Of a stretch of DNA of 64,000 nt, positions 1-64,000 are shown piece after piece. The position numbers were made by a program, and so were the translations under genes. The notes under the pieces were generated by a model. The model did not search any database and was not told where the DNA came from. It saw only the letters and a list, made by a program, of their open reading frames with translations. The stretch covers positions 1,046,001 through 1,110,000 of the forward strand of contig NZ_OY782498.1 of assembly GCF_963677845.1 (NCBI RefSeq), written 5' to 3'. Each line of letters opens with the position of its first letter. Position 1 is the first letter of the stretch. The stretch is from an uncultured Pseudodesulfovibrio sp. (GTDB taxonomy: Bacteria; Desulfobacterota; Desulfovibrionia; Desulfovibrionales; Desulfovibrionaceae).

Positions 1-805
<805 letters not shown>

Positions 806-850
806 TTCAATCAATCAATTATTAATCCAAACAATGAGGAAGGGATAGAA

Positions 851-1201
851 ATGATGATTATGGTAAGAGCGATTGTACGCCCCGAGAAAGCTGATGATGT
901 CTTGGCTGCTCTGATGGACAACGGTTTTCCTGCCGTCACCAAGTACTCAGTTGCCGGTCGCGGTAAGCAGCGTGGCATTAAGATCGGCGAAGTTACCTAC
1001 GACGAAATTCCGAAGACCATGCTCATGAGCGTGGTCAAAGCGGAAGACAAGGAATTTGTCATCAACACGATTATGGATGCAGCCCGTTCCGGTGTGAAGG
1101 GCGCATTCGGTGATGGCAAGATTTTTGTGGCTGAAGTGGACGATGTTTACACCATTTCTTCTGGCGTGTGCGATACCGCCGCAGCCGTGGAGGCCGCGTG
1201 A
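851..1201 (+). CDS. nifI1: PII-like nitrogenase regulator NifI1
   Basis: This is a PII-family protein of 116 residues encoded between nifH and nifD. In methanogens, the NifI1-NifI2 complex binds NifDK and blocks it when ammonium is present, with relief by 2-oxoglutarate. The N-terminal MIMVRAIVRPEK strand and the GDGKIFV segment near residue 93 are typical of PII folds. The T-loop region (around residues 36-55) lacks the uridylylated Tyr context of GlnB, as expected of NifI. A Shine-Dalgarno (AGGAAGG) precedes the ATG. Its TGA overlaps the ATG of nifI2 by one base, so the two are translationally coupled. The subgroup is assigned from position and sequence feel, without an alignment. Confidence 0.93.
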   Translation: MMIMVRAIVRPEKADDVLAALMDNGFPAVTKYSVAGRGKQRGIKIGEVTYDEIPKTMLMSVVKAEDKEFVINTIMDAARSGVKGAFGDGKIFVAEVDDVYTISSGVCDTAAAVEAA

Positions 1202-1575
1202 TGAAGGAAGTTATCGCAGTAGTTCGCATGAACATGATGAACCGCAGCAAGGCCGCGCTGAGTGAGGCTGGCATCGATGCGTTCTTTGCTCATGAAGCGC
1301 AAGGTCGGGGCAAAGGGTTCGTGAATGTTGAAGTCCTGGAAGGTGCGGAGAGCGGATATGAAGAAGCCGCCGCCGTTCTTGGAGAGAAGGGCAAACTCTA
1401 TCCCAAGCGCATGTTGACTGTAGTGGTCGCTGATGACGTGGTTCCTGAAGTGGTGGAAGTCCTCACCAAAGTCAATCAGACCGGTAAACCCGGTGATGGC
1501 AAGATTTTTGTTTTGCCGCTGGGAGACGCCGTTCGCGTCAGAACATCTGAGTCCGGCGAAAAGGCAATAGCCTAA
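1201..1575 (+). CDS. nifI2: PII-like nitrogenase regulator NifI2
   Basis: This is the second PII-family subunit, 124 residues, starting at the ATG in the TGATG junction with nifI1. An upstream in-frame ATG at 1168 lies inside nifI1 and has no ribosome site, so it was not used. NifI2 is the subunit thought to sense 2-oxoglutarate and ATP in the NifI1-NifI2 heterocomplex. The MKEVIAVVRMNMMNRSK start and the GDGKIFVLPLGDAVRVRT end match PII architecture. It lies 22 bases before nifD, in the usual H-I1-I2-D-K order of anaerobes. This order implies post-translational ammonium switch-off by direct protein contact. Confidence 0.93.
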   Translation: MKEVIAVVRMNMMNRSKAALSEAGIDAFFAHEAQGRGKGFVNVEVLEGAESGYEEAAAVLGEKGKLYPKRMLTVVVADDVVPEVVEVLTKVNQTGKPGDGKIFVLPLGDAVRVRTSESGEKAIA

Positions 1576-1597
1576 GGCCATTAAGGAGATATGATTC

Positions 1598-3235
1598 ATG
1601 GCTAAGACGAAAAAGCTGGTGCAGCTCAATCCCACCGATATCAAGGATGCGCTTCTTGCGAAGTACCCTCCCAAGGTGGCTCGCAAGCGTGCCAAGCAGA
1701 TAATGATCAACGAAGCTCAGGAGTCCGAGACCCCTTCTGAAATTGTGGCGAACGTCCGTACCATCCCTGGTATCATCACCATGCGTGGCTGTACTTATGC
1801 AGGCTGTAAGGGCGTTATCATGGGGCCTACCCGCGACATCGTGAATATCACCCATGGTCCCATCGGCTGCGGATTTTATTCCTGGCTCACTCGCCGAAAT
1901 CAGACTGATCCCGGCCCGGACGGCGAAAATTATATGCCGTACTGCTTCTCCACTGATATGCAGGATCAGGACATCATTTTTGGTGGTGAAAAGAAGCTCG
2001 CTGCCGCCATTCAGGAAGCTTACGACCTGTTCCATCCCAAAGGCATCGCGATCTTCGCTACCTGCCCGGTTGGTCTGATCGGTGATGACATCCATGCTGT
2101 TGCCCGTCAGATGAAGGAAAAGCTTGGCGATTGCAACGTCTTTGCCTTCTCATGTGAAGGCTACAAGGGCGTATCGCAGTCTGCGGGTCACCATATTGCC
2201 AACAACCAGGTGTTCACCCACCTTGTGGGCGAGAATGAAACGCCCACCGAAGGCGAGTACAAGATCAATCTGCTTGGTGAATACAACATCGGTGGTGATG
2301 GATTCGAAATCGACCGTATCTTCAAGAAATGCGGTATTACCAATGTGGCAACATTCTCCGGCAACTCTTCATATGAACAGTTCGCTTCGGCTCAGCATGC
2401 CGACCTGAACACGGTCATGTGCCACCGATCCATCAACTACGTGGCCGACATGCTTGAGACCAAGTATGGCATTCCGTGGATCAAGGTGAACTTTATCGGC
2501 GCTGAAGCGACAGCCAAATCTTTGCGGAAGATTGCCAAGTATTTTGGTGACAAGAAGCTTATCGACAAGGTCGAAGCTGTTATCGCAGAAGAAATGCCCG
2601 CAGTCGAAGCGATTATCTCCGATGTGAAACCTCGCACCGAGGGCAAGACCGCCATGATGTTTGTCGGCGGTTCCCGAGCTCATCATTACAACGAATTGTT
2701 TAACGAAATGGGTATGACAACCATTTCCGCTGGCTACGAGTTTGGTCATCGTGATGACTACGAAGGTCGTCAGGTTATTCCTGATCTCAAGGTCGATGCC
2801 GATTCCCGTAATATCGAGGAGTTGGAGATTGAGCCGGATGAAAATCTCTACAATCCGCGGAAGACCCCGGAAGAAATGAAGGCACTGCAAGAGGCCGGTT
2901 TCAAATTCAAACATTATGACGGTCTGAATCCGGACATGGATAAAGGCACTATCATCGTAGATGACCTCAACCAGTATGAGGCCGAGAAGCTGGTGGAAAT
3001 CATGAAGCCGGACATCTTCTGTGCTGGCGTCAAGGAAAAGTATTCCATTCAGAAGCTGGGCGTGCCCATGAAGCAGCTCCACAGCTACGATTCCGGTGGG
3101 CCCTATGCCGGGTTCAAGGGCGCTGTTAATTTCTACAAGGAAATCGATCGTCTCGTGAACAGCAGGGTCTGGAGCTATATGAAAGCCCCCTGGCAGGAAA
3201 ACCCCGAGTTAACAGCCACTTTCGTGTGGGAATAA
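1598..3235 (+). CDS. nifD: Nitrogenase MoFe protein alpha chain
   Basis: This is the alpha subunit of the MoFe protein, which carries the FeMo-cofactor and half of the P-cluster. P-cluster cysteines are seen at about C65 (RGC), C91 (GPIGC) and C156 (ATCPVGLIGDD). The cofactor ligands are Cys275 (VMCHRSINY) and His495 (KQLHSYDSGGPYAGFKG). At 545 residues it is about 50 longer than the Azotobacter chain, and the extra length lies between the two cofactor ligands, as in the clostridial/methanogen/Desulfovibrio NifD groups. A clear AAGGAGA ribosome site precedes the ATG. nifK follows after 18 bases. The HSYDSGGPYAG context argues for a Mo rather than a V or Fe-only enzyme. Confidence 0.98.
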   Translation: MAKTKKLVQLNPTDIKDALLAKYPPKVARKRAKQIMINEAQESETPSEIVANVRTIPGIITMRGCTYAGCKGVIMGPTRDIVNITHGPIGCGFYSWLTRRNQTDPGPDGENYMPYCFSTDMQDQDIIFGGEKKLAAAIQEAYDLFHPKGIAIFATCPVGLIGDDIHAVARQMKEKLGDCNVFAFSCEGYKGVSQSAGHHIANNQVFTHLVGENETPTEGEYKINLLGEYNIGGDGFEIDRIFKKCGITNVATFSGNSSYEQFASAQHADLNTVMCHRSINYVADMLETKYGIPWIKVNFIGAEATAKSLRKIAKYFGDKKLIDKVEAVIAEEMPAVEAIISDVKPRTEGKTAMMFVGGSRAHHYNELFNEMGMTTISAGYEFGHRDDYEGRQVIPDLKVDADSRNIEELEIEPDENLYNPRKTPEEMKALQEAGFKFKHYDGLNPDMDKGTIIVDDLNQYEAEKLVEIMKPDIFCAGVKEKYSIQKLGVPMKQLHSYDSGGPYAGFKGAVNFYKEIDRLVNSRVWSYMKAPWQENPELTATFVWE

Positions 3236-3253
3236 GTAGGGAGATTACAAAAA

Positions 3254-4627
3254 ATGTTACTTAGACACACACCAGAAGAAGTTGCTGACCGTAAGGCCCT
3301 GATGATTAATCCGGCCAAGACGTGTCAGCCCATCGGCGCCATGTATGCGGCCCTTGGCATCAAGGGATGCCTTCCACACAGCCACGGGTCCCAGGGGTGT
3401 TGCGCCTACCATCGCTCCACTCTGACCCGGCACTACAAGGAGCCCATTTCCGCTGCAACCAGTTCCTTCACTGAAGGTGCATCCGTGTTCGGCGGTCAGG
3501 CCAACCTCGTGCAGGCCCTTAACAATATCTTCACGGTTTACGATCCGGATGTTGTTGCCGTGCATACCACCTGTTTGTCCGAGACTATCGGTGATGATTT
3601 GAATCAGATTCGAGACAAGGCGATCAAGGATGGCAAGGTTCCAGAAGGCAAGACCATTATTGGCGCACCGACTCCGAGCTACGTTGGCTCGCACGTTACT
3701 GGTTTCTCCAACATGGTGAAAGCCATGGCGCAGTTGGCCGAACCGTCCGGTACCAAGTCCGGCAAGGTCAACGTTATCCCCGGCTGGGTCGAACCCGCCG
3801 ACATGGCCGAGATCAGACGTCTGGCTGAGCTGGTCGGTGTGGAGATCACTCTGTTCCCGGATACCTCAGGCGTGCTGGATGCGCCTTTGACCGGCGAATA
3901 CTCCATGTTTCCCGATGGTGGTGTGACTATTCCCGAGCTTAAGGCGGCTGGTGATGCCATCGGAACCCTCGCTCTTGGCGAATGGTGTTCCGCTGACGCT
4001 GCCCGTTGGCTGGACGCCAAGAGCAAGGTGCCGTGCACCGTGCTGGACATGCCGTTCGGCCTGGCTGCCACTGACCGCTTTATCGATGTGTTGCGTACCG
4101 TCGCCGGTGTCTCTGTTCCCGACTCCGTGGCTGTCGAGCGCGGACAGCTCGTGGACCTGATTTCGGATATGCACCAGTACTTCTACGGCAAGCGTGTGGC
4201 CATTTGGGGTGACCCTGATCAGCTTATTTCCATGACTGAATTCTTGGTGTCACTCGATATGCAGCCTGTCTATGTCGTCACAGGTACTCCGGGCAAGAAA
4301 TTCGAGAAGCGTATTCAGGAAATATGCGAAGGGCAGCCCTTCGAGGTCAAGGTCAAGGCAAAGGGCGACATGTTCCTGCTTCATCAGTGGATCAAGAATG
4401 AATCAGTCGATCTGCTCATCGGCAATACATACGGCAAGTACATCGCTCGTGATGAAGACATCCCATTCATGCGGTGGGGCTTCCCCATCCTTGATCGTCA
4501 GGGACATCAGTACTTCCCGACAGTCGGTTACAAGGGCGGACTCCGTCTGCTTGAAAAGATGTTGAACCTTTTTCTTGATCGTAAAGACCGTGACGATCCG
4601 GAACAAACCTTTGAACTCGTCTTGTAG
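3254..4627 (+). CDS. nifK: Nitrogenase MoFe protein beta chain
   Basis: This is the beta subunit of the MoFe protein. P-cluster cysteines are C24 (KTCQPIGAMYA), C49 (SHGSQGCCAYHRS) and C107 (HTTCLSETIGDD). The protein has 457 residues, against about 520 in Azotobacter; the missing part is the N-terminal extension, which is also short in the anaerobe-type NifK. The ATG follows an AGGGAG ribosome site. The gene pairs with nifD immediately upstream. A GC-rich hairpin lies just after the stop, so expression of the downstream cofactor genes may be lower than that of the structural genes. Confidence 0.98.
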   Translation: MLLRHTPEEVADRKALMINPAKTCQPIGAMYAALGIKGCLPHSHGSQGCCAYHRSTLTRHYKEPISAATSSFTEGASVFGGQANLVQALNNIFTVYDPDVVAVHTTCLSETIGDDLNQIRDKAIKDGKVPEGKTIIGAPTPSYVGSHVTGFSNMVKAMAQLAEPSGTKSGKVNVIPGWVEPADMAEIRRLAELVGVEITLFPDTSGVLDAPLTGEYSMFPDGGVTIPELKAAGDAIGTLALGEWCSADAARWLDAKSKVPCTVLDMPFGLAATDRFIDVLRTVAGVSVPDSVAVERGQLVDLISDMHQYFYGKRVAIWGDPDQLISMTEFLVSLDMQPVYVVTGTPGKKFEKRIQEICEGQPFEVKVKAKGDMFLLHQWIKNESVDLLIGNTYGKYIARDEDIPFMRWGFPILDRQGHQYFPTVGYKGGLRLLEKMLNLFLDRKDRDDPEQTFELVL

Positions 4628-4643
4628 TTCGTCATTCCAAGCT

Positions 4644-4672
4644 CCGGACGGAGGTCCTTTCCCTCCGTCCGG
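4644..4672 (+). terminator. GC-rich hairpin after nifK (weak or partial terminator)
   Basis: An 11-bp perfect stem (CCGGACGGAGG / CCTCCGTCCGG) closes a 7-base loop, 16 bases after the nifK stop. Only a poor T tract (CTGTTTA) follows, so it probably attenuates transcription or protects the nifHDK 3' end rather than stopping transcription completely. No sigma-54 -24/-12 element was found between it and the next gene at 4758, which makes read-through the likely source of downstream expression. Confidence 0.6.
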
Positions 4673-4757
4673 GCTGTTTACAAGGGGATGATCAAAGGCG
4701 TTCGTTTTTTTGTGAACCGTTCGGAATTGTAAAAACCATTCAACGCAAAGGCCAGCC

Positions 4758-5927
4758 ATGGAAACGACTTTATCGTATGCAAATCATCCTTGTTTTGGAT
4801 TCTCCGCCCGGAAAAAAGTCGGTCGGATTCATCTTCCCGTTGCTCCTCGGGCCAATGCTCGTATCAAGTTTGCGAGCATGAAAAAGGCTGCTTCGGCGAT
4901 TATGCCTGCCGACGCGTTGAATATGTTGACCCGGACAATTGAGGCCGGGAATCCGGTTGGAGTCGTTGGGATTACCGGTCCGGGCGATCCTTTGGCCGTG
5001 CCGGAATATACGTTGGAAACATTGCGTCTGGTCCGTGAAAAGTACCCGGATATGCCTTTGTGCATGACCTCGATCGGTATAGGCGGGGCCGAACATGCTG
5101 AGGAATTGGCTGAAATTGGCCTTTTACATGTGACTATACTTGTCGATGCCGTGGACCCGAAAGTGGCGGAACAACTGTATGCATGGGTTCGTCCTTCAAC
5201 ACGAACAATGCCAATTTCTGAGGCCGTGGAAATTCTTTTGAATGAACAGGCCAAGACGATTGTTGCGCTGAAAAATGCAGGCCTCACCGTCAAAATTAAC
5301 ACCACTGTTTTTCCTGGATACAACGCTGGTCACGTGGAGGATGTTGCTGCTGCCGTGGCCTCATTGGACGCGGATATCATGGCCATTGTCCCGTGTGATT
5401 TTGAGGTGGAGTCCGACGATGCCCTGGTCAAGCCGGACATGGCGTTGATGGCGACGGCGTGTGATCGAGCAGCCCGGCATATGAACCTCGTGCCCTTTTG
5501 GAATTATTGCGGTGAGAAGATTGTCGGTCTCAGAGGGCCGGGAGAGATGGGGCAGCCTTCAGAAATTATGCCTATGCCGACTTCGGAGCGGCCCAACGTG
5601 GCTGTTGTCAGTTCCAATGGGATGGAGGTGGATATGCATTTGGGCCATGCCGCTACATTACTTATTTATGGTCCACGCGAGGATGGTCTGGCCTGCCTGT
5701 TGGAAACGCGTCAGGCCCCGGCCCCCGGAACAGGTTCCTCTCGTTGGGTAAAAATGGCGGCATTGCTTGATGATTGCTTTGCGCTGATGACTTCGAATGC
5801 GGGAGAGCGTCCAAGGGAAATTTTAAGTGGCCTCGGCTTACCAGTTCTTATCACTGACGGCGAGGTAGAAGGGACCGTGGATGTCTTGTTTGGTGGTGGT
5901 AAGAAAAAAGGCAAGTGTCTTAAATAG
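4758..5927 (+). CDS. NifB-like protein with all radical-SAM cysteines lost, plus C-terminal NifX-like domain
   Basis: This 389-residue protein is clearly a paralogue of the NifB encoded at 9539. Shared features are the N-terminal HPCF motif (residues 10-13), the HLPVAP stretch, GITGPGDP (SAM-binding region in NifB), AVDPKVAEQLYAWV, and a C-terminal NifX-type domain from about residue 270 (MEVDMHLGHAA, ETRQAPAPGTGSSRW). However, the CxxxCxxC loop that holds the radical-SAM [4Fe-4S] cluster is replaced: C31, C35, C38 and C44 of NifB align with A32, I36, A39 and A45. The conserved ESRPG segment that follows is deleted. Of the later CxxC pair in NifB (CKRCRAD) only the second Cys remains (NYCGEK), while HPCF and the Cys in PLCMTS stay. 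The frame is intact and long, so this looks like a maintained protein rather than a pseudogene. It cannot be a normal radical-SAM enzyme. A cluster carrier, NifX/NafY-like chaperone or NifB partner are inferred options. Confidence 0.88.
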   Translation: METTLSYANHPCFGFSARKKVGRIHLPVAPRANARIKFASMKKAASAIMPADALNMLTRTIEAGNPVGVVGITGPGDPLAVPEYTLETLRLVREKYPDMPLCMTSIGIGGAEHAEELAEIGLLHVTILVDAVDPKVAEQLYAWVRPSTRTMPISEAVEILLNEQAKTIVALKNAGLTVKINTTVFPGYNAGHVEDVAAAVASLDADIMAIVPCDFEVESDDALVKPDMALMATACDRAARHMNLVPFWNYCGEKIVGLRGPGEMGQPSEIMPMPTSERPNVAVVSSNGMEVDMHLGHAATLLIYGPREDGLACLLETRQAPAPGTGSSRWVKMAALLDDCFALMTSNAGERPREILSGLGLPVLITDGEVEGTVDVLFGGGKKKGKCLK

Positions 5928-5953
5928 TGTCTTTAAAATAAAGGAGAGAGAAG

Positions 5954-6256
5954 ATGGCTGTACCCGAGAGAATGATAATTTGTTGTCAGAGTTTCCGTGC
6001 TGCAGGTGATCCCAAAGGCATTTGCCACAAGCAGACCGACGGGTTCCTTCAGTACATAGAGGAAGAGATTCTGGATCGAGGTCTTGATGCGTTGGTTGTT
6101 GCTTCTTCCTGTCTTAAGCAATGTGAATCCGGCCCAATCATGGTCGTTCAGCCTGAGAACTGGTGGTTCAAGGGTGTTGATTCCGAAGAGGCCATTGATG
6201 AAATCCTTGATGCCCTCGAAGACGGGGAAGCCTGTGCTGAATACTTGGCTGCTTAA
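5954..6256 (+). CDS. Thioredoxin-like [2Fe-2S] ferredoxin
   Basis: This is a 100-residue (2Fe-2S) ferredoxin of the thioredoxin-fold type known from Clostridium pasteurianum and Azotobacter. The ligand pattern fits: Cys11 and Cys24 near the N-terminus, then C53-x3-C57 (SSCLKQCESGP); Cys10 is an extra neighbour. The clostridial protein is reported to bind the MoFe protein specifically, and the gene's place between nifK and nifE agrees with a role in nitrogenase electron transfer or protection. A strong AAGGAGAGAG ribosome site precedes the ATG. It is 26 bases after the NifB-like gene and 13 bases before the GNAT gene, so it is almost certainly co-transcribed. Confidence 0.9.
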   Translation: MAVPERMIICCQSFRAAGDPKGICHKQTDGFLQYIEEEILDRGLDALVVASSCLKQCESGPIMVVQPENWWFKGVDSEEAIDEILDALEDGEACAEYLAA

Positions 6257-6269
6257 CGAGGACAGACCA

Positions 6270-6725
6270 ATGCCCGAAGTCGTAATCGTTCGTCCTGCAT
6301 GCACAGAAGATCTTGATGGTTTGGTTTGTCTGCTCGAAATGTTGTTTTCCATTGAGGAAGATTTTGTCATCGATTCTGACAAACACCGGCGCGGTTTGGA
6401 TGTGATGTTGAACAACCGTCGGGGTTGCATCATGGCAGCAGAGGCGGCCAACGGGATTGTTGTTGGCATGTGTTCTGGACAGTTAACGGTTTCCACGGCT
6501 GAAGGCGGTCCTGCTGTGCTGATTGAGGATGTCATAGTCCACAAGGAGTGGCGTGGTCGGGGCATCGGCGCTTTATTGTTGGATTCCATTATGGCCTGGG
6601 GGTGGGAAAATGAAGCCTCTCGGCTTCAACTTCTGGCTGACAGAAAGAATGTCCCGGCCTTGGCTTTTTACAAACACCTTGGTTGGGAAACCACACAACT
6701 CACTTGTTTGAGAAAACAGCTGTAA
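6270..6725 (+). CDS. GNAT-family N-acetyltransferase in the nif operon
   Basis: This is a 151-residue GNAT acetyltransferase. The acetyl-CoA binding motif is seen as VHKEWRGRGIGALLLD (about residues 89-104), and the C-terminal YKHLGWE is the usual GNAT ending. The ATG at 6270 was chosen because the protein then starts directly at the conserved beta-1 (VVIVRPACTEDLDGL); the longer frame would overlap most of the ferredoxin gene. Substrate is unknown. Its position among nif genes is suggestive of modification of a nitrogenase component or of a small molecule, but nothing in the sequence names the substrate. Confidence 0.88.
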   Translation: MPEVVIVRPACTEDLDGLVCLLEMLFSIEEDFVIDSDKHRRGLDVMLNNRRGCIMAAEAANGIVVGMCSGQLTVSTAEGGPAVLIEDVIVHKEWRGRGIGALLLDSIMAWGWENEASRLQLLADRKNVPALAFYKHLGWETTQLTCLRKQL

Positions 6726-6754
6726 TGATTGAAGTATAATTCACAGGGGAAGAT

Positions 6755-8140
6755 ATGAGTACAACGATATTGGAAGAAAGAAAGGACCAGATCCATAGAA
6801 CCGGAGAGGGCGACATTGATATCGCCTGCAACCGTGAATCGTTGGCGGGTGCGGTCAGTCAGCGGGCCTGCGTTTTCTGCGGTTCCCGCGTGGTGCTTTA
6901 TCCCATCGCTGACGCTCTGCATTTGGTGCACGGTCCCATCGGGTGTGCTGTTTATACTTGGGATATTCGGGGCGCTTTGAGCAGCGGACCGGAAATACAC
7001 CGGCTTTCTTTTTCCACAGACCTTCAGGAGACCGACGTCATTTTTGGTGGCGAGAAAAAATTGGAGGCTGCCTTGGATGAGCTTATTGATCGGCACAGCC
7101 CCAAAGCAGCGTTTGTTTACTCCACTTGTATCGTGGGGTTGATTGGTGATGATTTGGAAGCGGTTTGTCGTAAAATGTCTGAAAAAAAAGGCATCCCGGT
7201 GCTGCCGGTGCAGTCCGAAGGATTTAAGGGGAGCAAACGGGCTGGATATCTTGCCGCGTGCAAGTCCATGTTCAAACTTGTGGGCACCCAATCTGCAGAT
7301 GATATTTCGCCTGTCTCCATCAATATTCTTGGCGATTTTAATCTGGCTGGCGAAATCTGGATCATCCGTCAATATTTCGAGGAAATGGGTGTAGAAGTGG
7401 TGGCCAATATCACTGGTGACGGCCGAGTCAGGGATGTTGGTCGATGCCACGGGGCAGCTTTGAATTTGGTTCAGTGCTCAGGAGCGACTCTCGATCTCGC
7501 CAAGATGATGGAGGAAAAATATGGCATCCCGTACGAACGTGTTTCCTATCTCGGTATCGAAGATATGGCTGATTCTCTCTATAAGGTCGCCGACTTTTTC
7601 AAGGACAAAGACTCCGGCATTGTCGAGCGTACTCAAAAGCTTGTGAAGAAAGAGCTGGAAGTACTCATGCCGGAACTGGCTCGCTACCGCAGAGATTTGG
7701 AGGGCAAGAAGGTTGCCATGTACGTGGGTGGTTCGTTCAAGGCCTTTTCGCTGGTCAAGGCGTTTCGGCACCTTGGCATGGAGGTGGTCATGGTCGGCTC
7801 CCAGACTGGAACCAAGGAAGACTATGCCGAGTTGGCCCAGATTACCGATCCCGGAACGGTCATTATTGACGACGCCAATCCATTGGAAATTTCGTATTTC
7901 ATCAAGGAAAAAGATGTGGACGTGTTTGTGGGAGGGGTCAAGGAACGGCCTATCGCCTTCAAGCTCGGCGTAGGATTTTGTGACCACAATCATGAGCGCA
8001 AGGAAGCATTGGAAGGTTTTGTGGGTATGCTCAACTTTGCCCGGGAAATCCACCATTCCGCCATGTCTCCGGTGTGGCAGTTTGCTCCGCGTCGAGCCAA
8101 TCGCATCACCTCAGCCCGTAAGGAGGCCGTCAATGAGTAA
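6755..8140 (+). CDS. nifE: FeMo-cofactor scaffold protein NifE
   Basis: NifE forms the NifEN heterotetramer on which the NifB product (L-cluster) is matured with Mo and homocitrate. The 461-residue protein is a NifD homologue. It keeps Cys at RACVFCGSR (about residues 39 and 42), HGPIGCAVYTWD (about 65) and YSTCIVGLIGDD (about 125), but lacks the NifD cofactor Cys context, having VQCSGATLDLAKMM there. The ATG follows an AGGGGAAG ribosome site. The end overlaps the start of nifN by 8 bases, which is usual for subunits made in equal amounts. Confidence 0.96.
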   Translation: MSTTILEERKDQIHRTGEGDIDIACNRESLAGAVSQRACVFCGSRVVLYPIADALHLVHGPIGCAVYTWDIRGALSSGPEIHRLSFSTDLQETDVIFGGEKKLEAALDELIDRHSPKAAFVYSTCIVGLIGDDLEAVCRKMSEKKGIPVLPVQSEGFKGSKRAGYLAACKSMFKLVGTQSADDISPVSINILGDFNLAGEIWIIRQYFEEMGVEVVANITGDGRVRDVGRCHGAALNLVQCSGATLDLAKMMEEKYGIPYERVSYLGIEDMADSLYKVADFFKDKDSGIVERTQKLVKKELEVLMPELARYRRDLEGKKVAMYVGGSFKAFSLVKAFRHLGMEVVMVGSQTGTKEDYAELAQITDPGTVIIDDANPLEISYFIKEKDVDVFVGGVKERPIAFKLGVGFCDHNHERKEALEGFVGMLNFAREIHHSAMSPVWQFAPRRANRITSARKEAVNE

Positions 8141-9506
8141 TGAATTAAAAATGACTCCCAAGCCGAATTATGTGTCGACCACCAACGCGTGCAAGTTGTG
8201 CACACCGCTGGGTGCGTCCCTTGCCTTTCGGGGCGTCGAAGGCGCGATACCGTTTTTGCATGGTTCCCAGGGATGCGCCACCTATATGCGTCGGTACATT
8301 ATCTCCCATTTTCGTGAACCTGTGGATATTGCGTCATCAGCCTTGGGTGAAAAGAACGCCATCTACGGCGGTGGCCCGAATCTTAAGAAGGGCATTCTCA
8401 ATGTCATTAAGAAGTATGAGCCGTCACTGGTGGGTGTGGCTACGACCTGTCTGACCGAAACCATCGGTGACGATGTACCTATGATTCTCAATGAATTCCG
8501 GGACGAGTTCGGTGACCTTGATTTGCCCGAACTGGTGAACGTGTCCACACCTAGCTATAACGGCACCCACATTGATGGCTGGCATGGTGCAGTTCGTTCC
8601 TTGGCGGAACAGCTCTGCATGACTAAAGCCGAAGAAACCAATCAGGTGAATATTCTGCCCAACATGGTTTCTTGTGAGGATGTCCGCCACCTCAAGGAGA
8701 TTTGTCGAGATTTCTTTGTCGGTGCCACTATTCTGCCCGATATTTCGGAAACATTGGATGGTCCGATTTTGGAGGACTATGTCAAAATCCCGTCCGGAGG
8801 CACCCCGCTCGACAGGATAAAGACCATGTCAGGCTCTTTGGCAACTATCGAGTTCGGCCGCTGCCTGCCAAAGGAAACCGGTGGTACCAGTCTGGAAAAA
8901 CGATTTGGTGTCATCAATCATCGCATAGGCCTACCTATGGGCCTGCGTGAATCCGATGTTTTTTTCGAAACGTTGGAGACCATTTCCGGTACTCCCATGC
9001 CACGTCATTACGAACTTGAGCGGGGGCGTCTCATCGATGCTTATGTAGACGGCCACAAGTACGTGTTTGGCAAACGGGCAGTGGTTTATGGCGAGGAAGA
9101 CTTCGTTGTGGGGCTGACTGCCTTTTTGGCAGAGATCGGCCTTGATGTCGTTTTGGCCGGAACCGGCTCTCGTAAAAAGGGATTATCCGAGGCCATTGCC
9201 CGAGTTACTGACGGTGTGGCTCGTGTGACTCCCCAAGTGCGTGAAGGCGTTGATTTTCACGACATCGCTGAAGAGGCAGAAGACCTTGCTCCAGACCTGC
9301 TCATGGGACATTCCAAAGGGTACAAATACGCCAAGGCATGGGGGATTCCCCTTATTCGTGTGGGTTTCCCTATCCATGACCGTTTTGGAGGCCAACGTAT
9401 CCAACATCTTGGGTACAAGGGCGCGCAAAATCTCTTCGACCGCGTGGTTAACACAGTTATAGAGAGGAAGCAGTCTGACAGTTCTATAGGCTACGGATAT
9501 ATTTAG
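8133..9506 (+). CDS. nifN: FeMo-cofactor scaffold protein NifN
   Basis: This is the beta-like partner of NifE, a NifK homologue of 457 residues. The start at 8133 (MSNELKMTPK) was chosen because AAGGAGG sits 7 bases upstream and the N-terminus then matches NifK-type beginnings. The frame is open further upstream, but that part overlaps nifE. Cysteines at NACKLCTPLGAS, HGSQGCATYMRRY and TTCLTETIGDD mirror the P-cluster positions of NifK. In some Clostridia NifN is fused to NifB; here nifB is a separate gene 32 bases downstream. Confidence 0.96.
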   Translation: MSNELKMTPKPNYVSTTNACKLCTPLGASLAFRGVEGAIPFLHGSQGCATYMRRYIISHFREPVDIASSALGEKNAIYGGGPNLKKGILNVIKKYEPSLVGVATTCLTETIGDDVPMILNEFRDEFGDLDLPELVNVSTPSYNGTHIDGWHGAVRSLAEQLCMTKAEETNQVNILPNMVSCEDVRHLKEICRDFFVGATILPDISETLDGPILEDYVKIPSGGTPLDRIKTMSGSLATIEFGRCLPKETGGTSLEKRFGVINHRIGLPMGLRESDVFFETLETISGTPMPRHYELERGRLIDAYVDGHKYVFGKRAVVYGEEDFVVGLTAFLAEIGLDVVLAGTGSRKKGLSEAIARVTDGVARVTPQVREGVDFHDIAEEAEDLAPDLLMGHSKGYKYAKAWGIPLIRVGFPIHDRFGGQRIQHLGYKGAQNLFDRVVNTVIERKQSDSSIGYGYI

Positions 9507-9538
9507 AAATTCACTCCATTATGAAAAGGAGCATCGAT

Positions 9539-10810
9539 ATGAGCGTCAAGGACATCTCCAAGCACCCCTGTTTCAACAAGGAGACTGCCGGAAGTTGCGG
9601 TCGTGTACATTTGCCTGTGGCTCCCAAGTGCAATATTCAATGTAACTATTGCAATCGTAAATATGATTGTGTGAATGAGTCCCGTCCTGGTGTGACCAGT
9701 GGAGTCCTCAAACCGTATCAGGCCGCTGAGTATATGGAGAAGGTGCTTGAAAAGGAACCGCGCATTACCGTGGCTGGTATAGCCGGTCCCGGCGACCCGT
9801 TTGCCAATCCGATAGAAACCATAGAGACCATGCGTCTGTTGAATGAAAAATATCCGCACCTGCTGTTTTGTCTATCGAGCAACGGTATGGGCATACTGCC
9901 GTATCTGGATGATATTGCCGAATTGGGGGTGTCTCATGTCACCATCACCATTTCTGCCGTTGATCCGAAAATCGGCGCAAAGATTTATGCATGGGTCAAG
10001 GACGGCAACGTTGTCTACCACGGGGAGAAGGGGGCGGAAATTCTTCTTCATCGTCAGATTGCAGCGATTAAGGGGCTCAAGGAGCGTGGCATTGTGGTCA
10101 AGGTCAACTCCATCATTATTCCCGGTGTCAATGATGAGCATGTTGTTGAAGTTGCCAAGGTTGTCTCAGCGTTGGGTGCTGACATCCAGAATATGATTCC
10201 CATTAAGCCTACGGCAGACACGCCATTTGCCGGAGTAATTGAACCGGGACGTGAGACCGTTGGCCCTTTGCGCAAGGACGCAGGCGAGTTCATTGAACAG
10301 ATGACACATTGTAAACGTTGTCGTGCCGATGCTGTTGGATTGCTCGGTGATGACAAATCCGCTTCATTGTGCGGGACGCTCAAGGCGTGCTCCAAGCTCA
10401 AACCGCTTGAAGTCAAAATGGCGCGTCCATACGTGGCGGTTGCTACTCGTGAGGGGATGCTTGTTAATCAGCATCTCGGCGAAGCAAAAGCCTTTCAGAT
10501 TTGGGCAGAGTCCGACGCAGGTGGTTTTCGCATGGTCGAAGAACGTCAGGCTCCCAACGTCGGATGTGGTCCCCAACGGTGGGCAGATTTGGCCGAATTG
10601 CTCCGTGATTGTCGGGCTGTCTTGGCGGTTGCCATCGGTGAGACTTCACAAATGCTTTTGGAAGAGCATGGTATCAAAACGCATGTGGTAGATGGTTTTA
10701 TAGAGGACGCATTGCGATTTGTTTTTGAAGGTGGGGATCTCAATGCCCTGAAGGTTCGGCGAAGTGGCATAGGCAGCGCATGTGCCGGTGGAGGCGTTGG
10801 GTGCGGATAA
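9539..10810 (+). CDS. nifB: FeMo-cofactor biosynthesis radical-SAM protein NifB
   Basis: NifB fuses two [4Fe-4S] clusters and inserts carbide and sulfur to make NifB-co. The 423-residue protein has HPCF (residues 9-12, cluster ligand region), the radical-SAM loop C31-x3-C35-x2-C38, NESRPGV, GIAGPGDP, and CKRCRADAVGLLGDD. A C-terminal NifX-like domain starts near residue 290 (VAVATREGMLVNQHLGEA). It ends in a Gly/Cys tail (ACAGGGVGCG). The ATG at 9539 was preferred over 9521 because AAAAGGAG sits 7 bases before it. It is the intact counterpart of the cysteine-less paralogue at 4758. Confidence 0.97.
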   Translation: MSVKDISKHPCFNKETAGSCGRVHLPVAPKCNIQCNYCNRKYDCVNESRPGVTSGVLKPYQAAEYMEKVLEKEPRITVAGIAGPGDPFANPIETIETMRLLNEKYPHLLFCLSSNGMGILPYLDDIAELGVSHVTITISAVDPKIGAKIYAWVKDGNVVYHGEKGAEILLHRQIAAIKGLKERGIVVKVNSIIIPGVNDEHVVEVAKVVSALGADIQNMIPIKPTADTPFAGVIEPGRETVGPLRKDAGEFIEQMTHCKRCRADAVGLLGDDKSASLCGTLKACSKLKPLEVKMARPYVAVATREGMLVNQHLGEAKAFQIWAESDAGGFRMVEERQAPNVGCGPQRWADLAELLRDCRAVLAVAIGETSQMLLEEHGIKTHVVDGFIEDALRFVFEGGDLNALKVRRSGIGSACAGGGVGCG

Positions 10811-10835
10811 GAAGATGAATACGTCAATAAAAAAC

Positions 10836-10868
10836 GGCAGGCTCCAGCAATCATTGCTGGAGCCTGCC
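10836..10868. terminator. Bidirectional terminator between nifB and nifA
   Basis: A perfect 15-bp stem (GGCAGGCTCCAGCAA and its complement) has a 3-base loop. On the plus strand TGTTTG follows; on the minus strand the complement of the upstream A run gives a T tract. It separates the convergent nifB and nifA genes and can serve both. Confidence 0.85.
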
Positions 10869-10899
10869 TGTTTGTGGGGATGGAGGTATGGCAGAAATA

Positions 10900-12483
10900 T
10901 TATTGAGCGGCTTCCTTCATGCGTCTGAGTTGTGCGCGTCCTTCTGCAATCATGCTTTCCAGACCGTACTTTTTAACTCGATATCCCATTTGCCGCGCCG
11001 ATAGACCAAGGGCCTCGGCAGCTTTGTATTGGAGCCAGCCGGTCCTTTCCAGGGCGGCCAGGATTTCGTTGCGTTCTACTTCTTTGAGGGAGGTGTAATG
11101 CGTGGGCACCTCAGAAGTGTGATAGATTTTTTGGACAGCATCTGTTTGACCTGGCGAGAGGTAGGATTTGAGGAATTCCAGACTGATTCGTTCAGAGTCG
11201 GACATGATAACCAATCGTTCAATAAGATTCTGCATTTCTCGGACATTGCCAGGCCAGTCGTAGCGGATCAGTGCGTCGAGTGCTGCCGCTGTGAAATGGA
11301 TTGAACGGCCATAGTCGTCCGCCATTTTGTAGAGAAAATGGTTGAGCAGGCCGGTGATATCTTCTTTGCGCTCTCTGAGAGCCGGGACGTGAAGAGGAAA
11401 TACGTTGAGGCGATAGTAAAGATCAAGACGGAACTCTCCGTGTTCCACAAGCTCGCCAAGGTCACGGTTGGTCGCGGCCAGTATACGTACATCAATGGTT
11501 CGGGTGCGGTTGCTACCGAGTCGCTCCAGTTCCTTATCTTGCAAAACACGCAAGAGTTTTGCCTGCAGAGCAATAGGTAATTCCCCAATCTCATCAAGAA
11601 AAATGGTACCACTGTCTGCTTCTTCGAATCGCCCTGGCCGGGAGCCGGTCGCGCCGGTAAAGGCTCCTTTTTCGTGACCGAACAGCTCCGATTCCAGTAA
11701 GTTCTCTGGAATAGAAGCGCAGTTAATTTTGATAAAAGGATATCCCTTGCGTTCGGATAGTTCGTGGACGATCTGGGCAATAAGTGTTTTGCCAACGCCA
11801 GATTCACCGAGCAACAGAACGGTCGCTCGGGTAGGGGAGACTTTTTCCATCTGTCGTTGCACTTCGACCATGGGAGCACTTTCACCGACGATGTATGGGC
11901 CTTTGGTGTTTTTTGAAATTTGATATTTAAGTGATGTGTTCTCACGTTTGAGGACTGCTTCACGTTTCATGATTTTTTCGTTCAAACTAATGAATTGGCC
12001 GATGAGGGTGGCGACAACCTTAAGGAAATCTATGTCCTCGTCAAAAGAGATGTCGTCCTCGAATAACCGGTCGACATTGAGTACGCCGATGGGATCGCCA
12101 TGCAGAATGATAGGAACGCCAATGAATGAGATCATGCCTCGCTGGATTTTACGCGCCCCGGTTTTGTCGAGGAACAGCGGTTCCTTGCTGATATCTGGTA
12201 CATAAAATGGTTCACCTGTCTGGAAAATGCGCCCGGTCACACCTTCATCCAGTCGATAAACACCGCGTTCTTTTTCCCCTGCTGTCAGACCGTAGGATGC
12301 GTTAATGGACAATTGCCCGGTCTCCGGATCGTACAGCGTCACGGTCGCGCGTTGCATGCTTAACTGTTCGGACATGATACGTAGTACGCCATCCAGTGCC
12401 GACTCCAGGTTTAGAGCCGTGTCTATGGCTTGGCAGATGGCAAGTAACGCCGAATTTTTCAATCCGTATACTGTTGGAAGCAT
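10900..12483 (-). CDS. nifA: Nif-specific sigma-54 activator NifA
   Basis: NifA turns on nif genes with sigma-54 RNA polymerase. It is about 527 residues when started at the first in-frame ATG (12483). Order: N-terminal GAF domain (about residues 15-160), a linker, then an AAA+ domain with Walker A GESGVGKT, the sigma-54 contact motif EKGAFTGA, Walker [11 protein letters not shown] and [11 protein letters not shown]. It ends in a Fis-type HTH ([21 protein letters not shown]). The frame stays open nine codons further to a TTG at 12510, but that stretch is the sigma-54 promoter itself. No Cys-rich interdomain linker of the O2-sensing rhizobial type is seen. No ribosome site precedes the ATG, see the promoter entry. 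Confidence 0.94.
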
Positions 12484-12494
12484 ACTTCGACAAA

Positions 12495-12510
12495 GCAAGC
12501 ATGGTGCCAA
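12495..12510 (-). promoter_or_regulatory. Sigma-54 (-24/-12) promoter of nifA
   Basis: On the minus strand TTGGCAC-CATGC-TTGC matches the sigma-54 consensus YTGGCAC-N5-TTGC, with exactly 10 bases between GG (12508-12507) and GC (12496-12495). Counting 12 bases from GC puts +1 at 12483, which is the A of the first in-frame nifA ATG. The message would then be leaderless, or translation starts at a later codon such as the TTG at 12462. Confidence 0.72.
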
Positions 12511-12573
12511 TAGTTGATTTGATGATAAGTATGTTATTTCAATATGTTACTCCTTTTAGGCGAATGGAAGGTA

Positions 12574-12587
12574 TGACAATATTGTCA
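12574..12587. promoter_or_regulatory. Perfect 14-bp palindrome upstream of nifA (candidate activator site)
   Basis: TGACAATATTGTCA is a perfect palindrome centred about 98 bases upstream of the predicted sigma-54 start of nifA, a typical distance for an enhancer-bound activator. It does not fit the classical NifA site TGT-N10-ACA. On the minus strand it overlaps a perfect TTGACA -35 hexamer, but no good -10 lies 16-18 bases beyond. The binding protein is unknown. Confidence 0.45.
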
Positions 12588-12872
12588 ATGCGTAAAAGGA
12601 GAGTAGACAAAGATGGGATTAGGACAGTTTTTTATTACTATTCCTAGAGCCGTGTCCGCTATATGTCCGTTCAGCTTTTGACGCCATGCAGAATGAGTTA
12701 CAAACCGCGCCTCATGCACACTATACTTCTGTCTCAGTGAAAACGCTTGGCGACGAGTAAGCCTTTAGTTTTAGATGGTTATATTTATTCTTGTGCTGAA
12801 TGCCCTCAAGAATGGCATTCAAGACGGCGTGGGCTCGATTTATTTCAAGTTCCACTATCATATTCCTTAAGT

Positions 12873-12913
12873 AAAAGGTCCGTTTAGCTGAAAAGCTAGG
12901 TGGTCCTTTTTTT
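12873..12913 (+). terminator. Orphan intrinsic terminator (plus strand)
   Basis: A long hairpin with a GAAA tetraloop (TAGCT-GAAA-AGCTA core, outer AAAAGG / CCTTTT, one T-T mismatch and three G-T pairs) is followed by seven T. No gene reads into it on the plus strand, so it may end a small RNA transcribed from 12.6-12.87 kb or be left from lost DNA. Confidence 0.65.
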
Positions 12914-13168
12914 GTAGGTCTCTTGCCATGGAGTGCTTTTGATTAAAGTCGCATATGATAATGATCAAAGGCGGTTCTGTGTGGCTGTTGAGCGTGGAGG
13001 ATTAGCCGGAGCCGTTTGAATTGTTCATTTCTGGTCTTTTTTGCGGCTACGGACCATTGGGGGGATTTCCAGATTAGCTATGCTTAACTTCTATATTTTC
13101 AAAACATAGTAGACGTTTCTTTTTTGTTATTTATTGTTTTGTTGAATTAATCAGCAGGAGGATCATAG

Positions 13169-13378
13169 ATGTCAAGATTATTAAATACGATTAAGGCTGC
13201 AAAATATTTAGGGCTGTGTCCCGGGACTCTTGAGGTTTGGCGCTGCCATGGTCGTGGGCCGAGGTATTCCAAATTGGGGAGGCGGGTGATGTACGAACAG
13301 ACAGATTTGGATCAGTTTGTTCTTTGGGGAAAGGTTCACACTACAGATTCTATCGGTATGAAGGATACCTCTTTGTAA
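13169..13378 (+). CDS. AlpA/excisionase-like helix-turn-helix protein
   Basis: This is a 69-residue DNA-binding protein with the winged-HTH pattern of MerR/excisionase-like proteins. IKAAKYLGLCPGTLEVWR forms the helices and GPRYSKLGRRVMYEQTDLDQFV the wing and end. Such proteins act as excisionases or regulators in integrated elements. AGCAGGAGG precedes the ATG. It stands in AT-rich DNA before a ParA/RHH pair, together resembling part of a plasmid or integrated element; no integrase is next to it. Confidence 0.72.
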   Translation: MSRLLNTIKAAKYLGLCPGTLEVWRCHGRGPRYSKLGRRVMYEQTDLDQFVLWGKVHTTDSIGMKDTSL

Positions 13379-13448
13379 GAATAAGTAGAAATTTATGTTG
13401 ATGAGAGATGAAAGTGCGTTGGGGAATGTATTGTGTAAAAAAATATTT

Positions 13449-13472
13449 AATTTAGTAATTTAGTATTTAAAT
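13449..13472. repeat. AT-rich tandem repeat upstream of parA (candidate operator/centromere)
   Basis: AATTTAGT is repeated twice back to back (13449-13456 and 13457-13464), then the related ATTTAAAT follows. It lies 60-80 bases before parA in very AT-rich DNA. Ribbon-helix-helix partners of small ParA proteins bind short tandem repeats at such positions. The function here is inferred from position only. Confidence 0.35.
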
Positions 13473-13531
13473 AGTTGTTTGTTCTTTAATATATATAATT
13501 ATGTAATTCAATAAATAATAAATTTGGTAAT

Positions 13532-14278
13532 ATGATGACAAGAATTATTTCAATAATTAATCAAAAAGGTGGAGTAGGTAAAACGACTATCGCGCTTAAC
13601 ATGGCGCATGGTTTTGTGCGTGAAGGTAAAAAAGTTCTTGCAGTCGACAATGATCCACAGGGTAATTTAACAAATTCATTGTTGATCAATGAAGAGATTA
13701 GATGTTTTTCGGCAAGTTTGTATAATGGTAAAGTGAATAAATTACAATCGGTCAATGGCCATATGGGGATTATGGCCGGGGACTCTAAATTAGAGATAGT
13801 TCAATATAACGAACAAAGTCCTTTGAGATTTTCATCTGTATTAACAAAGATTAAACAGAAGCATATATTCGATTATATTTTGATAGATAGTAGCCCTCAA
13901 ATAACAAATTTGACCTTTGCGAGTATTATGGCTGCAGACAATTTGCTTTTCCCGTTGCAGCCATCAAAGTTCGGCTTAGATGGTCTTAAAAAAGTGCTTA
14001 TGGCGGTTGCCAAAATGAAATCTACCGGGGCGACAAAAGCGGCTGTTCTGGGGGTTGTAATGAATTTAGTGAATCGGACAAAGTTGCATAGACAGACAAT
14101 CTTGGCACTGAAGAAGCGATATCCTCGCGACGTAATGGATTGCGTCATACACAGGCGAACAGCGTACGAAGAGTCGCCAATTAAGGGCCAAAGTATTTGG
14201 GAATATGGGAAAGATGAACGAGCTCAGATTGAGATGAGTGCGTTTATGCGTGAAATTTTGAAGAGGTTGGAGGATTAG
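13532..14278 (+). CDS. ParA-family partition ATPase (small, type Ib-like)
   Basis: This 248-residue ParA/Soj-type ATPase has a deviant Walker A KGGVGKTT at residues 12-19, DNDPQGN (about 40-46) and DYILIDSSP (about 113-121). It lacks the N-terminal HTH domain of P1-type ParA, so it resembles type Ib proteins that work with a small ribbon-helix-helix partner. Exactly such a gene follows 2 bases after its stop. Codon use is AT-rich compared with the nif genes, a sign of horizontal origin. It could stabilise a plasmid or an integrative element; no replication gene is visible. Confidence 0.85.
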   Translation: MMTRIISIINQKGGVGKTTIALNMAHGFVREGKKVLAVDNDPQGNLTNSLLINEEIRCFSASLYNGKVNKLQSVNGHMGIMAGDSKLEIVQYNEQSPLRFSSVLTKIKQKHIFDYILIDSSPQITNLTFASIMAADNLLFPLQPSKFGLDGLKKVLMAVAKMKSTGATKAAVLGVVMNLVNRTKLHRQTILALKKRYPRDVMDCVIHRRTAYEESPIKGQSIWEYGKDERAQIEMSAFMREILKRLED

Positions 14279-14280
14279 TT

Positions 14281-14589
14281 GTGACAAATGATGGGAAAGA
14301 TTTTATTGATGATATTAATCTGGATTTGGATTTGGATAGGGTAGAGAGTGTGGCTGATTGTGGTTGTCTTATCATTGCGAAGTCTATGCCTAGAGATTTA
14401 AAGGAGCAGCATAGAGCTGCGAAAAAGGTTGAGCGTGGTCCTTTAAAAAATCAGACATACACGATTCCTGAAATGGTTATTGAAGAATTGAGACAATATG
14501 TACTGGCAAAAAAGATGGCTGGCGATAAAATTAATGCAAGTAGGGTGGTCGTCGAAGGAATAAAGCTATATTTGCAGAAATATACCTAA
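14281..14589 (+). CDS. Small ribbon-helix-helix-like partner of ParA
   Basis: This is a 102-residue protein starting at GTG with GGAGG 7 bases upstream inside the end of parA. The N-terminus is acidic (DDINLDLDLDRVES). The C-terminal half (QTYTIPEMVIEELRQYV, then INASRVVVEGIKLYLQKY) has the strand-helix-helix pattern of ParG/Omega/CopG proteins. With the upstream ParA it forms a likely type Ib partition pair. The family is inferred from pattern and position rather than from clear identity. Confidence 0.65.
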   Translation: MTNDGKDFIDDINLDLDLDRVESVADCGCLIIAKSMPRDLKEQHRAAKKVERGPLKNQTYTIPEMVIEELRQYVLAKKMAGDKINASRVVVEGIKLYLQKYT

Positions 14590-14833
14590 GTGAGTTTTTT
14601 TGCCTATACGCTGGGAGTATTGAGTTGTTTTTTTAGCTTGTTAGGATGAAATTGTCAGACGAATAAAATGGACCAATGGTGCCGAGTGGTTGAATAAAGT
14701 TGACGTGGATTATTAGGTCAATGACAGTGGGGAAGGTAAGAGTAAAGATGGGCACATGCGGCGTCGTTTCATGACAAAAAAGTCGATGGGGTGCTTTCTT
14801 CTCGTTTTTGATTTGCTGCAGAGTTGTGTAAGT

Positions 14834-14941
14834 TGTTAGCAATAGGTTAGAAAAAACGAAAAAGGGTTTAGCGAATTTTTCGCCAAACCCTAGATTTATC
14901 TGGTCGGGATGAGAGGATTTGAACCTCCGATCTTTGCGTCC
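14834..14941. repeat. Left 108-bp direct repeat: broken 3' copy of tRNA-Pro plus terminator (att-like)
   Basis: This stretch aligns without length change to 26437-26544. It includes TGTTAGCAATAGGTTAG, a hairpin terminator, the CCA end and T-arm of tRNA-Pro, and stops in the anticodon stem (GCGTCC). The 5' half of the tRNA is missing, so it is not a functional tRNA. The hairpin stem differs from the right copy but stays paired. It is interpreted as the displaced 3' end left when an element integrated into the tRNA gene. Confidence 0.8.
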
Positions 14942-15228
14942 AGAGGGCAGAGGGAGGTTTTTTGTGTTTTGAAATTATTGGATTAGTTCTGCAGTGGTTC
15001 CCCTAAAAAAATCGATAATGATCTTCTAAAGGGAACCGTGAGGGGGGACCGTCTCTTATTAATTTAGGAGTAAAAGAAGATGGGATTATAGAGGGGTACT
15101 CGGCTGGGAACTTTTTTTCAGAGAAGGGGATAACTCTTCATGCTTACTGTTTTATACCAATTGTGTTGAAAATATATTTAACGGCGTGCCACATCAAAAA
15201 AGTGTGTGTCGCAGAAAAAAGAAAGCGG
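14942..15228. other. Non-coding stretch at the left inner end of the island
   Basis: Between the broken tRNA copy and the histidine kinase I see no gene. A GGTTCCC / GGGAACC inverted pair (about 14997-15035) lies close to the repeat and could be an arm-type recombinase site, which is only a guess. Confidence 0.35.
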
Positions 15229-16605
15229 TTAACCTGCGGGCAACGTAATTGTCATGTGGAAGCCGGTTTCATTGCTGGCAGCCTGCATGGTTCCTTTGTG
15301 TTCTTCGACGATTTTTCGAGCAAAGGCCAGGCCGAGACCGGTGCCTTCCACCGTATCATATCCAAGTCTTTTGAATGGGATGAAAATCGTTTCAAGTTCA
15401 TTTTTCGAGAGTTGCGGATACGGGTTAGAAATCTTTACGTTAACCGTTTTTTCGTCAGATGTGCAATTGATGGTGATGTCACTATGAGCAGGGCTGTATT
15501 TTATAGCGTTGGCAAGGACATTGCCCACGACCATGGTGATATTTTCCTGGTTGCATAGAAGGGGCGTGATTTCAGTTTTGTTGGAAATAATTGAAAGACC
15601 TTTTTCATTGATTTGTGGCTGTAGCATTTCCACAATCTGCTTGACCATGTTGGGGATATTAACCGTATCGATACGTGGTGATGTCTTTTGTAAATCAAGT
15701 TTGGAAAGTTTGAGAATCTTGTCGATAAGTCCATCCATGTGGTCGATTTCCTGCTCCATCTTGTGAACGTGTTTTTTGATACCGTCTGTTCGTCCCGAAG
15801 CCATGCGTTCTTCAATGATCTGTTGGGATATACGAATACGGGCCAGTGGGCTACGTAGTTCGTGAGACAGGTTGGCGGTCAGTTCGCGGCTACCTCTGAC
15901 TATTTTATCGAGACTGTTGGCCATATGGTTGAACGCCTTGGCCAGTGTGCCTACTTCATCTTTTCGATTGTCGTCCACACGGGGCGAAAAATCACCTTGG
16001 GCGATGAGTTCGGCGGATGCTGTCAATTTGTTAATGGGTAGGGTTATCATTCGGGAGACCGGAATGAGCAGGAGTGCGGCAATACCAGACATGAGCAGCA
16101 GGCCATGCATGAGCCATACTTCTTCTTTGCGTTTTTTCCATTCATGGAGAATGTGAATAGATAAAGGCTGCATGGCTGATTCGATTGTGCCTACCATATA
16201 TAGCAATTTTTCGTCTTCGTTTCCCATGAGGTAAAGAGAGTTTCCATTGGAAGTGGTTGTTTCAAATTCTGTCTCTTCTGTTGCGATGAGGGTCACTTTT
16301 TTAGGGGAAGGAGCATTGATGACGGTGCCTTGTGCATCCGTCAGCCATGCCTGACCGTTGAAAGAGCCGGCAAAGATATCCAGTACCGAAGCAAGTCGTT
16401 GTTGTAATTGTGGCGTCATGCTTTTTGTATCACCTATTTCAAGTAGGATGAGCCTTTTGAAGGCCTCAGTGCGTTCGTCGGCATGTCGAGCGAAGGGTGG
16501 GCGGATTTTTCCCAGATGCATCAATATGGCGATGGTCAGGATGGCTGTGCCGAGAACCGCGATAAACGCGAAGAATATTTTGAGATAGAGTCGACTGATC
16601 TTCAT
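15229..16605 (-). CDS. Membrane sensor histidine kinase (EnvZ/CpxA type)
   Basis: This 458-residue two-component sensor has an N-terminal membrane helix (about 9-31), a periplasmic part of some 130 residues and a second helix (about 164-182). A HAMP domain (about 183-235) and an H-box ELTANLSHELRSPLARIRI, whose His is near residue 247, follow. The ATPase domain shows NAIKYSP, and the G-box VEGTGLGLAFARKIVEEH. It overlaps the upstream response-regulator gene by 4 bases. The pair is divergent from an RND efflux operon, so sensing of an envelope stress or a pump substrate is the likely job. It lies inside the putative tRNA-Pro island. Confidence 0.9.
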   Translation of the reverse strand: MKISRLYLKIFFAFIAVLGTAILTIAILMHLGKIRPPFARHADERTEAFKRLILLEIGDTKSMTPQLQQRLASVLDIFAGSFNGQAWLTDAQGTVINAPSPKKVTLIATEETEFETTTSNGNSLYLMGNEDEKLLYMVGTIESAMQPLSIHILHEWKKRKEEVWLMHGLLLMSGIAALLLIPVSRMITLPINKLTASAELIAQGDFSPRVDDNRKDEVGTLAKAFNHMANSLDKIVRGSRELTANLSHELRSPLARIRISQQIIEERMASGRTDGIKKHVHKMEQEIDHMDGLIDKILKLSKLDLQKTSPRIDTVNIPNMVKQIVEMLQPQINEKGLSIISNKTEITPLLCNQENITMVVGNVLANAIKYSPAHSDITINCTSDEKTVNVKISNPYPQLSKNELETIFIPFKRLGYDTVEGTGLGLAFARKIVEEHKGTMQAASNETGFHMTITLPAG

Positions 16606-17309
16606 ATTTCTCCCATGAACATATATCCGGTGCCCCAGACTGTCTTGATCCGTTTGGCGTGGGTCTCATATTGTTTGAGCAGGGCGCGTAGTTTGCTGAT
16701 GTGAACGTCTATGCTGCGGTCATACGCCGTGAAGTCTTTGTCCCAAACCATGTCCATGAGTTGGTCGCGGGTCAGGGCTGTGTCCACTTTACTCATAAGA
16801 GCCTTGAGCAGTCGAAACTCTGTAGGGGCCAATTCCAGTTCGTCGGCTTCCACCATGAGTGTTTGGCGAGAGATATTCAGGATAAGCCCTCCTGCGGAAA
16901 TCGTGGAAGGGGTGGTCTTGGCATTGGTGATCGCACTTGCGTCGTAGCGGCGGAGTACGGCCTTGATGCGGGCCAATAATTCACGGGGGTTGAATGGCTT
17001 TGCAATGTAGTCGTCAGCGCCTAGCTCCAGGCCAACAATGCGGTCTGTATCTTCTCCCTTGGCGGTGAGCATGATGACGGGCGTGTCGGATGTCATCCGA
17101 AGTTCTCGTAAAACTTCCAGGCCATTTTTCCCAGGCATCATGACATCCAGAATGATCACGCACGGGGAGAGCGTTTTCACAGTCTCTACAGCTTTTACGC
17201 CGGAGGGAAGGGTGTGCACAGTGAAATCGTATTCTTCGAGATATTCCACGACGAGCTCGCGAAGTCTTTCATCGTCATCGATAATCAGAACTGGTCCTTT
17301 TGCGTCCAT
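16602..17309 (-). CDS. OmpR/PhoB-type response regulator
   Basis: This 235-residue regulator has a receiver domain (VLIIDDDERLREL, phospho-Asp in VIILDVMMPG, Lys in YIAKPFNP) and a winged-helix domain ending in YDRSIDVHISKLRALL and IKTVWGTGYMF. The start at 17309 (MDAKGPVLIIDDD) was chosen because the receiver begins there; the frame stays open 67 codons further, but those encode no receptor fold. It is the cognate of the kinase overlapping its end. The 146 bases between it and the divergent RND operon hold tandem TTTA(A)CATC repeats that may be its binding site. Confidence 0.92.
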   Translation of the reverse strand: MDAKGPVLIIDDDERLRELVVEYLEEYDFTVHTLPSGVKAVETVKTLSPCVIILDVMMPGKNGLEVLRELRMTSDTPVIMLTAKGEDTDRIVGLELGADDYIAKPFNPRELLARIKAVLRRYDASAITNAKTTPSTISAGGLILNISRQTLMVEADELELAPTEFRLLKALMSKVDTALTRDQLMDMVWDKDFTAYDRSIDVHISKLRALLKQYETHAKRIKTVWGTGYMFMGEI

Positions 17310-17360
17310 GCTTTTTTCTAGTCCGTAAGTTGTACGTTTGGAAAGGGGCCGTGAAGAAGT

Positions 17361-17387
17361 TTTACATCCTTTAACATCTTTTATCAT
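17361..17387. promoter_or_regulatory. Tandem 9-bp repeats between the response regulator and RND operon
   Basis: Three head-to-tail units, TTTACATCC, TTTAACATC and TTTTATCAT, follow each other at 9-base steps. OmpR/PhoB-family regulators bind such direct repeats at about 10-11 base spacing. It sits in the shared upstream region of the regulator gene and the efflux operon, so control of both is plausible but untested. Confidence 0.4.
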
Positions 17388-17455
17388 AAGCTTTATACTT
17401 TCTCCATTTTTGTGCCGTAAGCAGTGGGTAACGAAAATAATTTTGGAGAAATGCC

Positions 17456-18916
17456 TTGAAAGAAATTCGATCAATATCAAAAACGGCAATTGCGGTGCTT
17501 TTGACTGCAATTGTGGCCTTTATGGTGGGATGTTCCCCATTTCGACCAGGTCCGCGAGTTGAGCCGATGGCTCCATTGCCGGAATCTTTTGCTTTGTATT
17601 CCGATTCTGAACAGTTGAGCGGTAAGTGGTGGGAGTCCTTTGGCTGCGAAGAATTGAATGGCATGGTGGAAGACGCTCTGGTTGCTAATTTTGATGTTTT
17701 AATTGCCTGGGCACGACTCAAGCAGGCAGGGGCCACGGCTATTCAGTCTCAAGCTGACAAGTATCCGACTTTGAATGTGACGGGAGATTATTCTCATTCG
17801 AGTTCGTATACCAAAAAGGCGACGGACAAGGAAACCACCTCTGATACGCATAGTGTCGGTTTGCAGGCAGGATATGAATTGGACCTTTGGGGTCGGATCG
17901 AAGCCGAATCTCAGTCTGGCAATCTCGATTATCTGGCGAGTCGTGAAGATTTGAGCACCGCGGCCATGACCGTGGCTGGAGAAGTGGTCTCGCGCTGGGT
18001 TGAGATTCAAACTGAGCGGCAAAAGAAAAGAATACTGACAGAACAGGTCAAGACCAACGAGACATATCTTGAGCTTATCGAATTGCGTTTTCGAAATTCT
18101 CTTGCCACCGCTCTGGACATCTATCAACAACGGCAAACTTTAGCGAAAGTGACTGCCCAGATTCCGCCGGTAGAGTCTCAGGAGCAACTGTTGCTTCATG
18201 AATTGGCACTGCTCATGGGCAAGCCTGCCGGGGCTGTCACCGTAGCTGATGCCGATTTACCCGAGATGGCCGATTTGCCAGGCCTTGGATTACCTGCCGA
18301 TCTTTTGGCCAATCGTCCTGATGTCAGGTCCGCAGGTTTTGCGCTTCAGTCGGCTGACTGGTCGGTGACGGCAGCAAAGGCCAATCGTCTGCCTTCCCTG
18401 AGCCTGACGGGTACCGCCGAATATACCGGCGCGCAGTTGGGTACTCTTTTTGACAATTGGATGCTTTCCTTGGCCACTTCAGTGGTGGGGCCGATCTTTG
18501 ATGGTGGTTCCCGGAAAGCTGAAGTGGAAAAACAGCAGGGTATTGTTGACGAGCGTTTGGCCTCGTATCGGGAGACCGTCTACACGGCGTTCAAGGAAGT
18601 CGAAGATGCTCTGGTGCAGGAAAAGTGGCAAAAACAGTATATTACGGCTCGTTTGGCTCAGTTGGAAGCTGCCAAAACGAGTTTGAGCGAAGCCGTTTCC
18701 AGGTATGCACAGGGGTTGGACGATTATCTGCCGGTCCTGAGCGCCTTGTTGTCCGTGCAGGAACTGGAAGTTTCCATTGCGGACGAACGGACAGATCTTG
18801 TCCTTTACCGCGTAGCCTTGCACCGGGCTCTTGGCGGTAGCTGGACTGACTCCTTGGCTACGCCTGACGAAAAGAACAAAAAGACAAACGACATCAATGT
18901 CAGCAACGAGGGATAA
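17456..18916 (+). CDS. RND efflux outer-membrane factor (TolC/NodT family lipoprotein)
   Basis: This 486-residue outer membrane channel starts at TTG with GGAG 8 bases upstream; the nearby ATG at 17451 meets a stop after two codons. The N-terminus is a lipoprotein signal (AIVAFMVGC, lipobox Cys at 26). The motif LSGKWWESFGCEELNGMV is typical of NodT proteins, and the two repeated coiled-coil/barrel halves include DLWGRIEAE and LANRPDVRSAGF. It is the first gene of a three-gene tripartite efflux operon; the adaptor follows after 2 bases. Confidence 0.92.
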   Translation: MKEIRSISKTAIAVLLTAIVAFMVGCSPFRPGPRVEPMAPLPESFALYSDSEQLSGKWWESFGCEELNGMVEDALVANFDVLIAWARLKQAGATAIQSQADKYPTLNVTGDYSHSSSYTKKATDKETTSDTHSVGLQAGYELDLWGRIEAESQSGNLDYLASREDLSTAAMTVAGEVVSRWVEIQTERQKKRILTEQVKTNETYLELIELRFRNSLATALDIYQQRQTLAKVTAQIPPVESQEQLLLHELALLMGKPAGAVTVADADLPEMADLPGLGLPADLLANRPDVRSAGFALQSADWSVTAAKANRLPSLSLTGTAEYTGAQLGTLFDNWMLSLATSVVGPIFDGGSRKAEVEKQQGIVDERLASYRETVYTAFKEVEDALVQEKWQKQYITARLAQLEAAKTSLSEAVSRYAQGLDDYLPVLSALLSVQELEVSIADERTDLVLYRVALHRALGGSWTDSLATPDEKNKKTNDINVSNEG

Positions 18917-18918
18917 TT

Positions 18919-20211
18919 ATGCGTACTTTACTCATCAAGGCACGGGCCATTTTCGGCCTCAAGGTTATTATTCCGGTCTGTGTTGTTATACTTGCTGCAG
19001 CCGGTGCGTATGCCACGGTGGCGACGGCTCCCAAAGCAAAAAAAAGACCTCCTGTCGCTATTGCCCCTGCTGTAGAGACCAAGGAGGTTTCCAGTGGGAC
19101 GCACCGGGTTTGGCTTCCGGTCATGGGGACGGTGACCGCTGCCCGGTCCATCACGCTTGAGGCGCGAGTTTCTGGTGAGGTTGAATCAATCAGTTCAACT
19201 TTTACACCCGGCGGTTACTTTGAAAAGGGAGAGCAGATTCTTACCATCAGCCCAGAGGATTATCAGCTTGCGCTTCGTGAAGTGCAGGCTGAAGTCACTA
19301 CTGCCGAATATGACCTGAAAGTTGAACAAGGATATCAGACCGTGTCTGCCCGGGAGTGGAAATTACTCAGTGGCTCCACAAAAGGAACTGAAGCCGAATC
19401 CGAACTCGCCTTGAGAAAACCGCATTTGGCTAAAGCTCAGGCTGAATTGCAAGCGGCCCAAGCCAAGCTTCGTCAGGCGATGCTTGATTTGGAACGTACC
19501 AAAATTTCTGCGCCGTTTTCCGCCATGGTTCAAGAAAAGAGTGTTGACATCGGAGCTATGATTTCTCCTCAGGAATCCCTTGCTACACTTGTTGGGACCG
19601 ATGAATTCTGGATTGAGGCCTCTGTGCCGGTGGATCGTTTGCATTGGATTAATATTCCGTCCGCCGGAACCGTGGATGGCTCCAAGGCTCGAATCTCCTC
19701 GGGCAGCGGCGTCGGTCTGTCGGTTCGTGAAGGGCAGGTGGTTCGTTTATTGCCTTCTCTGGAGAGCGAAGGGCGAATGGCCCGCCTCTTGATATCGGTT
19801 AAGGACCCGTTGAATATTGCGGGGCGACCAAACGTCAAGCCGCTTCTTTTGGGGAGTTATGTTTCTGTTGAAATCGATGGTGGTGTGTTGGAAAACGTGA
19901 TGACTATTCCGCGTTCAGCCTATCATGACAATGATAAGGTTTGGATTATGACCGAAGCCAATACTCTTGAGATCCGGTCGCTGAAATCCGTATGGCGAGA
20001 TGAGGGAACCATTGTTGTTGCCGAAGGGCTCGTACCAGGTGAAGTCGTTGTAACTTCAGCGCTTTCGACTCCGTTGCAGGGGATGAGACTGCGGAGTATC
20101 TCGGCGGCAGTGGATACCAATGTCGTTGAAAAGCCAAACCGTGTCGGTGTTGATGCCGGCAAGGGCAAAGGCCCGGACAAGGGACAAGGCGGAGGAATGA
20201 ACAATGGTTAA
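18919..20211 (+). CDS. RND efflux periplasmic adaptor (MFP/HlyD family)
   Basis: This 430-residue adaptor links the inner membrane RND pump to the outer channel. It has an N-terminal signal/anchor helix (about 12-33) and a lipoyl-type half (LEARVSGEVESIS). A coiled-coil hairpin runs from about 115 to 185, the second half follows (TKISAPFSAMVQEKSVDIGAMI), and the C-terminus is Gly/Lys-rich (GKGKGPDKGQGGG). The last 8 bases overlap the start of the pump gene. Substrate is not evident from sequence. Confidence 0.93.
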   Translation: MRTLLIKARAIFGLKVIIPVCVVILAAAGAYATVATAPKAKKRPPVAIAPAVETKEVSSGTHRVWLPVMGTVTAARSITLEARVSGEVESISSTFTPGGYFEKGEQILTISPEDYQLALREVQAEVTTAEYDLKVEQGYQTVSAREWKLLSGSTKGTEAESELALRKPHLAKAQAELQAAQAKLRQAMLDLERTKISAPFSAMVQEKSVDIGAMISPQESLATLVGTDEFWIEASVPVDRLHWINIPSAGTVDGSKARISSGSGVGLSVREGQVVRLLPSLESEGRMARLLISVKDPLNIAGRPNVKPLLLGSYVSVEIDGGVLENVMTIPRSAYHDNDKVWIMTEANTLEIRSLKSVWRDEGTIVVAEGLVPGEVVVTSALSTPLQGMRLRSISAAVDTNVVEKPNRVGVDAGKGKGPDKGQGGGMNNG

Positions 20212-23200
20212 CAATGTTCAGAAACATAAGGGTCCTATCGGTTGGATGGCGGGGAATTCGGTTGCCGCCAATCTGCTTATGGTGGTGCTTCTTGTCGGTG
20301 GTCTTGTGTTCGGTTTGCAGATCAAGCAGGAAGTCTTCCCCGAGTTCTCCTTGGATACGGTTTCGGTGAGTGTCTCGTACCCTGGAGCAAGTCCTGAAGA
20401 GGTAGAGCAGGGAGTCATACTGGCTGTGGAAGAAGCCGTGCAGGGGCTGGAAGGCGTGAAGGAAGTGACGTCAACGGCATCTGAAGGTGCTGGCAATGTT
20501 GTTGTCGAGGCACTTGATGGAACAAACTTGCAAACGCTCGCTCAGGATATCAAGACTGAAGTGGATAGAATCTCTTCTTTTCCTGAAGAAGCCGAGGACC
20601 CAGTGATTGCCGAAGCCTCTATGAAACGGCAAGTTCTCACTGTGATGGTTTATGGCGATCAGGACGATACCGTTCTGCGAAGCCTGGCAGAAGAGTTGCG
20701 GACGACATTAATCACTGACCCCGGAGTGACTCAGGTTGATCTGAATGAGGTTAGCGATCTTCAGATTTCTATCGAAGTGTCGCAGGAAAAATTGCGCGCT
20801 CACAACTTGACGCTCACCGAAGTGGCCAGCCGTCTGCGTGAAGCCTCAGTGGATATGCCGGGAGGAGGCATCAAAGCCGGTTCTGGGGAAATTCTTGTGC
20901 GCATGAAAGAGCGGCGTGATTATGGACAGGATTTTGCTCGGACGCCCATTGTCACAGGGAGCGATGGTACACAGGTTTTATTGGAGGACATTGGTACGGT
21001 TGTCGATGGATTTGCCGATAATGATATTATCACGACATATAATGGTCAGCCTGCCGTTCGCCTGGATGTCTATCGGGTGGGAGATCAAACTCCTATTTCC
21101 GTCTCCGAGGCCGTATACAATGGCGTAGAGGCGTTTTCGACTCGGCTACCCGGTAATGTTTCCTTGAAAATTCTCGATGATAGTTCGGAAGTATTCAGTC
21201 AGCGTATGGATTTGCTTTTGAAGAATGGATACATGGGGCTGGGTTTGGTCTTTGTTTTTCTTGCTTTGTTTCTTGAAAGGCGACTCGCTTTTTGGGTCGC
21301 TATGGGTATTCCCATTTCCTTTTTCGGATGTTTTTTGATTCTGCCGTTTTTTGACATCAGTATTAATATGATCACCATGTTCGCTTTTCTTATTTCACTT
21401 GGAATTGTGGTCGATGACGCTATCGTGGTCGGTGAGAATGTATTTACCATGCGGCAGCAGGGGATGCCACCGCTTAAAGCCGCCATTGAGGGGGCCCGTC
21501 GCATAGCCATGCCGGTGACTTTTAGCGTATTGACGAACATTGTAGCTTTCATGCCTTTATTGTTTTTACCCGGGATTATGGGCAAGATATATTGGTCTAT
21601 CCCCATTGTAGTCATTAGTGTTTTTGTTGTTTCCTTGGTTGAAAGTCTGTTTGTCTTGCCCGCGCATCTTGGTCATTTGAGAGATGGGCATCGCAGTCGT
21701 ATCATGCGGTGGATTGATAGGTATCAGCAGCGAATTGCAGATGGGCTCCTTCGATTTATTAATAGGATATATAGGCCCATTCTCGACGTTTGTGTGCAGT
21801 GGCGCTATTTGACCATGGCTGTGGGCGTTGGTTTGCTCGTTTTGACGGGTGCATATGTCGCCAGTGGCAGGCTTGGGTTTACACTTATGCCCAAAGTGGA
21901 ATCCGATTATGCTTTCGTGACTGCTGAGTTGCCGTATGGATCTTCGGCAGCCAAGTCAGAGGTTGTTCGAGACCGCCTCATTGCCGCCGCTCGTGTGGTG
22001 GCGGACAATAACGGTGGTGGTAGCTTGGTCGAGGGCATGGATTCCAAAATTGGTGGTGCCGGGCGTGATATTTCAGGCAGTCATGTTGTTAAGCTGAAAG
22101 TCTATTTAACCGCTGCGGACGTGCGTCCCATTTCTACGGATGAATTCGTGGAGCAATGGCGCAAGGAAACCGGAGAAATAGTCGGTTTGGAGGCCATTTC
22201 TTTTGAATCTGATCGTGGCGGGCCTGGGTCGGGGAGCTCGTTGGAATTTGAATTGAGTCATTCGGATGTCACCGTGCTTGAGTCTGCCGCCGCAGAACTC
22301 GCGGCGGGATTGTCCTATTACCCGCGGGTCAAGGATGTTGATGACGGCTTTTCGCCGGGCAAGGAACAACTCGACTTTACACTCACTCCCACAGGAAAAA
22401 GCCTTGGCTTGACCGCTCAGGGGGTGGCTGATCAGGTGCGCGCTGCCTATTATGGTGTGGAAGTTTTGCGCCAGCAACGTGGTCGCAACGAAATTAAGGT
22501 TGTTGTTCGTCGCCCTGAAAGCGAACGTATTTCCGAGTTTGATTTTGAAGAGCTGATGATTATGGCGTCCTCAGGCAGTGAAATTCTGTTGCGGGAAGCG
22601 GTGAATATTGAACGAGGTCGAGCGTATACGGTTATTAAACGCCGTGATGGCCGCCGGGTTTTGTCGGTATCTGCGGACGTGAGTCCTCGTAATCAGTCTA
22701 CGCAGGTTATGAATAGCGTATTTAAAGAAATCATTCCTGACCTCAAGGCTAAATATCCGGGCTTGTCCTGTGTAATGGATGGCAAACAAGCAGATATGAC
22801 CGAGTCCACTGAGAGTTTGATGGTGGGGCTGCTTATTGCCATGCTGTGCATCTATGCTCTGCTGGCGATCCCCTTCAAGAGTTATGTACAGCCATTAATA
22901 ATAATGATTTGTATTCCCTTCGGGGCGGTCGGTGCCGTTTTTGGTCATGTGATCATGGGGTATTCCATCAGTCTGATGAGCCTGCTCGGTATCGTGGCTT
23001 TGTCTGGTGTGGTAGTTAATGATTCGTTGGTTTTTATTGACTATGCCAACCGTATGCGTAGTGACGGACAGTGTGCCCATGATGCTGTGATGTCAGCCGG
23101 AACAGCTCGTTTTAGAGCTATTCTGTTGACTACATTGACCACTTTTGGCGGTTTGGCCCCCATGATTCTTGAAACGTCAAGACAGGCTCGGTTCCTTATT

Positions 23201-23365
23201 CCCATGGCATTGTCGTTGGGTTTTGGTATTTTGTTTGCCACAGGGATTACTCTGATTCTTGTTCCGTCCATGTACATGATTCTGGAAGACTTCAAGCAGA
23301 AGCTTTCCCGATTTTTCTCCCGGCGGGAGGCAGAACGTCTGGATTCTGTAGAAGATGGTATCTGA
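20204..23365 (+). CDS. RND efflux pump, inner membrane subunit (AcrB/MMPL-like)
   Basis: This is a 1053-residue proton-driven transporter with 12 expected membrane helices and two large periplasmic loops. Visible landmarks are the N-terminal NSVAANLLMVVLLVGG helix, VSYPGASPEEVEQGV, and the TM4 proton-relay segment SLGIVVDDAIVVGEN with the paired Asp. TM5-6 contains PVTFSVLTNIVAFMPL, and the second half GVVVNDSLVFIDYANR and LLTTLTTFGGLAPM. The sequence is of the broad-substrate HAE1/HAE3-like type rather than the heavy-metal type (no HME motif seen). It is complete and ends before a strong terminator. Confidence 0.95.
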   Translation: MVNNVQKHKGPIGWMAGNSVAANLLMVVLLVGGLVFGLQIKQEVFPEFSLDTVSVSVSYPGASPEEVEQGVILAVEEAVQGLEGVKEVTSTASEGAGNVVVEALDGTNLQTLAQDIKTEVDRISSFPEEAEDPVIAEASMKRQVLTVMVYGDQDDTVLRSLAEELRTTLITDPGVTQVDLNEVSDLQISIEVSQEKLRAHNLTLTEVASRLREASVDMPGGGIKAGSGEILVRMKERRDYGQDFARTPIVTGSDGTQVLLEDIGTVVDGFADNDIITTYNGQPAVRLDVYRVGDQTPISVSEAVYNGVEAFSTRLPGNVSLKILDDSSEVFSQRMDLLLKNGYMGLGLVFVFLALFLERRLAFWVAMGIPISFFGCFLILPFFDISINMITMFAFLISLGIVVDDAIVVGENVFTMRQQGMPPLKAAIEGARRIAMPVTFSVLTNIVAFMPLLFLPGIMGKIYWSIPIVVISVFVVSLVESLFVLPAHLGHLRDGHRSRIMRWIDRYQQRIADGLLRFINRIYRPILDVCVQWRYLTMAVGVGLLVLTGAYVASGRLGFTLMPKVESDYAFVTAELPYGSSAAKSEVVRDRLIAAARVVADNNGGGSLVEGMDSKIGGAGRDISGSHVVKLKVYLTAADVRPISTDEFVEQWRKETGEIVGLEAISFESDRGGPGSGSSLEFELSHSDVTVLESAAAELAAGLSYYPRVKDVDDGFSPGKEQLDFTLTPTGKSLGLTAQGVADQVRAAYYGVEVLRQQRGRNEIKVVVRRPESERISEFDFEELMIMASSGSEILLREAVNIERGRAYTVIKRRDGRRVLSVSADVSPRNQSTQVMNSVFKEIIPDLKAKYPGLSCVMDGKQADMTESTESLMVGLLIAMLCIYALLAIPFKSYVQPLIIMICIPFGAVGAVFGHVIMGYSISLMSLLGIVALSGVVVNDSLVFIDYANRMRSDGQCAHDAVMSAGTARFRAILLTTLTTFGGLAPMILETSRQARFLIPMALSLGFGILFATGITLILVPSMYMILEDFKQKLSRFFSRREAERLDSVEDGI

Positions 23366-23397
23366 TGGCGTTTGATGTGTTGAAAGATTGATTCCAT

Positions 23398-23438
23398 AAA
23401 AAAAGGGATTCCAAATGGATATTTGGAATCCTTTTTTT
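23398..23438 (+). terminator. Terminator of the RND efflux operon
   Basis: An 11-bp stem (GGATTCCAAAT / ATTTGGAATCC) with a GGAT loop, flanked by an A run and seven T, lies 40 bases after the pump stop. Confidence 0.9.
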
Positions 23439-24234
23439 GTGCCTGGGAAGCGATTTCGAGATGATGTCCGCCATGAGGAATGTTTTGTGTTTAATAATGT
23501 TTTTGTCATGGTTGTGTGTGATACCTGTCATGTTCAACACGGCAGGCGGCGCGGCGGGATTCTCACGGATAGAGAAATTGGCCATGGCTAGATATTTTTG
23601 CCCTTCGGCCACCAGCATGGACGATCAGGCAGTGGGCGTGGTTCGCGAGACTGCGTCCACGCTCGCCATGGGCACCTCAAAGTGGCAGCCGTGGAAATGC
23701 ACGGCGTAATGGCCGCGGAAAACACCCGATAGCCAAAGCAAGAGGCAACAGCGACTTGGTCAAGGCAAAGGCACCGCTATTGAGTGTACCTGTCCGCCTT
23801 GTTGGTGTCAGTTATCTGCTGACTGATTTTCTTGAGCGGTGCCGTGATTATGGCGATGGACATAGATGCCATGACGCTGAGAATTTCCATGGAGTCAGAA
23901 TAGCCCTATGAAAATTTTAGTTCAGGAATTTGTGGGAGGGATAACGTCTTTGAGCTGAACTAATTGCGCCTGTATTTGTTTGAAGGCCTGGCTGCATGTC
24001 CCCGTGTATGCTTGAAGCGGAGCAGGGCGCTCTTATTGTTTTTTAGAAGTTTTCGGTAATCCAGAGTGAGCGAGCAATCCATCCCTGACAGGTTGGCGCA
24101 CAGAGAATCATCAGAAGTGAAGGTCCCTAGGACCATCCGTGGCGTGTAAAGCTGGAAGGCGAGCTGTTCTTCATATTTGGACGATGTCGTTTGGTCTTTA
24201 GGGTGCAAATTTCACCTTAAAGTGTGGCCAGTTT
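23439..24234. other. Decayed DNA without a convincing gene
   Basis: Short frames occur on both strands. One plus-strand frame (about 23461-23709) has a hydrophobic start, and a minus-strand 82-codon frame (23960-24208, TTG start) encodes a basic peptide ending RGHAARPSNKYRRN. None has a clear ribosome site or a recognisable domain. A minus-strand piece near 23850 (MEILSVMASMSIAITAPLKK) also looks like a fragment of a longer lost gene. The region is best read as remnants next to the IS-split NTPase gene. Confidence 0.45.
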
Positions 24235-24351
24235 TTAACCCCACTTCTCTATGCCATCTGGGAAGCTGGGATCTGACGTGTTTAGCTGTTTTGCGAGTGT
24301 TATTAGGGTTGTTGTCTTTCCGATTCCTGGATCTACAACTAAGGTAATGGG
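24235..24351 (-). pseudogene. P-loop NTPase gene, distal fragment (split by IS)
   Basis: On the minus strand, 38 codons read PITLVVDPGIGKTTTLITLA and on to KQLNTSDPSFPDGIEKWG before a TAA at 24235. The segment VVDPGIGKTTT is a Walker A motif of the NACHT/STAND type. It continues in frame from the fragment at 25719-26318 if the IS (24352-25718) is removed exactly at its inverted repeats. The rest of the NTPase domain (Walker B and beyond) is absent, so the gene was also truncated downstream. Confidence 0.7.
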
Positions 24352-24459
24352 ATGGACCCGCCCCTTTGATAAGCTCTTTGGCTTTTCATCGGGGTCAGCC
24401 TAGGCTGCCACCAAGCTTGTACATGACGTAGCAAGCTCAAACGTAAGGAAACGGGTCCA

Positions 24460-25479
24460 ATGAAAGACATTACCACCATCGGCATTGATCTGGCAAAAAA
24501 CGTTTTTCAACTTCATGGCGTAGATTCTGCCGGTAAAGTCGTATTGAAAAAGCGACTTACTCGAAACAAGTTCTTGTTATTCTTTGTTAACTTAAAGCCT
24601 TGCTTAATCGGCATTGAGGCCTGCTGTGGATCTCATTTTTGGGCTCGAGAATTAGAACAGTTGGGGCATGAGGTTCGTCAGATGCCGCCTCAATATGTCA
24701 AGCCTTACGTCAAGACCAATAAGAACGATGCAAATGACGCTGAAGCTGTTTGTGAAGCTGTGACTCGGCCCAATATGCGCTTTGTTCCAATAAAAAGTGA
24801 AGAGCAACTCAATCTCCAAGCTCTGCACCGGATCAGAGAACGGCTGGTTCGCGGCAGAACTAGCGTGGTCAATCAGGTCCGAGGCTTACTTCTTGAGTCA
24901 GGTATATCCATACCACAAGGTGTTCGTTCAATTAGAAAGATGTTGCCTGAAATTGTTGAAGATTTGGACAACCGTCTGACATTGCTAGAAAGAGATTTCT
25001 TTTCAGATCTTTATACTGACCTTTGTGATTTGGATGAAAAAATTGAAAAGTATGAAAGTCGCCTACAGCAGCTTTGTAAACAGTCCAACGAATGCCAAAA
25101 GTTGCTCACTATCCCCGGAATTGGTTTGTTGACGGCTACAGCTCTTGTTTCAATAATTGGTGATCCGAGTGTTTTCAAAAATGGTCGGCAGTTTGCGTCC
25201 TGGCTTGGCCTAACTCCACGGCAACACTCTTCTGGCGGGAAAGATCGATTGATGGGTATTAGTAAGCGAGGAAATTGTTACGCAAGAAAATTACTTGTTC
25301 ATGGAGCTCGTAGTGTTGTGTATCGATGTCAGGGGAAAACCGATAGCAGAAATCGTTGGGTTGCCGAAATTGTAGTTCGGCGAGGAACAATGAAAGCCGT
25401 GGTAGCCCAAGCCAATAAGACAGCACGAATAGTTTGGGCAGTGTTGACTAAAGACGAAGAATTTTACCAAGCAGCATAA
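24460..25479 (+). CDS. IS110-family transposase (DEDD recombinase)
   Basis: This 339-residue transposase has the N-terminal RuvC-like DEDD domain: IGIDLAKNVFQLHG, CLIGIEACCGSHFWAREL and KTNKNDANDAEAVCEA supply the acidic residues. The C-terminal Tnp20 domain has the helix-hairpin-helix-like LTIPGIGLLTATAL and the Ser-containing TPRQHSSGGKDRLMGISKRG. Enzymes of this family are guided by an RNA made from the non-coding end of the element. The frame is intact, so the element may be active. An AAGGAAA ribosome site lies about 9 bases before the ATG. Confidence 0.95.
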   Translation: MKDITTIGIDLAKNVFQLHGVDSAGKVVLKKRLTRNKFLLFFVNLKPCLIGIEACCGSHFWARELEQLGHEVRQMPPQYVKPYVKTNKNDANDAEAVCEAVTRPNMRFVPIKSEEQLNLQALHRIRERLVRGRTSVVNQVRGLLLESGISIPQGVRSIRKMLPEIVEDLDNRLTLLERDFFSDLYTDLCDLDEKIEKYESRLQQLCKQSNECQKLLTIPGIGLLTATALVSIIGDPSVFKNGRQFASWLGLTPRQHSSGGKDRLMGISKRGNCYARKLLVHGARSVVYRCQGKTDSRNRWVAEIVVRRGTMKAVVAQANKTARIVWAVLTKDEEFYQAA

Positions 25480-25706
25480 CCAAGAAAAGTCATTTCCATA
25501 AAAGATGCCCAAGAGATAGCTGACGGCAAACAGGTCAGACCGGCTTTCGAAAAACCTGGTATGTCCACAGACTGGAAAAGTCGATAAGGTGATAAGGATC
25601 GAAAGCGCGGATTCCCATCAAGGCCAGAGCAACAAAACGCTCATAAACAGGCCGGATATATGACTGCATCTGATTCAGTTTTGCCTAAAAATATCTCTTG
25701 CCATCA
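25480..25706 (+). ncRNA. Putative bridge/seek RNA of the IS110-family element
   Basis: IS110-family elements encode a guide RNA in a non-coding end; in the IS1111 group it lies downstream of the transposase. Two segments here match the present insertion site. TAAGGTGAT (25585-25593) equals the left flank TAAGGTAAT (24340-24348) in 8 of 9 bases, and ATTCCCAT (25611-25618) is the exact complement of the right flank ATGGGAAT (25721-25728). Left sense and right antisense is the arrangement described for the IS621 target-binding loop. RNA limits and fold were not computed, and no donor loop was identified. Confidence 0.55.
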
Positions 25707-25718
25707 GGGCGGGTCCAT

Positions 25719-26318
25719 ATATGGGAATAGACTTGACTCCTCCCATCTATTAATAGTTTCAGCAGTTGCAGCTTTTGCAGCAACTATAAGCTCGTCGACA
25801 TCAATTTCTTGATGTTCAAGCTCTAATGCATCGAGTCGAGAGTCGTGTTTGCTTAATTTTGTTCCAAAATTTTGTAGTTGGGCTTGCAGGATTTTGATTT
25901 GATCTCTGTGGATGAACTTAATCAGGTCGTCCACTTTTAAAAGCTCGTTGATGGAAAATTTAAAAAGGTCCGTGGCAACACGGGGTGAATATTTTTCATC
26001 TCGTGTTATTTCAAACAATCTATTTTGAATCCTAAAAGGGTTTGGTGCTATCTCAGATGAGAAAATTTTAAATAATTCAGCATGGTATATCTCTTGAAAA
26101 ACAACATCTAGGAAGCATTTCTCGAGAATCGGGTGCTTCTCGGTTGATTGGTTAATCGCATTTTTAAGTTTGAGTCTGATTCGCTTGCGAGATTTTTTCC
26201 AAACAAATCTAATTTCTGCGTCGAGAATCTTGCCGGTGACATAATCGCCCATTTTGGCGTCGGCTATTGCGAGAAAGCTTCCAATAGTAGCCAAGTCTAG
26301 CGGTATCTCATTACTCAT
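25719..26318 (-). pseudogene. P-loop NTPase gene, N-terminal fragment (split by IS)
   Basis: The first 200 codons of a minus-strand gene start at the ATG at 26318 and run into the IS, where a stop arises 12 codon bases later (MDPP from the IS end). The N-terminal part (MSNEIPLDLATIGSFL, many charged helices, a leucine-rich stretch around 140-180) matches no family I can name. It ends ETINRWEESSLFPY and would continue into PITLVVDPGIGKTTT at 24351. An N-terminal effector-like domain before a NACHT/STAND ATPase is a layout known from antiphage proteins, which is inference only. It stands directly beside the tRNA-Pro integration site. Confidence 0.65.
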
Positions 26319-26436
26319 TTGTTTGAATTCAGTATGATGTTGTCTCTATATTCTATTGGTTGGGGTTGTTGCAGGTAAGTTATATTGAGAATGCGGTTGT
26401 TTTTTTGGCCTTTGGTGCGGTTTAATCTGATTTGGC

Positions 26437-26544
26437 TGTTAGCAATAGGTTAGCAAAAAGAAAAAAGGGTTTATGACTTGTTGTCATAAACCCTTGATTT
26501 ATCTGGTCGGGATGAGAGGATTTGAACCTCCGATCTCTGCGTCC
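26437..26544. repeat. Right 108-bp direct repeat (tRNA-Pro 3' part and terminator)
   Basis: This is the intact-side partner of the repeat at 14834-14941. It covers the shared TGTTAGCAATAGGTTAG, the terminator hairpin, the CCA end, T-arm, variable loop and part of the anticodon arm of tRNA-Pro. Both copies are 108 bases long. Confidence 0.82.
26465..26495 (-). terminator. Terminator of tRNA-Pro
   Basis: A 13-bp perfect stem (AAGGGTTTATGAC and its complement) with a 5-base loop, followed on the minus strand by TTTTTTCTTTTT, lies 8 bases past the CCA end of the tRNA. Confidence 0.88.
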
Positions 26545-26580
26545 CGAACGCAGCGCTCTACCAGACTGAGCCACATCCCG
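26504..26580 (-). tRNA. tRNA-Pro (CGG anticodon)
   Basis: This is a 77-base tRNA with encoded CCA. The acceptor stem is CGGGATG / CATCCCG with discriminator A. The D-arm is GCTCAGTCTGGTAGAGC, and the anticodon stem CTGCG / CGCAG surrounds loop TTCGGGA, giving anticodon CGG (reads CCG, Pro). The T-arm is GGAGG-TTCAAAT-CCTCT with an end mismatch allowing GAGG pairing. A promoter and a terminator fit around it. Its 3' part is duplicated at 14834-14941. Confidence 0.95.
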
Positions 26581-26593
26581 CTGTCGAGAGAGG

Positions 26594-26622
26594 GATTTAG
26601 CCCGTCGCTGATAAAAAGGCAA
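26594..26622 (-). promoter_or_regulatory. Sigma-70-type promoter of tRNA-Pro
   Basis: On the minus strand TTGCCT (26622-26617) and TAAATC (26599-26594) are separated by 17 bases, and the tRNA begins 13 bases downstream. Confidence 0.55.
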
Positions 26623-26784
26623 GGTAAAATTTACATGTTTTTTCAAGGTTGTGGACAAAGGCTATAAAGCTGCCTAAGATTGGAGATTGAATGACAAATT
26701 AATTCCCGTGCGTCGGGAGTTGGCGGGTGGCAGGAATTACTGTCGAATGGATGTCGGCAGGGAAGACGCTAAGGAGTGGTATAC

Positions 26785-27828
26785 GTGATCAAAGTTCTCG
26801 TCGTGGATGACTCTGCCTTCATGCGAAAGGCCATCAGCACGATGCTCGACAAGGACCCGGGTATCACCGTGGTCGGTGTGGCGCGCAATGGTCAGGAAGG
26901 CCTGGACATGGTGCGTGAGCTGAATCCCGATGTGGTCACCATGGATATTGAAATGCCGAAGATGGACGGGTTGACCGCCCTTCGTCATATAATGATGGAA
27001 TCGCCCCGACCTGTGCTTATGGTCAGTTCGCTGACGACCGAGGGAGCTGAGGCTACTTTGAAGGCCATGGAGCTCGGTGCGGTCGACTTTATTCCCAAAC
27101 AACTTTCCAAGGTTTCTCTGGATATCATTAAGATTGAAAAAGATCTTATTGAGCGGGTTAAGACTGTGGCCATGCGTAAAATGCGTCACGTGGCTCGTCC
27201 GTCTGCTCGGAAGAAATCGGCGGCTAAGGTCAGGCCTCGTGCTCATGGACGTCCTGTTCGTGATGTAGTGGCTATTGGTGTCTCCACGGGCGGGCCGCCA
27301 GTCGTGCAGAAAATTTTGTCTTCGTTTCCGGCTGATTTTCCGGCGGGTATCGTTATTGCCCAGCATATGCCTGCCGCTTTTACTGGTCCTTTTGCCGAGC
27401 GCCTGAACGGTGTTAGCGCGATTACTGTGAAAGAAGCTGAAACTGGTGACGTTTTTCGACCGGGACATGCGTATGTGGCACCTGGAGGTCGCCATATCGT
27501 ATTGGATCAGAAGGTCAGCCGCATTGATGTGGTTGTTACAGACGACCCTAGTGACGCTTTGTATAAACCCTCTGCTAACGTTCTTATCAGTTCTGTTGCT
27601 CAAGCCGTCGGTAAGCGTGGGCTTGGCGTTATTTTGACAGGGATGGGGAATGACGGGCGCGAAGGGATACGAGATCTCAAAGGTCGGGGAGGGCGTGCTT
27701 TGGCACAGAGTGATTCTACCTGTGTGGTTTATGGCATGCCTAAGTCCATTGTAGACGAAAATCTGGCGGATGAGGTCGTTGATTTGGACGATATGGCCGA
27801 ATCCATCATGGCGAATTTGTATAAATAG
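26785..27828 (+). CDS. cheB: Chemotaxis protein-glutamate methylesterase CheB
   Basis: CheB removes methyl groups from chemoreceptors and adapts the response; it is activated by CheA phosphorylation. The protein is 347 residues from the GTG at 26785, which has AAGGAG 8 bases upstream; a GTG at 26776 overlaps that site and was rejected. The receiver domain has VLVVDDSAFMR and phospho-Asp54 (TMDIEMPKMDG). The esterase domain has IGVSTGGP, IAQHMPAAF and ILTGMGNDGREG for the Ser-His-Asp triad. It heads the block cheB-HEAT-cheR-cheY-cheA. Confidence 0.96.
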   Translation: MIKVLVVDDSAFMRKAISTMLDKDPGITVVGVARNGQEGLDMVRELNPDVVTMDIEMPKMDGLTALRHIMMESPRPVLMVSSLTTEGAEATLKAMELGAVDFIPKQLSKVSLDIIKIEKDLIERVKTVAMRKMRHVARPSARKKSAAKVRPRAHGRPVRDVVAIGVSTGGPPVVQKILSSFPADFPAGIVIAQHMPAAFTGPFAERLNGVSAITVKEAETGDVFRPGHAYVAPGGRHIVLDQKVSRIDVVVTDDPSDALYKPSANVLISSVAQAVGKRGLGVILTGMGNDGREGIRDLKGRGGRALAQSDSTCVVYGMPKSIVDENLADEVVDLDDMAESIMANLYK

Positions 27829-27872
27829 TTTTTGTTGAGTGAGTCTCAAAATTTGTATGGGGGACTGGTATC

Positions 27873-29810
27873 ATGGTGGAGTGTTCTGAATATCTTGTAC
27901 TTTTGGGCAGTGACAACAAAGAGGTTGTCCGAGAAAGTGCTTTCAAGGCAGGCGAGAATAATTGCGTTGAGGCCGTGCCCAAGCTGGCTGAATTACTTCA
28001 GACGAATCATCTGGGTATTCAGGAGGCCGTGGATAGCTCCTTGCGAAAAATTGGTGGCAAGGAAGTCGTGCAGGCTGTGATCCCGCTTTTGCGCTCCGAT
28101 GATGCTCCCGTTCGTAATCTGGCCATGGATATCCTGCGTGAAGTTGGCAATCAGGATATTTCGTCCTTGATTGCATTGGTTTTGGATGAAGATGCTGATA
28201 TCAGGATTTTTGTTTCAGATATTCTTGGCTCTACCAAAAGTCTTTTGGCCGTTGATCCCCTTTGTAATGCTTTGCTGAAAGACCCTGAGGTGAATGTCCG
28301 GTATCAAGCGGCGGTCAGTCTCGGAGAGCTTGGTATGACTGAAGCTATTCCCAGCCTCAATCAGGCTATCGGCGACGAAGAGTGGGTGCAGTATTCCGTG
28401 ATTGAAGCGTTGACAAAGATTGGTCATGCCAGCTCGGTAGACGCTTTGGTCAAGGCTTTGGATTCTGCCTCAGATCTCGTTGCCTCCATGATTATCGATG
28501 CGCTTGGTGAGCTTGGTAATGTCAAAGCTGTGACCATGTTGCTCAAACGAATGAGTGATTCCCCGACAGCATTGCGGAATAAGATAGTCAAGGCCGTGGT
28601 AAAGATTCTCGGCGGGAAGTCCTTGACTCTGTTGAGTGATGATGAGCGCGAGCGGTTCAGGCAATACCTGTTGGTGGCTCTTAAGGACGAAGACGTGGAA
28701 ATCCAGGATGCCGCTATTCAGGGGTTGGCCTATGTGGGAGGCGAAGAAGCTTCCAGAGGGATTTTACGGATTGCCGGGGGGTTGGATCAGGATTTAGAGC
28801 AGGATCGCTTGCAGGTCATTATCACCTTTCTGGCCGAGATTGGTTTGACTGAAGCTCTCAAGGTCGGTTTGCTCGGAGAAAATCCTGGTGAGGCAAAGGT
28901 GGCAGTTCAAGTCCTGTCGCAGATCGCGCCTGACGAGTGTATAGAGCAGAATGATATTTGTCAGGTCCTTATGGATGCGTTTTGGCAGGTTGGGTTGCCT
29001 TTGCAGCGGCAGATCGTGAGTGTTGTCGCCAACAGAGGGCGGTCGCAGTCCAAGGACTTCTTTATCAAGGTTTTGAATGAGCATACAGACGGTACTGTCT
29101 TGAAGAGTGCCGTGTATTTGCTTGGTGAAAAGCTTCAGTTGATTGAAGTCGTCGATAATATTTTCCCATTGTTGAATCATCAATACGATGATGTGAAAGA
29201 AGCTGCTTTGGACGCGTGTATCGCCATTGGAACTCCTGGTGTGCAGGAGCGTTTCAGGGAAATGTTCACCAGTGAAAATCCGGTCCATCGCCTCATGGCT
29301 GTGTATGCTTTGGGGAAATTCAGTTCATCGGATAACCTGTCGATTCTTCAACAGGCTGTTGAAGATGAGGAGTCGGATATAAGGCGGGTGGCAGTTGAAG
29401 CCCTAGCTTCATTTCCAGACAACAAGGATACATGGTTGCCGCTGGTGCTGCAAAGGCTCAACGATGAGAGCAAGGATGTTCGTCTGACAGTTGTTGAGAT
29501 TTTGGGCCAGCACTATGGCGAAGATACGATGCCGCATCTTATCGATGCTTTGAACGACGAAGATGATTGGGTTAAAGTTCGGGCCATGGATGCGTTGGGT
29601 GAACATTCCACGCAGGAGGCCGCTCCTTTGATGGTTGATATGCTGGATGATGCAAATCGGTTTGTGGTTATGAAGGCCATAGAAGCCTTGGGTAATATCG
29701 GTGGTTCAAAGGCGTTTGCCGCTTTGTTGCAAGTGACCAATAGTGACGAGTATGAATTGGTGAGTGCGGCAGAGGAGGCCATAGCCAGAATACAGGAAGC
29801 GCAGGAGTAG
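27873..29810 (+). CDS. HEAT-repeat protein in the chemotaxis operon
   Basis: This 645-residue protein is built almost entirely of HEAT/PBS-lyase type repeats of about 31 residues. Typical units are DPEVNVRYQAAVSLGELG, EESDIRRVAVEALASF, DEDDWVKVRAMDALGEHS and ANRFVVMKAIEALGNIG. No signal peptide or membrane helix is seen, so it is cytoplasmic. Such solenoids are protein-binding scaffolds. Its fixed place between cheB (44 bases away) and cheR (9 bases) argues for a role in assembling or tuning this chemotaxis complex, which is inference. No phycobilin genes are present, so lyase activity is not expected. Confidence 0.88.
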   Translation: MVECSEYLVLLGSDNKEVVRESAFKAGENNCVEAVPKLAELLQTNHLGIQEAVDSSLRKIGGKEVVQAVIPLLRSDDAPVRNLAMDILREVGNQDISSLIALVLDEDADIRIFVSDILGSTKSLLAVDPLCNALLKDPEVNVRYQAAVSLGELGMTEAIPSLNQAIGDEEWVQYSVIEALTKIGHASSVDALVKALDSASDLVASMIIDALGELGNVKAVTMLLKRMSDSPTALRNKIVKAVVKILGGKSLTLLSDDERERFRQYLLVALKDEDVEIQDAAIQGLAYVGGEEASRGILRIAGGLDQDLEQDRLQVIITFLAEIGLTEALKVGLLGENPGEAKVAVQVLSQIAPDECIEQNDICQVLMDAFWQVGLPLQRQIVSVVANRGRSQSKDFFIKVLNEHTDGTVLKSAVYLLGEKLQLIEVVDNIFPLLNHQYDDVKEAALDACIAIGTPGVQERFREMFTSENPVHRLMAVYALGKFSSSDNLSILQQAVEDEESDIRRVAVEALASFPDNKDTWLPLVLQRLNDESKDVRLTVVEILGQHYGEDTMPHLIDALNDEDDWVKVRAMDALGEHSTQEAAPLMVDMLDDANRFVVMKAIEALGNIGGSKAFAALLQVTNSDEYELVSAAEEAIARIQEAQE

Positions 29811-29819
29811 GGGAACCTC

Positions 29820-30695
29820 ATGTCGTCACTGTTTTCCAAAACAATCTCTCTTGGGAAGGCTCTTTCGATCACGGACCAAGAGTTCATAAATCTGCGTGAC
29901 TACATTTATGCCGAATGTGGTATATATGTGGCCGACAATCGAAAGTATTTGATTGAAAACAGATTGGGAAACAGGCTCAAGAAATTGAACCTTAAAAATT
30001 TTGATGAATATTACAACTTGCTTCGATTTGATGCGTGCAGGGCGGCAGAGATCAAGAGACTTTATGAAGTAATAACGACCAATGAGACAAGCTTTTATCG
30101 TAATCCTCCGCAAATAAAAGTGTTTCAGCAGGAAATACTGAGCGAAGTTATTGCCGGATGTCGTCGAAATGGAAAAAAACTTCGCATTTGGTCGGCAGGG
30201 TGCTCCACGGGTGAAGAGCCATATACTATTTCTATGATCGCTCATGAGATTCTGAGGAGTGAAATTGGAGCGTGGGATATCCGAATTACGGCAAATGATC
30301 TTTCGGAGCGGGTGTTGGAGTCGGCTCGCAGGGGTGTTTATAATGATTATACACTGAGAACCACTCCGCAAGAAATTGTGTCCAGATATTTTGATTCGGA
30401 CGAAGGGCAGAACAAAATCAGTCCTGAAGTGAAGCGTTTGGTCAGTTTTGGACAAATTAACCTTAAAGATCGTATGCAGCTTAAGCGGGTTGAACGGTCA
30501 CAGATCGTTTTTTGTCGAAACGTGATTATTTATTTTGATGATGCAATGAAAAAGCATGTTATTAATGCTTTTTATGATAATTTGCTTCCTGGCGGTTATT
30601 TGATTATCGGGCATTCAGAGTCGTTGCATAATATTTCGCGCGCATTCAAGCCTATTCATTATCCTGGAGCAATTATCTACAAGAAGGAAGAGTAG
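29820..30695 (+). CDS. cheR: Chemotaxis protein methyltransferase CheR
   Basis: CheR transfers methyl groups from SAM to receptor glutamates. The 291-residue protein has the N-terminal all-helical domain (DQEFINLRDYIYAECGIYV), the Arg/Asn-rich TTNETSFYRNP, SAM-binding LRIWSAGCSTGEEPY, and IVFCRNVIIYFD near residue 236. GGYLIIGHSESLH completes the set. It starts 9 bases after the HEAT gene, with GGGGAA as ribosome site. It is paired with CheB in the same operon, as expected of an adaptation system. Confidence 0.96.
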   Translation: MSSLFSKTISLGKALSITDQEFINLRDYIYAECGIYVADNRKYLIENRLGNRLKKLNLKNFDEYYNLLRFDACRAAEIKRLYEVITTNETSFYRNPPQIKVFQQEILSEVIAGCRRNGKKLRIWSAGCSTGEEPYTISMIAHEILRSEIGAWDIRITANDLSERVLESARRGVYNDYTLRTTPQEIVSRYFDSDEGQNKISPEVKRLVSFGQINLKDRMQLKRVERSQIVFCRNVIIYFDDAMKKHVINAFYDNLLPGGYLIIGHSESLHNISRAFKPIHYPGAIIYKKEE

Positions 30696-30757
30696 AATGA
30701 ATCAGTCTGTATATGGAATTGGTAATTGGGGAGTGCCCATGATATTTAGGGGGAGTA

Positions 30758-31126
30758 ATGTCTAAACATATTCTGATAGTGGACGATTCTAAGACTGTAC
30801 GGAATCTTGTCGCTTTTATTATGAAGAAAGAAGGCTTTAAGGTGACCACGGCGGAAGATGGATTAGATGGCCTGGAAAAATTGTATAGTTTGACCGAGGT
30901 TGATCTTATCGTTTCGGATGTCAACATGCCCCGGATGGACGGTTTGACGTTTATTAAGACTGTCAGGGAGCAGGCGGCGTATCGGGATATCCCCATCGTT
31001 GTCCTTTCCACAGAAGGCCAGGACAGAGATGTTCAGACTGGCTTGACCGTGGGGGCAAATCTGTACATGGTCAAACCGGCGCAGCCTGAAAAGCTTGTCA
31101 GAAATGTCAAGATGTTGCTGGGCTAG
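30758..31126 (+). CDS. cheY: CheY-like single-domain response regulator
   Basis: This is a 122-residue lone receiver domain: ILIVDDSKTVRNL holds the acidic pocket, LIVSDVNMPRMDG the phospho-Asp (about residue 53), VVLSTEG the switch Ser/Thr and MVKPAQPEKL the Lys. There is no output domain. Its place before cheA suggests that it carries the CheA signal, to the flagellar motor or to another target. A GGGGG ribosome site precedes the ATG. Confidence 0.93.
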   Translation: MSKHILIVDDSKTVRNLVAFIMKKEGFKVTTAEDGLDGLEKLYSLTEVDLIVSDVNMPRMDGLTFIKTVREQAAYRDIPIVVLSTEGQDRDVQTGLTVGANLYMVKPAQPEKLVRNVKMLLG

Positions 31127-31226
31127 GACTTTTTGCAAATGGCGATGTGACGCAAACACAACCAAGGCGGCATAAACCTTTTCACCAGTACGAGTGACAT
31201 GGGAGCTTGCTGTTAGAGGTATTTCG

Positions 31227-34178
31227 ATGAGCCAGGACTTTCTTGATCCGGAGATCTTGACCGACTTTTTTGTTGAAGCGAAAGAGCACTTGGAAACCAT
31301 TGAGCCTAATTTGTTGGAGCTAGAAAAAAGCCCTGACAATCTTGGTTTGCTGAATGAGATTTTTAGACCCATGCATTCTCTTAAGGGGGCATCGGGTTTT
31401 CTTGGTTTAAACAAGATCAACGGGTTGGCACACAAGGCCGAAAATATACTCGATGAGCTTCGTCAAGGCTCCATGAAGGTTACCAGTGGGATCATGGATT
31501 TGATTCTTTCTGCGACTGACGCCTTGAGAACCATGGTGGATAATCTGGAGACTAGCGGTGTAGAAGGAGAGGTTGACACAACTCCTATCATTGCCCGGAT
31601 TGAAGCCGCTTTGGTTGGTGATATGGATGCGGCTACTGTTGTGTCGGAGACAGAACCAGAATGTGCACCTGTTATTGAAGCTGAAGTTGTGATTGAACCC
31701 GAAACCGTGGCGGAGGAATCTGTTGAAATGGTGGCAGAAATAATATTTGATCCCCAGCCGGACCCTGACTTTGATGCCACTCCTTACGGTCTGACAACTG
31801 TTGGCGAAGGTCATTTAGCTGATTTTCTTGAAGAAGCTCATGAAATTGTTGAGAACCTCAATCGATGTTTGCTTTCTTTAGAAGGTGAACCCGATGGTAG
31901 TGAGGAGCTTATCAATGACACATTTAGATATTTTCATAATTTGAAAGGGAACAGTGGAATCATCGGATTCAAGGAATTGAATTCTTTAACTCATGAAGCT
32001 GAAACGCTGTTGAACAAGGTCCGTAAGGGGGAGATTGCTTCCAGCCAAGGGTTAATGGATCTTTTGTTGGCAAGCGTGGATCTTATTGAAGCTTTGGTCG
32101 GTAAAGTGGATGTTGAAACCAATAAGGTTGAACCTCTTGATACCAGTGTGATGGCACAAGTGCTGCAAAAAGTGACCGAAGACGGCGATGTCTTCGCCGT
32201 GCAAGGACTTTTTCCCGGTTCCAAATCTGCTCCGGCTCCGGTTGAGGAAGCGCTTGCTCCGGTCTCTGAAGAGGTCGTTGCCCCTGCAGCAGCGGAAGTC
32301 TCTGCAGATGAAGACGCTTCTGTTTCAGCAGGAGATTATGACCCTGAAGACGTGGCCCTGTTTGTTCAGACTATTAATCAGCAGTTGGAATCGGCTGCAG
32401 TTGCTCTTGGGCTACTTCGTAAGGATGCCGGTCAGACGGACATTGTTGATGGGCTGTTCAGGACGTTTCAGACCATCCAAAATTCAACCGGTTACATGGG
32501 GCTGGATGAGATCAAAGAGTATTCTTCCCGTACTGTCGGGTTGATCGATCAGGGGCGAAAGACTGATATGGATTTCACCTTGATGCTGGATATTCTTGAT
32601 CAGGAATTTGCTATTCTCAAGGATATGATTTTGAAAGCTTTGGAAATGTTGACCGGAGGTCCTGTTGAGGACCCCACGGTGAACCTGGGCAAATCTGCTT
32701 CTGTCAAAGCCAAGAAGCCTGCTCCGAAAGTCGAACCTGAACCCGCTGTGGTCGTGGCTTCTGAACCGATTGCTTCTCCGCCCTCTGAACCGTCTGTGCA
32801 GAAGGCGGCCCCTGCATCGAAGCCGGTTTCTGTTGCCAAGCCTGCTCCAATACCAGCACCTGCAGCCAAAGCTCCGGCTCCAGCTGGCAGAAAAAGTGGT
32901 TCTGTCAATCCTCCTCCGGTGCGGCCTAAGGCTTCAAGTACAATTCGTGTTGATCACCATAAATTAGATCATTTAATGAATGTCATTGGCGAGTTGATTA
33001 TTAACAGGAACAGATATGCCATGCTTGCCCGGGCTTTGGAAGACGGGCAGGAAGAAGTGCATGTGGTCGCTCAGCAGTTGACCGAGACAACCTATGCAAT
33101 GGCTCGAATTTCAGACGATCTTCAGGACACCATCATGAAAGTCCGGATGGTGCCGGTACAGACTGTTTTTTCCCGTTTCCCACGTCTCGTGCGTGACCTC
33201 AGTCGCAAGTCCGGCAAGCAGGTCGAGCTGATCATGGAAGGCGAAGAGACTGAATTTGACAAGTCCGTTGTGGAGGAAATCGGTGATCCTTTGGTTCACC
33301 TTGTTCGTAACGCTGTCGACCACGGTCTTGAAGATGAAGAAGAGCGTATCCGCTTGGGGAAAAAGCCCAAAGGGCATGTCTGGTTGCGTGCATATCACAA
33401 GGGCAATTCCGTTGCCATTGAGGTCGAAGACGATGGGCGTGGCATGGACCCGGAAAAGTTGAAGGCTGTCGCTATTCGCAAGGGGGTTATCACTCCTGAA
33501 GAAGCTAATGTCATGGATGATCGGGAAGCATTGGATCTTATCTTTGCTCCAGGATTCTCCTCTGCCGAGAAGGTGACGGATATTTCCGGCCGAGGCGTGG
33601 GCATGGATGTGGTCAAGACGAACATCAAGAATCTCAAGGGAAGTGTGCATACACAGTCTGAAGTGGGCAAAGGCACGAAGTTGACCCTGACTCTGCCACT
33701 GACTTTAGCGATTATCGATGCGCTTATGGTTCAGGTAGCAGGCGATACGTTTGCGATTCCGTTGGACGCTGTCTCCGAAACTACCAAAATCGAAGTGGAA
33801 AAGTTGTCCGATGTCAACAATCGGAAGGCTGTTACGCTGCGTGGTGAAGTTTTGGGACTGGTTGAATTGGCTGAATTGCTCGATTTGCCGCAGTCCATGG
33901 ATGACCGGGATGTTTTGCCCATGGTCGTTATTCAGGACAACGACAGGCGGCTTGGATTGGTCGTGGATCGTCTTTTGGAACGACAGGAAATCGTTATCAA
34001 GCCGTTGGGACAGTATCTCAACAACTTTAACCTGAAGGGACTTTCCGGTGCTACCATTATGGGCGACGGGTCTGTGGTTTTGATTCTGGATCCGCATGAG
34101 ATATACAGCATCTCTACTCAGCTTGGACGTAAGCAGGAGCCGTTGACCGTATCCGGGGCTTTGACCAATTCCAAATAG
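31227..34178 (+). CDS. cheA: Chemotaxis histidine kinase CheA with three Hpt-type domains
   Basis: This 983-residue kinase starts at the ATG at 31227 (MSQDFLDPEIL). Domains in order: Hpt1 with His50 (MHSLKGASGF); Hpt2 around 200-300 (FHNLKGNSGI); an Hpt-like third around 375-480 where the His-Lys-Gly is replaced (FQTIQNSTGYMG). A long Pro/Ala-rich linker then leads to the P3 dimer helices (KLDHLMNVIGELI), the ATPase (HLVRNAVDHGLE, DDGRGMD, GRGVGMDVVK) and a C-terminal CheW-like domain. The first two His sites look functional; the third cannot be phosphorylated on His. No CheW or receptor gene is adjacent. Confidence 0.95.
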   Translation: MSQDFLDPEILTDFFVEAKEHLETIEPNLLELEKSPDNLGLLNEIFRPMHSLKGASGFLGLNKINGLAHKAENILDELRQGSMKVTSGIMDLILSATDALRTMVDNLETSGVEGEVDTTPIIARIEAALVGDMDAATVVSETEPECAPVIEAEVVIEPETVAEESVEMVAEIIFDPQPDPDFDATPYGLTTVGEGHLADFLEEAHEIVENLNRCLLSLEGEPDGSEELINDTFRYFHNLKGNSGIIGFKELNSLTHEAETLLNKVRKGEIASSQGLMDLLLASVDLIEALVGKVDVETNKVEPLDTSVMAQVLQKVTEDGDVFAVQGLFPGSKSAPAPVEEALAPVSEEVVAPAAAEVSADEDASVSAGDYDPEDVALFVQTINQQLESAAVALGLLRKDAGQTDIVDGLFRTFQTIQNSTGYMGLDEIKEYSSRTVGLIDQGRKTDMDFTLMLDILDQEFAILKDMILKALEMLTGGPVEDPTVNLGKSASVKAKKPAPKVEPEPAVVVASEPIASPPSEPSVQKAAPASKPVSVAKPAPIPAPAAKAPAPAGRKSGSVNPPPVRPKASSTIRVDHHKLDHLMNVIGELIINRNRYAMLARALEDGQEEVHVVAQQLTETTYAMARISDDLQDTIMKVRMVPVQTVFSRFPRLVRDLSRKSGKQVELIMEGEETEFDKSVVEEIGDPLVHLVRNAVDHGLEDEEERIRLGKKPKGHVWLRAYHKGNSVAIEVEDDGRGMDPEKLKAVAIRKGVITPEEANVMDDREALDLIFAPGFSSAEKVTDISGRGVGMDVVKTNIKNLKGSVHTQSEVGKGTKLTLTLPLTLAIIDALMVQVAGDTFAIPLDAVSETTKIEVEKLSDVNNRKAVTLRGEVLGLVELAELLDLPQSMDDRDVLPMVVIQDNDRRLGLVVDRLLERQEIVIKPLGQYLNNFNLKGLSGATIMGDGSVVLILDPHEIYSISTQLGRKQEPLTVSGALTNSK

Positions 34179-34201
34179 CGCGTCTATTTAATAAGCATTG
34201 A

Positions 34202-34233
34202 AAAGGCCGGGAAGCATTCGCTTCCCGGCCTTT
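34202..34233. terminator. Bidirectional terminator after cheA
   Basis: A perfect 14-bp stem (AAAGGCCGGGAAGC and its complement) with an ATTC loop lies between the convergent cheA and the membrane protein gene and ends in T runs on both strands. Confidence 0.92.
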
Positions 34234-34256
34234 ATTCGTCAAATAGAATGTGTTGT

Positions 34257-35183
34257 CTAGAGCATGGTCAGTAGATTGATGGCTACTGTGACATTTAAAG
34301 TGTGCATTAACCAGAATAGGAGCACGGCCAGAAAGGCCAACCCTTTGAGCCTGAGTGGTGATTCGTTTCGGGCAATGAGAATCCAGACAAGGGCACAGAT
34401 GGCTCCGAGCGCAATGGAACCGCTCCAGACAAAGGCCAGTGGCGTTCCCATGACCAGTGTCTTGTACGAAGCTGGCAGGTTCGCGAAAAGCCATCCCTGA
34501 CAACCAAGGAATCCAAGCATTGGCAGGGTGGCCCATCGGGCGGCCAGTTTTAGTGAAAAATTGTAATAGTCACGGCCGAAGTCGTCCTTGTTGCGGCGAA
34601 GTACCAGATAGGCGGCGCTTAAGGCTGCGGCTGCGGACATGGTTAGCAGGGCGTACATGACGGACATGGGGAGGATCATGGCCGTGGCTGCGATAATGGT
34701 TTCCTCTGTGGGGGTACCATGGGAGAGCGTCCAGGCGATTTTGGCCGGAATTGCCAGAGCCACACTGGTCAGTGCTGCCAATGAAGCAACCATGCCCAGA
34801 GACATGTGGAGTCCCTTGGCGTTGCGCATCATTTTCCAGGTTGTAAAATAAATGAGGCTGAAAAGAGCGAAAACAGCGAATGCCGCAAATGTGTTCAACA
34901 GAGGGGATTCCATGGTGAACAGGGCGTGGATGTATTGAGGGAATTTTGTCAGAGCCACACCGTATGCGGCCCCATCGACAATAAGGAGAAGGATGAGCAG
35001 GATAAGCCCCATTGCTCCTATTTGTTGGCCGTACTTATCGAAAAAGACACGTTTTTTTGTTTTCGCTGACATCTCACCGAGAACGGCGATAGCCGGACTG
35101 CCAATGGCGCCCATGCCGAGGAGGCTAAAAAAGGCTGGGGCCAGCAGGAATGCGATCATGGTCAGGGTTTCTTGTGTACTCAT
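34257..35183 (-). CDS. Polytopic membrane protein of unknown function
   Basis: This is a protein of about 308 residues from the ATG at 35183 (MSTQETLTMIAFLLAP), preceded by GGAG some 12 bases upstream; an ATG ten codons earlier is possible. About eight hydrophobic helices are visible, spaced evenly, with short polar loops such as SAKTKKRVFFDKYG and RRNKDDFGRDYYN. No heme-ligand pattern, binding motif or transporter signature is recognised. It stands alone between two terminator-like or divergent regions, so context does not help. Predicted inner membrane. Confidence 0.75.
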   Translation of the reverse strand: MSTQETLTMIAFLLAPAFFSLLGMGAIGSPAIAVLGEMSAKTKKRVFFDKYGQQIGAMGLILLILLLIVDGAAYGVALTKFPQYIHALFTMESPLLNTFAAFAVFALFSLIYFTTWKMMRNAKGLHMSLGMVASLAALTSVALAIPAKIAWTLSHGTPTEETIIAATAMILPMSVMYALLTMSAAAALSAAYLVLRRNKDDFGRDYYNFSLKLAARWATLPMLGFLGCQGWLFANLPASYKTLVMGTPLAFVWSGSIALGAICALVWILIARNESPLRLKGLAFLAVLLFWLMHTLNVTVAINLLTML

Positions 35184-35381
35184 GATTGATTGGAACTCCG
35201 ATTTTCTGTGCATTGCCCACCATATGTGTGCGCGCTTTTTCTGCCTGAAAAACGTATGGCATGCAAGGCTTGGATTTTGTGGGTGACTTCCGTGCGGGAT
35301 TCATCGATTCCTTGCAAAAACTCCTTGTATCGCCTATTTCCTATTGGAACGTTCAATTGTGAGAATGCGGAGAATCCATTG

Positions 35382-36254
35382 ATGAAAACATTGAAGCTCG
35401 TTTTGCTTGTTCTGCTTTGCCTGATCCTTGTTGGTTGCGCGACCACCAAGAAAGATGCGGCGACTGTCTCGGCAAGTACAGAATGGCGTATCAAAAGTCT
35501 TGAAGAGAGCTTTTTAAATCTTCGTGAACAACAGCGACGTATGGCCGATGAAAATGCTTTGGCTCAAGATAAAATAGATCAACGGTTGGCCTCACTTGAG
35601 ACAGAAATCGCGGGGCTGAAAGCCGGTGGTGTTATGGATTCTCCTGCTGAAAACATACAGGATTCACCTGCGGACAGCGGGTGGGTGACAGATTTGAAGC
35701 CTGAGGATCAAGGCTGGGTTGACGGACAGAAGCCTTCTGCGACACCCAAGGCTCAGAGCAATGAGGACAAGCCGTGGGCTGAAGTCCCCAAACCTCCGGC
35801 AGTTATCCCGGAACCAGAAGTCGTTCAGCGATCTGTAGCTAAGACTCCTGTTTCGTCCAAGCCTGTGAAGAGTTCGTCGGGAGCCAAAGGGCTGTATGAC
35901 ACGGGATTGTCCCAATATAATGCCGAACAGTTTGATGCTTCCCGAGCAACGTTTGATCAGTTCCTCAAAAAGTATCCGAGTAATGATTTGGCTGCCAATG
36001 CCCTGTATTGGAAGGGGGAAACATATTATTCTCAAAAGAATTATGCTCAGGCCATCCTGACGTTCAAGGAAGTGACTGGACGTTTTCCGAAGCATCACAA
36101 GTCTGCGTCGGCTTTGCTTAAAATTGGTATGTCTTATGATAAGGTCGGAGATTCGGATAACGCTATTTTTTATCTTCGTGCTTTGGTGGAGGACTTCCCG
36201 AAATCTCCTGCAGCCACGCTTGGTCGCAAGGAACTTTCCCGTCTGGGAGGGTAA
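35382..36254 (+). CDS. CpoB/YbgF-like TPR lipoprotein
   Basis: This 290-residue lipoprotein has a signal with lipobox LVGC (about residue 19). A coiled-coil segment follows (EWRIKSLEESFLNLREQQRR, about 32-75), then a Pro/Lys-rich linker, and C-terminal TPR repeats of the YbgF/TolA-binding type (LYDTGLSQYNAEQFDASRAT, ALYWKGETYYSQKNYAQAI). E. coli CpoB is periplasmic and links the Tol-Pal system with peptidoglycan synthesis; here it is lipid-anchored. No tol/pal genes are near. The ATG at 35382 was chosen for the signal peptide and GGAG upstream. Confidence 0.85.
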   Translation: MKTLKLVLLVLLCLILVGCATTKKDAATVSASTEWRIKSLEESFLNLREQQRRMADENALAQDKIDQRLASLETEIAGLKAGGVMDSPAENIQDSPADSGWVTDLKPEDQGWVDGQKPSATPKAQSNEDKPWAEVPKPPAVIPEPEVVQRSVAKTPVSSKPVKSSSGAKGLYDTGLSQYNAEQFDASRATFDQFLKKYPSNDLAANALYWKGETYYSQKNYAQAILTFKEVTGRFPKHHKSASALLKIGMSYDKVGDSDNAIFYLRALVEDFPKSPAATLGRKELSRLGG

Positions 36255-36322
36255 CCATTGGATCTAACATGTGGTTGGCTGATTGAATCGGATTTAGTTG
36301 TCGTACCAAGGGACCTGTCTCC

Positions 36323-37561
36323 ATGGACCTGCGCAAGGAACATTTCGCCTGTTTGGCATTGAAGCACACGCCCCGCCTTGGCCCCAAGGTGTGGCGTGAG
36401 TTGTTTGCTCATTATAAGAGTGCTTTTGATGCTGTACAGGATGCCGCTTCGTGGCCCGCCTATTCTCTTGCCAATAAGGGTATTGCTCAAAAGTGTGTTA
36501 ATGAAGTCTGGCGGGAAAAAGCCGAGGATGAATATCGAGCGACGCAACAGGCGGGCATGGATGTCGTAACCTGGTTTGATCCACGGTTCCCCAAAAGATT
36601 GAAGAATATCCCAAATCCTCCGGCCATGCTTTATGTGTCTGGAGATACCACACTTTTCAATAATCCAAGTATCGGTGTGGTCGGGGCCAGAGAATGTACG
36701 AGGCTTGGGCTGGAAACCGCTGGGCGTATCAGTGCGCAGCTGTCGAAAATTGGTATCACCGTTGTTTCCGGGCTTGCGCTTGGCATTGACCGACAGGCCC
36801 ATCTTGGCGGTCTCAAAGGCATTGGGAGTACCATTGCCGTGCTTGGTTGTGGATTGGACATCGATTATCCCATGGATAATATAGATGTCAGGCGTGAACT
36901 CGATAAAAGTGGTTTGGTTGTGACGGAGTTCGGACCAGGAGTCGGGCCAAAGGGAGGTCATTTTCCTGTGCGCAACCGGATTATTAGCGGATTGTCTCTT
37001 GGCGTACTTGTCGCCGAAGCAGCCCATAACAGCGGGAGTCTGATTACGGCTCGTTTGGCGGGGGAGCAGGGCAAGGATGTTTTTGCCGTGCCTGGTCCTA
37101 TTGGGCAGCCGACTTTTACGGGATGTCATCGGCTCATTAAGCAGGGGGCCGCTCTTGTGGAATCGGCATCTGATATCGTTGAAATTCTAAGATATGATTT
37201 TGCTCGAGAGTTGGAATTAGTCCCTGACCCAGCTCCTGCAGAAAGCGAAGACGGTGTTGAGGCTCACCAAGTTAAAATCAGGAAGAAGCGTGCACCAAAG
37301 AAAACCAAGGGAGACACGGATGCGACTGTTCCTTCATCGCGCAAGCGGCCATCGCAGGCTGACAGAGAGGCCATGAAATTGACTGATGAAGAAAGGAAGG
37401 TGTTGGCTCTACTTGATGCGACCGATAAGGTGCATATAGACAGACTTGGCCGGGAATTGTGTTTTGATTCGGCGACGATCAGTAAAATTTTACTTATTTT
37501 GGAAATGCGTGGAGCTGTTCAGCAATTGCCGGGAATGTGGTATGTCGTACGTGAATCATGA
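36323..37561 (+). CDS. dprA: DNA processing protein DprA
   Basis: DprA loads RecA on incoming single-stranded DNA during transformation. The 412-residue protein has an N-terminal helical part and the Rossmann-like domain with IGVVGARECTRLGLE, TVVSGLALGIDRQAH, LGCGLDIDYP, FPVRNRIISGLS and AHNSGSLITARLAGEQGK. A Lys-rich linker (about 305-350) precedes a C-terminal winged helix (LLDATDKVHIDRLGREL). It lies after the CpoB-like gene and before regulatory genes. Many non-competent bacteria keep dprA, so it alone does not show competence. Confidence 0.96.
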   Translation: MDLRKEHFACLALKHTPRLGPKVWRELFAHYKSAFDAVQDAASWPAYSLANKGIAQKCVNEVWREKAEDEYRATQQAGMDVVTWFDPRFPKRLKNIPNPPAMLYVSGDTTLFNNPSIGVVGARECTRLGLETAGRISAQLSKIGITVVSGLALGIDRQAHLGGLKGIGSTIAVLGCGLDIDYPMDNIDVRRELDKSGLVVTEFGPGVGPKGGHFPVRNRIISGLSLGVLVAEAAHNSGSLITARLAGEQGKDVFAVPGPIGQPTFTGCHRLIKQGAALVESASDIVEILRYDFARELELVPDPAPAESEDGVEAHQVKIRKKRAPKKTKGDTDATVPSSRKRPSQADREAMKLTDEERKVLALLDATDKVHIDRLGRELCFDSATISKILLILEMRGAVQQLPGMWYVVRES

Positions 37562-37706
37562 CCTATAGTATCAAGAAGATGGCTACAGTGTTTTTTGTGG
37601 TCATGGGGTACCTTATTTCCTTTGACAAAATATGACAGATAAGGCTTGAATATCACTATTCGACTTGATTCTTTTGTGTAAATTTTGTTTCTGAACCGGG
37701 AAAATA

Positions 37707-38102
37707 ATGCAGAAAATACCGATTAATCTTGCCGCCCCCGGCATGAAGCTGGCCAAGCCTGTCCTTAAGGAAGGCGGTATGACGATAATGGCCGAGGGGA
37801 TGGAATTGACGGACAGTCTTATTGCCCGATTGGGAAATATGAAGATTGATCGTATTACTGTGCAGGGACATCCCGTGGACATGGGGGGTGCTGGTGCCGG
37901 CACCAAGTGGGCAGAGCGTTTGGAACGTTTGGACGTTTTGTTCAGAAAACATACCGGTGACAAGTGGATGACTCGCGTCAAGGTTCGCATGGGGCAATAT
38001 TTTCAGATCAAGGCCGCGGCTCAGGAAGCGAAAATGCAAGCCCTGAAGAATATAGAATCCTCTGATGAAGATGACACAGAGAACGGCGAGAGCGAGGCTT
38101 AG
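37707..38102 (+). CDS. Small protein with HD-GYP/HDOD-associated N-terminal domain
   Basis: This is a 131-residue protein. The first 50 residues (INLAAPGMKLAKPVLKEGGM and the following LTDSLIARLGNMKIDRITVQG) resemble the small beta domain found in front of many HD-GYP and HDOD proteins. The rest is charged and helical, ending in an acidic tail. It is 3 bases from the HDOD gene, so the two are surely co-transcribed and may act together, as if one protein had been split. Catalytic activity is not expected. Confidence 0.7.
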   Translation: MQKIPINLAAPGMKLAKPVLKEGGMTIMAEGMELTDSLIARLGNMKIDRITVQGHPVDMGGAGAGTKWAERLERLDVLFRKHTGDKWMTRVKVRMGQYFQIKAAAQEAKMQALKNIESSDEDDTENGESEA

Positions 38103-38105
38103 AGC

Positions 38106-38942
38106 ATGGATGAAGATCTGAAAACCAGTATTCGTGGTGAAATCCTTCAAGTGAAGGACTTGCCGACTTTGCCGCACGTTTTGAACAAGGTTACGACGCT
38201 CGTGGAGGACCCGGATGCCTCCAGCGAGGCCATTGCCAAGGTTATTTCTACGGATCAAGTCTTATCTGCCAAAGTTTTGAAGATGGTCAATTCTCCCATT
38301 TATGGTTTTCCCGGTCGCATTAGCTCTATTCAGCATGCGTTGGTGCTGCTTGGATTCAACGTGGTACGTGGTATTATTATTTCCACATCGGTTTTTGATA
38401 TGATGGTTCAGGCCATGAAGGGGCTGTGGGAACATAGTCTTGGATGTGCAACGGCCTGTAATATTATAGCTCGACGTGCCGGGTTTGAAGATCCTGAAGA
38501 GTACGCAGTGGCTGGACTTCTGCATGATCTTGGAAAGGTCGTGACCGCTGTGCAGCTTCCTGACCTGCATGCTTCCATTCTCGATACGGTGCAGACCAAG
38601 GAAATGACTTATTTTCAAGCGGAAAAGGATGTTCTCGGATTTGGTCATGATCGCATTAACGCATGGCTTGCCCGTCATTGGGGCTTGCCGCCGAATATCC
38701 GTGAAGCCATGAGTCGTCACCATGCGCCCCAATTAGCCGAATTTTATAAGCCCATGTCCTGCGTGGTACATTTGGGTGATTTTTTGGTTAGGTTGTTCGA
38801 GTTTGGAAATTCTGGCGATGATCAAACAGCCTATCTGCGTCCTGAGGCGCTCATTGAACTCAAGTTCAAGATGTCAGATCTTGATAAGGTTATGGATGAG
38901 ATGTCCGATCAACTTCTTGAAGTTTCTGATCTCACTTTATAA
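38106..38942 (+). CDS. HDOD-domain signalling protein
   Basis: This 278-residue protein is formed by one HDOD domain. It begins LPTLPHVLNKVTTLVEDPDA, has the VLKMVNSPIYGFPGRISSIQ segment and AGLLHDLGKVV, which keeps an HD pair. HDOD proteins usually act as regulators of signalling rather than as phosphodiesterases. It is coupled to the small protein just upstream and followed after 28 bases by a REC/GGDEF-like gene, suggesting a shared regulatory unit. Confidence 0.88.
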   Translation: MDEDLKTSIRGEILQVKDLPTLPHVLNKVTTLVEDPDASSEAIAKVISTDQVLSAKVLKMVNSPIYGFPGRISSIQHALVLLGFNVVRGIIISTSVFDMMVQAMKGLWEHSLGCATACNIIARRAGFEDPEEYAVAGLLHDLGKVVTAVQLPDLHASILDTVQTKEMTYFQAEKDVLGFGHDRINAWLARHWGLPPNIREAMSRHHAPQLAEFYKPMSCVVHLGDFLVRLFEFGNSGDDQTAYLRPEALIELKFKMSDLDKVMDEMSDQLLEVSDLTL

Positions 38943-38970
38943 TTTTGTGAAGCTCTGCTAGGCTCCCTTT

Positions 38971-39933
38971 ATGAGTCAAACTCTTGAAAAATCTCTTTTT
39001 CAGCGTAAACAGACAGGCTTCTTGCTGACACCCGATGCAGCCCTTGCCGAAATGTTGCAAAAACTGTGGTCGCCGGATGTGCTTGAATTTACGGTTTTCG
39101 ATCAAGGTGGCAAGGCTATTGAGCATCTGTTCAACGAACCACCGGATCTTTTGGTCGTGGATAATCGTCTTTCGGACATATCTGGTCGAGAGATCGCGAA
39201 TCTTGTCAAAAGTGAGAATGTGTATCGACAGTTGCCGGTGGTTATGTGCGTGGACCCCATCGACGTTGAAGAGCCGTGGAATTGGAATACCATTGAGGTT
39301 GATGATTTTCTTGTCAGGCCGTTTAATCCGTCCGAGGTGCGTGATCGTATAAATCTCACCCTGTGTCGGGCCATGCGCGCACTTGATGCAAACCCGCTTT
39401 CCAAGCTGCCGGGAAATACTTCGATTATTCAGCGAATTCAGCAGTTAATCGATAGCGGTGAAGACTTTGCTCTGGCTTACTGTGACCTCGATTATTTCAA
39501 ATCTTACAACGACAAATATGGCTTTTCACGGGGCGATGAAGTCCTGATGATGTCGGCTCGACTTATCGTGAATACAATTCGTAGCTATCAGGGCGTACAG
39601 AGTTTTGTCGGGCATGTTGGTGGTGATGACTTCGTGTTTATCCTGCCGCCAGACAAGGTAGAGGGTGCGTGTAAACGCATCATCGCGGCCTTTGACGATA
39701 TTGTTCCGCATTTTTATGATCCTGAAGATCGGCAGCGGGGAAATATTACCTCCGTGGATCGAGAAGGGAATACCAAGGTTTTTCCATTGATGGCCATTTC
39801 TTTGGCTGTGGTTGTTAACATGAACGGACGGATAGAGCATTACGGCGAAGTCTCGTCCATCGCCATGGATTTGAAGAAAAAGGCCAAGGAAGACCCCAAG
39901 AGCAGTTATGTCATCGACCAACGAAAAGCGTAA
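38971..39933 (+). CDS. Receiver-like plus GGDEF-like domain protein
   Basis: This is a 320-residue protein. The N-terminal part (about 10-130) folds like a receiver domain, with DLLVVDNRLSDISG at the phospho-acceptor site and DFLVRPFNP, where the conserved Lys has become Arg. The C-terminal part is GGDEF-like: FALAYCDLDYFKSYNDKYGFSRGDEVL followed by HVGGDDFVFILP, so the signature reads GGDDF. The Glu to Asp change may reduce or abolish cyclic-di-GMP synthesis. The gene overlaps the recombinase gene downstream by 26 bases. Confidence 0.85.
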   Translation: MSQTLEKSLFQRKQTGFLLTPDAALAEMLQKLWSPDVLEFTVFDQGGKAIEHLFNEPPDLLVVDNRLSDISGREIANLVKSENVYRQLPVVMCVDPIDVEEPWNWNTIEVDDFLVRPFNPSEVRDRINLTLCRAMRALDANPLSKLPGNTSIIQRIQQLIDSGEDFALAYCDLDYFKSYNDKYGFSRGDEVLMMSARLIVNTIRSYQGVQSFVGHVGGDDFVFILPPDKVEGACKRIIAAFDDIVPHFYDPEDRQRGNITSVDREGNTKVFPLMAISLAVVVNMNGRIEHYGEVSSIAMDLKKKAKEDPKSSYVIDQRKA

Positions 39934-40867
39934 TCAACAAGGCGAAATCGTTCAGGGGTTTCTCGCCTTTCTCGCCGTGGAGAAGGGATATTCCAGTGCC
40001 ACGATCCGATCATATGGGACCGATCTTGAACAATTTCAAACTCATCTCAAGTTGAAAAAGCGTACGTTAGAGAAGCCGGAGCGGGTGACTCGCGATCATG
40101 TGCGTGGTTTTTTGGCGGAGCTACATAGGCGTCAACTTTCCAAGGCGTCCATGGGGCGGAAATTATCCAGTCTGCGTGCTTATTTTAAATATCTTTTACG
40201 GCACAAACAAATTGTCAAGGACCCCATGGCGGGCATCCGTAATCCTAAGCAGGAGAAACGGCACCCGCAATTACTCAATGTGGATCAGGCCGTATCCATG
40301 ATGGAAGCAGCTGTTGAGCCTGATCCGGAAGGCTTGCGGGATATCGCTTTGGCGGAAGTGCTTTACGGTTCTGGTTTGCGTATCAGTGAGGCTATTGGTC
40401 TGGATATGAATGACGTGGATTCGGATGTTATTCGAGTGGTGGGTAAGGGCAATAAGGAACGGATTGTTCCATTGTCTGATGCCGCGATCAAACGTATTCG
40501 GCGATACATGGAACAGCGGCATGCCTTTATCAAGGATGATTATTCCGAACAAGCACTGTTTTTGAGTGTGCGCGCCGGAAAACGGTTGGATCGGCGGCAG
40601 GCTAACCGCGTTATTGCCAAGCTCGGCAAGCTGGCAGGCCTGCCTAAGGATGTCCACCCGCATATGCTGCGACATAGTTTCGCTACGCATATGCTTGAAG
40701 CCGGAGCTGATCTTCGCAGTGTGCAGGAGCTTTTGGGGCATGAAAATTTGACCACGACTCAGCGGTACACGCATCTGGACATGCAGCACATCATGCAGGT
40801 ATACGATTCTGCGCATCCGAGAGCGGGTGCGAATGAAAGTGATACAAAAAACAACGATACGGAGTAG
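39908..40867 (+). CDS. xerC: Xer-type tyrosine recombinase (XerC/XerD)
   Basis: This 319-residue recombinase resolves chromosome dimers at dif. It has an N-terminal SAM-like core-binding domain (VEKGYSSATIRSYGTDLEQF) and the catalytic set: Arg in LYGSGLRISEAIGLD, Lys in VGKGNKERIVPL, HMLRHSFATHMLE, LLGHENLTTTQRYTH with the Tyr nucleophile. Length and motifs match XerC/XerD and not phage integrases, and the gene sits in a housekeeping block. It starts inside the preceding gene (26-base overlap). XerC against XerD is not settled by sequence alone. Confidence 0.92.
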   Translation: MSSTNEKRNQQGEIVQGFLAFLAVEKGYSSATIRSYGTDLEQFQTHLKLKKRTLEKPERVTRDHVRGFLAELHRRQLSKASMGRKLSSLRAYFKYLLRHKQIVKDPMAGIRNPKQEKRHPQLLNVDQAVSMMEAAVEPDPEGLRDIALAEVLYGSGLRISEAIGLDMNDVDSDVIRVVGKGNKERIVPLSDAAIKRIRRYMEQRHAFIKDDYSEQALFLSVRAGKRLDRRQANRVIAKLGKLAGLPKDVHPHMLRHSFATHMLEAGADLRSVQELLGHENLTTTQRYTHLDMQHIMQVYDSAHPRAGANESDTKNNDTE

Positions 40868-40870
40868 ATA

Positions 40871-41377
40871 ATGGAAAATCCCATGGTTCTTCTGGAAACC
40901 CCGGAAGGCGAAATTCTCATTGAGCTTTTCCCGGATAAGGCCCCAAAAACCGTTGAGAATTTTTTACAGTACGTGGATGACGAGTTCTATGACGGAACGT
41001 TGTTTCATCGTGTTATCAAGGGTTTTATGGTTCAGACCGGTGGTTTGACTTTCTCCATGGAAGAAAAGGAAACGCGCGAGTCCATTGAAAATGAGGCGAC
41101 CAACGGACTGAAAAATGTCGAAGGATCGGTGGCCATGGGGCGTTTGCCCGAACCGCATAGTGCGACCAGTCAGTTTTATATTAATGTTTCAGATAATGCT
41201 GATCTCGACCACACGGGCGAGGATGATGAGAATTTTGGTTACTGTGTGTTCGGTGAAGTGATCGATGGCATGGACGTGGCTGTTAAAATCAGCAAAGCCA
41301 AGACCAAGAGCTATCAGGGGTTCGACGATGTGCCGGTTGATCCGGTTTCCGTAATCACGGCTCGTCGTTTCGAGTAG
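40871..41377 (+). CDS. Cyclophilin-type peptidyl-prolyl isomerase
   Basis: This is a 168-residue cytoplasmic cyclophilin (no signal peptide) that catalyses cis-trans isomerisation of prolyl bonds. Seen are APKTVENFLQYVDDEFYDGT, FHRVIKGFMVQTGG with the catalytic Arg and Gln, and SATSQFYINVSDNADLD. It begins 3 bases after the recombinase stop and ends before a strong terminator. Confidence 0.94.
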   Translation: MENPMVLLETPEGEILIELFPDKAPKTVENFLQYVDDEFYDGTLFHRVIKGFMVQTGGLTFSMEEKETRESIENEATNGLKNVEGSVAMGRLPEPHSATSQFYINVSDNADLDHTGEDDENFGYCVFGEVIDGMDVAVKISKAKTKSYQGFDDVPVDPVSVITARRFE

Positions 41378-41398
41378 CAGACACAATAGAGTGTATAA

Positions 41399-41430
41399 AA
41401 AAAGGCGAGACCGTTTGGTCTCGCCTTTTT
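41399..41430. terminator. Bidirectional terminator after the cyclophilin gene
   Basis: A 14-bp stem (AAAAAGGCGAGACC and its complement) with loop GTTT lies between convergent genes, with T runs on both strands. Confidence 0.92.
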
Positions 41431-41448
41431 GTGTTCTGTGAGTTTTGA

Positions 41449-42594
41449 TTATGGGCGGAATTTCTTTTCTGCCTGCTGAAGCATTTTTTCTGCTTCTTCA
41501 TATTTCTTTTCCGCTTCCTCCTTGAGACCGTTCATGAGTTCCTTCACGGTAACGATCTTGTCAACAAGGTAGGCATTGGCACCAGCAAAGACAAAGCCGT
41601 GTTTGAGCTTGCCTTTGTATGCATTCACCAAAGCTTGGGCGATGCAGTACGGGGATTTTTCTTCGGCACAGGAGTGCAGGCATTTATGCACGCACTTCTT
41701 GGGTTTTTTCAACCCGCTGGATACGGCGTCGAGGAAACTGTTTTTTAGCGCGCGACCAGGCATGCCTACAGGGCTTTTGATGATGGTTACGTCTTCTTTC
41801 TTGGCATTGATGTATGCTTGCTTGAATGCTTCGTCGGCGTCGCATTCTTCTGTTGCAACGAAGCGGGTACCCATCTGGACACCTGAAGCGCCCATCTCAA
41901 GGTATTTGGCGATATCCTCGCCGGTGTACACTCCACCTGCTGCGATAACAGGAATGTTTTTGTGGTGAGACTCCTTGTAAGGACCCACGACATTTACGAC
42001 ATCGGAAACAATATTTTCAAGCTGGAATTTCGGGTCGTCGATCTGTTCCGCCTTGAAGCCGAGGTGGCCTCCGGCTTTGGGGCCTTCGACGACGAAGCCG
42101 TCGGGCAGATAGTCAAAACGGTTTAGCCATTTGCGGCACAGAATAGAAGCCGCACGACCAGAGGAAACGATGGGTACCAGTTTGGTACGCATGTCGTCCT
42201 TCATCTCTTCGGACATTTCTCGAAGATAGCCCGGCAGGTCCAGAGGCAATCCTGCACCGGAGATGATAACATCCACTTTTTCGCGGATGGAAGTGCGGAC
42301 CATGTCGCCGTAATTGGTCAAGGCGCACATGATGTTCACGCCGAGCAGACCATCGGTCATTTTGGAACGAGCTTTGCGGATTTCATCAATAAGTCCTTGA
42401 TGATCTGCAGCTTCGGGGTCTGTGGCACGCTTGGGATCACGCATGCCGATCATGGATGTGGCGATGACGCCAACGCCGCCTTCATTGGCAACGGCGCTTG
42501 CCAGGCCTGAAAGGGATATGCCGACGCCCATACCGCCCTGAATGATGGGAAGCTTGGCAGTCAGGTCACCGAAAGTAAGATTCGGAAGTTTCAT
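41449..42594 (-). CDS. Nitronate monooxygenase / 2-nitropropane dioxygenase family flavoprotein
   Basis: This is a protein of 381 residues from the ATG at 42594 (MKLPNLTFGDL), which has GAGGT upstream. FMN-binding TIM barrel signs are PIIQGGMGVGIS, DGFVVEGPKAGGHLGF, VIAAGGVYTGEDIAKYLEMGASGVQMGTRF. A Cys cluster, C-x3-C-x3-C-x7-C (KKCVHKCLHSCAEEKSPYC), lies near residue 310, and a charged coiled coil closes the protein. In an anaerobe an oxygenase role is doubtful; enoyl reductase-like (FabK) or other FMN chemistry is possible. It is monocistronic or the end of the long minus-strand operon (87-base gap). Confidence 0.85.
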   Translation of the reverse strand: MKLPNLTFGDLTAKLPIIQGGMGVGISLSGLASAVANEGGVGVIATSMIGMRDPKRATDPEAADHQGLIDEIRKARSKMTDGLLGVNIMCALTNYGDMVRTSIREKVDVIISGAGLPLDLPGYLREMSEEMKDDMRTKLVPIVSSGRAASILCRKWLNRFDYLPDGFVVEGPKAGGHLGFKAEQIDDPKFQLENIVSDVVNVVGPYKESHHKNIPVIAAGGVYTGEDIAKYLEMGASGVQMGTRFVATEECDADEAFKQAYINAKKEDVTIIKSPVGMPGRALKNSFLDAVSSGLKKPKKCVHKCLHSCAEEKSPYCIAQALVNAYKGKLKHGFVFAGANAYLVDKIVTVKELMNGLKEEAEKKYEEAEKMLQQAEKKFRP

Positions 42595-42681
42595 TGGTGT
42601 TACCTCATATTTTTCTGAAGATACGCTCGTGTGCTTGATAATGCAAATCAAGTCAAGATAAACTGGTGTTTGAATCGACTG

Positions 42682-43875
42682 CTATATTTCCTTAATATAC
42701 TGTTTGACTGTCAACTCTGCGAAATACATGGAACTTGTAAAAGCTGGTGAAATTGAGTTGAGAATATGTACGGTGTTGTCATGTCGTTTAATTACAAAGT
42801 CCATGACCAATTCATGTGTGTCTGTATTGATCAACTGTGGACGTATTCCTGCTTTGGATGTGGATATGAAGTCATTCGCGGTGATATGTTTGACTAGCTT
42901 GGCTGCATCTCTGAAAAAGTATTTAAAGAAGTATTTTCGAGGTTCTTCAAGGGCGACTTGGCGGAATTTTTCATTTTCGATAAATAAATTAAGGTCCTGA
43001 AAGAGAATGGAGAGGAATTCTGTATCCAGTCCTTTGAGGATACCGTAATTTTCGCGTCCAAAAGCCGGGATAGCTGTCGGCCCGACATATACATCGCCAT
43101 GGACACTTCGGGTAAAGTGTACGCCAAGAAATGGGTTTTTGATGTTGGGTACCGGATAAATCGACCCGTTGATCTTGTTGGCGGCTGGTTTTTTCAGTTT
43201 GTGGTAGATGCCTTTAAACGGGAGCAGACGATAGTTTTTGGCAATACCGAAGGCGTGAGCAACCGTATCACTGTATGCCCCGGCCGCGTTGATGAAGAGA
43301 GAGTATCTGATTGGGCCTTCCGAGGTCAGAACGCTGTCATATCCTTTATCTTGGAAGCAGGTGTTGAAAAAGAATCGAACCTTGCCGCTCGTCTCAAGTT
43401 CATGGTGCATGGCTGTGAGGACTTTTTTAGGGTCCACAACGGCAGTCAACGGTGAGTGCAGAGCGCGTTCAACGGTTTTGGCATTAGGTTCCAATTTGGC
43501 CAGTTGCGCTTCATCGATCATCTCGACAGTGCCACCGTTGGCGGTGGCGCGTCGCTCCAGTTCGTCCAGTGTGTCCAGTTCGTTTTCTGTCCTGGCTACA
43601 ATGACTTTACCGGATTTGAAGAGAGGCAGGCCGTTCTCTTCGCAATAAGCCTGCATGCGACGGTTGCCTTCCAGACACATCTGCGCTTTTAATGTGCCGG
43701 GATCATAATAAATACCGGCATGAAGTACGCCGCTATTACGACCTGAGGCGTGCATGCCGGGAGCAGGTTCCTTGTCGAAAATGATGATGTCGTCGCAACC
43801 GGCTTTGATCAGTTCGCGGGCTATGGTCAGACCGAGTATGCCTGCTCCGCAGATAACAGTGTGTGCTGAGAACAT
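42682..43875 (-). CDS. lhgO: L-2-hydroxyglutarate oxidase/dehydrogenase-like FAD protein
   Basis: This is a 397-residue FAD-dependent oxidoreductase of the DAO family. The dinucleotide motif is VICGAGILGLTIARELIKAG at the N-terminus, followed by ASGRNSGVLHAGIYYDPG, the hallmark of LhgO. The C-terminal SKAGIRPQL and LNSISPAFTSSMYFAELTV segments also fit. LhgO oxidises L-2-hydroxyglutarate and feeds electrons to the quinone pool in E. coli. It lies 2 bases after the PPC-domain gene in the minus-strand operon. Confidence 0.9.
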   Translation of the reverse strand: MFSAHTVICGAGILGLTIARELIKAGCDDIIIFDKEPAPGMHASGRNSGVLHAGIYYDPGTLKAQMCLEGNRRMQAYCEENGLPLFKSGKVIVARTENELDTLDELERRATANGGTVEMIDEAQLAKLEPNAKTVERALHSPLTAVVDPKKVLTAMHHELETSGKVRFFFNTCFQDKGYDSVLTSEGPIRYSLFINAAGAYSDTVAHAFGIAKNYRLLPFKGIYHKLKKPAANKINGSIYPVPNIKNPFLGVHFTRSVHGDVYVGPTAIPAFGRENYGILKGLDTEFLSILFQDLNLFIENEKFRQVALEEPRKYFFKYFFRDAAKLVKHITANDFISTSKAGIRPQLINTDTHELVMDFVIKRHDNTVHILNSISPAFTSSMYFAELTVKQYIKEI

Positions 43876-43877
43876 AA

Positions 43878-44321
43878 CTATTTCTTGGCGAGCAGGGCCA
43901 GGCCGCTCTTTGTTTCTTTTTTACGCAGCATATCCGTATTCAGGATTTCCATGATAATTACTTCTCCGACCAGCCAGACATCAAGGCCGGGGCGGATGCA
44001 GCCGGTATGTGTTTTCCCGTCACGGCCAAGAGCTGCGTGCATATGCAGAACAGGTTTGTTGTCTTCATCGGGAAAGAGCGTTCCGAGTGCGGCTACTTCA
44101 TGTGCTCCACTGATGGGATACAGAATGGGGTCAATGGTTGGTGCGTTGCCGTCTTTGGGGCCGACCACAATATTGCCACCGTCAATACCGCCAATCATGG
44201 TACACATGGCCGTTTTAATGTCGTGTTCTTCGGCAAAATGTTCGATGCAGTCAGGGACGCGTTCACCTTCTTCGAGTCGCAGGGTGAACACGCGACCAAT
44301 GGTTCCTTCGCTGTATTGCAT
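43878..44321 (-). CDS. PPC-domain (DUF296) DNA-binding-like protein
   Basis: This is a 147-residue single PPC/DUF296 domain: FTLRLEEGERVPDCIEHFAEE at the start, MIGGIDGGNIVVG, and LHMHAALGRDGKTHTGCIRPG with the His residues that may bind metal. The bacterial members are trimers of unknown role, some reported to bind DNA. It sits between addB (21 bases) and lhgO (2 bases) in the minus-strand operon, with no evident functional tie. Confidence 0.88.
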   Translation of the reverse strand: MQYSEGTIGRVFTLRLEEGERVPDCIEHFAEEHDIKTAMCTMIGGIDGGNIVVGPKDGNAPTIDPILYPISGAHEVAALGTLFPDEDNKPVLHMHAALGRDGKTHTGCIRPGLDVWLVGEVIIMEILNTDMLRKKETKSGLALLAKK

Positions 44322-44342
44322 GCCGTTAATCCTTGGTTTGTC

Positions 44343-47231
44343 CTATTTCCCACATGGTCCTTTGAAGTCGCACCACGTGCAGGCTGTTCCCGGATTGGGA
44401 GAGAAATGTGTCGCCAGAAGCATATGCCTGATCAAAGTGTGAATCAATGTAGGAATCTGTTCTTTTACACTTTCTTCACGTTCTTCTTCAGTCCATTTGG
44501 GGCCAAATAAAAGTTGTTCTTTGCCGTCCGAAGCAAGCATTATCAAACCTGCGTCGTGCGGTGTCTGCCGTTCACATTGGGCATACAGATGGAGATAGGC
44601 AGGCATTTGAACACTGCGAATAGCTGTTGTCATATCCGGCAGGAGTGATACATCCACCACGTTAGGGCCGAATATCTGTATGCGATCCCAGAGCTCCATA
44701 TCTTCCCACATTTTCTTTTTGGGAAGATGCCCTTGCCCGGTTTTGTAGTCGAGGATGACGATATCTTCTTCGCGTTGTTCTATGCGGTCGATTTGTCCTG
44801 CCAGCGGGATGGTCAGTCCATCCAGTTCAACAGTTGTTGAGAGTGATTTTTCCAATCCGAGCAACGTAGCTGTTCTCTGTGAAGTCAGGAATTCCGTCAG
44901 CCTGAATCGGCCTGTTTTCTTCAATGCCATGCGGGTGTCCAGCGGCAAGCGGGAAAAGAGGTCGTGGGAATTGAAGACGTTATCAAACTCCGCAATGAGT
45001 GGTGTCGGATCAAGTTTGGATAATTCAGTAAGAACGTTCATGTACGGAGTGAGGAATTCCTTGAGTACCTCATGAATCATGGAACCGAATTCGCTACGGT
45101 CTCCATCTTCATTGACGGTGTCCAGAGGGCGCATATTGCTGAGGTAGCTATAAAAGAATCGTTTTGGACAAGTCATGTACTGGTCCAATCGTGAGGGCGA
45201 GAGCCCTTTGGAGCAGAGCTTTTCGACCAGAGCGTCATGGATAGTGTCTGTCACCGGAATGGCGGCTGGAGCGCCGGGGATTGAGCTGGTGGGAAAAGTT
45301 ACGGCCTTGATGAGGTCATCTCCGGTTTCCACAAGGTGTTTGTTCTGTTTCTCCTGTTCCCAGAGTAATTGTTCTACAAACCGACTGCGTACGGACTTGG
45401 AATCCAGCAGGCCGGGTTGGATTCCACTTTGATAATAGATAACGGCTTCGTCGGCTCCCATGAGCAGACGGTAGAAGTTGTAGCCGGAGACATTGTCTCG
45501 TTCCTGCGAATCAGGCAGACCGAGCAGTTTTCTGAGCGGGTCCGGTAAAAGTGGATCATAGGGATTGGTGCCGGGAAGACGTTCTTCCACCGCGTCGAGA
45601 ATGTAGAGTCGTTTGAAGTGCAACAAGCGTGTTTCCAAGACACCGAGGACTTGTAGTCCTGCGAGCGGGTCCGGCTCAAAGGAGACGCGTTCAAGGGAAA
45701 TCATGCGCCGCAAGAATGCGTGACGTGTCGTTCGGCTGAACGGGATGGTACTTGCTTCTGCGCTTTTCAATTGCGGAATGACCGAGTTCGTCAATCGAAA
45801 CAGACATTCGGCGTCCATGAGATAGGTATGCCAGAGCCTTTCTCCATGGGAATGCAGGAGTGCGGCCAGTCCGGCCAGTGCATCGCCGAGGTCAGCCAGA
45901 CTTTCCACTGGTTCGAAGTCAGTCAGGCAGTGATTAAGTATTTCCAGACGCAAAGGTTCAGCGATCTTTTTGTCGACATCCGAGAGAGTTTCGTCTCCAT
46001 ACGGTGGTTCCCATTCCATGGGATCGAGATATTTTTCACCTTGGCGCATGGAGGATTCCCACAAATGGAAAATTCTTCGCAATGGTTTTTCTTCGGGGCC
46101 GAGTAGGCGCAGGTAGGGGTGTCGAATAAGGGCGATCAGGTCTTTCCAATAGTACCGACCATCCTCGCGTCTGTTTTCCTGCAAGGTCAGTAAGGTCTCC
46201 ACCAATCGGGCCAATGAAGTCCGTTCCAGCGGATATCCCATGGAAATGTTGGGTTCTACATCCGGCAGACCGTGCAGGACCGGGAGTAATGCGCCTTCGT
46301 CGGGCAGGACTACTGCGGTTTCGTCCAATGTGGCGGCTGCGTCCATATCATCTGTCAGGCCTGCCAATTGAGAATGGCGGTCATACCCTTCACAGAAACG
46401 GATCTTCGGTGTTGTGGCCGCTGTATCGAAATCCGAGGGGATGATGGCGGTGGTGTGCCATCGTGTTAGCCATGCCGAATGCTCGGCAGCAGCCCAGTGG
46501 GGTGTTTCCCGTAAAGCTAGAGCTGGGTCGCCATGGATGATCGGATGCAGAATGTTTGCTTCCCACAGACGTTTGAAAAAGGTGTCTTCGGCACCACTCA
46601 GTGCATAGAAACCTGCGGCAATGATGTGTTTTCCCTGTACGGCATCGAGAATCATATCTGGATTTTCGGTGATGAAACGTGCATCTAAGCCTGAGGTGGT
46701 CCAGCCTTTTGCCATCAGTCGGGTGGTGTACTCGGCGTGAATGGTGCTGAGTTGTTCCAACAGCCCCGCGGCATAGGCTGAAACTTCACCCTCCATGTAG
46801 CCAAGATCATCCGGTTCGATTTCCTGACGCATGAGGTCGTCCATGAGCTTGACTAGACGCATGCCCCACGGGAGGAATTGTTCATGATCTAGTTTGGGCA
46901 ATTGGGACAGGAGAGAGCCTTCGGTCGTTCTCAGATCATTGACTACGGCGCGCAGCGTTTCCACAAGATCAAGCTGGTTGGCGCGGACAGGTGGAGTAGG
47001 AGCCAATGTACGATGCAGGCCAGTCACGAAGTCCGCGATAGATGTCATGTGCGGCATGAACATGGGACGCGACAGGGCCGGATGCTCAGAAAGCAAGGCC
47101 TTGATGTGTCGGCGAGGTCTGTTGTGTGGGAAAAGTACGATGGTATTACGCAAGTCGCTGCGTTCAATCAATAATTCGGTCACAGCAGGCATGAAATCCA
47201 TATGCCATGGGATGAGGGTAATGTGTCGCAT
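44343..47231 (-). CDS. addB: AddB-like nuclease/helicase subunit (PD-(D/E)XK, Fe-S)
   Basis: This 962-residue protein is the AddB-like partner in double-strand break processing for RecA recombination. The N-terminal half is an inactivated helicase-like region. The C-terminal nuclease has SPSRLDQYMTCPKRFFYSYL (first Cys of the Fe-S staple), AGQIDRIEQREEDIVILDYKTG (catalytic Asp and Lys) and near the end CTWCDFKGPCG (remaining Cys). These four cysteines match the [4Fe-4S] staple of AddB. Its ATG overlaps the stop of the helicase gene by one base, so the subunits are coupled. Confidence 0.9.
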   Translation of the reverse strand: MRHITLIPWHMDFMPAVTELLIERSDLRNTIVLFPHNRPRRHIKALLSEHPALSRPMFMPHMTSIADFVTGLHRTLAPTPPVRANQLDLVETLRAVVNDLRTTEGSLLSQLPKLDHEQFLPWGMRLVKLMDDLMRQEIEPDDLGYMEGEVSAYAAGLLEQLSTIHAEYTTRLMAKGWTTSGLDARFITENPDMILDAVQGKHIIAAGFYALSGAEDTFFKRLWEANILHPIIHGDPALALRETPHWAAAEHSAWLTRWHTTAIIPSDFDTAATTPKIRFCEGYDRHSQLAGLTDDMDAAATLDETAVVLPDEGALLPVLHGLPDVEPNISMGYPLERTSLARLVETLLTLQENRREDGRYYWKDLIALIRHPYLRLLGPEEKPLRRIFHLWESSMRQGEKYLDPMEWEPPYGDETLSDVDKKIAEPLRLEILNHCLTDFEPVESLADLGDALAGLAALLHSHGERLWHTYLMDAECLFRLTNSVIPQLKSAEASTIPFSRTTRHAFLRRMISLERVSFEPDPLAGLQVLGVLETRLLHFKRLYILDAVEERLPGTNPYDPLLPDPLRKLLGLPDSQERDNVSGYNFYRLLMGADEAVIYYQSGIQPGLLDSKSVRSRFVEQLLWEQEKQNKHLVETGDDLIKAVTFPTSSIPGAPAAIPVTDTIHDALVEKLCSKGLSPSRLDQYMTCPKRFFYSYLSNMRPLDTVNEDGDRSEFGSMIHEVLKEFLTPYMNVLTELSKLDPTPLIAEFDNVFNSHDLFSRLPLDTRMALKKTGRFRLTEFLTSQRTATLLGLEKSLSTTVELDGLTIPLAGQIDRIEQREEDIVILDYKTGQGHLPKKKMWEDMELWDRIQIFGPNVVDVSLLPDMTTAIRSVQMPAYLHLYAQCERQTPHDAGLIMLASDGKEQLLFGPKWTEEEREESVKEQIPTLIHTLIRHMLLATHFSPNPGTACTWCDFKGPCGK

Positions 47232-50200
47232 TATGCCTCCACCTCGACTTCAACGATTTTCTTGAGATCAAGATAGACGAGAAATCCTTGAGGTTCAGGG
47301 ATGTCAGGCATTGATGAAAGAATGTCCATATATTCTCGGACCTGTTCATGGTTTTTCGGTGTGGGCTGACCTGTCTTGAAATCCACAATCACCGTTTCAT
47401 CACCGAGGTAGAGCAGGTCGATTCGTTTGAATTGGTTGTTGGCATCCATGATTTCCGGTTCACGCAGACCGTGTTTGAGCCAGTGTTTGAAACGTTTATC
47501 TGATAAGGCCCAGAGTGTCATTGCTCGGAGTTCCTCGGTCAGGTTCGCTTGTTCTGTTTCCGGGAGTGCGCCGATTTCCGGGAAATCTTCGGTTGCCAGA
47601 CGCATGGCTCGTTCCGTGTCCGCCCTATCGTCGTCGGTCACAGTCAAATGCTCCATAACTCGGTGGGCGACTTCGCCACGCATTCGTTCATTGAAGAAAT
47701 AATCGTCCAGATTGTGGCGGTAGACGCGCAGTCTGGGAAGCCATTCCATGAGTCGGCTTTCCGTGTCCGATCGAGGAAGTTCGCAGGGTAAAATTGGTTC
47801 TTTCGGTTCAGAAGGATGTGTCTCCGTCGGAGTAACACCGTATTCGAAAACTCCGTCGTCATCGAGATCAAGAAAGAGATTCATGGCCGCCAATGCCGGT
47901 GATGTTGCAGGCTTTTCCGCAAAGAATCCATAGAGTTCCTCACGGGATCTGGTCCAAGCTACGTACAACAGATTGAGCTGTTCCCGGACAGCACGGCCAA
48001 GGCTCTCATGATATGGCTGACCAAGTCCTTTTTTCATGGGCACAAGCAACTGATGTTTTTCGAACGATTGAATGGAAAAATCCTGATCTGGTTTAACCGA
48101 CCAATGATGAAATGGAACAATGACAACCGGGAATTCCAAGCCCTTTGACTTGTGGATGGTCATGATGTGTACGGCGTCGATGTTTTCGGGAAGCGGGACT
48201 TTTTCTTCGCCGGATTTGTCATTCCAGTATTCAAGAAACGCGGTCAGTGATCCATAGCCATTTTCTTCGGCTAAATGTACAACCTCAAGGAAGCGGCGGA
48301 CATAGAGTTCGGATTCAGGGTGTCGTTCCAATATACGGAAGACACGAATAGCCTCGCGGGTCAGGTCGTAGGGTGTCATCAGCCCGGACTGGTTGTAGAA
48401 CGGTTCGATGAATCGTCGCCAGAGTTCGGGGTAGTCCTCACGGAATTGAACGCCGAGTGGTTTCTTCTTGGGGATGATGAGCCAGTTGAGGAGTTTCTCA
48501 CTGTCCAGTTCGGCTTCTGCCTGAAAAAGTTCGCTGCCTCCTATGAAGGTCAGGAAGGCGAGGTCGTCACGTGGATAATCGAGAAAGCCGAGCAATCCGG
48601 CTAACTGCCGAACCACAGGGTGTCGGTCAAGTTGCAGGGAATTCTCCGTAATTACCGGGATATTCTTTTTTACTAACAGGTCACAGACAAGCGCGGCGTG
48701 TCCGTGCGAACGGACCAGTATACCGATATCCTTGAAATTACGACGGGCAGTCAGGTCGTCCATGAGCGCATCAAGTGCTTCAAGGGTGTTTTCTTCGACT
48801 TCACTGTTCTTACTACCCGCAAGTTGTGTCATGCGAACGTAGCCCTGTGTCTCTGCTGTTTTAGAGGGCAGGGATTGGGCACAATCCGTAAAGCTGCGGG
48901 TCAGGTCCATGGAAAATTGTGCCTTGAATGATTCGTCTGCGTCCTGAAACAGTGTGTTCGCCAACTCGCCGGTTTGGTCCATGGTTTCCAGATTGCGGAA
49001 GAACAGATTGTTGAATTCCACGACGTTTCTGAAGCTGCGCCAGTTGTCGGGCAGGGTGTCTGCCGAGGTTTCGCTGGCGATGGGAGCGATGTCGGGTTGG
49101 GTCATGACCTCGTCGAATAGAGTTGAGTCTCCGCCTCGCCAGCCATAAATAGCCTGTTTGACATCACCGACAAAATAGAGGCTTCCGCCCTTGGCCAGAC
49201 ATTCCTGAGTCAGCGGAGTGATCGCTTGCCACTGGTCACGGCTTGTGTCTTGAAATTCGTCTACGAGTAAGTGGTGCAGTCGGCAGCCAAGACGGCAATA
49301 TGCCTCGGATACGCCCGCTTCGCCAGAGAGTAGGCGGTTGACGTGACCGGCCAGACTGGAGCCGAGAATCATACCGCGCTGTTTTTGCAATTCGTTGAGA
49401 CCATTGGTCAGCCTCTCGGCAATTTCAATGGCAGGGGCCAAAAAGTATGCGCCTGACAACATGGCGTGATTGGCGCGGTACTTGGTCCATTTTTTTTGCA
49501 AATAGGCATAATGCGCTTCGGCCTGTTCATCGACCATGGGTTTGCCTTTGGTCAGAACGCAATCCGTAAAAGTTTCTTTGTGGATCAGTTTGGAATCCTG
49601 CGGTGGGTCGAAAAGCTCAAGAGCATCGCATTTGGCGAGAAACTTGAGAAAATTCTTGTTGGCGGGCAGGCCAGTGTCGTTCAAATACACGGTCATGTCG
49701 TTGAGCGACTGCTTGAAGGCTGCGAATTCGGTAGTAAGAAGGTCTTTTATGGTCGCCTGATCGGTGAGCAGAGGTTCGGGAATTGACCGGAGATGGTCGG
49801 TCAGTTCTTTGATGCGACTCCTGACAGCATCCTGTACCCAGAATCCACTGCGGCCTTCGGTGCGGATAAGTGTGGTCATCGCATCGGAGAGCAGTTCATA
49901 TTCCGGGCCGTCTATTTGGCATATGTCGACGAAATGATCATAAATAGCGTCAAAGAGTTCCTGTTCATCAAAGACTATTTCGAAATCAGGTCGGATCCCG
50001 AATTCAAGGGCGAAGAGTCTGAGAAGCAGAGCGAGCAATGAGTCGATGGTACGGATGTTTAGACGATGATAACGACGCAGAATTGCATTCAGTGTCGCGC
50101 GTGCTGTTCCCGGTGAACAGGCGTGTTTGTCTTCTCCGAGGTTGAGTGCACTCGATTTCAGACCTTTGACCACTCGTTCTTTCATTTCGGCAGCGGCCTT

Positions 50201-50377
50201 GTTGGTGAAGGTCACGGCCATGATTTCGGGCCACGTGAAGCCGTGTGCTTTTTTGCCAGTGCAGACAAAAGGTTGGGCGGTGTCGCTTGAGGCATCAAGT
50301 AATGTCAGGAATCGACGGGTGAGTTGATACGTTTTGCCGGATCCGGCAGATGCTTTGACCTGTTTGAGGAGTGACAT
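47231..50377 (-). CDS. addA: AddA-like UvrD/Rep helicase-nuclease
   Basis: This is a 1048-residue superfamily 1A helicase with a C-terminal PD-(D/E)XK nuclease. It has Walker A KASAGSGKTYQLTRRFL, IMAVTFTNKAAAEMKERV, motif II HHLLVDEFQDTSRDQW, FVGDVKQAIYGWRGGD, MTIHKSKGLEFPVVIVPFH, LLYVAWTRSREELYGF, and nuclease DETVIVDFKTGQPTP near the end. With AddB it resects double-strand ends up to Chi-like sites. It follows the EamA gene after 3 bases. Confidence 0.93.
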   Translation of the reverse strand: MSLLKQVKASAGSGKTYQLTRRFLTLLDASSDTAQPFVCTGKKAHGFTWPEIMAVTFTNKAAAEMKERVVKGLKSSALNLGEDKHACSPGTARATLNAILRRYHRLNIRTIDSLLALLLRLFALEFGIRPDFEIVFDEQELFDAIYDHFVDICQIDGPEYELLSDAMTTLIRTEGRSGFWVQDAVRSRIKELTDHLRSIPEPLLTDQATIKDLLTTEFAAFKQSLNDMTVYLNDTGLPANKNFLKFLAKCDALELFDPPQDSKLIHKETFTDCVLTKGKPMVDEQAEAHYAYLQKKWTKYRANHAMLSGAYFLAPAIEIAERLTNGLNELQKQRGMILGSSLAGHVNRLLSGEAGVSEAYCRLGCRLHHLLVDEFQDTSRDQWQAITPLTQECLAKGGSLYFVGDVKQAIYGWRGGDSTLFDEVMTQPDIAPIASETSADTLPDNWRSFRNVVEFNNLFFRNLETMDQTGELANTLFQDADESFKAQFSMDLTRSFTDCAQSLPSKTAETQGYVRMTQLAGSKNSEVEENTLEALDALMDDLTARRNFKDIGILVRSHGHAALVCDLLVKKNIPVITENSLQLDRHPVVRQLAGLLGFLDYPRDDLAFLTFIGGSELFQAEAELDSEKLLNWLIIPKKKPLGVQFREDYPELWRRFIEPFYNQSGLMTPYDLTREAIRVFRILERHPESELYVRRFLEVVHLAEENGYGSLTAFLEYWNDKSGEEKVPLPENIDAVHIMTIHKSKGLEFPVVIVPFHHWSVKPDQDFSIQSFEKHQLLVPMKKGLGQPYHESLGRAVREQLNLLYVAWTRSREELYGFFAEKPATSPALAAMNLFLDLDDDGVFEYGVTPTETHPSEPKEPILPCELPRSDTESRLMEWLPRLRVYRHNLDDYFFNERMRGEVAHRVMEHLTVTDDDRADTERAMRLATEDFPEIGALPETEQANLTEELRAMTLWALSDKRFKHWLKHGLREPEIMDANNQFKRIDLLYLGDETVIVDFKTGQPTPKNHEQVREYMDILSSMPDIPEPQGFLVYLDLKKIVEVEVEA

Positions 50378-50380
50378 GAT

Positions 50381-51265
50381 TTATACCTCGTCTCCGGCTG
50401 CACGGCTGGTTCGGGAACCTGAAAGAACAACCAGAAAAACAGCGATCAGAATCAGGGAACTGCCAAGATAGCCGAAGATGGAGAATTTTTCGCCGAATAG
50501 AGAATAGGCAAAGATGGCGGCAACTACGGGTTCAAAGGTGGCGATGACTGACGCGTGGGTGGCGTCCAGTCGTTTTAGTCCTTCATAGTAGACAGAGAAT
50601 GCTCCGTAGGATGTGACTAACGCAAGGCCTGCCAGAAGCATCCATGCCTGAGGGCTTTTGTCTGCAAAGGTGACGAAAGGCAGGAGGAGTAAGGCCCCGA
50701 AGGGCAGGGCGTAAACGAATATGGTCGGCGTGGGGTATCTATACAGGAATTTTTTTCCGAAGATATAATATAACGCATAGGTAAAGCCGGAAATCAGTCC
50801 TGCTATCAGGCCGAACAGGTTGAGCTTGAAAGAGGCTCCACTGAGTAGTTGAGGGCCGAGACTGATGCATGAAACGCCGAGTATGGTCATGACTACACAC
50901 GTCATCTTTGTTTTGGTCATGGCCTCTTTGAGTACGAGCCATGAGAGAAGAGCGACCCAGGCAGGGGCTGTGTAGAGCAGTACTGCAGCGAGGCCGATGC
51001 CGACATCACGGATGGCGAGTTGGTATGAACCGTAAAACAGGGTTACACAGATGAAGCCGAAGCCGAACAGGGCAGGCAGATCTGTCCGATGGACTTTGAC
51101 CTGTTTTGCGACGCTGGCGTGTATAAGGAACATGATCCAGGCAAGGGCGGCGCGCCAGAATGCTATTTCCAACGCGCTGATGCCTTCGGCGAGAATGTAT
51201 TGAGTAAAAACTCCAATAAGCCCCCACATGAAGGCGGCGGCCAGAACATAGAGAAATCCGGTCAT
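50381..51265 (-). CDS. EamA/DMT-family transporter
   Basis: This is an inner membrane carrier of about 294 residues with ten helices in two EamA repeats. The first starts GFLYVLAAAFMWGLIGVFTQ, the second LNLFGLIAGLISGFTYALYY. The ATG at 51265 was chosen because it directly follows the preceding stop and starts at helix 1; the longer frame lies inside the cyclodeaminase gene. The family exports metabolites or amino acids. Its coupling to an ornithine cyclodeaminase-like gene hints at an amino-acid related substrate. Confidence 0.9.
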   Translation of the reverse strand: MTGFLYVLAAAFMWGLIGVFTQYILAEGISALEIAFWRAALAWIMFLIHASVAKQVKVHRTDLPALFGFGFICVTLFYGSYQLAIRDVGIGLAAVLLYTAPAWVALLSWLVLKEAMTKTKMTCVVMTILGVSCISLGPQLLSGASFKLNLFGLIAGLISGFTYALYYIFGKKFLYRYPTPTIFVYALPFGALLLLPFVTFADKSPQAWMLLAGLALVTSYGAFSVYYEGLKRLDATHASVIATFEPVVAAIFAYSLFGEKFSIFGYLGSSLILIAVFLVVLSGSRTSRAAGDEV

Positions 51266-51266
51266 T

Positions 51267-52253
51267 CTATAACTCAACCTTGGTGCCAAGTCCGGCGGAT
51301 GTAGCCCTGTCAAAAATGAGGGATGCGGTCATGATATCATGGCTGGCAATGCCCATGAGCACGGCCCCGCGTTTTCCTTCACGCACACTTTGTTTAGTCC
51401 CGGCGCAGATCTCGCCCATGTCGGCATTGATATCAGCCGGAAGCGGGTAGCCGTTTTGGAAATAGGTGCCTTGCTCCTGCGTCCAAACATACTGGTTCCG
51501 ATTGTCACAGGTGAAATTGGCATCTTTGAAAATGTCTTCATGGATAGCGGAGTCGTAATCTACTGAAATGACGAGACAATCTTTCTTGATCCATGATTGA
51601 GGTATGGATCGTTCTGGGGTTTCAACTATCGGCGTGCAGGTGATAAGTACATCAGCGTCTTTCACCGCAGTTTCGAGCTCTGTGCAAGTGACGAATGTTG
51701 CCTCGGGCAGTTGAGGCTGCATGTCAGTGATGAATTTTGCTATGGATGAATCAAAGATATCAAAACAGCGTATTTCATTGAGTTTGGGGAATGCTTCCTT
51801 CATGGCCAGTAGGTTCACGCGCCCTTGAACGCCTGTTCCAACGATAGTCACAGATGTTGTGTCGGGATTGCCAAAGTGTCGAGCATAGACACCGGAAGCG
51901 GCGCCTGTACGCCATGCCGTTACCCATGCTGCATCCATGACCGCCACGGGAATACCTGTATCGGGATCGTTCAGAAGCATTATGCCGGTGATATACGGGT
52001 GGCCTTTGGCAGGGTTAGGCGGATAGCCGGATACACATTTGACTCCGGCGCGGTCGATGTCGCCACCAAGGTAGCAAGGCATAGCGTGGATGAAGCAATC
52101 TTCACGGGAGTGAATACCGATTTTTGCGGGCATTTCACCTTCTCCGCGTCCAATGGCCGCGAAACCCGTTTCAACCGCGTTCATGACTTCCAACATGGTG
52201 ATGCCGAGTTGGTCGATTTCCTTGGCCGATATCCAGAGCACTTCGTATGCCAT
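51267..52253 (-). CDS. Ornithine cyclodeaminase / mu-crystallin family protein
   Basis: This 328-residue NAD(P)-dependent enzyme has the substrate Lys region GVKCVSGYPPNPAKGHPYI, WVTAWRTGAASGVYARHFG and the Rossmann motif VTIVGTGVQGRVNLLAM (about residues 130-146). Later comes VLITCTPIVETPE. Family members include ornithine cyclodeaminase, alanine dehydrogenase and ketimine reductase; the precise reaction is not clear. It heads the minus-strand operon (cyclodeaminase, EamA, addA, addB, PPC, lhgO) and is divergent from the pseudouridine synthase. Confidence 0.88.
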   Translation of the reverse strand: MAYEVLWISAKEIDQLGITMLEVMNAVETGFAAIGRGEGEMPAKIGIHSREDCFIHAMPCYLGGDIDRAGVKCVSGYPPNPAKGHPYITGIMLLNDPDTGIPVAVMDAAWVTAWRTGAASGVYARHFGNPDTTSVTIVGTGVQGRVNLLAMKEAFPKLNEIRCFDIFDSSIAKFITDMQPQLPEATFVTCTELETAVKDADVLITCTPIVETPERSIPQSWIKKDCLVISVDYDSAIHEDIFKDANFTCDNRNQYVWTQEQGTYFQNGYPLPADINADMGEICAGTKQSVREGKRGAVLMGIASHDIMTASLIFDRATSAGLGTKVEL

Positions 52254-52372
52254 GAGCGTTCCTTATTTTAGCGTGTATTTCAGTTGATGGATTGTTTTAG
52301 GATTAATTGTATTCTGCGTCAACGCATTGGAAATCCTTGCGAGTTGACCATGTTCAAGGGTATGCTGACAGA

Positions 52373-53215
52373 ATGGATATCCAGAAAGAATATATTATCG
52401 GCGATGAATCGGACGGATTGCGGCTGGACAAGGTCCTTGAGTCTGTAGTGGCAGGTGAAGGGCTTCGCTTTCGGCGGCGGTTGTGCGACGATGGACGCGT
52501 ACTGGTTGACGGGAAAAAACGGAAACCCGGATACAAAGTGCGTGTGGGACAGCATGTAGAAATTTTTGGAGGGAGTGACACCATGTCTGGAAAGGAACTG
52601 GGAGTCTACGTGGTTGATCAAAATGAGGCGTTTGCCGCTGTCTTCAAACCCGGGGGTGTCCATTCCGCAGCTATTGCGGGACGTGATGCCCCCTGTGTAG
52701 AAAGTGTGTTGCCGGAATTGTGTTCTGGTGATGATACCATTTTGTTGAACAGGCTTGATTATTTAACATCGGGGCTTTTATTGGTTGCTTTGAACAAAGA
52801 AGCTGTCAATGAGTATCATGAACTGGAAGATAACGGATATATTAGGAAATATTATTGCGCCGAGGTCCACGGACGGCTTGATGGAGTCGTTTCCGTGCGG
52901 AGTGCATTGGATACGGATGACCGAAAAACAACTCGTGCATTAGCTGAAGATTCTGATGATCCTCATCGTTGGACTGACGTCACTGTTATTTCTCATGATT
53001 ATGAAAAAAATACGACAATGGTACGTTGTCTAATCATGAAAGGTGCGCGACATCAGATTCGGGCACATCTGGCGAGTGTCGGACATCCGATTGTCGGTGA
53101 TCCTTTGTATGGGAACGGCGACGATGCAGACCTGTTGCACCTTCATCACGAACGGCTTGAGCTGCCCGGATTTTCTGTGATTTCTTCATGCCCATGGGGC
53201 GACGCCGGTTTGTAG
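52373..53215 (+). CDS. RluA-family pseudouridine synthase
   Basis: This is a protein of about 280 residues from the ATG at 52373 (MDIQKEYIIGDES). An S4-like N-terminal domain (RLDKVLESVVAGEGLRFRRR) precedes the catalytic domain with LLNRLDYLTSGLLLVALN; the Asp of RLD is the catalytic residue. MKGARHQIRAHLASVGHPIVGDPLYG is the typical closing motif. It isomerises uridine in rRNA or tRNA; the target cannot be read from sequence. The ribosome site is weak; an earlier TTG at 52307 is possible but adds no domain. Confidence 0.88.
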   Translation: MDIQKEYIIGDESDGLRLDKVLESVVAGEGLRFRRRLCDDGRVLVDGKKRKPGYKVRVGQHVEIFGGSDTMSGKELGVYVVDQNEAFAAVFKPGGVHSAAIAGRDAPCVESVLPELCSGDDTILLNRLDYLTSGLLLVALNKEAVNEYHELEDNGYIRKYYCAEVHGRLDGVVSVRSALDTDDRKTTRALAEDSDDPHRWTDVTVISHDYEKNTTMVRCLIMKGARHQIRAHLASVGHPIVGDPLYGNGDDADLLHLHHERLELPGFSVISSCPWGDAGL

Positions 53216-53536
53216 AAGTATGTGAGTATCCGTTCACACATCCTAAAAAATTAGATTAGTTGTCCGATATCTTCTTGAAATAGGAAGTACTCTATGTCCA
53301 CTATTTCAAGAGACTATTCAGTCATGTCCCCTGTTCTTACCTGTCAGTCATCTGAGGCGTCCAAAAAATGAAGAGGTCGCGACGGAAAAGTATGTCTGAA
53401 ATCTTACCAGAGGAAGATCTGTTTGGTCCTGATTCGGAAGAAGCTGAGTTGTAGATACACAAAAAAAGTCTTGTGGCGAAAATGTAAGAGCCTCTTATGT
53501 TTGATTGTGTTTTATTAGAATAATGGCATCACTCCC
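53216..53536. other. Intergenic stretch with inverted repeat and two tiny coupled frames
   Basis: No standard gene is seen. An 11-bp perfect inverted repeat (TCTTGAAATAG, 53273-53283, and its complement 53301-53311) encloses the start of a 25-codon frame (53294-53371, AGGAAG upstream). Its stop overlaps the ATG of a 28-codon frame (53368-53454) ending in the acidic DLFGPDSEEAEL. Whether these are translated is unknown. Confidence 0.3.
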
Positions 53537-53564
53537 TAAAGATTTTTAGGACATGTGCCGATAA
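53537..53564 (+). promoter_or_regulatory. Sigma-28 (FliA) type promoter
   Basis: TAAA at 53537-53540 and a perfect GCCGATAA at 53557-53564, separated by 16 bases (consensus 15), match the flagellar sigma-28 promoter. The predicted start is about 30 bases before the small motility-type gene at 53603. Confidence 0.72.
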
Positions 53565-53602
53565 GACATACTCGAACAAAAAAGAAATCCAAGGAGGATT
53601 GC

Positions 53603-53860
53603 ATGGACATCAGTGGAGTCAGTCAAGCGATGGAACTGCCCAAGCAGCAAGGCGCTGAGCAGAGGGTGGCGGAGCAGCAGAACAGCCAAGCCGAATCGAA
53701 TGCGAATGAGATGAAGAATATCAAAAAAGCAAAGCTGGAGCGGCAAGTCATGGCTGATCCTTCCCTTGCGAGTAAGCTTGTCGCCACTGAAGCGGCTCCC
53801 ACTTACAATACAAATGGGTCTGTAATCCAAGCCGTGTCTACCTCGCTGGGGGATGTATAG
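53603..53860 (+). CDS. Small YjfB-type putative motility protein
   Basis: This is an 85-residue protein starting MDISGVSQAMELPKQQ, which resembles the YjfB putative motility family (MDI start, short amphipathic helices). It is Gln/Glu/Ala-rich with no membrane segment. The ATG at 53603 has AAGGAGG 5 bases upstream; upstream frame is leader. A sigma-28-type promoter directly in front supports co-regulation with late flagellar and chemotaxis genes. The molecular role of the family is not established. Confidence 0.72.
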   Translation: MDISGVSQAMELPKQQGAEQRVAEQQNSQAESNANEMKNIKKAKLERQVMADPSLASKLVATEAAPTYNTNGSVIQAVSTSLGDV

Positions 53861-53888
53861 ATAGCAACTTTTCTTATACGATAAGATA

Positions 53889-53915
53889 AGCCCTCTGTAC
53901 CATGTACAGGGGGCT
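53889..53915 (+). terminator. Terminator of the small motility gene
   Basis: A 12-bp stem (AGCCCTCTGTAC / GTACAGGGGGCT, with G-T pair) with a CAT loop and a TTTATTT tail lies 28 bases after the stop. Confidence 0.75.
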
Positions 53916-53972
53916 TTATTTGCGAAAGCGTATTTCATAAGATGAAAACACGTTTGAACCGAATAAATCCAA

Positions 53973-54010
53973 AAAAAGCCCCGGCAATCGTTTGATTGTC
54001 GGGGCTTTTT
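53973..54010. terminator. Terminator of the S1-protein operon
   Basis: A 17-bp stem with one G-T pair (AAAAAGCCCCGGCAATC pairing with its near complement) and a four-base loop lies 12 bases past the end of the minus-strand S1 gene. It has an A/T flank on both sides and can act in both directions. Confidence 0.88.
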
Positions 54011-54022
54011 GTTTGGTGTGAT

Positions 54023-55492
54023 TTATTTCTTTTTGTTGAAGGCTGCTTGCAACTTATCGCCGAGCAGGCCCATGCCGCCAGAGGCTTCAGAGGACTTTTG
54101 CTTCTTGGGAGCAAACTGTTTCCAGTCGCCGTCGTCCTGTACGTCACCGGTGGTCAGAGAGATTCTGCGGTCATTTGCCTTGACTTCGCCGATGACGATT
54201 TCAACGCTATCTCCAGCGTGCAGTTTCTCAAAGGCTGCCGGTTTTTCGGAGCGAGCGATTATGGATTTGGGCAGTAGGCCGGTGATGCCGGGTTCGAGCT
54301 GAATGAAGATGCCGAACTGTTCCTGTTTTTCCACTGTTCCTTCGACCTTTTGGCCCGGCTGATATTTTTCAGCCACGTCAAGCCACGGATCACCTTCGGC
54401 GTCTTTCATGGACAGACCTATGCGGCGTTTGTCGGGATCAATGGATTTGATCTTGACTGAGACCACTTGGCCTTCGGATACGAAATCGGCAGGTTTGTTG
54501 ATGCGTTTGGTATAGGTCATTTCAGAGACATGTACCAAACCGTCTACACCTGGTGCGATTTCAACAAATGCGCCGAAGTCAGCCAGACGGACAATCTTGC
54601 CAGTGACCTTGTCGCCTTCCGCAAAAGTGGCGGAAAGAGTGTCCCAAGGATCTTGGGCCAGTTCTTTCATGGACAAGGAAATCTTGAGGCGGCCCTTATC
54701 ATCGTGTTCGATGCGGATGATTTTGGCTTTGACCTTTTGTCCTACGGTGACAGCTTCTTCAGGGTGGCCGATACGACCGTAGGAAATTTGGGAAATGTGG
54801 ACCAGACCTTCCAGACCGGGCATGATTTCGACGAATGCGCCGAAAGCAGCCAAGCGGGTAATGGTACCTTCCACTTCATCGCCGACGTTTGTTTCGGAAA
54901 CAAACGTTTCAGCAGCTTCAGCGGCATCACGTTCCAGCAATGAACGGCGGGAGACTACGATGTTACGACCATTTTGTTCCAGCTTGGTCACGAGGAATTC
55001 CAAAGTCTTCCCTACATATTCCTCAGGGTCTTCCACGAAGCGACTGTCAATCTGGCTGACCGGGCAGAATGCGCGGCGTTGCATCAGAGTGACATTGAAG
55101 CCGCCTTTGCAGGTGGATTCGACTTTACCTTCTACAGGCAGGTTGCTGCTCTTGGCTTCCTCAAGCATGGCTAGGCCGCCGATGCCGGAGATGGCGCGGG
55201 AGAGCTTGATGCCTCCGGAGTCCTTGCCGACGACGTAGAGTTCTACGGTGTCGCCGTCGGATACGGTGCAGTTGCCTTCTTCGTCTAGCATTTCAGCTTT
55301 TTCGACGACACCGTCCAGTTTGGTGCCGGTGTCCACGAAAATCGTGCTTTCACCGACCTGGATGACTTTTCCTGAAACCTTGTCTCCAATGTTCAGGTTG
55401 TCGCCGCCGCCTTCGCTGTACTGCTCAAACAGTTCGGCGAAACTTTCTTCGCCTTCTTCCACGCCGTTACGCTCTTTGAATTCTTCGGACAC
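54023..55492 (-). CDS. rpsA: S1-domain RNA-binding protein (ribosomal protein S1-like)
   Basis: This 489-residue protein has five S1 domains, at about 30-105, 117-190, 202-275, 287-362 and 373-447. Typical units are VEGTITRLAAFGAFVEIMPG, GKIVRLADFGAFVEIAPG and VEGTVEKQEQFGIFIQLEPG. The second domain (KGGFNVTLMQRRAFCPVSQID and NIVVSRRSLLERD) aligns with domain 2 of ribosomal S1. E. coli S1 has six domains, so this is a shorter form; some relatives also carry a separate full-length S1, which leaves open whether this is the ribosomal protein or a paralogue. It follows ftsY after 24 bases. Confidence 0.85.
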   Translation of the reverse strand: MSEEFKERNGVEEGEESFAELFEQYSEGGGDNLNIGDKVSGKVIQVGESTIFVDTGTKLDGVVEKAEMLDEEGNCTVSDGDTVELYVVGKDSGGIKLSRAISGIGGLAMLEEAKSSNLPVEGKVESTCKGGFNVTLMQRRAFCPVSQIDSRFVEDPEEYVGKTLEFLVTKLEQNGRNIVVSRRSLLERDAAEAAETFVSETNVGDEVEGTITRLAAFGAFVEIMPGLEGLVHISQISYGRIGHPEEAVTVGQKVKAKIIRIEHDDKGRLKISLSMKELAQDPWDTLSATFAEGDKVTGKIVRLADFGAFVEIAPGVDGLVHVSEMTYTKRINKPADFVSEGQVVSVKIKSIDPDKRRIGLSMKDAEGDPWLDVAEKYQPGQKVEGTVEKQEQFGIFIQLEPGITGLLPKSIIARSEKPAAFEKLHAGDSVEIVIGEVKANDRRISLTTGDVQDDGDWKQFAPKKQKSSEASGGMGLLGDKLQAAFNKKK

Positions 55493-55516
55493 GATGATTA
55501 CCGTTCTTTAAAAAGG

Positions 55517-56908
55517 TTATGTAAGAAGTGCCTTGGCAAAATCTTTGCCGTTGAACGGGCGAAGATCTTCCATCTTTTCACCTAAACCGACGTAGGTTAT
55601 CGGCAGTTTGTTTTGTAAAGTTACTGCCACCACTACACCGCCTTTGGCTGTGCCGTCCAGTTTGGTCAGGACTATTTCATCTACGCCAACAGCCTCATTG
55701 AACAGTTTGGTCTGAGACAGGGCATTTTGCCCAGTGGTGGCATCGATGACCAGCACGTTGCGGTGAGGAGCACCTTCATGCTTCTTGCCGACAACTCGTT
55801 GGATTTTAGTTAATTCTTCCATCAGGTTAGTTTTTGTGTGTAGCCTGCCAGCCGTGTCAAGCAGCAGCAGGTCATACCCTTCGCTGATGGCCTTGTCCAT
55901 GGCTTCGAAAGCCACGGCTGCCGGGTCTGAACCTTCGGTCTTCGCGAAGAATCCAGCGCCGATGCGTTTGGCCCAGACTTCAAGTTGTTCGATAGCGGCT
56001 GCCCGGAAAGTGTCACCTGCGGCAATAAGCACTTTGCGGCCCTGCATCTGAGCGCGGTGGGCCAGTTTGGCAATGGTCGTTGTTTTGCCTACTCCGTTGA
56101 CGCCGACCATCATGAGAACTTCGGGCGGATTTACAGCCTCGATACGAGGAGGGACCTTGAAAATATCTTCCAACTCGTCTCGCAGGATATCCTTGAAATC
56201 ATCAGGGTTGTCGGTTCCGGCCTTGCGAGCACGGGCCTTGAGGTTATCCATAAGTTGGTTGGCGGCTTCCATACCCACGTCAGCCATAATGAGAATTTCT
56301 TCAAATTCTTCCCAGAACTCGTCGTTCAAGGAAGAGTGAGTGGAGAGCAGATTGTCAATGCGTTTGGTGATTTGCTCGCGGGTTTTTGATATGCCTTCGG
56401 AAAGTTTGAGGAACAGACGATCGCGTTCGTCTTCTTCGTCTTCCAAGTCTAAAGCAAGAGCCAGTCTGTATTGTAATTCGGATTTGAATTCAGCAACGAT
56501 GACATAACTCATCTCGTCGAGCCATGCGTCAAATTTAGTAATAAAATCGTTAGCTTCAGCGTCCGGTGCTCCCAGTGCTTTGAAGAGGAAAGCAAGTCGA
56601 TCCCAAAGATCCTGGCCTTTTTCGTCTACACCTTCCACAATGATGTTCAGCCATTGAGAGAGCTTGGGCTCTGCCTGTCGTAAAGAAAGGGTCAGGCCTG
56701 CCTGCCAGTCTTCATTCGGCGTGGGAGCGGCATCAGTTTCTTTTATGGGAGCCGAAGCGTCGTCGGTTATTTGAGCAGGGGCTTTCAGCTCGGGAGTAGG
56801 CTGCTCCTCGATTTCTATGCCCTTTTCTTTTTTGTATTCGTCAAGAGCCTGCTGCGCCGCATCTTCCGGGCTGGACCAAGCTTTTTTCAGTTTGCTGAAA
56901 AATCCCAT
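55517..56908 (-). CDS. ftsY: Signal recognition particle receptor FtsY
   Basis: FtsY is the SRP receptor GTPase that brings ribosome-nascent chain complexes to the membrane translocon. The 463-residue protein has an acidic, variable A domain (about 1-160), then the N domain and the G domain. The G motifs are MVGVNGVGKTTTIAKLA (G1), VLIAAGDTFRAAAIEQL, LLLLDTAGRLHTKTNLM (G3), VLTKLDGTAKGGVVV (G4) and YVGLGEKMEDLRPF at the end. GAGG precedes the ATG. It is divergent from asnS and upstream of the S1-domain gene. Confidence 0.97.
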   Translation of the reverse strand: MGFFSKLKKAWSSPEDAAQQALDEYKKEKGIEIEEQPTPELKAPAQITDDASAPIKETDAAPTPNEDWQAGLTLSLRQAEPKLSQWLNIIVEGVDEKGQDLWDRLAFLFKALGAPDAEANDFITKFDAWLDEMSYVIVAEFKSELQYRLALALDLEDEEDERDRLFLKLSEGISKTREQITKRIDNLLSTHSSLNDEFWEEFEEILIMADVGMEAANQLMDNLKARARKAGTDNPDDFKDILRDELEDIFKVPPRIEAVNPPEVLMMVGVNGVGKTTTIAKLAHRAQMQGRKVLIAAGDTFRAAAIEQLEVWAKRIGAGFFAKTEGSDPAAVAFEAMDKAISEGYDLLLLDTAGRLHTKTNLMEELTKIQRVVGKKHEGAPHRNVLVIDATTGQNALSQTKLFNEAVGVDEIVLTKLDGTAKGGVVVAVTLQNKLPITYVGLGEKMEDLRPFNGKDFAKALLT

Positions 56909-57060
56909 GAGGACCTCATGATTTGGTATCGTTGTTGTTGGGGCGTAGTTAATAGCCTACCTGACTTCCGGTTGCAATAGATGATATGATGCTTGAGGAT
57001 GTTGCCATTCTTCGTGTGAGAAGCTAGGAACAGGGAAAAATTATCAAGAGGATATGTCAT

Positions 57061-58428
57061 ATGAAACGGACCAAGATAAAAGACGCATTGAACGCCACGG
57101 CTCCGATGGACGAAATTACCATCAAGGGCTGGGTTCGTTCTAAGCGAGATAACAAGGGTTTTTCTTTTGTGGCTCTCAATGATGGCTCCTGTCTGTCCAC
57201 TATTCAGGCTATAGTGGATCATACCCCAGAGATCGAAGAGGCCTTGACCAGAGTGGGAACCGGTGCATCTGTCGCCATCTCCGGTGAGCTTGTTGAGTCT
57301 CCGGGCAAAGGGCAGAAATGGGAAGTACGCGGCAAGACGCTTGAAGTGATCGGCGAAGCTGATCAGGAAACATTTCCTTTGCAGAAAAAACGTCATTCCG
57401 ATGAGTTTTTGCGTTCCATAGCCCATTTGAGGCCACGTACCAACAAGTACAGTGCTATGTTTCGGATGCGTTCCGCATTGGCTCAGGCTGTTCATAAGTA
57501 TTTTGCAGAAAAAGACTTTTTCTACATTCATACACCGATCATCACTGGTTCTGATTGTGAAGGCGCGGGAGAGATGTTCCGTGTAACCAGCTTGGAAGCC
57601 GGGTCCCAATTGCCTCCTGAAGAGGACTTTTTTGGCAAGCCGTCTCAGTTGACCGTGTCTGGTCAGTTGTCCGCTGAGATGTTTTCTTTGTCTTTGGGAG
57701 ATGTATATACTTTCGGTCCGACTTTTCGTGCCGAAAATTCCAATACGCCACGCCATGTGGCCGAGTTTTGGATGATTGAGCCGGAAATCGTCTTCGCCGA
57801 TTTGTCCGACGACATGGATCTGGGTGAGGACATGATCAAGTATTTGATTACTCATATGCTCGATAATTGCGCCGAGGATGTGGAATTGTTTGCCAAGTGG
57901 GTGGACAAGGGCCTTATGCCGACGCTGGAAAATATTTTGAAAGAGCCTTTCAAACGGCTGCCCTACACCGAGGCCATCGATATTCTCAAGAAGACCAAGA
58001 AAGAGTTTGAATATCCGGTAGAGTGGGGCATGGATCTTCAAACAGAACACGAACGTTTTCTGTGTGAGGAGAAGTTCAAGAGACCTGTTTATGTTTATGA
58101 TTACCCCAAGACCATCAAGCCATTTTATATGCGTATGAATGACGACGATAAGACCGTGGCCGCCATGGATTGCTTGGTGCCGCGTATCGGTGAGCTTATT
58201 GGCGGCAGTCAACGTGAAGAGCGTCTGGATGTCTTGGAAGCTCGTATGGACGAGATGGGGCTCGATAAGGAAGATTACTGGTGGTATCTTGATTCCCGCA
58301 AGTTCGGTACTGCTCCGCATGCTGGTTTCGGTATGGGTTTCGAGCGTATGCTCATGCTGGTAACAGGTGTTTCCAACATTCGTGACGTCATGCCGTTCCC
58401 GAGGACACCTAAGAGCCTCGATTTTTAA
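57061..58428 (+). CDS. asnS: Asparaginyl-tRNA synthetase
   Basis: This class II synthetase charges tRNA-Asn. The 455-residue protein has an N-terminal OB-fold anticodon-binding domain ([26 protein letters not shown]). Motif 1 lies around 135-175, motif 2 is [25 protein letters not shown] and motif 3 [29 protein letters not shown]. The PRTP ending and the motif 2 loop fit AsnRS rather than AspRS. AAGAGGA lies 9 bases before the ATG. Confidence 0.96.
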
Positions 58429-58462
58429 GTTTCGATTATTACTATAAAATAAATATTGAAAG

Positions 58463-58492
58463 AAAGGCCCGGTGCAATCGCATCGGGCCTTT
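58463..58492. terminator. Terminator after asnS
   Basis: A 13-bp stem (AAAGGCCCGGTGC pairing with GCATCGGGCCTTT, one G-T pair) with an AATC loop lies between the convergent asnS and the AraC-type gene. Confidence 0.9.
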
Positions 58493-58495
58493 GTT

Positions 58496-59404
58496 CTATT
58501 TGAGTGGAAGATAGATCTCCGTCAGCAAATCTTCTGGCTGCGTGTGATCTGGTGAGTTGAGATAGACTTCAAAGCTGGGTTCTTCTCTGAATTCACGTCC
58601 ACTTTTGGGCAACCATTGTCCCATCAGTTTCCCATAGGTTTGTTCAAGCCCTGTGTACGGACCTTTGTGCGTGGTGACAGCGTACTCTCCACCCGACAGG
58701 ATTTGAGTGCCTATTTCACCTGTTGTTTTCACTTCGTCGCCGATTGTGAAGCAGGCGTCATATCGGATTTTATCCTCTGGGGTGACCTGTGGATCGTCGT
58801 AGCAGATGCCGATGAATTTTGGCATTTCTGCAAAATGTCCTTCCTGTTCTGCCCAAGTGCAAAGAGTTTTCCATGCTTTGTCGCATTCGATGTACGGACC
58901 AACGTGTTTGACAAAAGCAACCCGCATTGGTTTTACCTTCTCAATTTTTACTTCCATGTCTGTCTCCTTTTGGTTTGTAACAACCAACCCGTCGCGCGCT
59001 GATTCTGGGAGGTAGTGTACTGAGCCGGAAAGTCTTGCGTACAAAGTTTTCCAGTGTTTCTCATGATATTTGGATGGTGGACAATCAAACATTTTCTTGA
59101 ATGCCCGACTGAAGGATTCCACGGTTTCATACCCTGCGTCGAAAGATGCGTCCGTCACTGAGGATGTCCCCATCGCCAGTCTGGTGGCCGCTCTTTCCAT
59201 GCGTATTCGACGAATGTGTTCAACAACGGTCTCGCCGAACATTCCCTTGAAAATCCGATGAAAATGTATCGGAGAAAAAAAGGTCATAGCGGCAAGCGAT
59301 TCAAGTGTCATGTTTTCGTCAAGGTTGGCCTGAATGTGTTGTAAAACCGTATGCATTCGTTCGAAATACAGGTTTTTAGTGGTGTCCTTCATCGTATTTT
59401 CCAT
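58496..59404 (-). CDS. AraC-family regulator with GyrI-like effector domain
   Basis: This 302-residue protein has the order reversed from classic AraC: the DNA-binding domain is N-terminal (IQANLDENMTLESLAAMTFF, IHFHRIFKGMFGETVVEHIR and DASFDAGYETVESFSRAFKK). A GyrI/Rob-type effector-binding domain (about 150-302) begins METKIEKV-like with VKIEKVKPMRVAFVKHVGPY and ends YLNSPDHTQPEDLLTEIYLPL. This layout matches Rob/SoxS-type multidrug-responsive regulators. It is next to, and divergent from, a TetR-RND efflux operon, which it may help to control. Confidence 0.9.
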   Translation of the reverse strand: MENTMKDTTKNLYFERMHTVLQHIQANLDENMTLESLAAMTFFSPIHFHRIFKGMFGETVVEHIRRIRMERAATRLAMGTSSVTDASFDAGYETVESFSRAFKKMFDCPPSKYHEKHWKTLYARLSGSVHYLPESARDGLVVTNQKETDMEVKIEKVKPMRVAFVKHVGPYIECDKAWKTLCTWAEQEGHFAEMPKFIGICYDDPQVTPEDKIRYDACFTIGDEVKTTGEIGTQILSGGEYAVTTHKGPYTGLEQTYGKLMGQWLPKSGREFREEPSFEVYLNSPDHTQPEDLLTEIYLPLK

Positions 59405-59529
59405 GTGTGCAGACTACGGGTGTTTGGAAGGAATGGCTTGATCATTTCTGCCGTTTTCATCGGAATTATATAATTAACATGTAACCTTTTCTTTGCCAAA
59501 AGCGATTGACTCTATGATGAGAGTGAATT

Positions 59530-59554
59530 ATTCATATGATTAATTCAAATGAAT
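59530..59554. promoter_or_regulatory. Palindromic operator candidate in front of tetR
   Basis: ATTCATATGA and TCAAATGAAT form the arms of a 25-base near-perfect palindrome ending at the tetR 5' region. Its position supports autoregulation by the TetR-type protein; it could also serve the divergent AraC-type gene. Confidence 0.5.
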
Positions 59555-59570
59555 GAAAGAGGACGGACAA

Positions 59571-60254
59571 GTGAAAAAGCAAAAGATGTCACCGGAAAGA
59601 ACCCAACTTCAACTTCTCCAAGCAGGTATGCATTTGTTCGGTTTGAATGGCTTTAAAGGCACTCGAACGCGAGAACTTGCTCAGTTGGCGGGGGTCAATC
59701 AGGCCGCCATACCGTATCACTTCGGAGGCAAGGAAGGGTTATATCTGGCGGTAGCCGCGTATGTCGTTAAGCGCGGTCGAGATCAAATGAAAGATGAAAT
59801 TGAAATGATTGAACTCAAGGTGAAGGGTGGTGAGCTTGCCAAGGCTGAAGCTGAACACCTTTTGATGAAGTTTTTCTTTGGGTTCATGGATAACGTCATA
59901 TTGTCTGAAGATTTGAGTGATCGTTCCCGTTTTATCTTGAGGGAGTATTCAACGCCTGGGGCCGGGTTCGAAATCATTTATGAAGGTTTGCTCGGGAAAA
60001 TACATATGCTTTTATGTCAATTGGTTGGAATTATAGAAGGGAGCCCCCCTGAAAGTGAGCATGTCATTTTAAAGACGCATGCATTGTTCGGCACGGTCAT
60101 TGGTAATGCCTTGACCAGAAATTTGTTGTTCAGACGGTTGGATTGGGATGATTTTACCCCTGAAAGAATTGGGAGAATGAAGCAAACTATTGCGGAAATT
60201 GTTTGTCACGGTTTGAAACTTGGTGATCCGCAACAATATATGGAGACTTCATGA
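59571..60254 (+). CDS. TetR-family transcriptional regulator
   Basis: This is a repressor of about 227 residues. The N-terminal HTH reads LLQAGMHLFGLNGFKGTRTR followed by ELAQLAGVNQAAIPYHFGGKEGLYLAV, typical of TetR proteins of the CerR/DUF1956 type that have a C-terminal ligand domain. The GTG at 59571 was chosen because AGAGG lies 8 bases upstream; the ATG at 59553 would place that site inside the gene. It overlaps the adaptor gene by 4 bases and surely controls the RND operon. Confidence 0.9.
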   Translation: MKKQKMSPERTQLQLLQAGMHLFGLNGFKGTRTRELAQLAGVNQAAIPYHFGGKEGLYLAVAAYVVKRGRDQMKDEIEMIELKVKGGELAKAEAEHLLMKFFFGFMDNVILSEDLSDRSRFILREYSTPGAGFEIIYEGLLGKIHMLLCQLVGIIEGSPPESEHVILKTHALFGTVIGNALTRNLLFRRLDWDDFTPERIGRMKQTIAEIVCHGLKLGDPQQYMETS

Positions 60255-61633
60255 TAGCTCGTTTCAAAAAAAGATATCCGCATTGGAAAAAAATGCTCAT
60301 CATTCCGGTTATAGGTTTGGGGGTTCTGTTTTTCGTCATAATGGTGAAGACAAAGCAACAACCTGTGAAGAAGGTTTTGGAAGAACGGGTAACGCCAGTC
60401 CGAGTTATTGAAGCCGAGGCAATGCCAGTGGTGCCGCGTGCCCTTGGGTACGGATATATTCAGCCTGGTCAGGTTTGGGACGCTGTTGCCGAAGTTCCGG
60501 GCAAGGTTGTTGAAGTTCACCCTGAGTTTGAAAGAGGGGCCGTTCTTGCCAAAGGCGAAATACTCATGCGTATCGATCCTGCCGCCTCCGGTTATATTAG
60601 GGAGCAATCCGAGGCAGAGGTTGAGCGTGTGCAGGCAGAATTGCGCAAACTTGATCAGTCTGAACAGGATACGCGTCGGCAATTGGAGGTTGAGCAGGGG
60701 CGACTCAAACTTTCAGCAAAGGATCTTGATAGAAACAAACAGCTTGTAAGCCAGGGTGTTATTTCTCAGTCCGAACTTGACGCTCAGGAACAGAGCTATC
60801 TTTCACAGCGAAACGTTGTGCAAAATTACCAATCTACACTCAATGGAATTCCGGCTAGTCGAGCTTCGCTCAAGGCGCAGTTGGCATCGGCTCGCTCTAA
60901 GACTGCCGGGGCGCGTTTGGATGAAGATAACACCGTCATACGAACACCGTTTAATTGTCGGATTTCGGCAACGAATGTGGAGTTGGGGCAGGCGGTAGGA
61001 ATGAATCAGGTCGTGGCAACCCTTGATTCTCTTGGTGAAAATGAGGCTCTTGTTCAGGTTCCACTCTATGCGTTCAAGAATCTTTTGCCTCAAGGAAAGC
61101 TTGCTATTCCCGGTTCTCAGGTCCAAATGGAAGAGTTTCGACAGTTTCTCGGCATTGATGCCATGATTCGTGTGCGGGCTCAGGAACGGACTATGGAGTG
61201 GATTGGTCATGTGACGCGAATATCCGATGCGGTGGATGCTGATACACGGACCATCGGGGTGTTTGTTTCAGTGGATAACCGCATCAAGAATTCACAGGGA
61301 GAACAGAACACACCTCTTATAAAAAATATGTATGCCGAGGTGGAGTTACTCGGAAAATCGATAGAGCCGCTTGTTGTTGTTCCCCGTACAGCCGTGGAAG
61401 CAGGATACGTGAATGTCGTCAATGCTGAGGGGCGTCTTGAGCGTCGTCGTGTGACTATTGCTTTTGTACAATCATCCATTGCGGTTTTGCGAAGCGGTGT
61501 CGTTATTGGAGATCGTGTTGTTGTGTCGGAACTGATCCCTGCGATTGAGGGAATGAAGCTCAGGCCTGAATTTGATCAGACATTGCAGCAGCGCATGGAA
61601 GATGTAGCTTTGGCAAAGGCGGCTGCAAAATGA
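60251..61633 (+). CDS. RND efflux periplasmic adaptor (second system)
   Basis: This is a 460-residue MFP/HlyD-type adaptor: N-terminal anchor helix (about 17-35), lipoyl part (VAEVPGKVVEVHPEFERGAVL), a long coiled-coil hairpin (about 115-215), the second lipoyl half (TVIRTPFNCRISATNVELGQAVG) and the C-terminal membrane-proximal domain. It is fused by 4-base overlaps to tetR upstream and to the pump downstream. It differs clearly from the adaptor at 18919, so the two systems are not recent duplicates. Confidence 0.92.
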   Translation: MIARFKKRYPHWKKMLIIPVIGLGVLFFVIMVKTKQQPVKKVLEERVTPVRVIEAEAMPVVPRALGYGYIQPGQVWDAVAEVPGKVVEVHPEFERGAVLAKGEILMRIDPAASGYIREQSEAEVERVQAELRKLDQSEQDTRRQLEVEQGRLKLSAKDLDRNKQLVSQGVISQSELDAQEQSYLSQRNVVQNYQSTLNGIPASRASLKAQLASARSKTAGARLDEDNTVIRTPFNCRISATNVELGQAVGMNQVVATLDSLGENEALVQVPLYAFKNLLPQGKLAIPGSQVQMEEFRQFLGIDAMIRVRAQERTMEWIGHVTRISDAVDADTRTIGVFVSVDNRIKNSQGEQNTPLIKNMYAEVELLGKSIEPLVVVPRTAVEAGYVNVVNAEGRLERRRVTIAFVQSSIAVLRSGVVIGDRVVVSELIPAIEGMKLRPEFDQTLQQRMEDVALAKAAAK

Positions 61634-64000
61634 GTAAACAAAATTCATTTATTGATTTTTTTGCTGAACATCCAACTGCGGCAAATCTGCTTATGTTGTT
61701 ATTTCTCGGTATGGGCGTTTTGGCTTTGCCTAAAATGGTTCGAGAAACTTTTCCTGATTTTACACCTTCAGAAATTTCTATAACTGCGGTTTATCCGGGT
61801 GCTACGGCAGAGGATGTAGAAGAGGCCATCTGTCAGCGCATTGAAGATGCTCTTGATGGTGTGACCAACGTGGAAGAAGTGCGTTCGACGGCCCAGGACG
61901 GGCTGGCAACCGTGGTGGTTGAAATGGTTGAAGGTGGTGATCTCAAGGAGTTCGCTGAAGATATTCGTACTGAAGTTGATGCTATCGATACCTTTCCGCC
62001 CGATGTAGAAGATCCCATCATCAAGCGGCTTAATCGAACAGATATGGTTTTGGCGTTGGCAGTAACCGGACCTATGTCCACCCCTCATCTCAAACTTTAT
62101 TGTGAAGACCTCAAAGACCGGATTCTTAACTTACCGGGTGTGGCCGAAGTAACCATCGGTGGCTTTTCCGATCATGAGATTCGAGTTGAAATTCCCATGA
62201 AGAATATCATGCAGTATGGTTTGTCCGTGTTCGACATTACTTCTGTCATTGGAAATCAATCCTTGGATTTACCTGCCGGGACATTGGAAACTGCTGATGC
62301 TGATTTTGTCATCCGTTTTGCCGACGAGCGGAAAAAAGTTCATGAGTATGAAGATCTTATCGTTGTCTCTGGAAAAACAGGAGCCGAGCTTCGCTTGGGT
62401 GATATTGCCAATATTACGGATCGTTTTGAGAAGGATGAAGAAAAAATATGGTTTAATGGACAGCGAGCCGGAGAACTTACCATCGCCAAGAACAAGGGAG
62501 AGGATGCGCTCAAGGTGTTGGATGCCGTTCAGATGTTTTTGGATAAAGAGCGAGCCGAGATGCCGTCTGGCGTGAATCTTGAAATCACACGTAATATTAC
62601 TAAAATTGTTCGTGACCGTCTGGAGATGTTGATTTCCAATGGCATACAAGGGTTGATTTTGGTTTTTATGGTCATGTGGCTGTTTTTTAATATCAGATTG
62701 TCCTTTTGGGTCGCCATGGGGTTGCCTGTCTCCTTTATGGGATCGTTTTTGGTCATGCAGATGACTGGTATGTCAATTAACATGCTGACGATGGTTGGTT
62801 TACTGTTGGCTCTTGGTTTGATCATGGATGACGCTATAGTTATCGCCGAGAACGTGGCTGCTCATCTTGCGCGAGGTAAGTCGGCGCTTCGGGCTGCAGT
62901 GGATGGAACCAGAGAAGTGGCACGTGGTGTTTTGTCATCGTTCATTACTACATTATGTATTTTTGGTTCCGTAGCTTTGCTTATCGAGGGGCGTATTGGT
63001 AAAGTGCTGTGGGTAATGCCTGCTGTTTTGATTATGACTTTGTCGGTGAGTATTATTGAAGCTTTTTGCATTCTTCCGAATCATCTTAACCATTCGCTCT
63101 CTCATATGACGAAAGCGCCGACTCCTTTTCGAGTTGCTTTTGAGAAACGATTTGAGTGGGTTCGGGAGAACATACTTGGACGGATCGTCGATTCGGTTAT
63201 TCGGTGGCGATATGTTTTTGTAGGCGGCGTGTTGTGCGTATTCATCCTTTCTGTTGGGATGGTTGCAAGCGGTCGAATAGGAGTCGAGGCTTTTCCTTCA
63301 ATTGACGGCGATGTTTTGCAAGCGAGTATACTTCTGCCGCAGGGTACTCCGCTTGAAAAAACAGAAGAGGTTACGCGTGTTGTTTTGGCTGGGCTTCAGC
63401 GGGTGAATGATGAATTAACTCCATCCCAGCCGGAGGGGAAGCGCCTCGTGCGGTTTGCTTCGGTTGCTTTCAATACGAATTCATATGCGGATGAGCCGGG
63501 TGCGCATGTGGCAACAGTGTATGCGGATTTGTTGAGCGCGGAAGAGCGGACGGTAAACATACGAGAGTTGGAGTTAGCTTGGGCTGCCGCTGTAGGAGAT
63601 CTTCCAGATGTAATGGCATTGACCTTTACCCAGCCAAGTGTTGGGCCTGCTGGAAATGCAATCGAGTTTCGACTTTCAGGGAAAGATTTGAAAGAACTCA
63701 AAGCTGCTGCGGCTGAATTACGAGACTATATATCTGAATATGAAGGGACATTGTATCTTTTGGATAACCTTCGACCAGGGAAACCTGAATTTCAGGCTAC
63801 ACTTAAACCGGGGGCTACGGCTTTTGGATTTAATGCTCAACAGATAGCTTCACAATTACGAGCGGCGTTCTTTGGACGTGAAGCGACTGAAATACAGTAT
63901 CAGGGTGAATCTTATGAAGTGAACGTGCGTATCGCTTCGGAAGATAGTGATTCAATAGCTGATCTGGATTACTTCCATTTGACAACTCAAGACGGTTCAT
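61630..64000 (+). CDS. RND efflux pump (second system), 3' end outside the window
   Basis: The ATG at 61630 overlaps the adaptor stop (ATGA). About 790 codons are visible with no stop before the window ends; a full RND pump has about 1030-1060. Seen are HPTAANLLMLLFLGMGVLAL (TM1), VYPGATAEDVEEAICQRIED, the TM4 proton-relay LLLALGLIMDDAIVIAEN and the start of the second half (RWRYVFVGGVLCVFILSVGM, IGVEAFPSIDGDVLQASI). It belongs to the same broad type as the pump at 20204. Substrate is unknown. Confidence 0.92.
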   Translation, partial: MSKQNSFIDFFAEHPTAANLLMLLFLGMGVLALPKMVRETFPDFTPSEISITAVYPGATAEDVEEAICQRIEDALDGVTNVEEVRSTAQDGLATVVVEMVEGGDLKEFAEDIRTEVDAIDTFPPDVEDPIIKRLNRTDMVLALAVTGPMSTPHLKLYCEDLKDRILNLPGVAEVTIGGFSDHEIRVEIPMKNIMQYGLSVFDITSVIGNQSLDLPAGTLETADADFVIRFADERKKVHEYEDLIVVSGKTGAELRLGDIANITDRFEKDEEKIWFNGQRAGELTIAKNKGEDALKVLDAVQMFLDKERAEMPSGVNLEITRNITKIVRDRLEMLISNGIQGLILVFMVMWLFFNIRLSFWVAMGLPVSFMGSFLVMQMTGMSINMLTMVGLLLALGLIMDDAIVIAENVAAHLARGKSALRAAVDGTREVARGVLSSFITTLCIFGSVALLIEGRIGKVLWVMPAVLIMTLSVSIIEAFCILPNHLNHSLSHMTKAPTPFRVAFEKRFEWVRENILGRIVDSVIRWRYVFVGGVLCVFILSVGMVASGRIGVEAFPSIDGDVLQASILLPQGTPLEKTEEVTRVVLAGLQRVNDELTPSQPEGKRLVRFASVAFNTNSYADEPGAHVATVYADLLSAEERTVNIRELELAWAAAVGDLPDVMALTFTQPSVGPAGNAIEFRLSGKDLKELKAAAAELRDYISEYEGTLYLLDNLRPGKPEFQATLKPGATAFGFNAQQIASQLRAAFFGREATEIQYQGESYEVNVRIASEDSDSIADLDYFHLTTQDGS

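Follow-up and report, generated by a model that had tools for sequence, protein, structure and literature searches.

A NifB paralogue without the radical-SAM cysteine triad follows nifK in many sulfate-reducing bacteria and is probably a repurposed nitrogenase helper

Most of what is known about the traffic of nitrogenase cofactors between the proteins that make them and NifDK comes from NifX and NafY of Azotobacter. In both Klebsiella and Azotobacter, nifY lies downstream of nifK, as does the gene described here. According to PMC8496260, NafY binds apo-NifDK through its N-terminal domain, and its key FeMo-co ligand is His121, the HFG histidine of core-NafY (structure 1p90). For NifX, His35 is reported to hold NifB-co during hand-over to NifEN (PMC13128457), while the NifX-like domain of Klebsiella NifB is described as not essential (PMC5715403). 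In the NifB of M. acetivorans, Cys30, Cys63, and Cys129 (PMC6053413) and His43 (PMC7145814) have been assigned to the K1 cluster. In one NifB structure, K1 is held by C29, C128, H42, and E65, and the SAM cluster is capped by C62, with C62 and E65 on a single flexible loop (PMC9692996).

Unusual NifB relatives have been reported before. NifB3 and NifB4 of Paenibacillus, as described in PMC8287671, are extra copies that do not support Mo-nitrogenase, are nonessential for nitrogen fixation, and are possibly pseudogenes; they can be likened to the present protein but, unlike it, reportedly keep the CX3CX2C motif. A 2017 survey set aside 28% of 390 putative NifB sequences because motifs, mostly CX3CX2C, were missing, and judged them to be NifX (PMC5715403); the discarded sequences may have included the present family. 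A Pseudodesulfovibrio nif cluster has been listed with both a nifB_1 and a nifB_2 (PMC11505543), one of which we infer to belong to this family. We found no published description of the family in the open-licence literature, which mostly excludes subscription journals.

Comparison with NifB

We analyzed a 64,000-nt stretch of Pseudodesulfovibrio DNA (the window), and all coordinates are positions within it. The window contains a compact nif cluster in the order nifH, two P-II genes, nifD, nifK, T, fdx, a GNAT gene, nifE, nifN, and nifB, where T denotes a NifB paralogue without the radical-SAM cysteine triad. We assigned the nifHDKEN names from sequence. The window edge truncates nifH, whose reading frame enters from base 2, and a nifA-type gene (524.9 bits against the NifA model, cut-off 528.85) is convergent to the cluster. 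The features are as follows.

3254..4627, + strand: nifK, directly upstream of T (sequence and gene order)
4758..5927, + strand: T, NifB paralogue of 389 aa (ORF with ATG start and no internal stop; NifB comparison)
4758..5567, + strand: degenerate radical-SAM barrel of T, residues ~1-270 (Pfam Radical_SAM at residues 55-197, the motif end of the profile being absent)
4791..4793, + strand: Cys12 of HPCF, counterpart of a NifB K1 ligand (alignment and published NifB work)
4830..4832, + strand: His25 of HLPVAP, counterpart of the NifB K1 histidine, His43 in M. acetivorans (motif position)
4851..4874, + strand: sites of the lost CX3CX2C triad (A32, I36, A39), with the next loop of NifB deleted (alignment)
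5061..5063, + strand: Cys102, counterpart of a NifB K1 ligand (alignment and published NifB work)
5508..5510, + strand: Cys251, second cysteine of the former CxxC, the first being Trp248 (alignment)
5619..5870, + strand: NifX-like domain (Nitro_FeMo-Co, PF02579), residues 288-371 (Pfam match, profile search)
5637..5639, + strand: His294 of HLG, aligned with NifX His35 and NafY His121 (in 75 of 75 readable T copies)
5775..5777, + strand: Cys340 (in 75 of 75 readable T copies and also in 41 of 41 triad-bearing rows)
5954..6256, + strand: [2Fe-2S] ferredoxin gene (fdx), constant downstream neighbor of T (model match, gene order)
6270..6725, + strand: GNAT acetyltransferase gene, frequent but not constant neighbor of T (Pfam match, gene order)
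9521..10810, + strand: NifB of the cluster itself, triad and CxxC intact (ORF, model match, alignment)

BLASTP aligned T with this NifB at 33% identity over 393 positions, spanning both domains (E = 9e-75), and a protein search with T across the complete genome (3.70 Mb) found only two matching places, T itself and nifB (E <= 0.001). T also matched NifB structures (E ~1e-36) and the Pfam families Radical_SAM and Nitro_FeMo-Co. Against the NifB model TIGR01290, it scored 162.6 bits versus a curated cut-off of 343.65, and all 51 aligned T members matched that model at E <= 0.001. The original prediction of a full-length frame collinear with NifB, beside an intact nifB in the same cluster, was thereby borne out.

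Compared with the two-domain bacterial NifB that TIGR01290 describes, T is collinear over both domains and retains HPC, HLPVAP, GPGDP, and one CxxC cysteine, but it lacks CX3CX2C, the ExRP loop, and CxxCRxDAxG, and its TxTxN is altered. All four cysteines of the radical-SAM loop region had been predicted to be substituted. Alignment agreed for the triad positions (A32, I36, and A39) but not for A45, because that cysteine sits in a stretch that is gapped in T. The gap comprises the DCVNESRPG loop of NifB with its ExRP motif, so the predicted deletion of ESRPG stands, as do the loss of one CxxC cysteine (to Trp248) and the presence of HPCF (residues 10-13), HLPVAP, GPGDP, C102, and AVDPK. A functional triad shifted elsewhere would have spoken against the prediction. 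None exists in the window T, given where its eight cysteines lie (12, 102, 213, 235, 251, 313, 340, and 387), and a search of 51 aligned T rows for loose three-cysteine patterns found just one, in the L038 row and outside the triad site. Using the motif list of PMC5715403, we read TGPG in T for AGPG, TILVD for TxTxN (46 of 51 rows have Leu in place of the second Thr), and WNYCGEKIVG for Cx2CRxDAxG, the last two motifs being absent. The cluster's own NifB also deviates at the last place of TxTxN, where it reads TITIS.

Several other observations concern the surroundings of T. The nifK-T gap contains a strong hairpin (4640-4675; the segment 4625-4757 folds at -48.9 kcal/mol, z = -3.9), and a perfect inverted repeat of 7 to 15 bases, varying in sequence, occurs in this gap in 37 of 49 measured T loci (relatives were counted without a shuffle control). 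Such a hairpin may make nifHDK mRNA more stable or reduce expression of the genes downstream. When the window was scanned for the sigma-54 pattern, 39 matches appeared versus 36 expected, none of them inside the nifK-T gap; an exact match (TGGCAC-N5-TTGCW) occupies 12494-12509 of the minus strand, where the nifA frame starts. A ParA-type gene and a small gene occupy 13532-14589, near this chromosomal nif cluster, and N. vulgaris L2 carries both its nif cluster and a ParA gene on a plasmid.

Distribution and ancestry of the nifK-T-fdx slot

To sample homologues, we searched 199 genomes of the window's family and then fetched 40 further stretches. Merging identical ORFs left 51 distinct T proteins without the triad, two of them encoded on named contigs (an uncultured Desulfocapsa and a MAG labeled "Deltaproteobacteria bacterium"). 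It also left 41 distinct ORFs that carry CX3CX2C, and two of these are second NifB-like copies in the slot of T (G015 and G055). Among the matches listed when 395 genomes of the phylum were searched, there were 30 loci, or 28 once the locus of the window and L075 were set aside; L075 repeats L040 from the same genome and was also dropped before tree building. Fourteen of the 28, among the matches listed, have a copy without the triad, preceded by nifK and followed by fdx, and the other 14 hold NifB; L089 and L091 to L103 turned out to be NifB. The 14 T loci represent at least 13 genomes of at least five other families (f15, f16, f64, f77, and f102) together with G061 of the window's family. 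Counts outside this family are lower bounds, since T is undercounted there (G549, for example, falls outside the count). A later reading of clusters added 11 copies. In the resulting alignment of 76 T copies, from at least six families of the phylum and two MAG contigs, the triad occurs in none. One scan of genome contigs gave the two relatives from named contigs, and viral contigs gave none; 243 plasmid records match, all at less than 60% identity. A Nitratidesulfovibrio vulgaris plasmid match (L074) was rejected as a T: it is a nifB at the end of a nif cluster without T.

The position of the gene is nearly invariant. T lies between nifK and fdx in 75 of the 76 copies, and the contig of the remaining one (G124) ends inside T. 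This arrangement was found in the window, in all 29 narrow family loci and all 39 wide T loci (18 genomes are in both sets), in 14 of 14 T loci among the matches listed in the phylum search, and in 10 of the 11 later loci, the eleventh being G124. In L050 and L051 a triad-bearing copy occupies the slot, and L073 is a separate E-N-B stretch. Within the window's family, nifD was found in 117 of the 199 genomes, and the slot could be read in 107 of them, the other ten being unread or broken off. By our tally, 61 slots contain T (one cut by a contig end), one (G136) has a weak T-like match of 17 bits at a contig end, four (G010, G015, G051, and G055) are taken by a NifB-like copy that has the triad, 31 are flanked by nifK and fdx but lack T, and ten lie in another type of cluster, which has a long N-B reading frame and gives no match to fdx. 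T is therefore common in the family, not universal.

None of the 199 family genomes had a match over the cut-off of the NifX model TIGR02663, a result that comes without a positive control, as the 14 control genomes also gave none. Together with the 31 slots that lack T, this suggests that neither T nor a clear NifX is required for nitrogen fixation there. Since genomes without T also lack a NifX over the cut-off, the NifX-like domain of NifB itself may suffice in them. Near-threshold NifX matches (94 and 96 bits versus 112) were seen in a second nif cluster of two T-less genomes, G106 (G106:C28, L133) and G174 (G174:C28, L153).

Our computations support a single clade of T derived from NifB. 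In a tree of 120 proteins rooted on NifB, the 65 T rows formed one clade (support 98/88). Its sister group consists of the two copies with the triad from G015 and G055, and T plus this pair had support of 100/100; some T branches are long, and the tree program warned of possibly false joins. Copies from other families nest within the T clade, which suggests that T was transferred with the cluster. On a NifD tree of 97 clusters, the presence of T required six changes, which fits one gain and several losses, although such a count is blind to gain versus loss. The triad-bearing slot copies of G010, G015, G051, and G055, of which G010 and G051 were not in the tree, share the place of T between nifK and fdx, and all four keep His294, R318, R329, and W330. 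Unlike T, they keep the triad, and they have no cysteine at either K1 cysteine position. Their pattern of loss differs from that of T (L050 7026-8252, L051 5183-6409, L106 5000-6361, and L117 3156-4520).

Two further features were seen among T loci. A Cys-rich insert separates the barrel from the NifX-like domain in the T of L131 (5166-6605), L140 (5017-6378), L143 (3175-4623), L151 (3219-4604), L154 (4883-6268), and L157 (3096-4445). In G189, nifK and nifE are split over several frames (L157 1742-3043 and 4756-6352) beside an intact T, which reflects either draft-assembly error or decay.

A putative cofactor escort and the alternatives

Certain residues of the C-terminal domain are fixed across T. 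PF02579 was matched by all 51 T members and Radical_SAM by 50 of them (both at E <= 0.01), and His294, Arg318, Arg329, Trp330, and Cys340 are present in all 75 copies that reach the C-terminal domain. Because the NifB barrel is kept, the family is not simply NifX; the window T was not listed by TIGR02663 at E <= 1, and 9 of the 51 members matched that model at E <= 0.001. A profile of the C-terminal domain built from 22 of the 51 copies found the NafY core (1p90, E = 5e-7) and NifX (9ian, E = 3e-5) as its best solved relatives, with His294 aligned to the HFG histidine of both; as a single sequence, the domain reached NifX at E = 0.03. Like NafY/NifY, T has two domains with a C-terminal Nitro_FeMo-Co core. 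However, its N-terminal half is a radical-SAM-type barrel and not the NafY N-domain, which Pfam listed in none of the 51 members. Compared with NifX, T is about 2.5 times as long and has in addition the barrel and a basic C-terminal tail.

The alignment of His294 with the published cofactor-ligand histidines of NafY and NifX leads us to propose, with slightly more confidence than doubt, that T is a catalytically dead NifB paralogue turned nitrogenase-cofactor escort protein, with the barrel as its docking half. The NifX-like domain would bind NifB-co or finished FeMo-co through His294. The former SAM barrel would be the protein-binding half, comparable to NafY with its apo-NifDK-binding N-domain and cofactor-binding core. 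In the likelier version, T would deliver cofactor to apo-NifDK or stabilize it; in a second version, it would carry out a NifX-like hand-over from NifB to NifEN. NifDK is favored as the target because T accompanies nifK in every cluster read, even in G016 and G037, where nifB is distant, yet this is the weakest step of the model. The comparison of partner distances was weak (best partial r = 0.19, for NifD over 35 loci). Furthermore, the same histidine is present in the NifX-like domain of intact NifB (41 of 41 triad-bearing rows), so its conservation could be structural. The fold of the carrier domain is predicted from sequence, because the only structure model, an AlphaFold2 run on the window T, the window NifB, L032, and L033, was poor (mean pLDDT 48.6). 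Of the functions originally suggested, action like that of NifX or NafY is best supported, given the invariant ligand histidine and the NafY core as best-scoring solved relative.

The original prediction had also suggested that T holds or hands over a K-type [4Fe-4S] cluster or NifB-co precursor, which would involve C12, H25, and C102. Judged by motif position, T has lost the SAM center and the flexible loop and has kept these three residues of the protein body. They correspond to the HPC cysteine, later cysteine, and histidine that bind K1 in NifB as described in PMC6053413, PMC7145814, and PMC9692996. The trio occurs together in 33 of 76 copies, and all 33 also have Cys251. However, these copies all belong to the window's own family, where the trio is retained in most of the window's clade; it is absent from 13 copies of other families, and the loop that bears the fourth K1 ligand is deleted. 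The count of Cys12 depends on the alignment (48 of 51 in the first and 46 of 76 in the full one). Divergent copies align with some uncertainty at the N-terminus. The suggestion thus stands insofar as the trio lies at the published K1 site, and it is weakened because a trio complete in only 33 of 76 copies cannot provide the shared function of T; as an account of the family, storage or hand-over of a K-type cluster is unlikely. The barrel in the window's clade may nonetheless carry an Fe-S cluster at the former K1 site. In a more elaborate and rather doubtful possibility for this clade, the radical-SAM half would be a docking and cluster-holding scaffold, T would link a metal site at the former K1 position to a second one at the NifX-type histidine, and a cofactor or precursor would go straight from T to NifDK without a separate NifX or NafY.

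Descended from NifB and similar to it in size, T might instead act on NifB as a pseudo-subunit that regulates or stabilizes it or takes its product. About 34 of the 39 wide T loci do have nifB in the same fetched stretch. Against this, in L053 (G016) and L072 (G037) T is found together with nifHDK, but nifB lies on another contig or ~390 kb away; L032 and L033 also show no nifB, but those stretches end within ~3 kb of T. NifB did not stand out in the distance comparison either (partial r = 0.02), and we regard such a partnership as quite improbable. There is less still to recommend the idea that T performs some SAM-dependent, nonradical, or otherwise unusual chemistry. G74 and P75 of the GPG(D/E)P stretch and W143, R145, and P146 of WxRP are invariant in the 51-row T alignment, and the same-slot copies of four genomes retain the triad, but all 76 T copies are without it and the two conserved motifs may simply hold the fold, which leaves this chemistry very improbable.

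Selection on T and its meaning

Purifying selection, which the original prediction had proposed as a check, was estimated with codon models in genera g38, g29, g7, and g1 (5, 5, 4, and 11 sequences, respectively). Omega was 0.143, 0.110, 0.135, and 0.141 for T and 0.049, 0.056, 0.052, and 0.057 for NifB; the larger groups have long trees, and saturation may affect their omega too. Pairwise counting at dS < 1.5 gave median dN/dS values of 0.50 for T (591 pairs) and 0.36 for NifB (557 pairs, second copies included), but many pairs were near saturation and maxima exceeded 1, so we relied on the codon models. Among the lowest-dS pairs, dN/dS was 0.19 to 0.44 for 14 T pairs (dS 0.11 to 0.33) and 0.05 to 0.25 for 14 NifB pairs (dS 0.15 to 0.31), one of which compares the two second copies. 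Frame-disrupted or neutrally evolving homologues, which would have told against a repurposed protein, were sought and not found. A decaying or neutral duplicate might be suspected from an omega two to three times that of NifB and from the 31 of 107 readable slots without T, but every copy examined is open, omega stays between 0.11 and 0.14, and one clade keeps a fixed gene order across at least six families, making this the least credible reading of all.

Selection is also distributed differently within the two proteins. We divided T at residue 270, a barrel boundary of our own choice. The ratio of codon-tree length between NifX-like domain and barrel was 1.7, 1.2, 2.2, and 2.4 for NifB in the four groups and 0.7, 0.5, 0.9, and 0.8 for T, although in one group omega of the T barrel is slightly below that of its NifX domain (0.098 versus 0.114). 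Constraint has shifted from the catalytic barrel toward the carrier domain, and no other computed result speaks as clearly for a changed function. The open frames, purifying selection, and single clade agree with the earlier description of T as a repurposed pseudo-enzyme.

Because it is maintained by selection, the triad-less NifB relative that follows nifK in many sulfate-reducing bacteria is probably a repurposed nitrogenase helper and not a dead gene. Recognizing the family corrects a filing habit by which such proteins are labeled NifB or radical-SAM, or are discarded as misannotated NifX. In the window's family, at least 61 genomes carry T and none of the 199 has a NifX over the cut-off. 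If T is an escort there, it would be a second, independent solution to cofactor delivery. It would also show the carrier function of NifB separated by nature from catalysis, and would be a candidate component when nitrogenase pathways are engineered.
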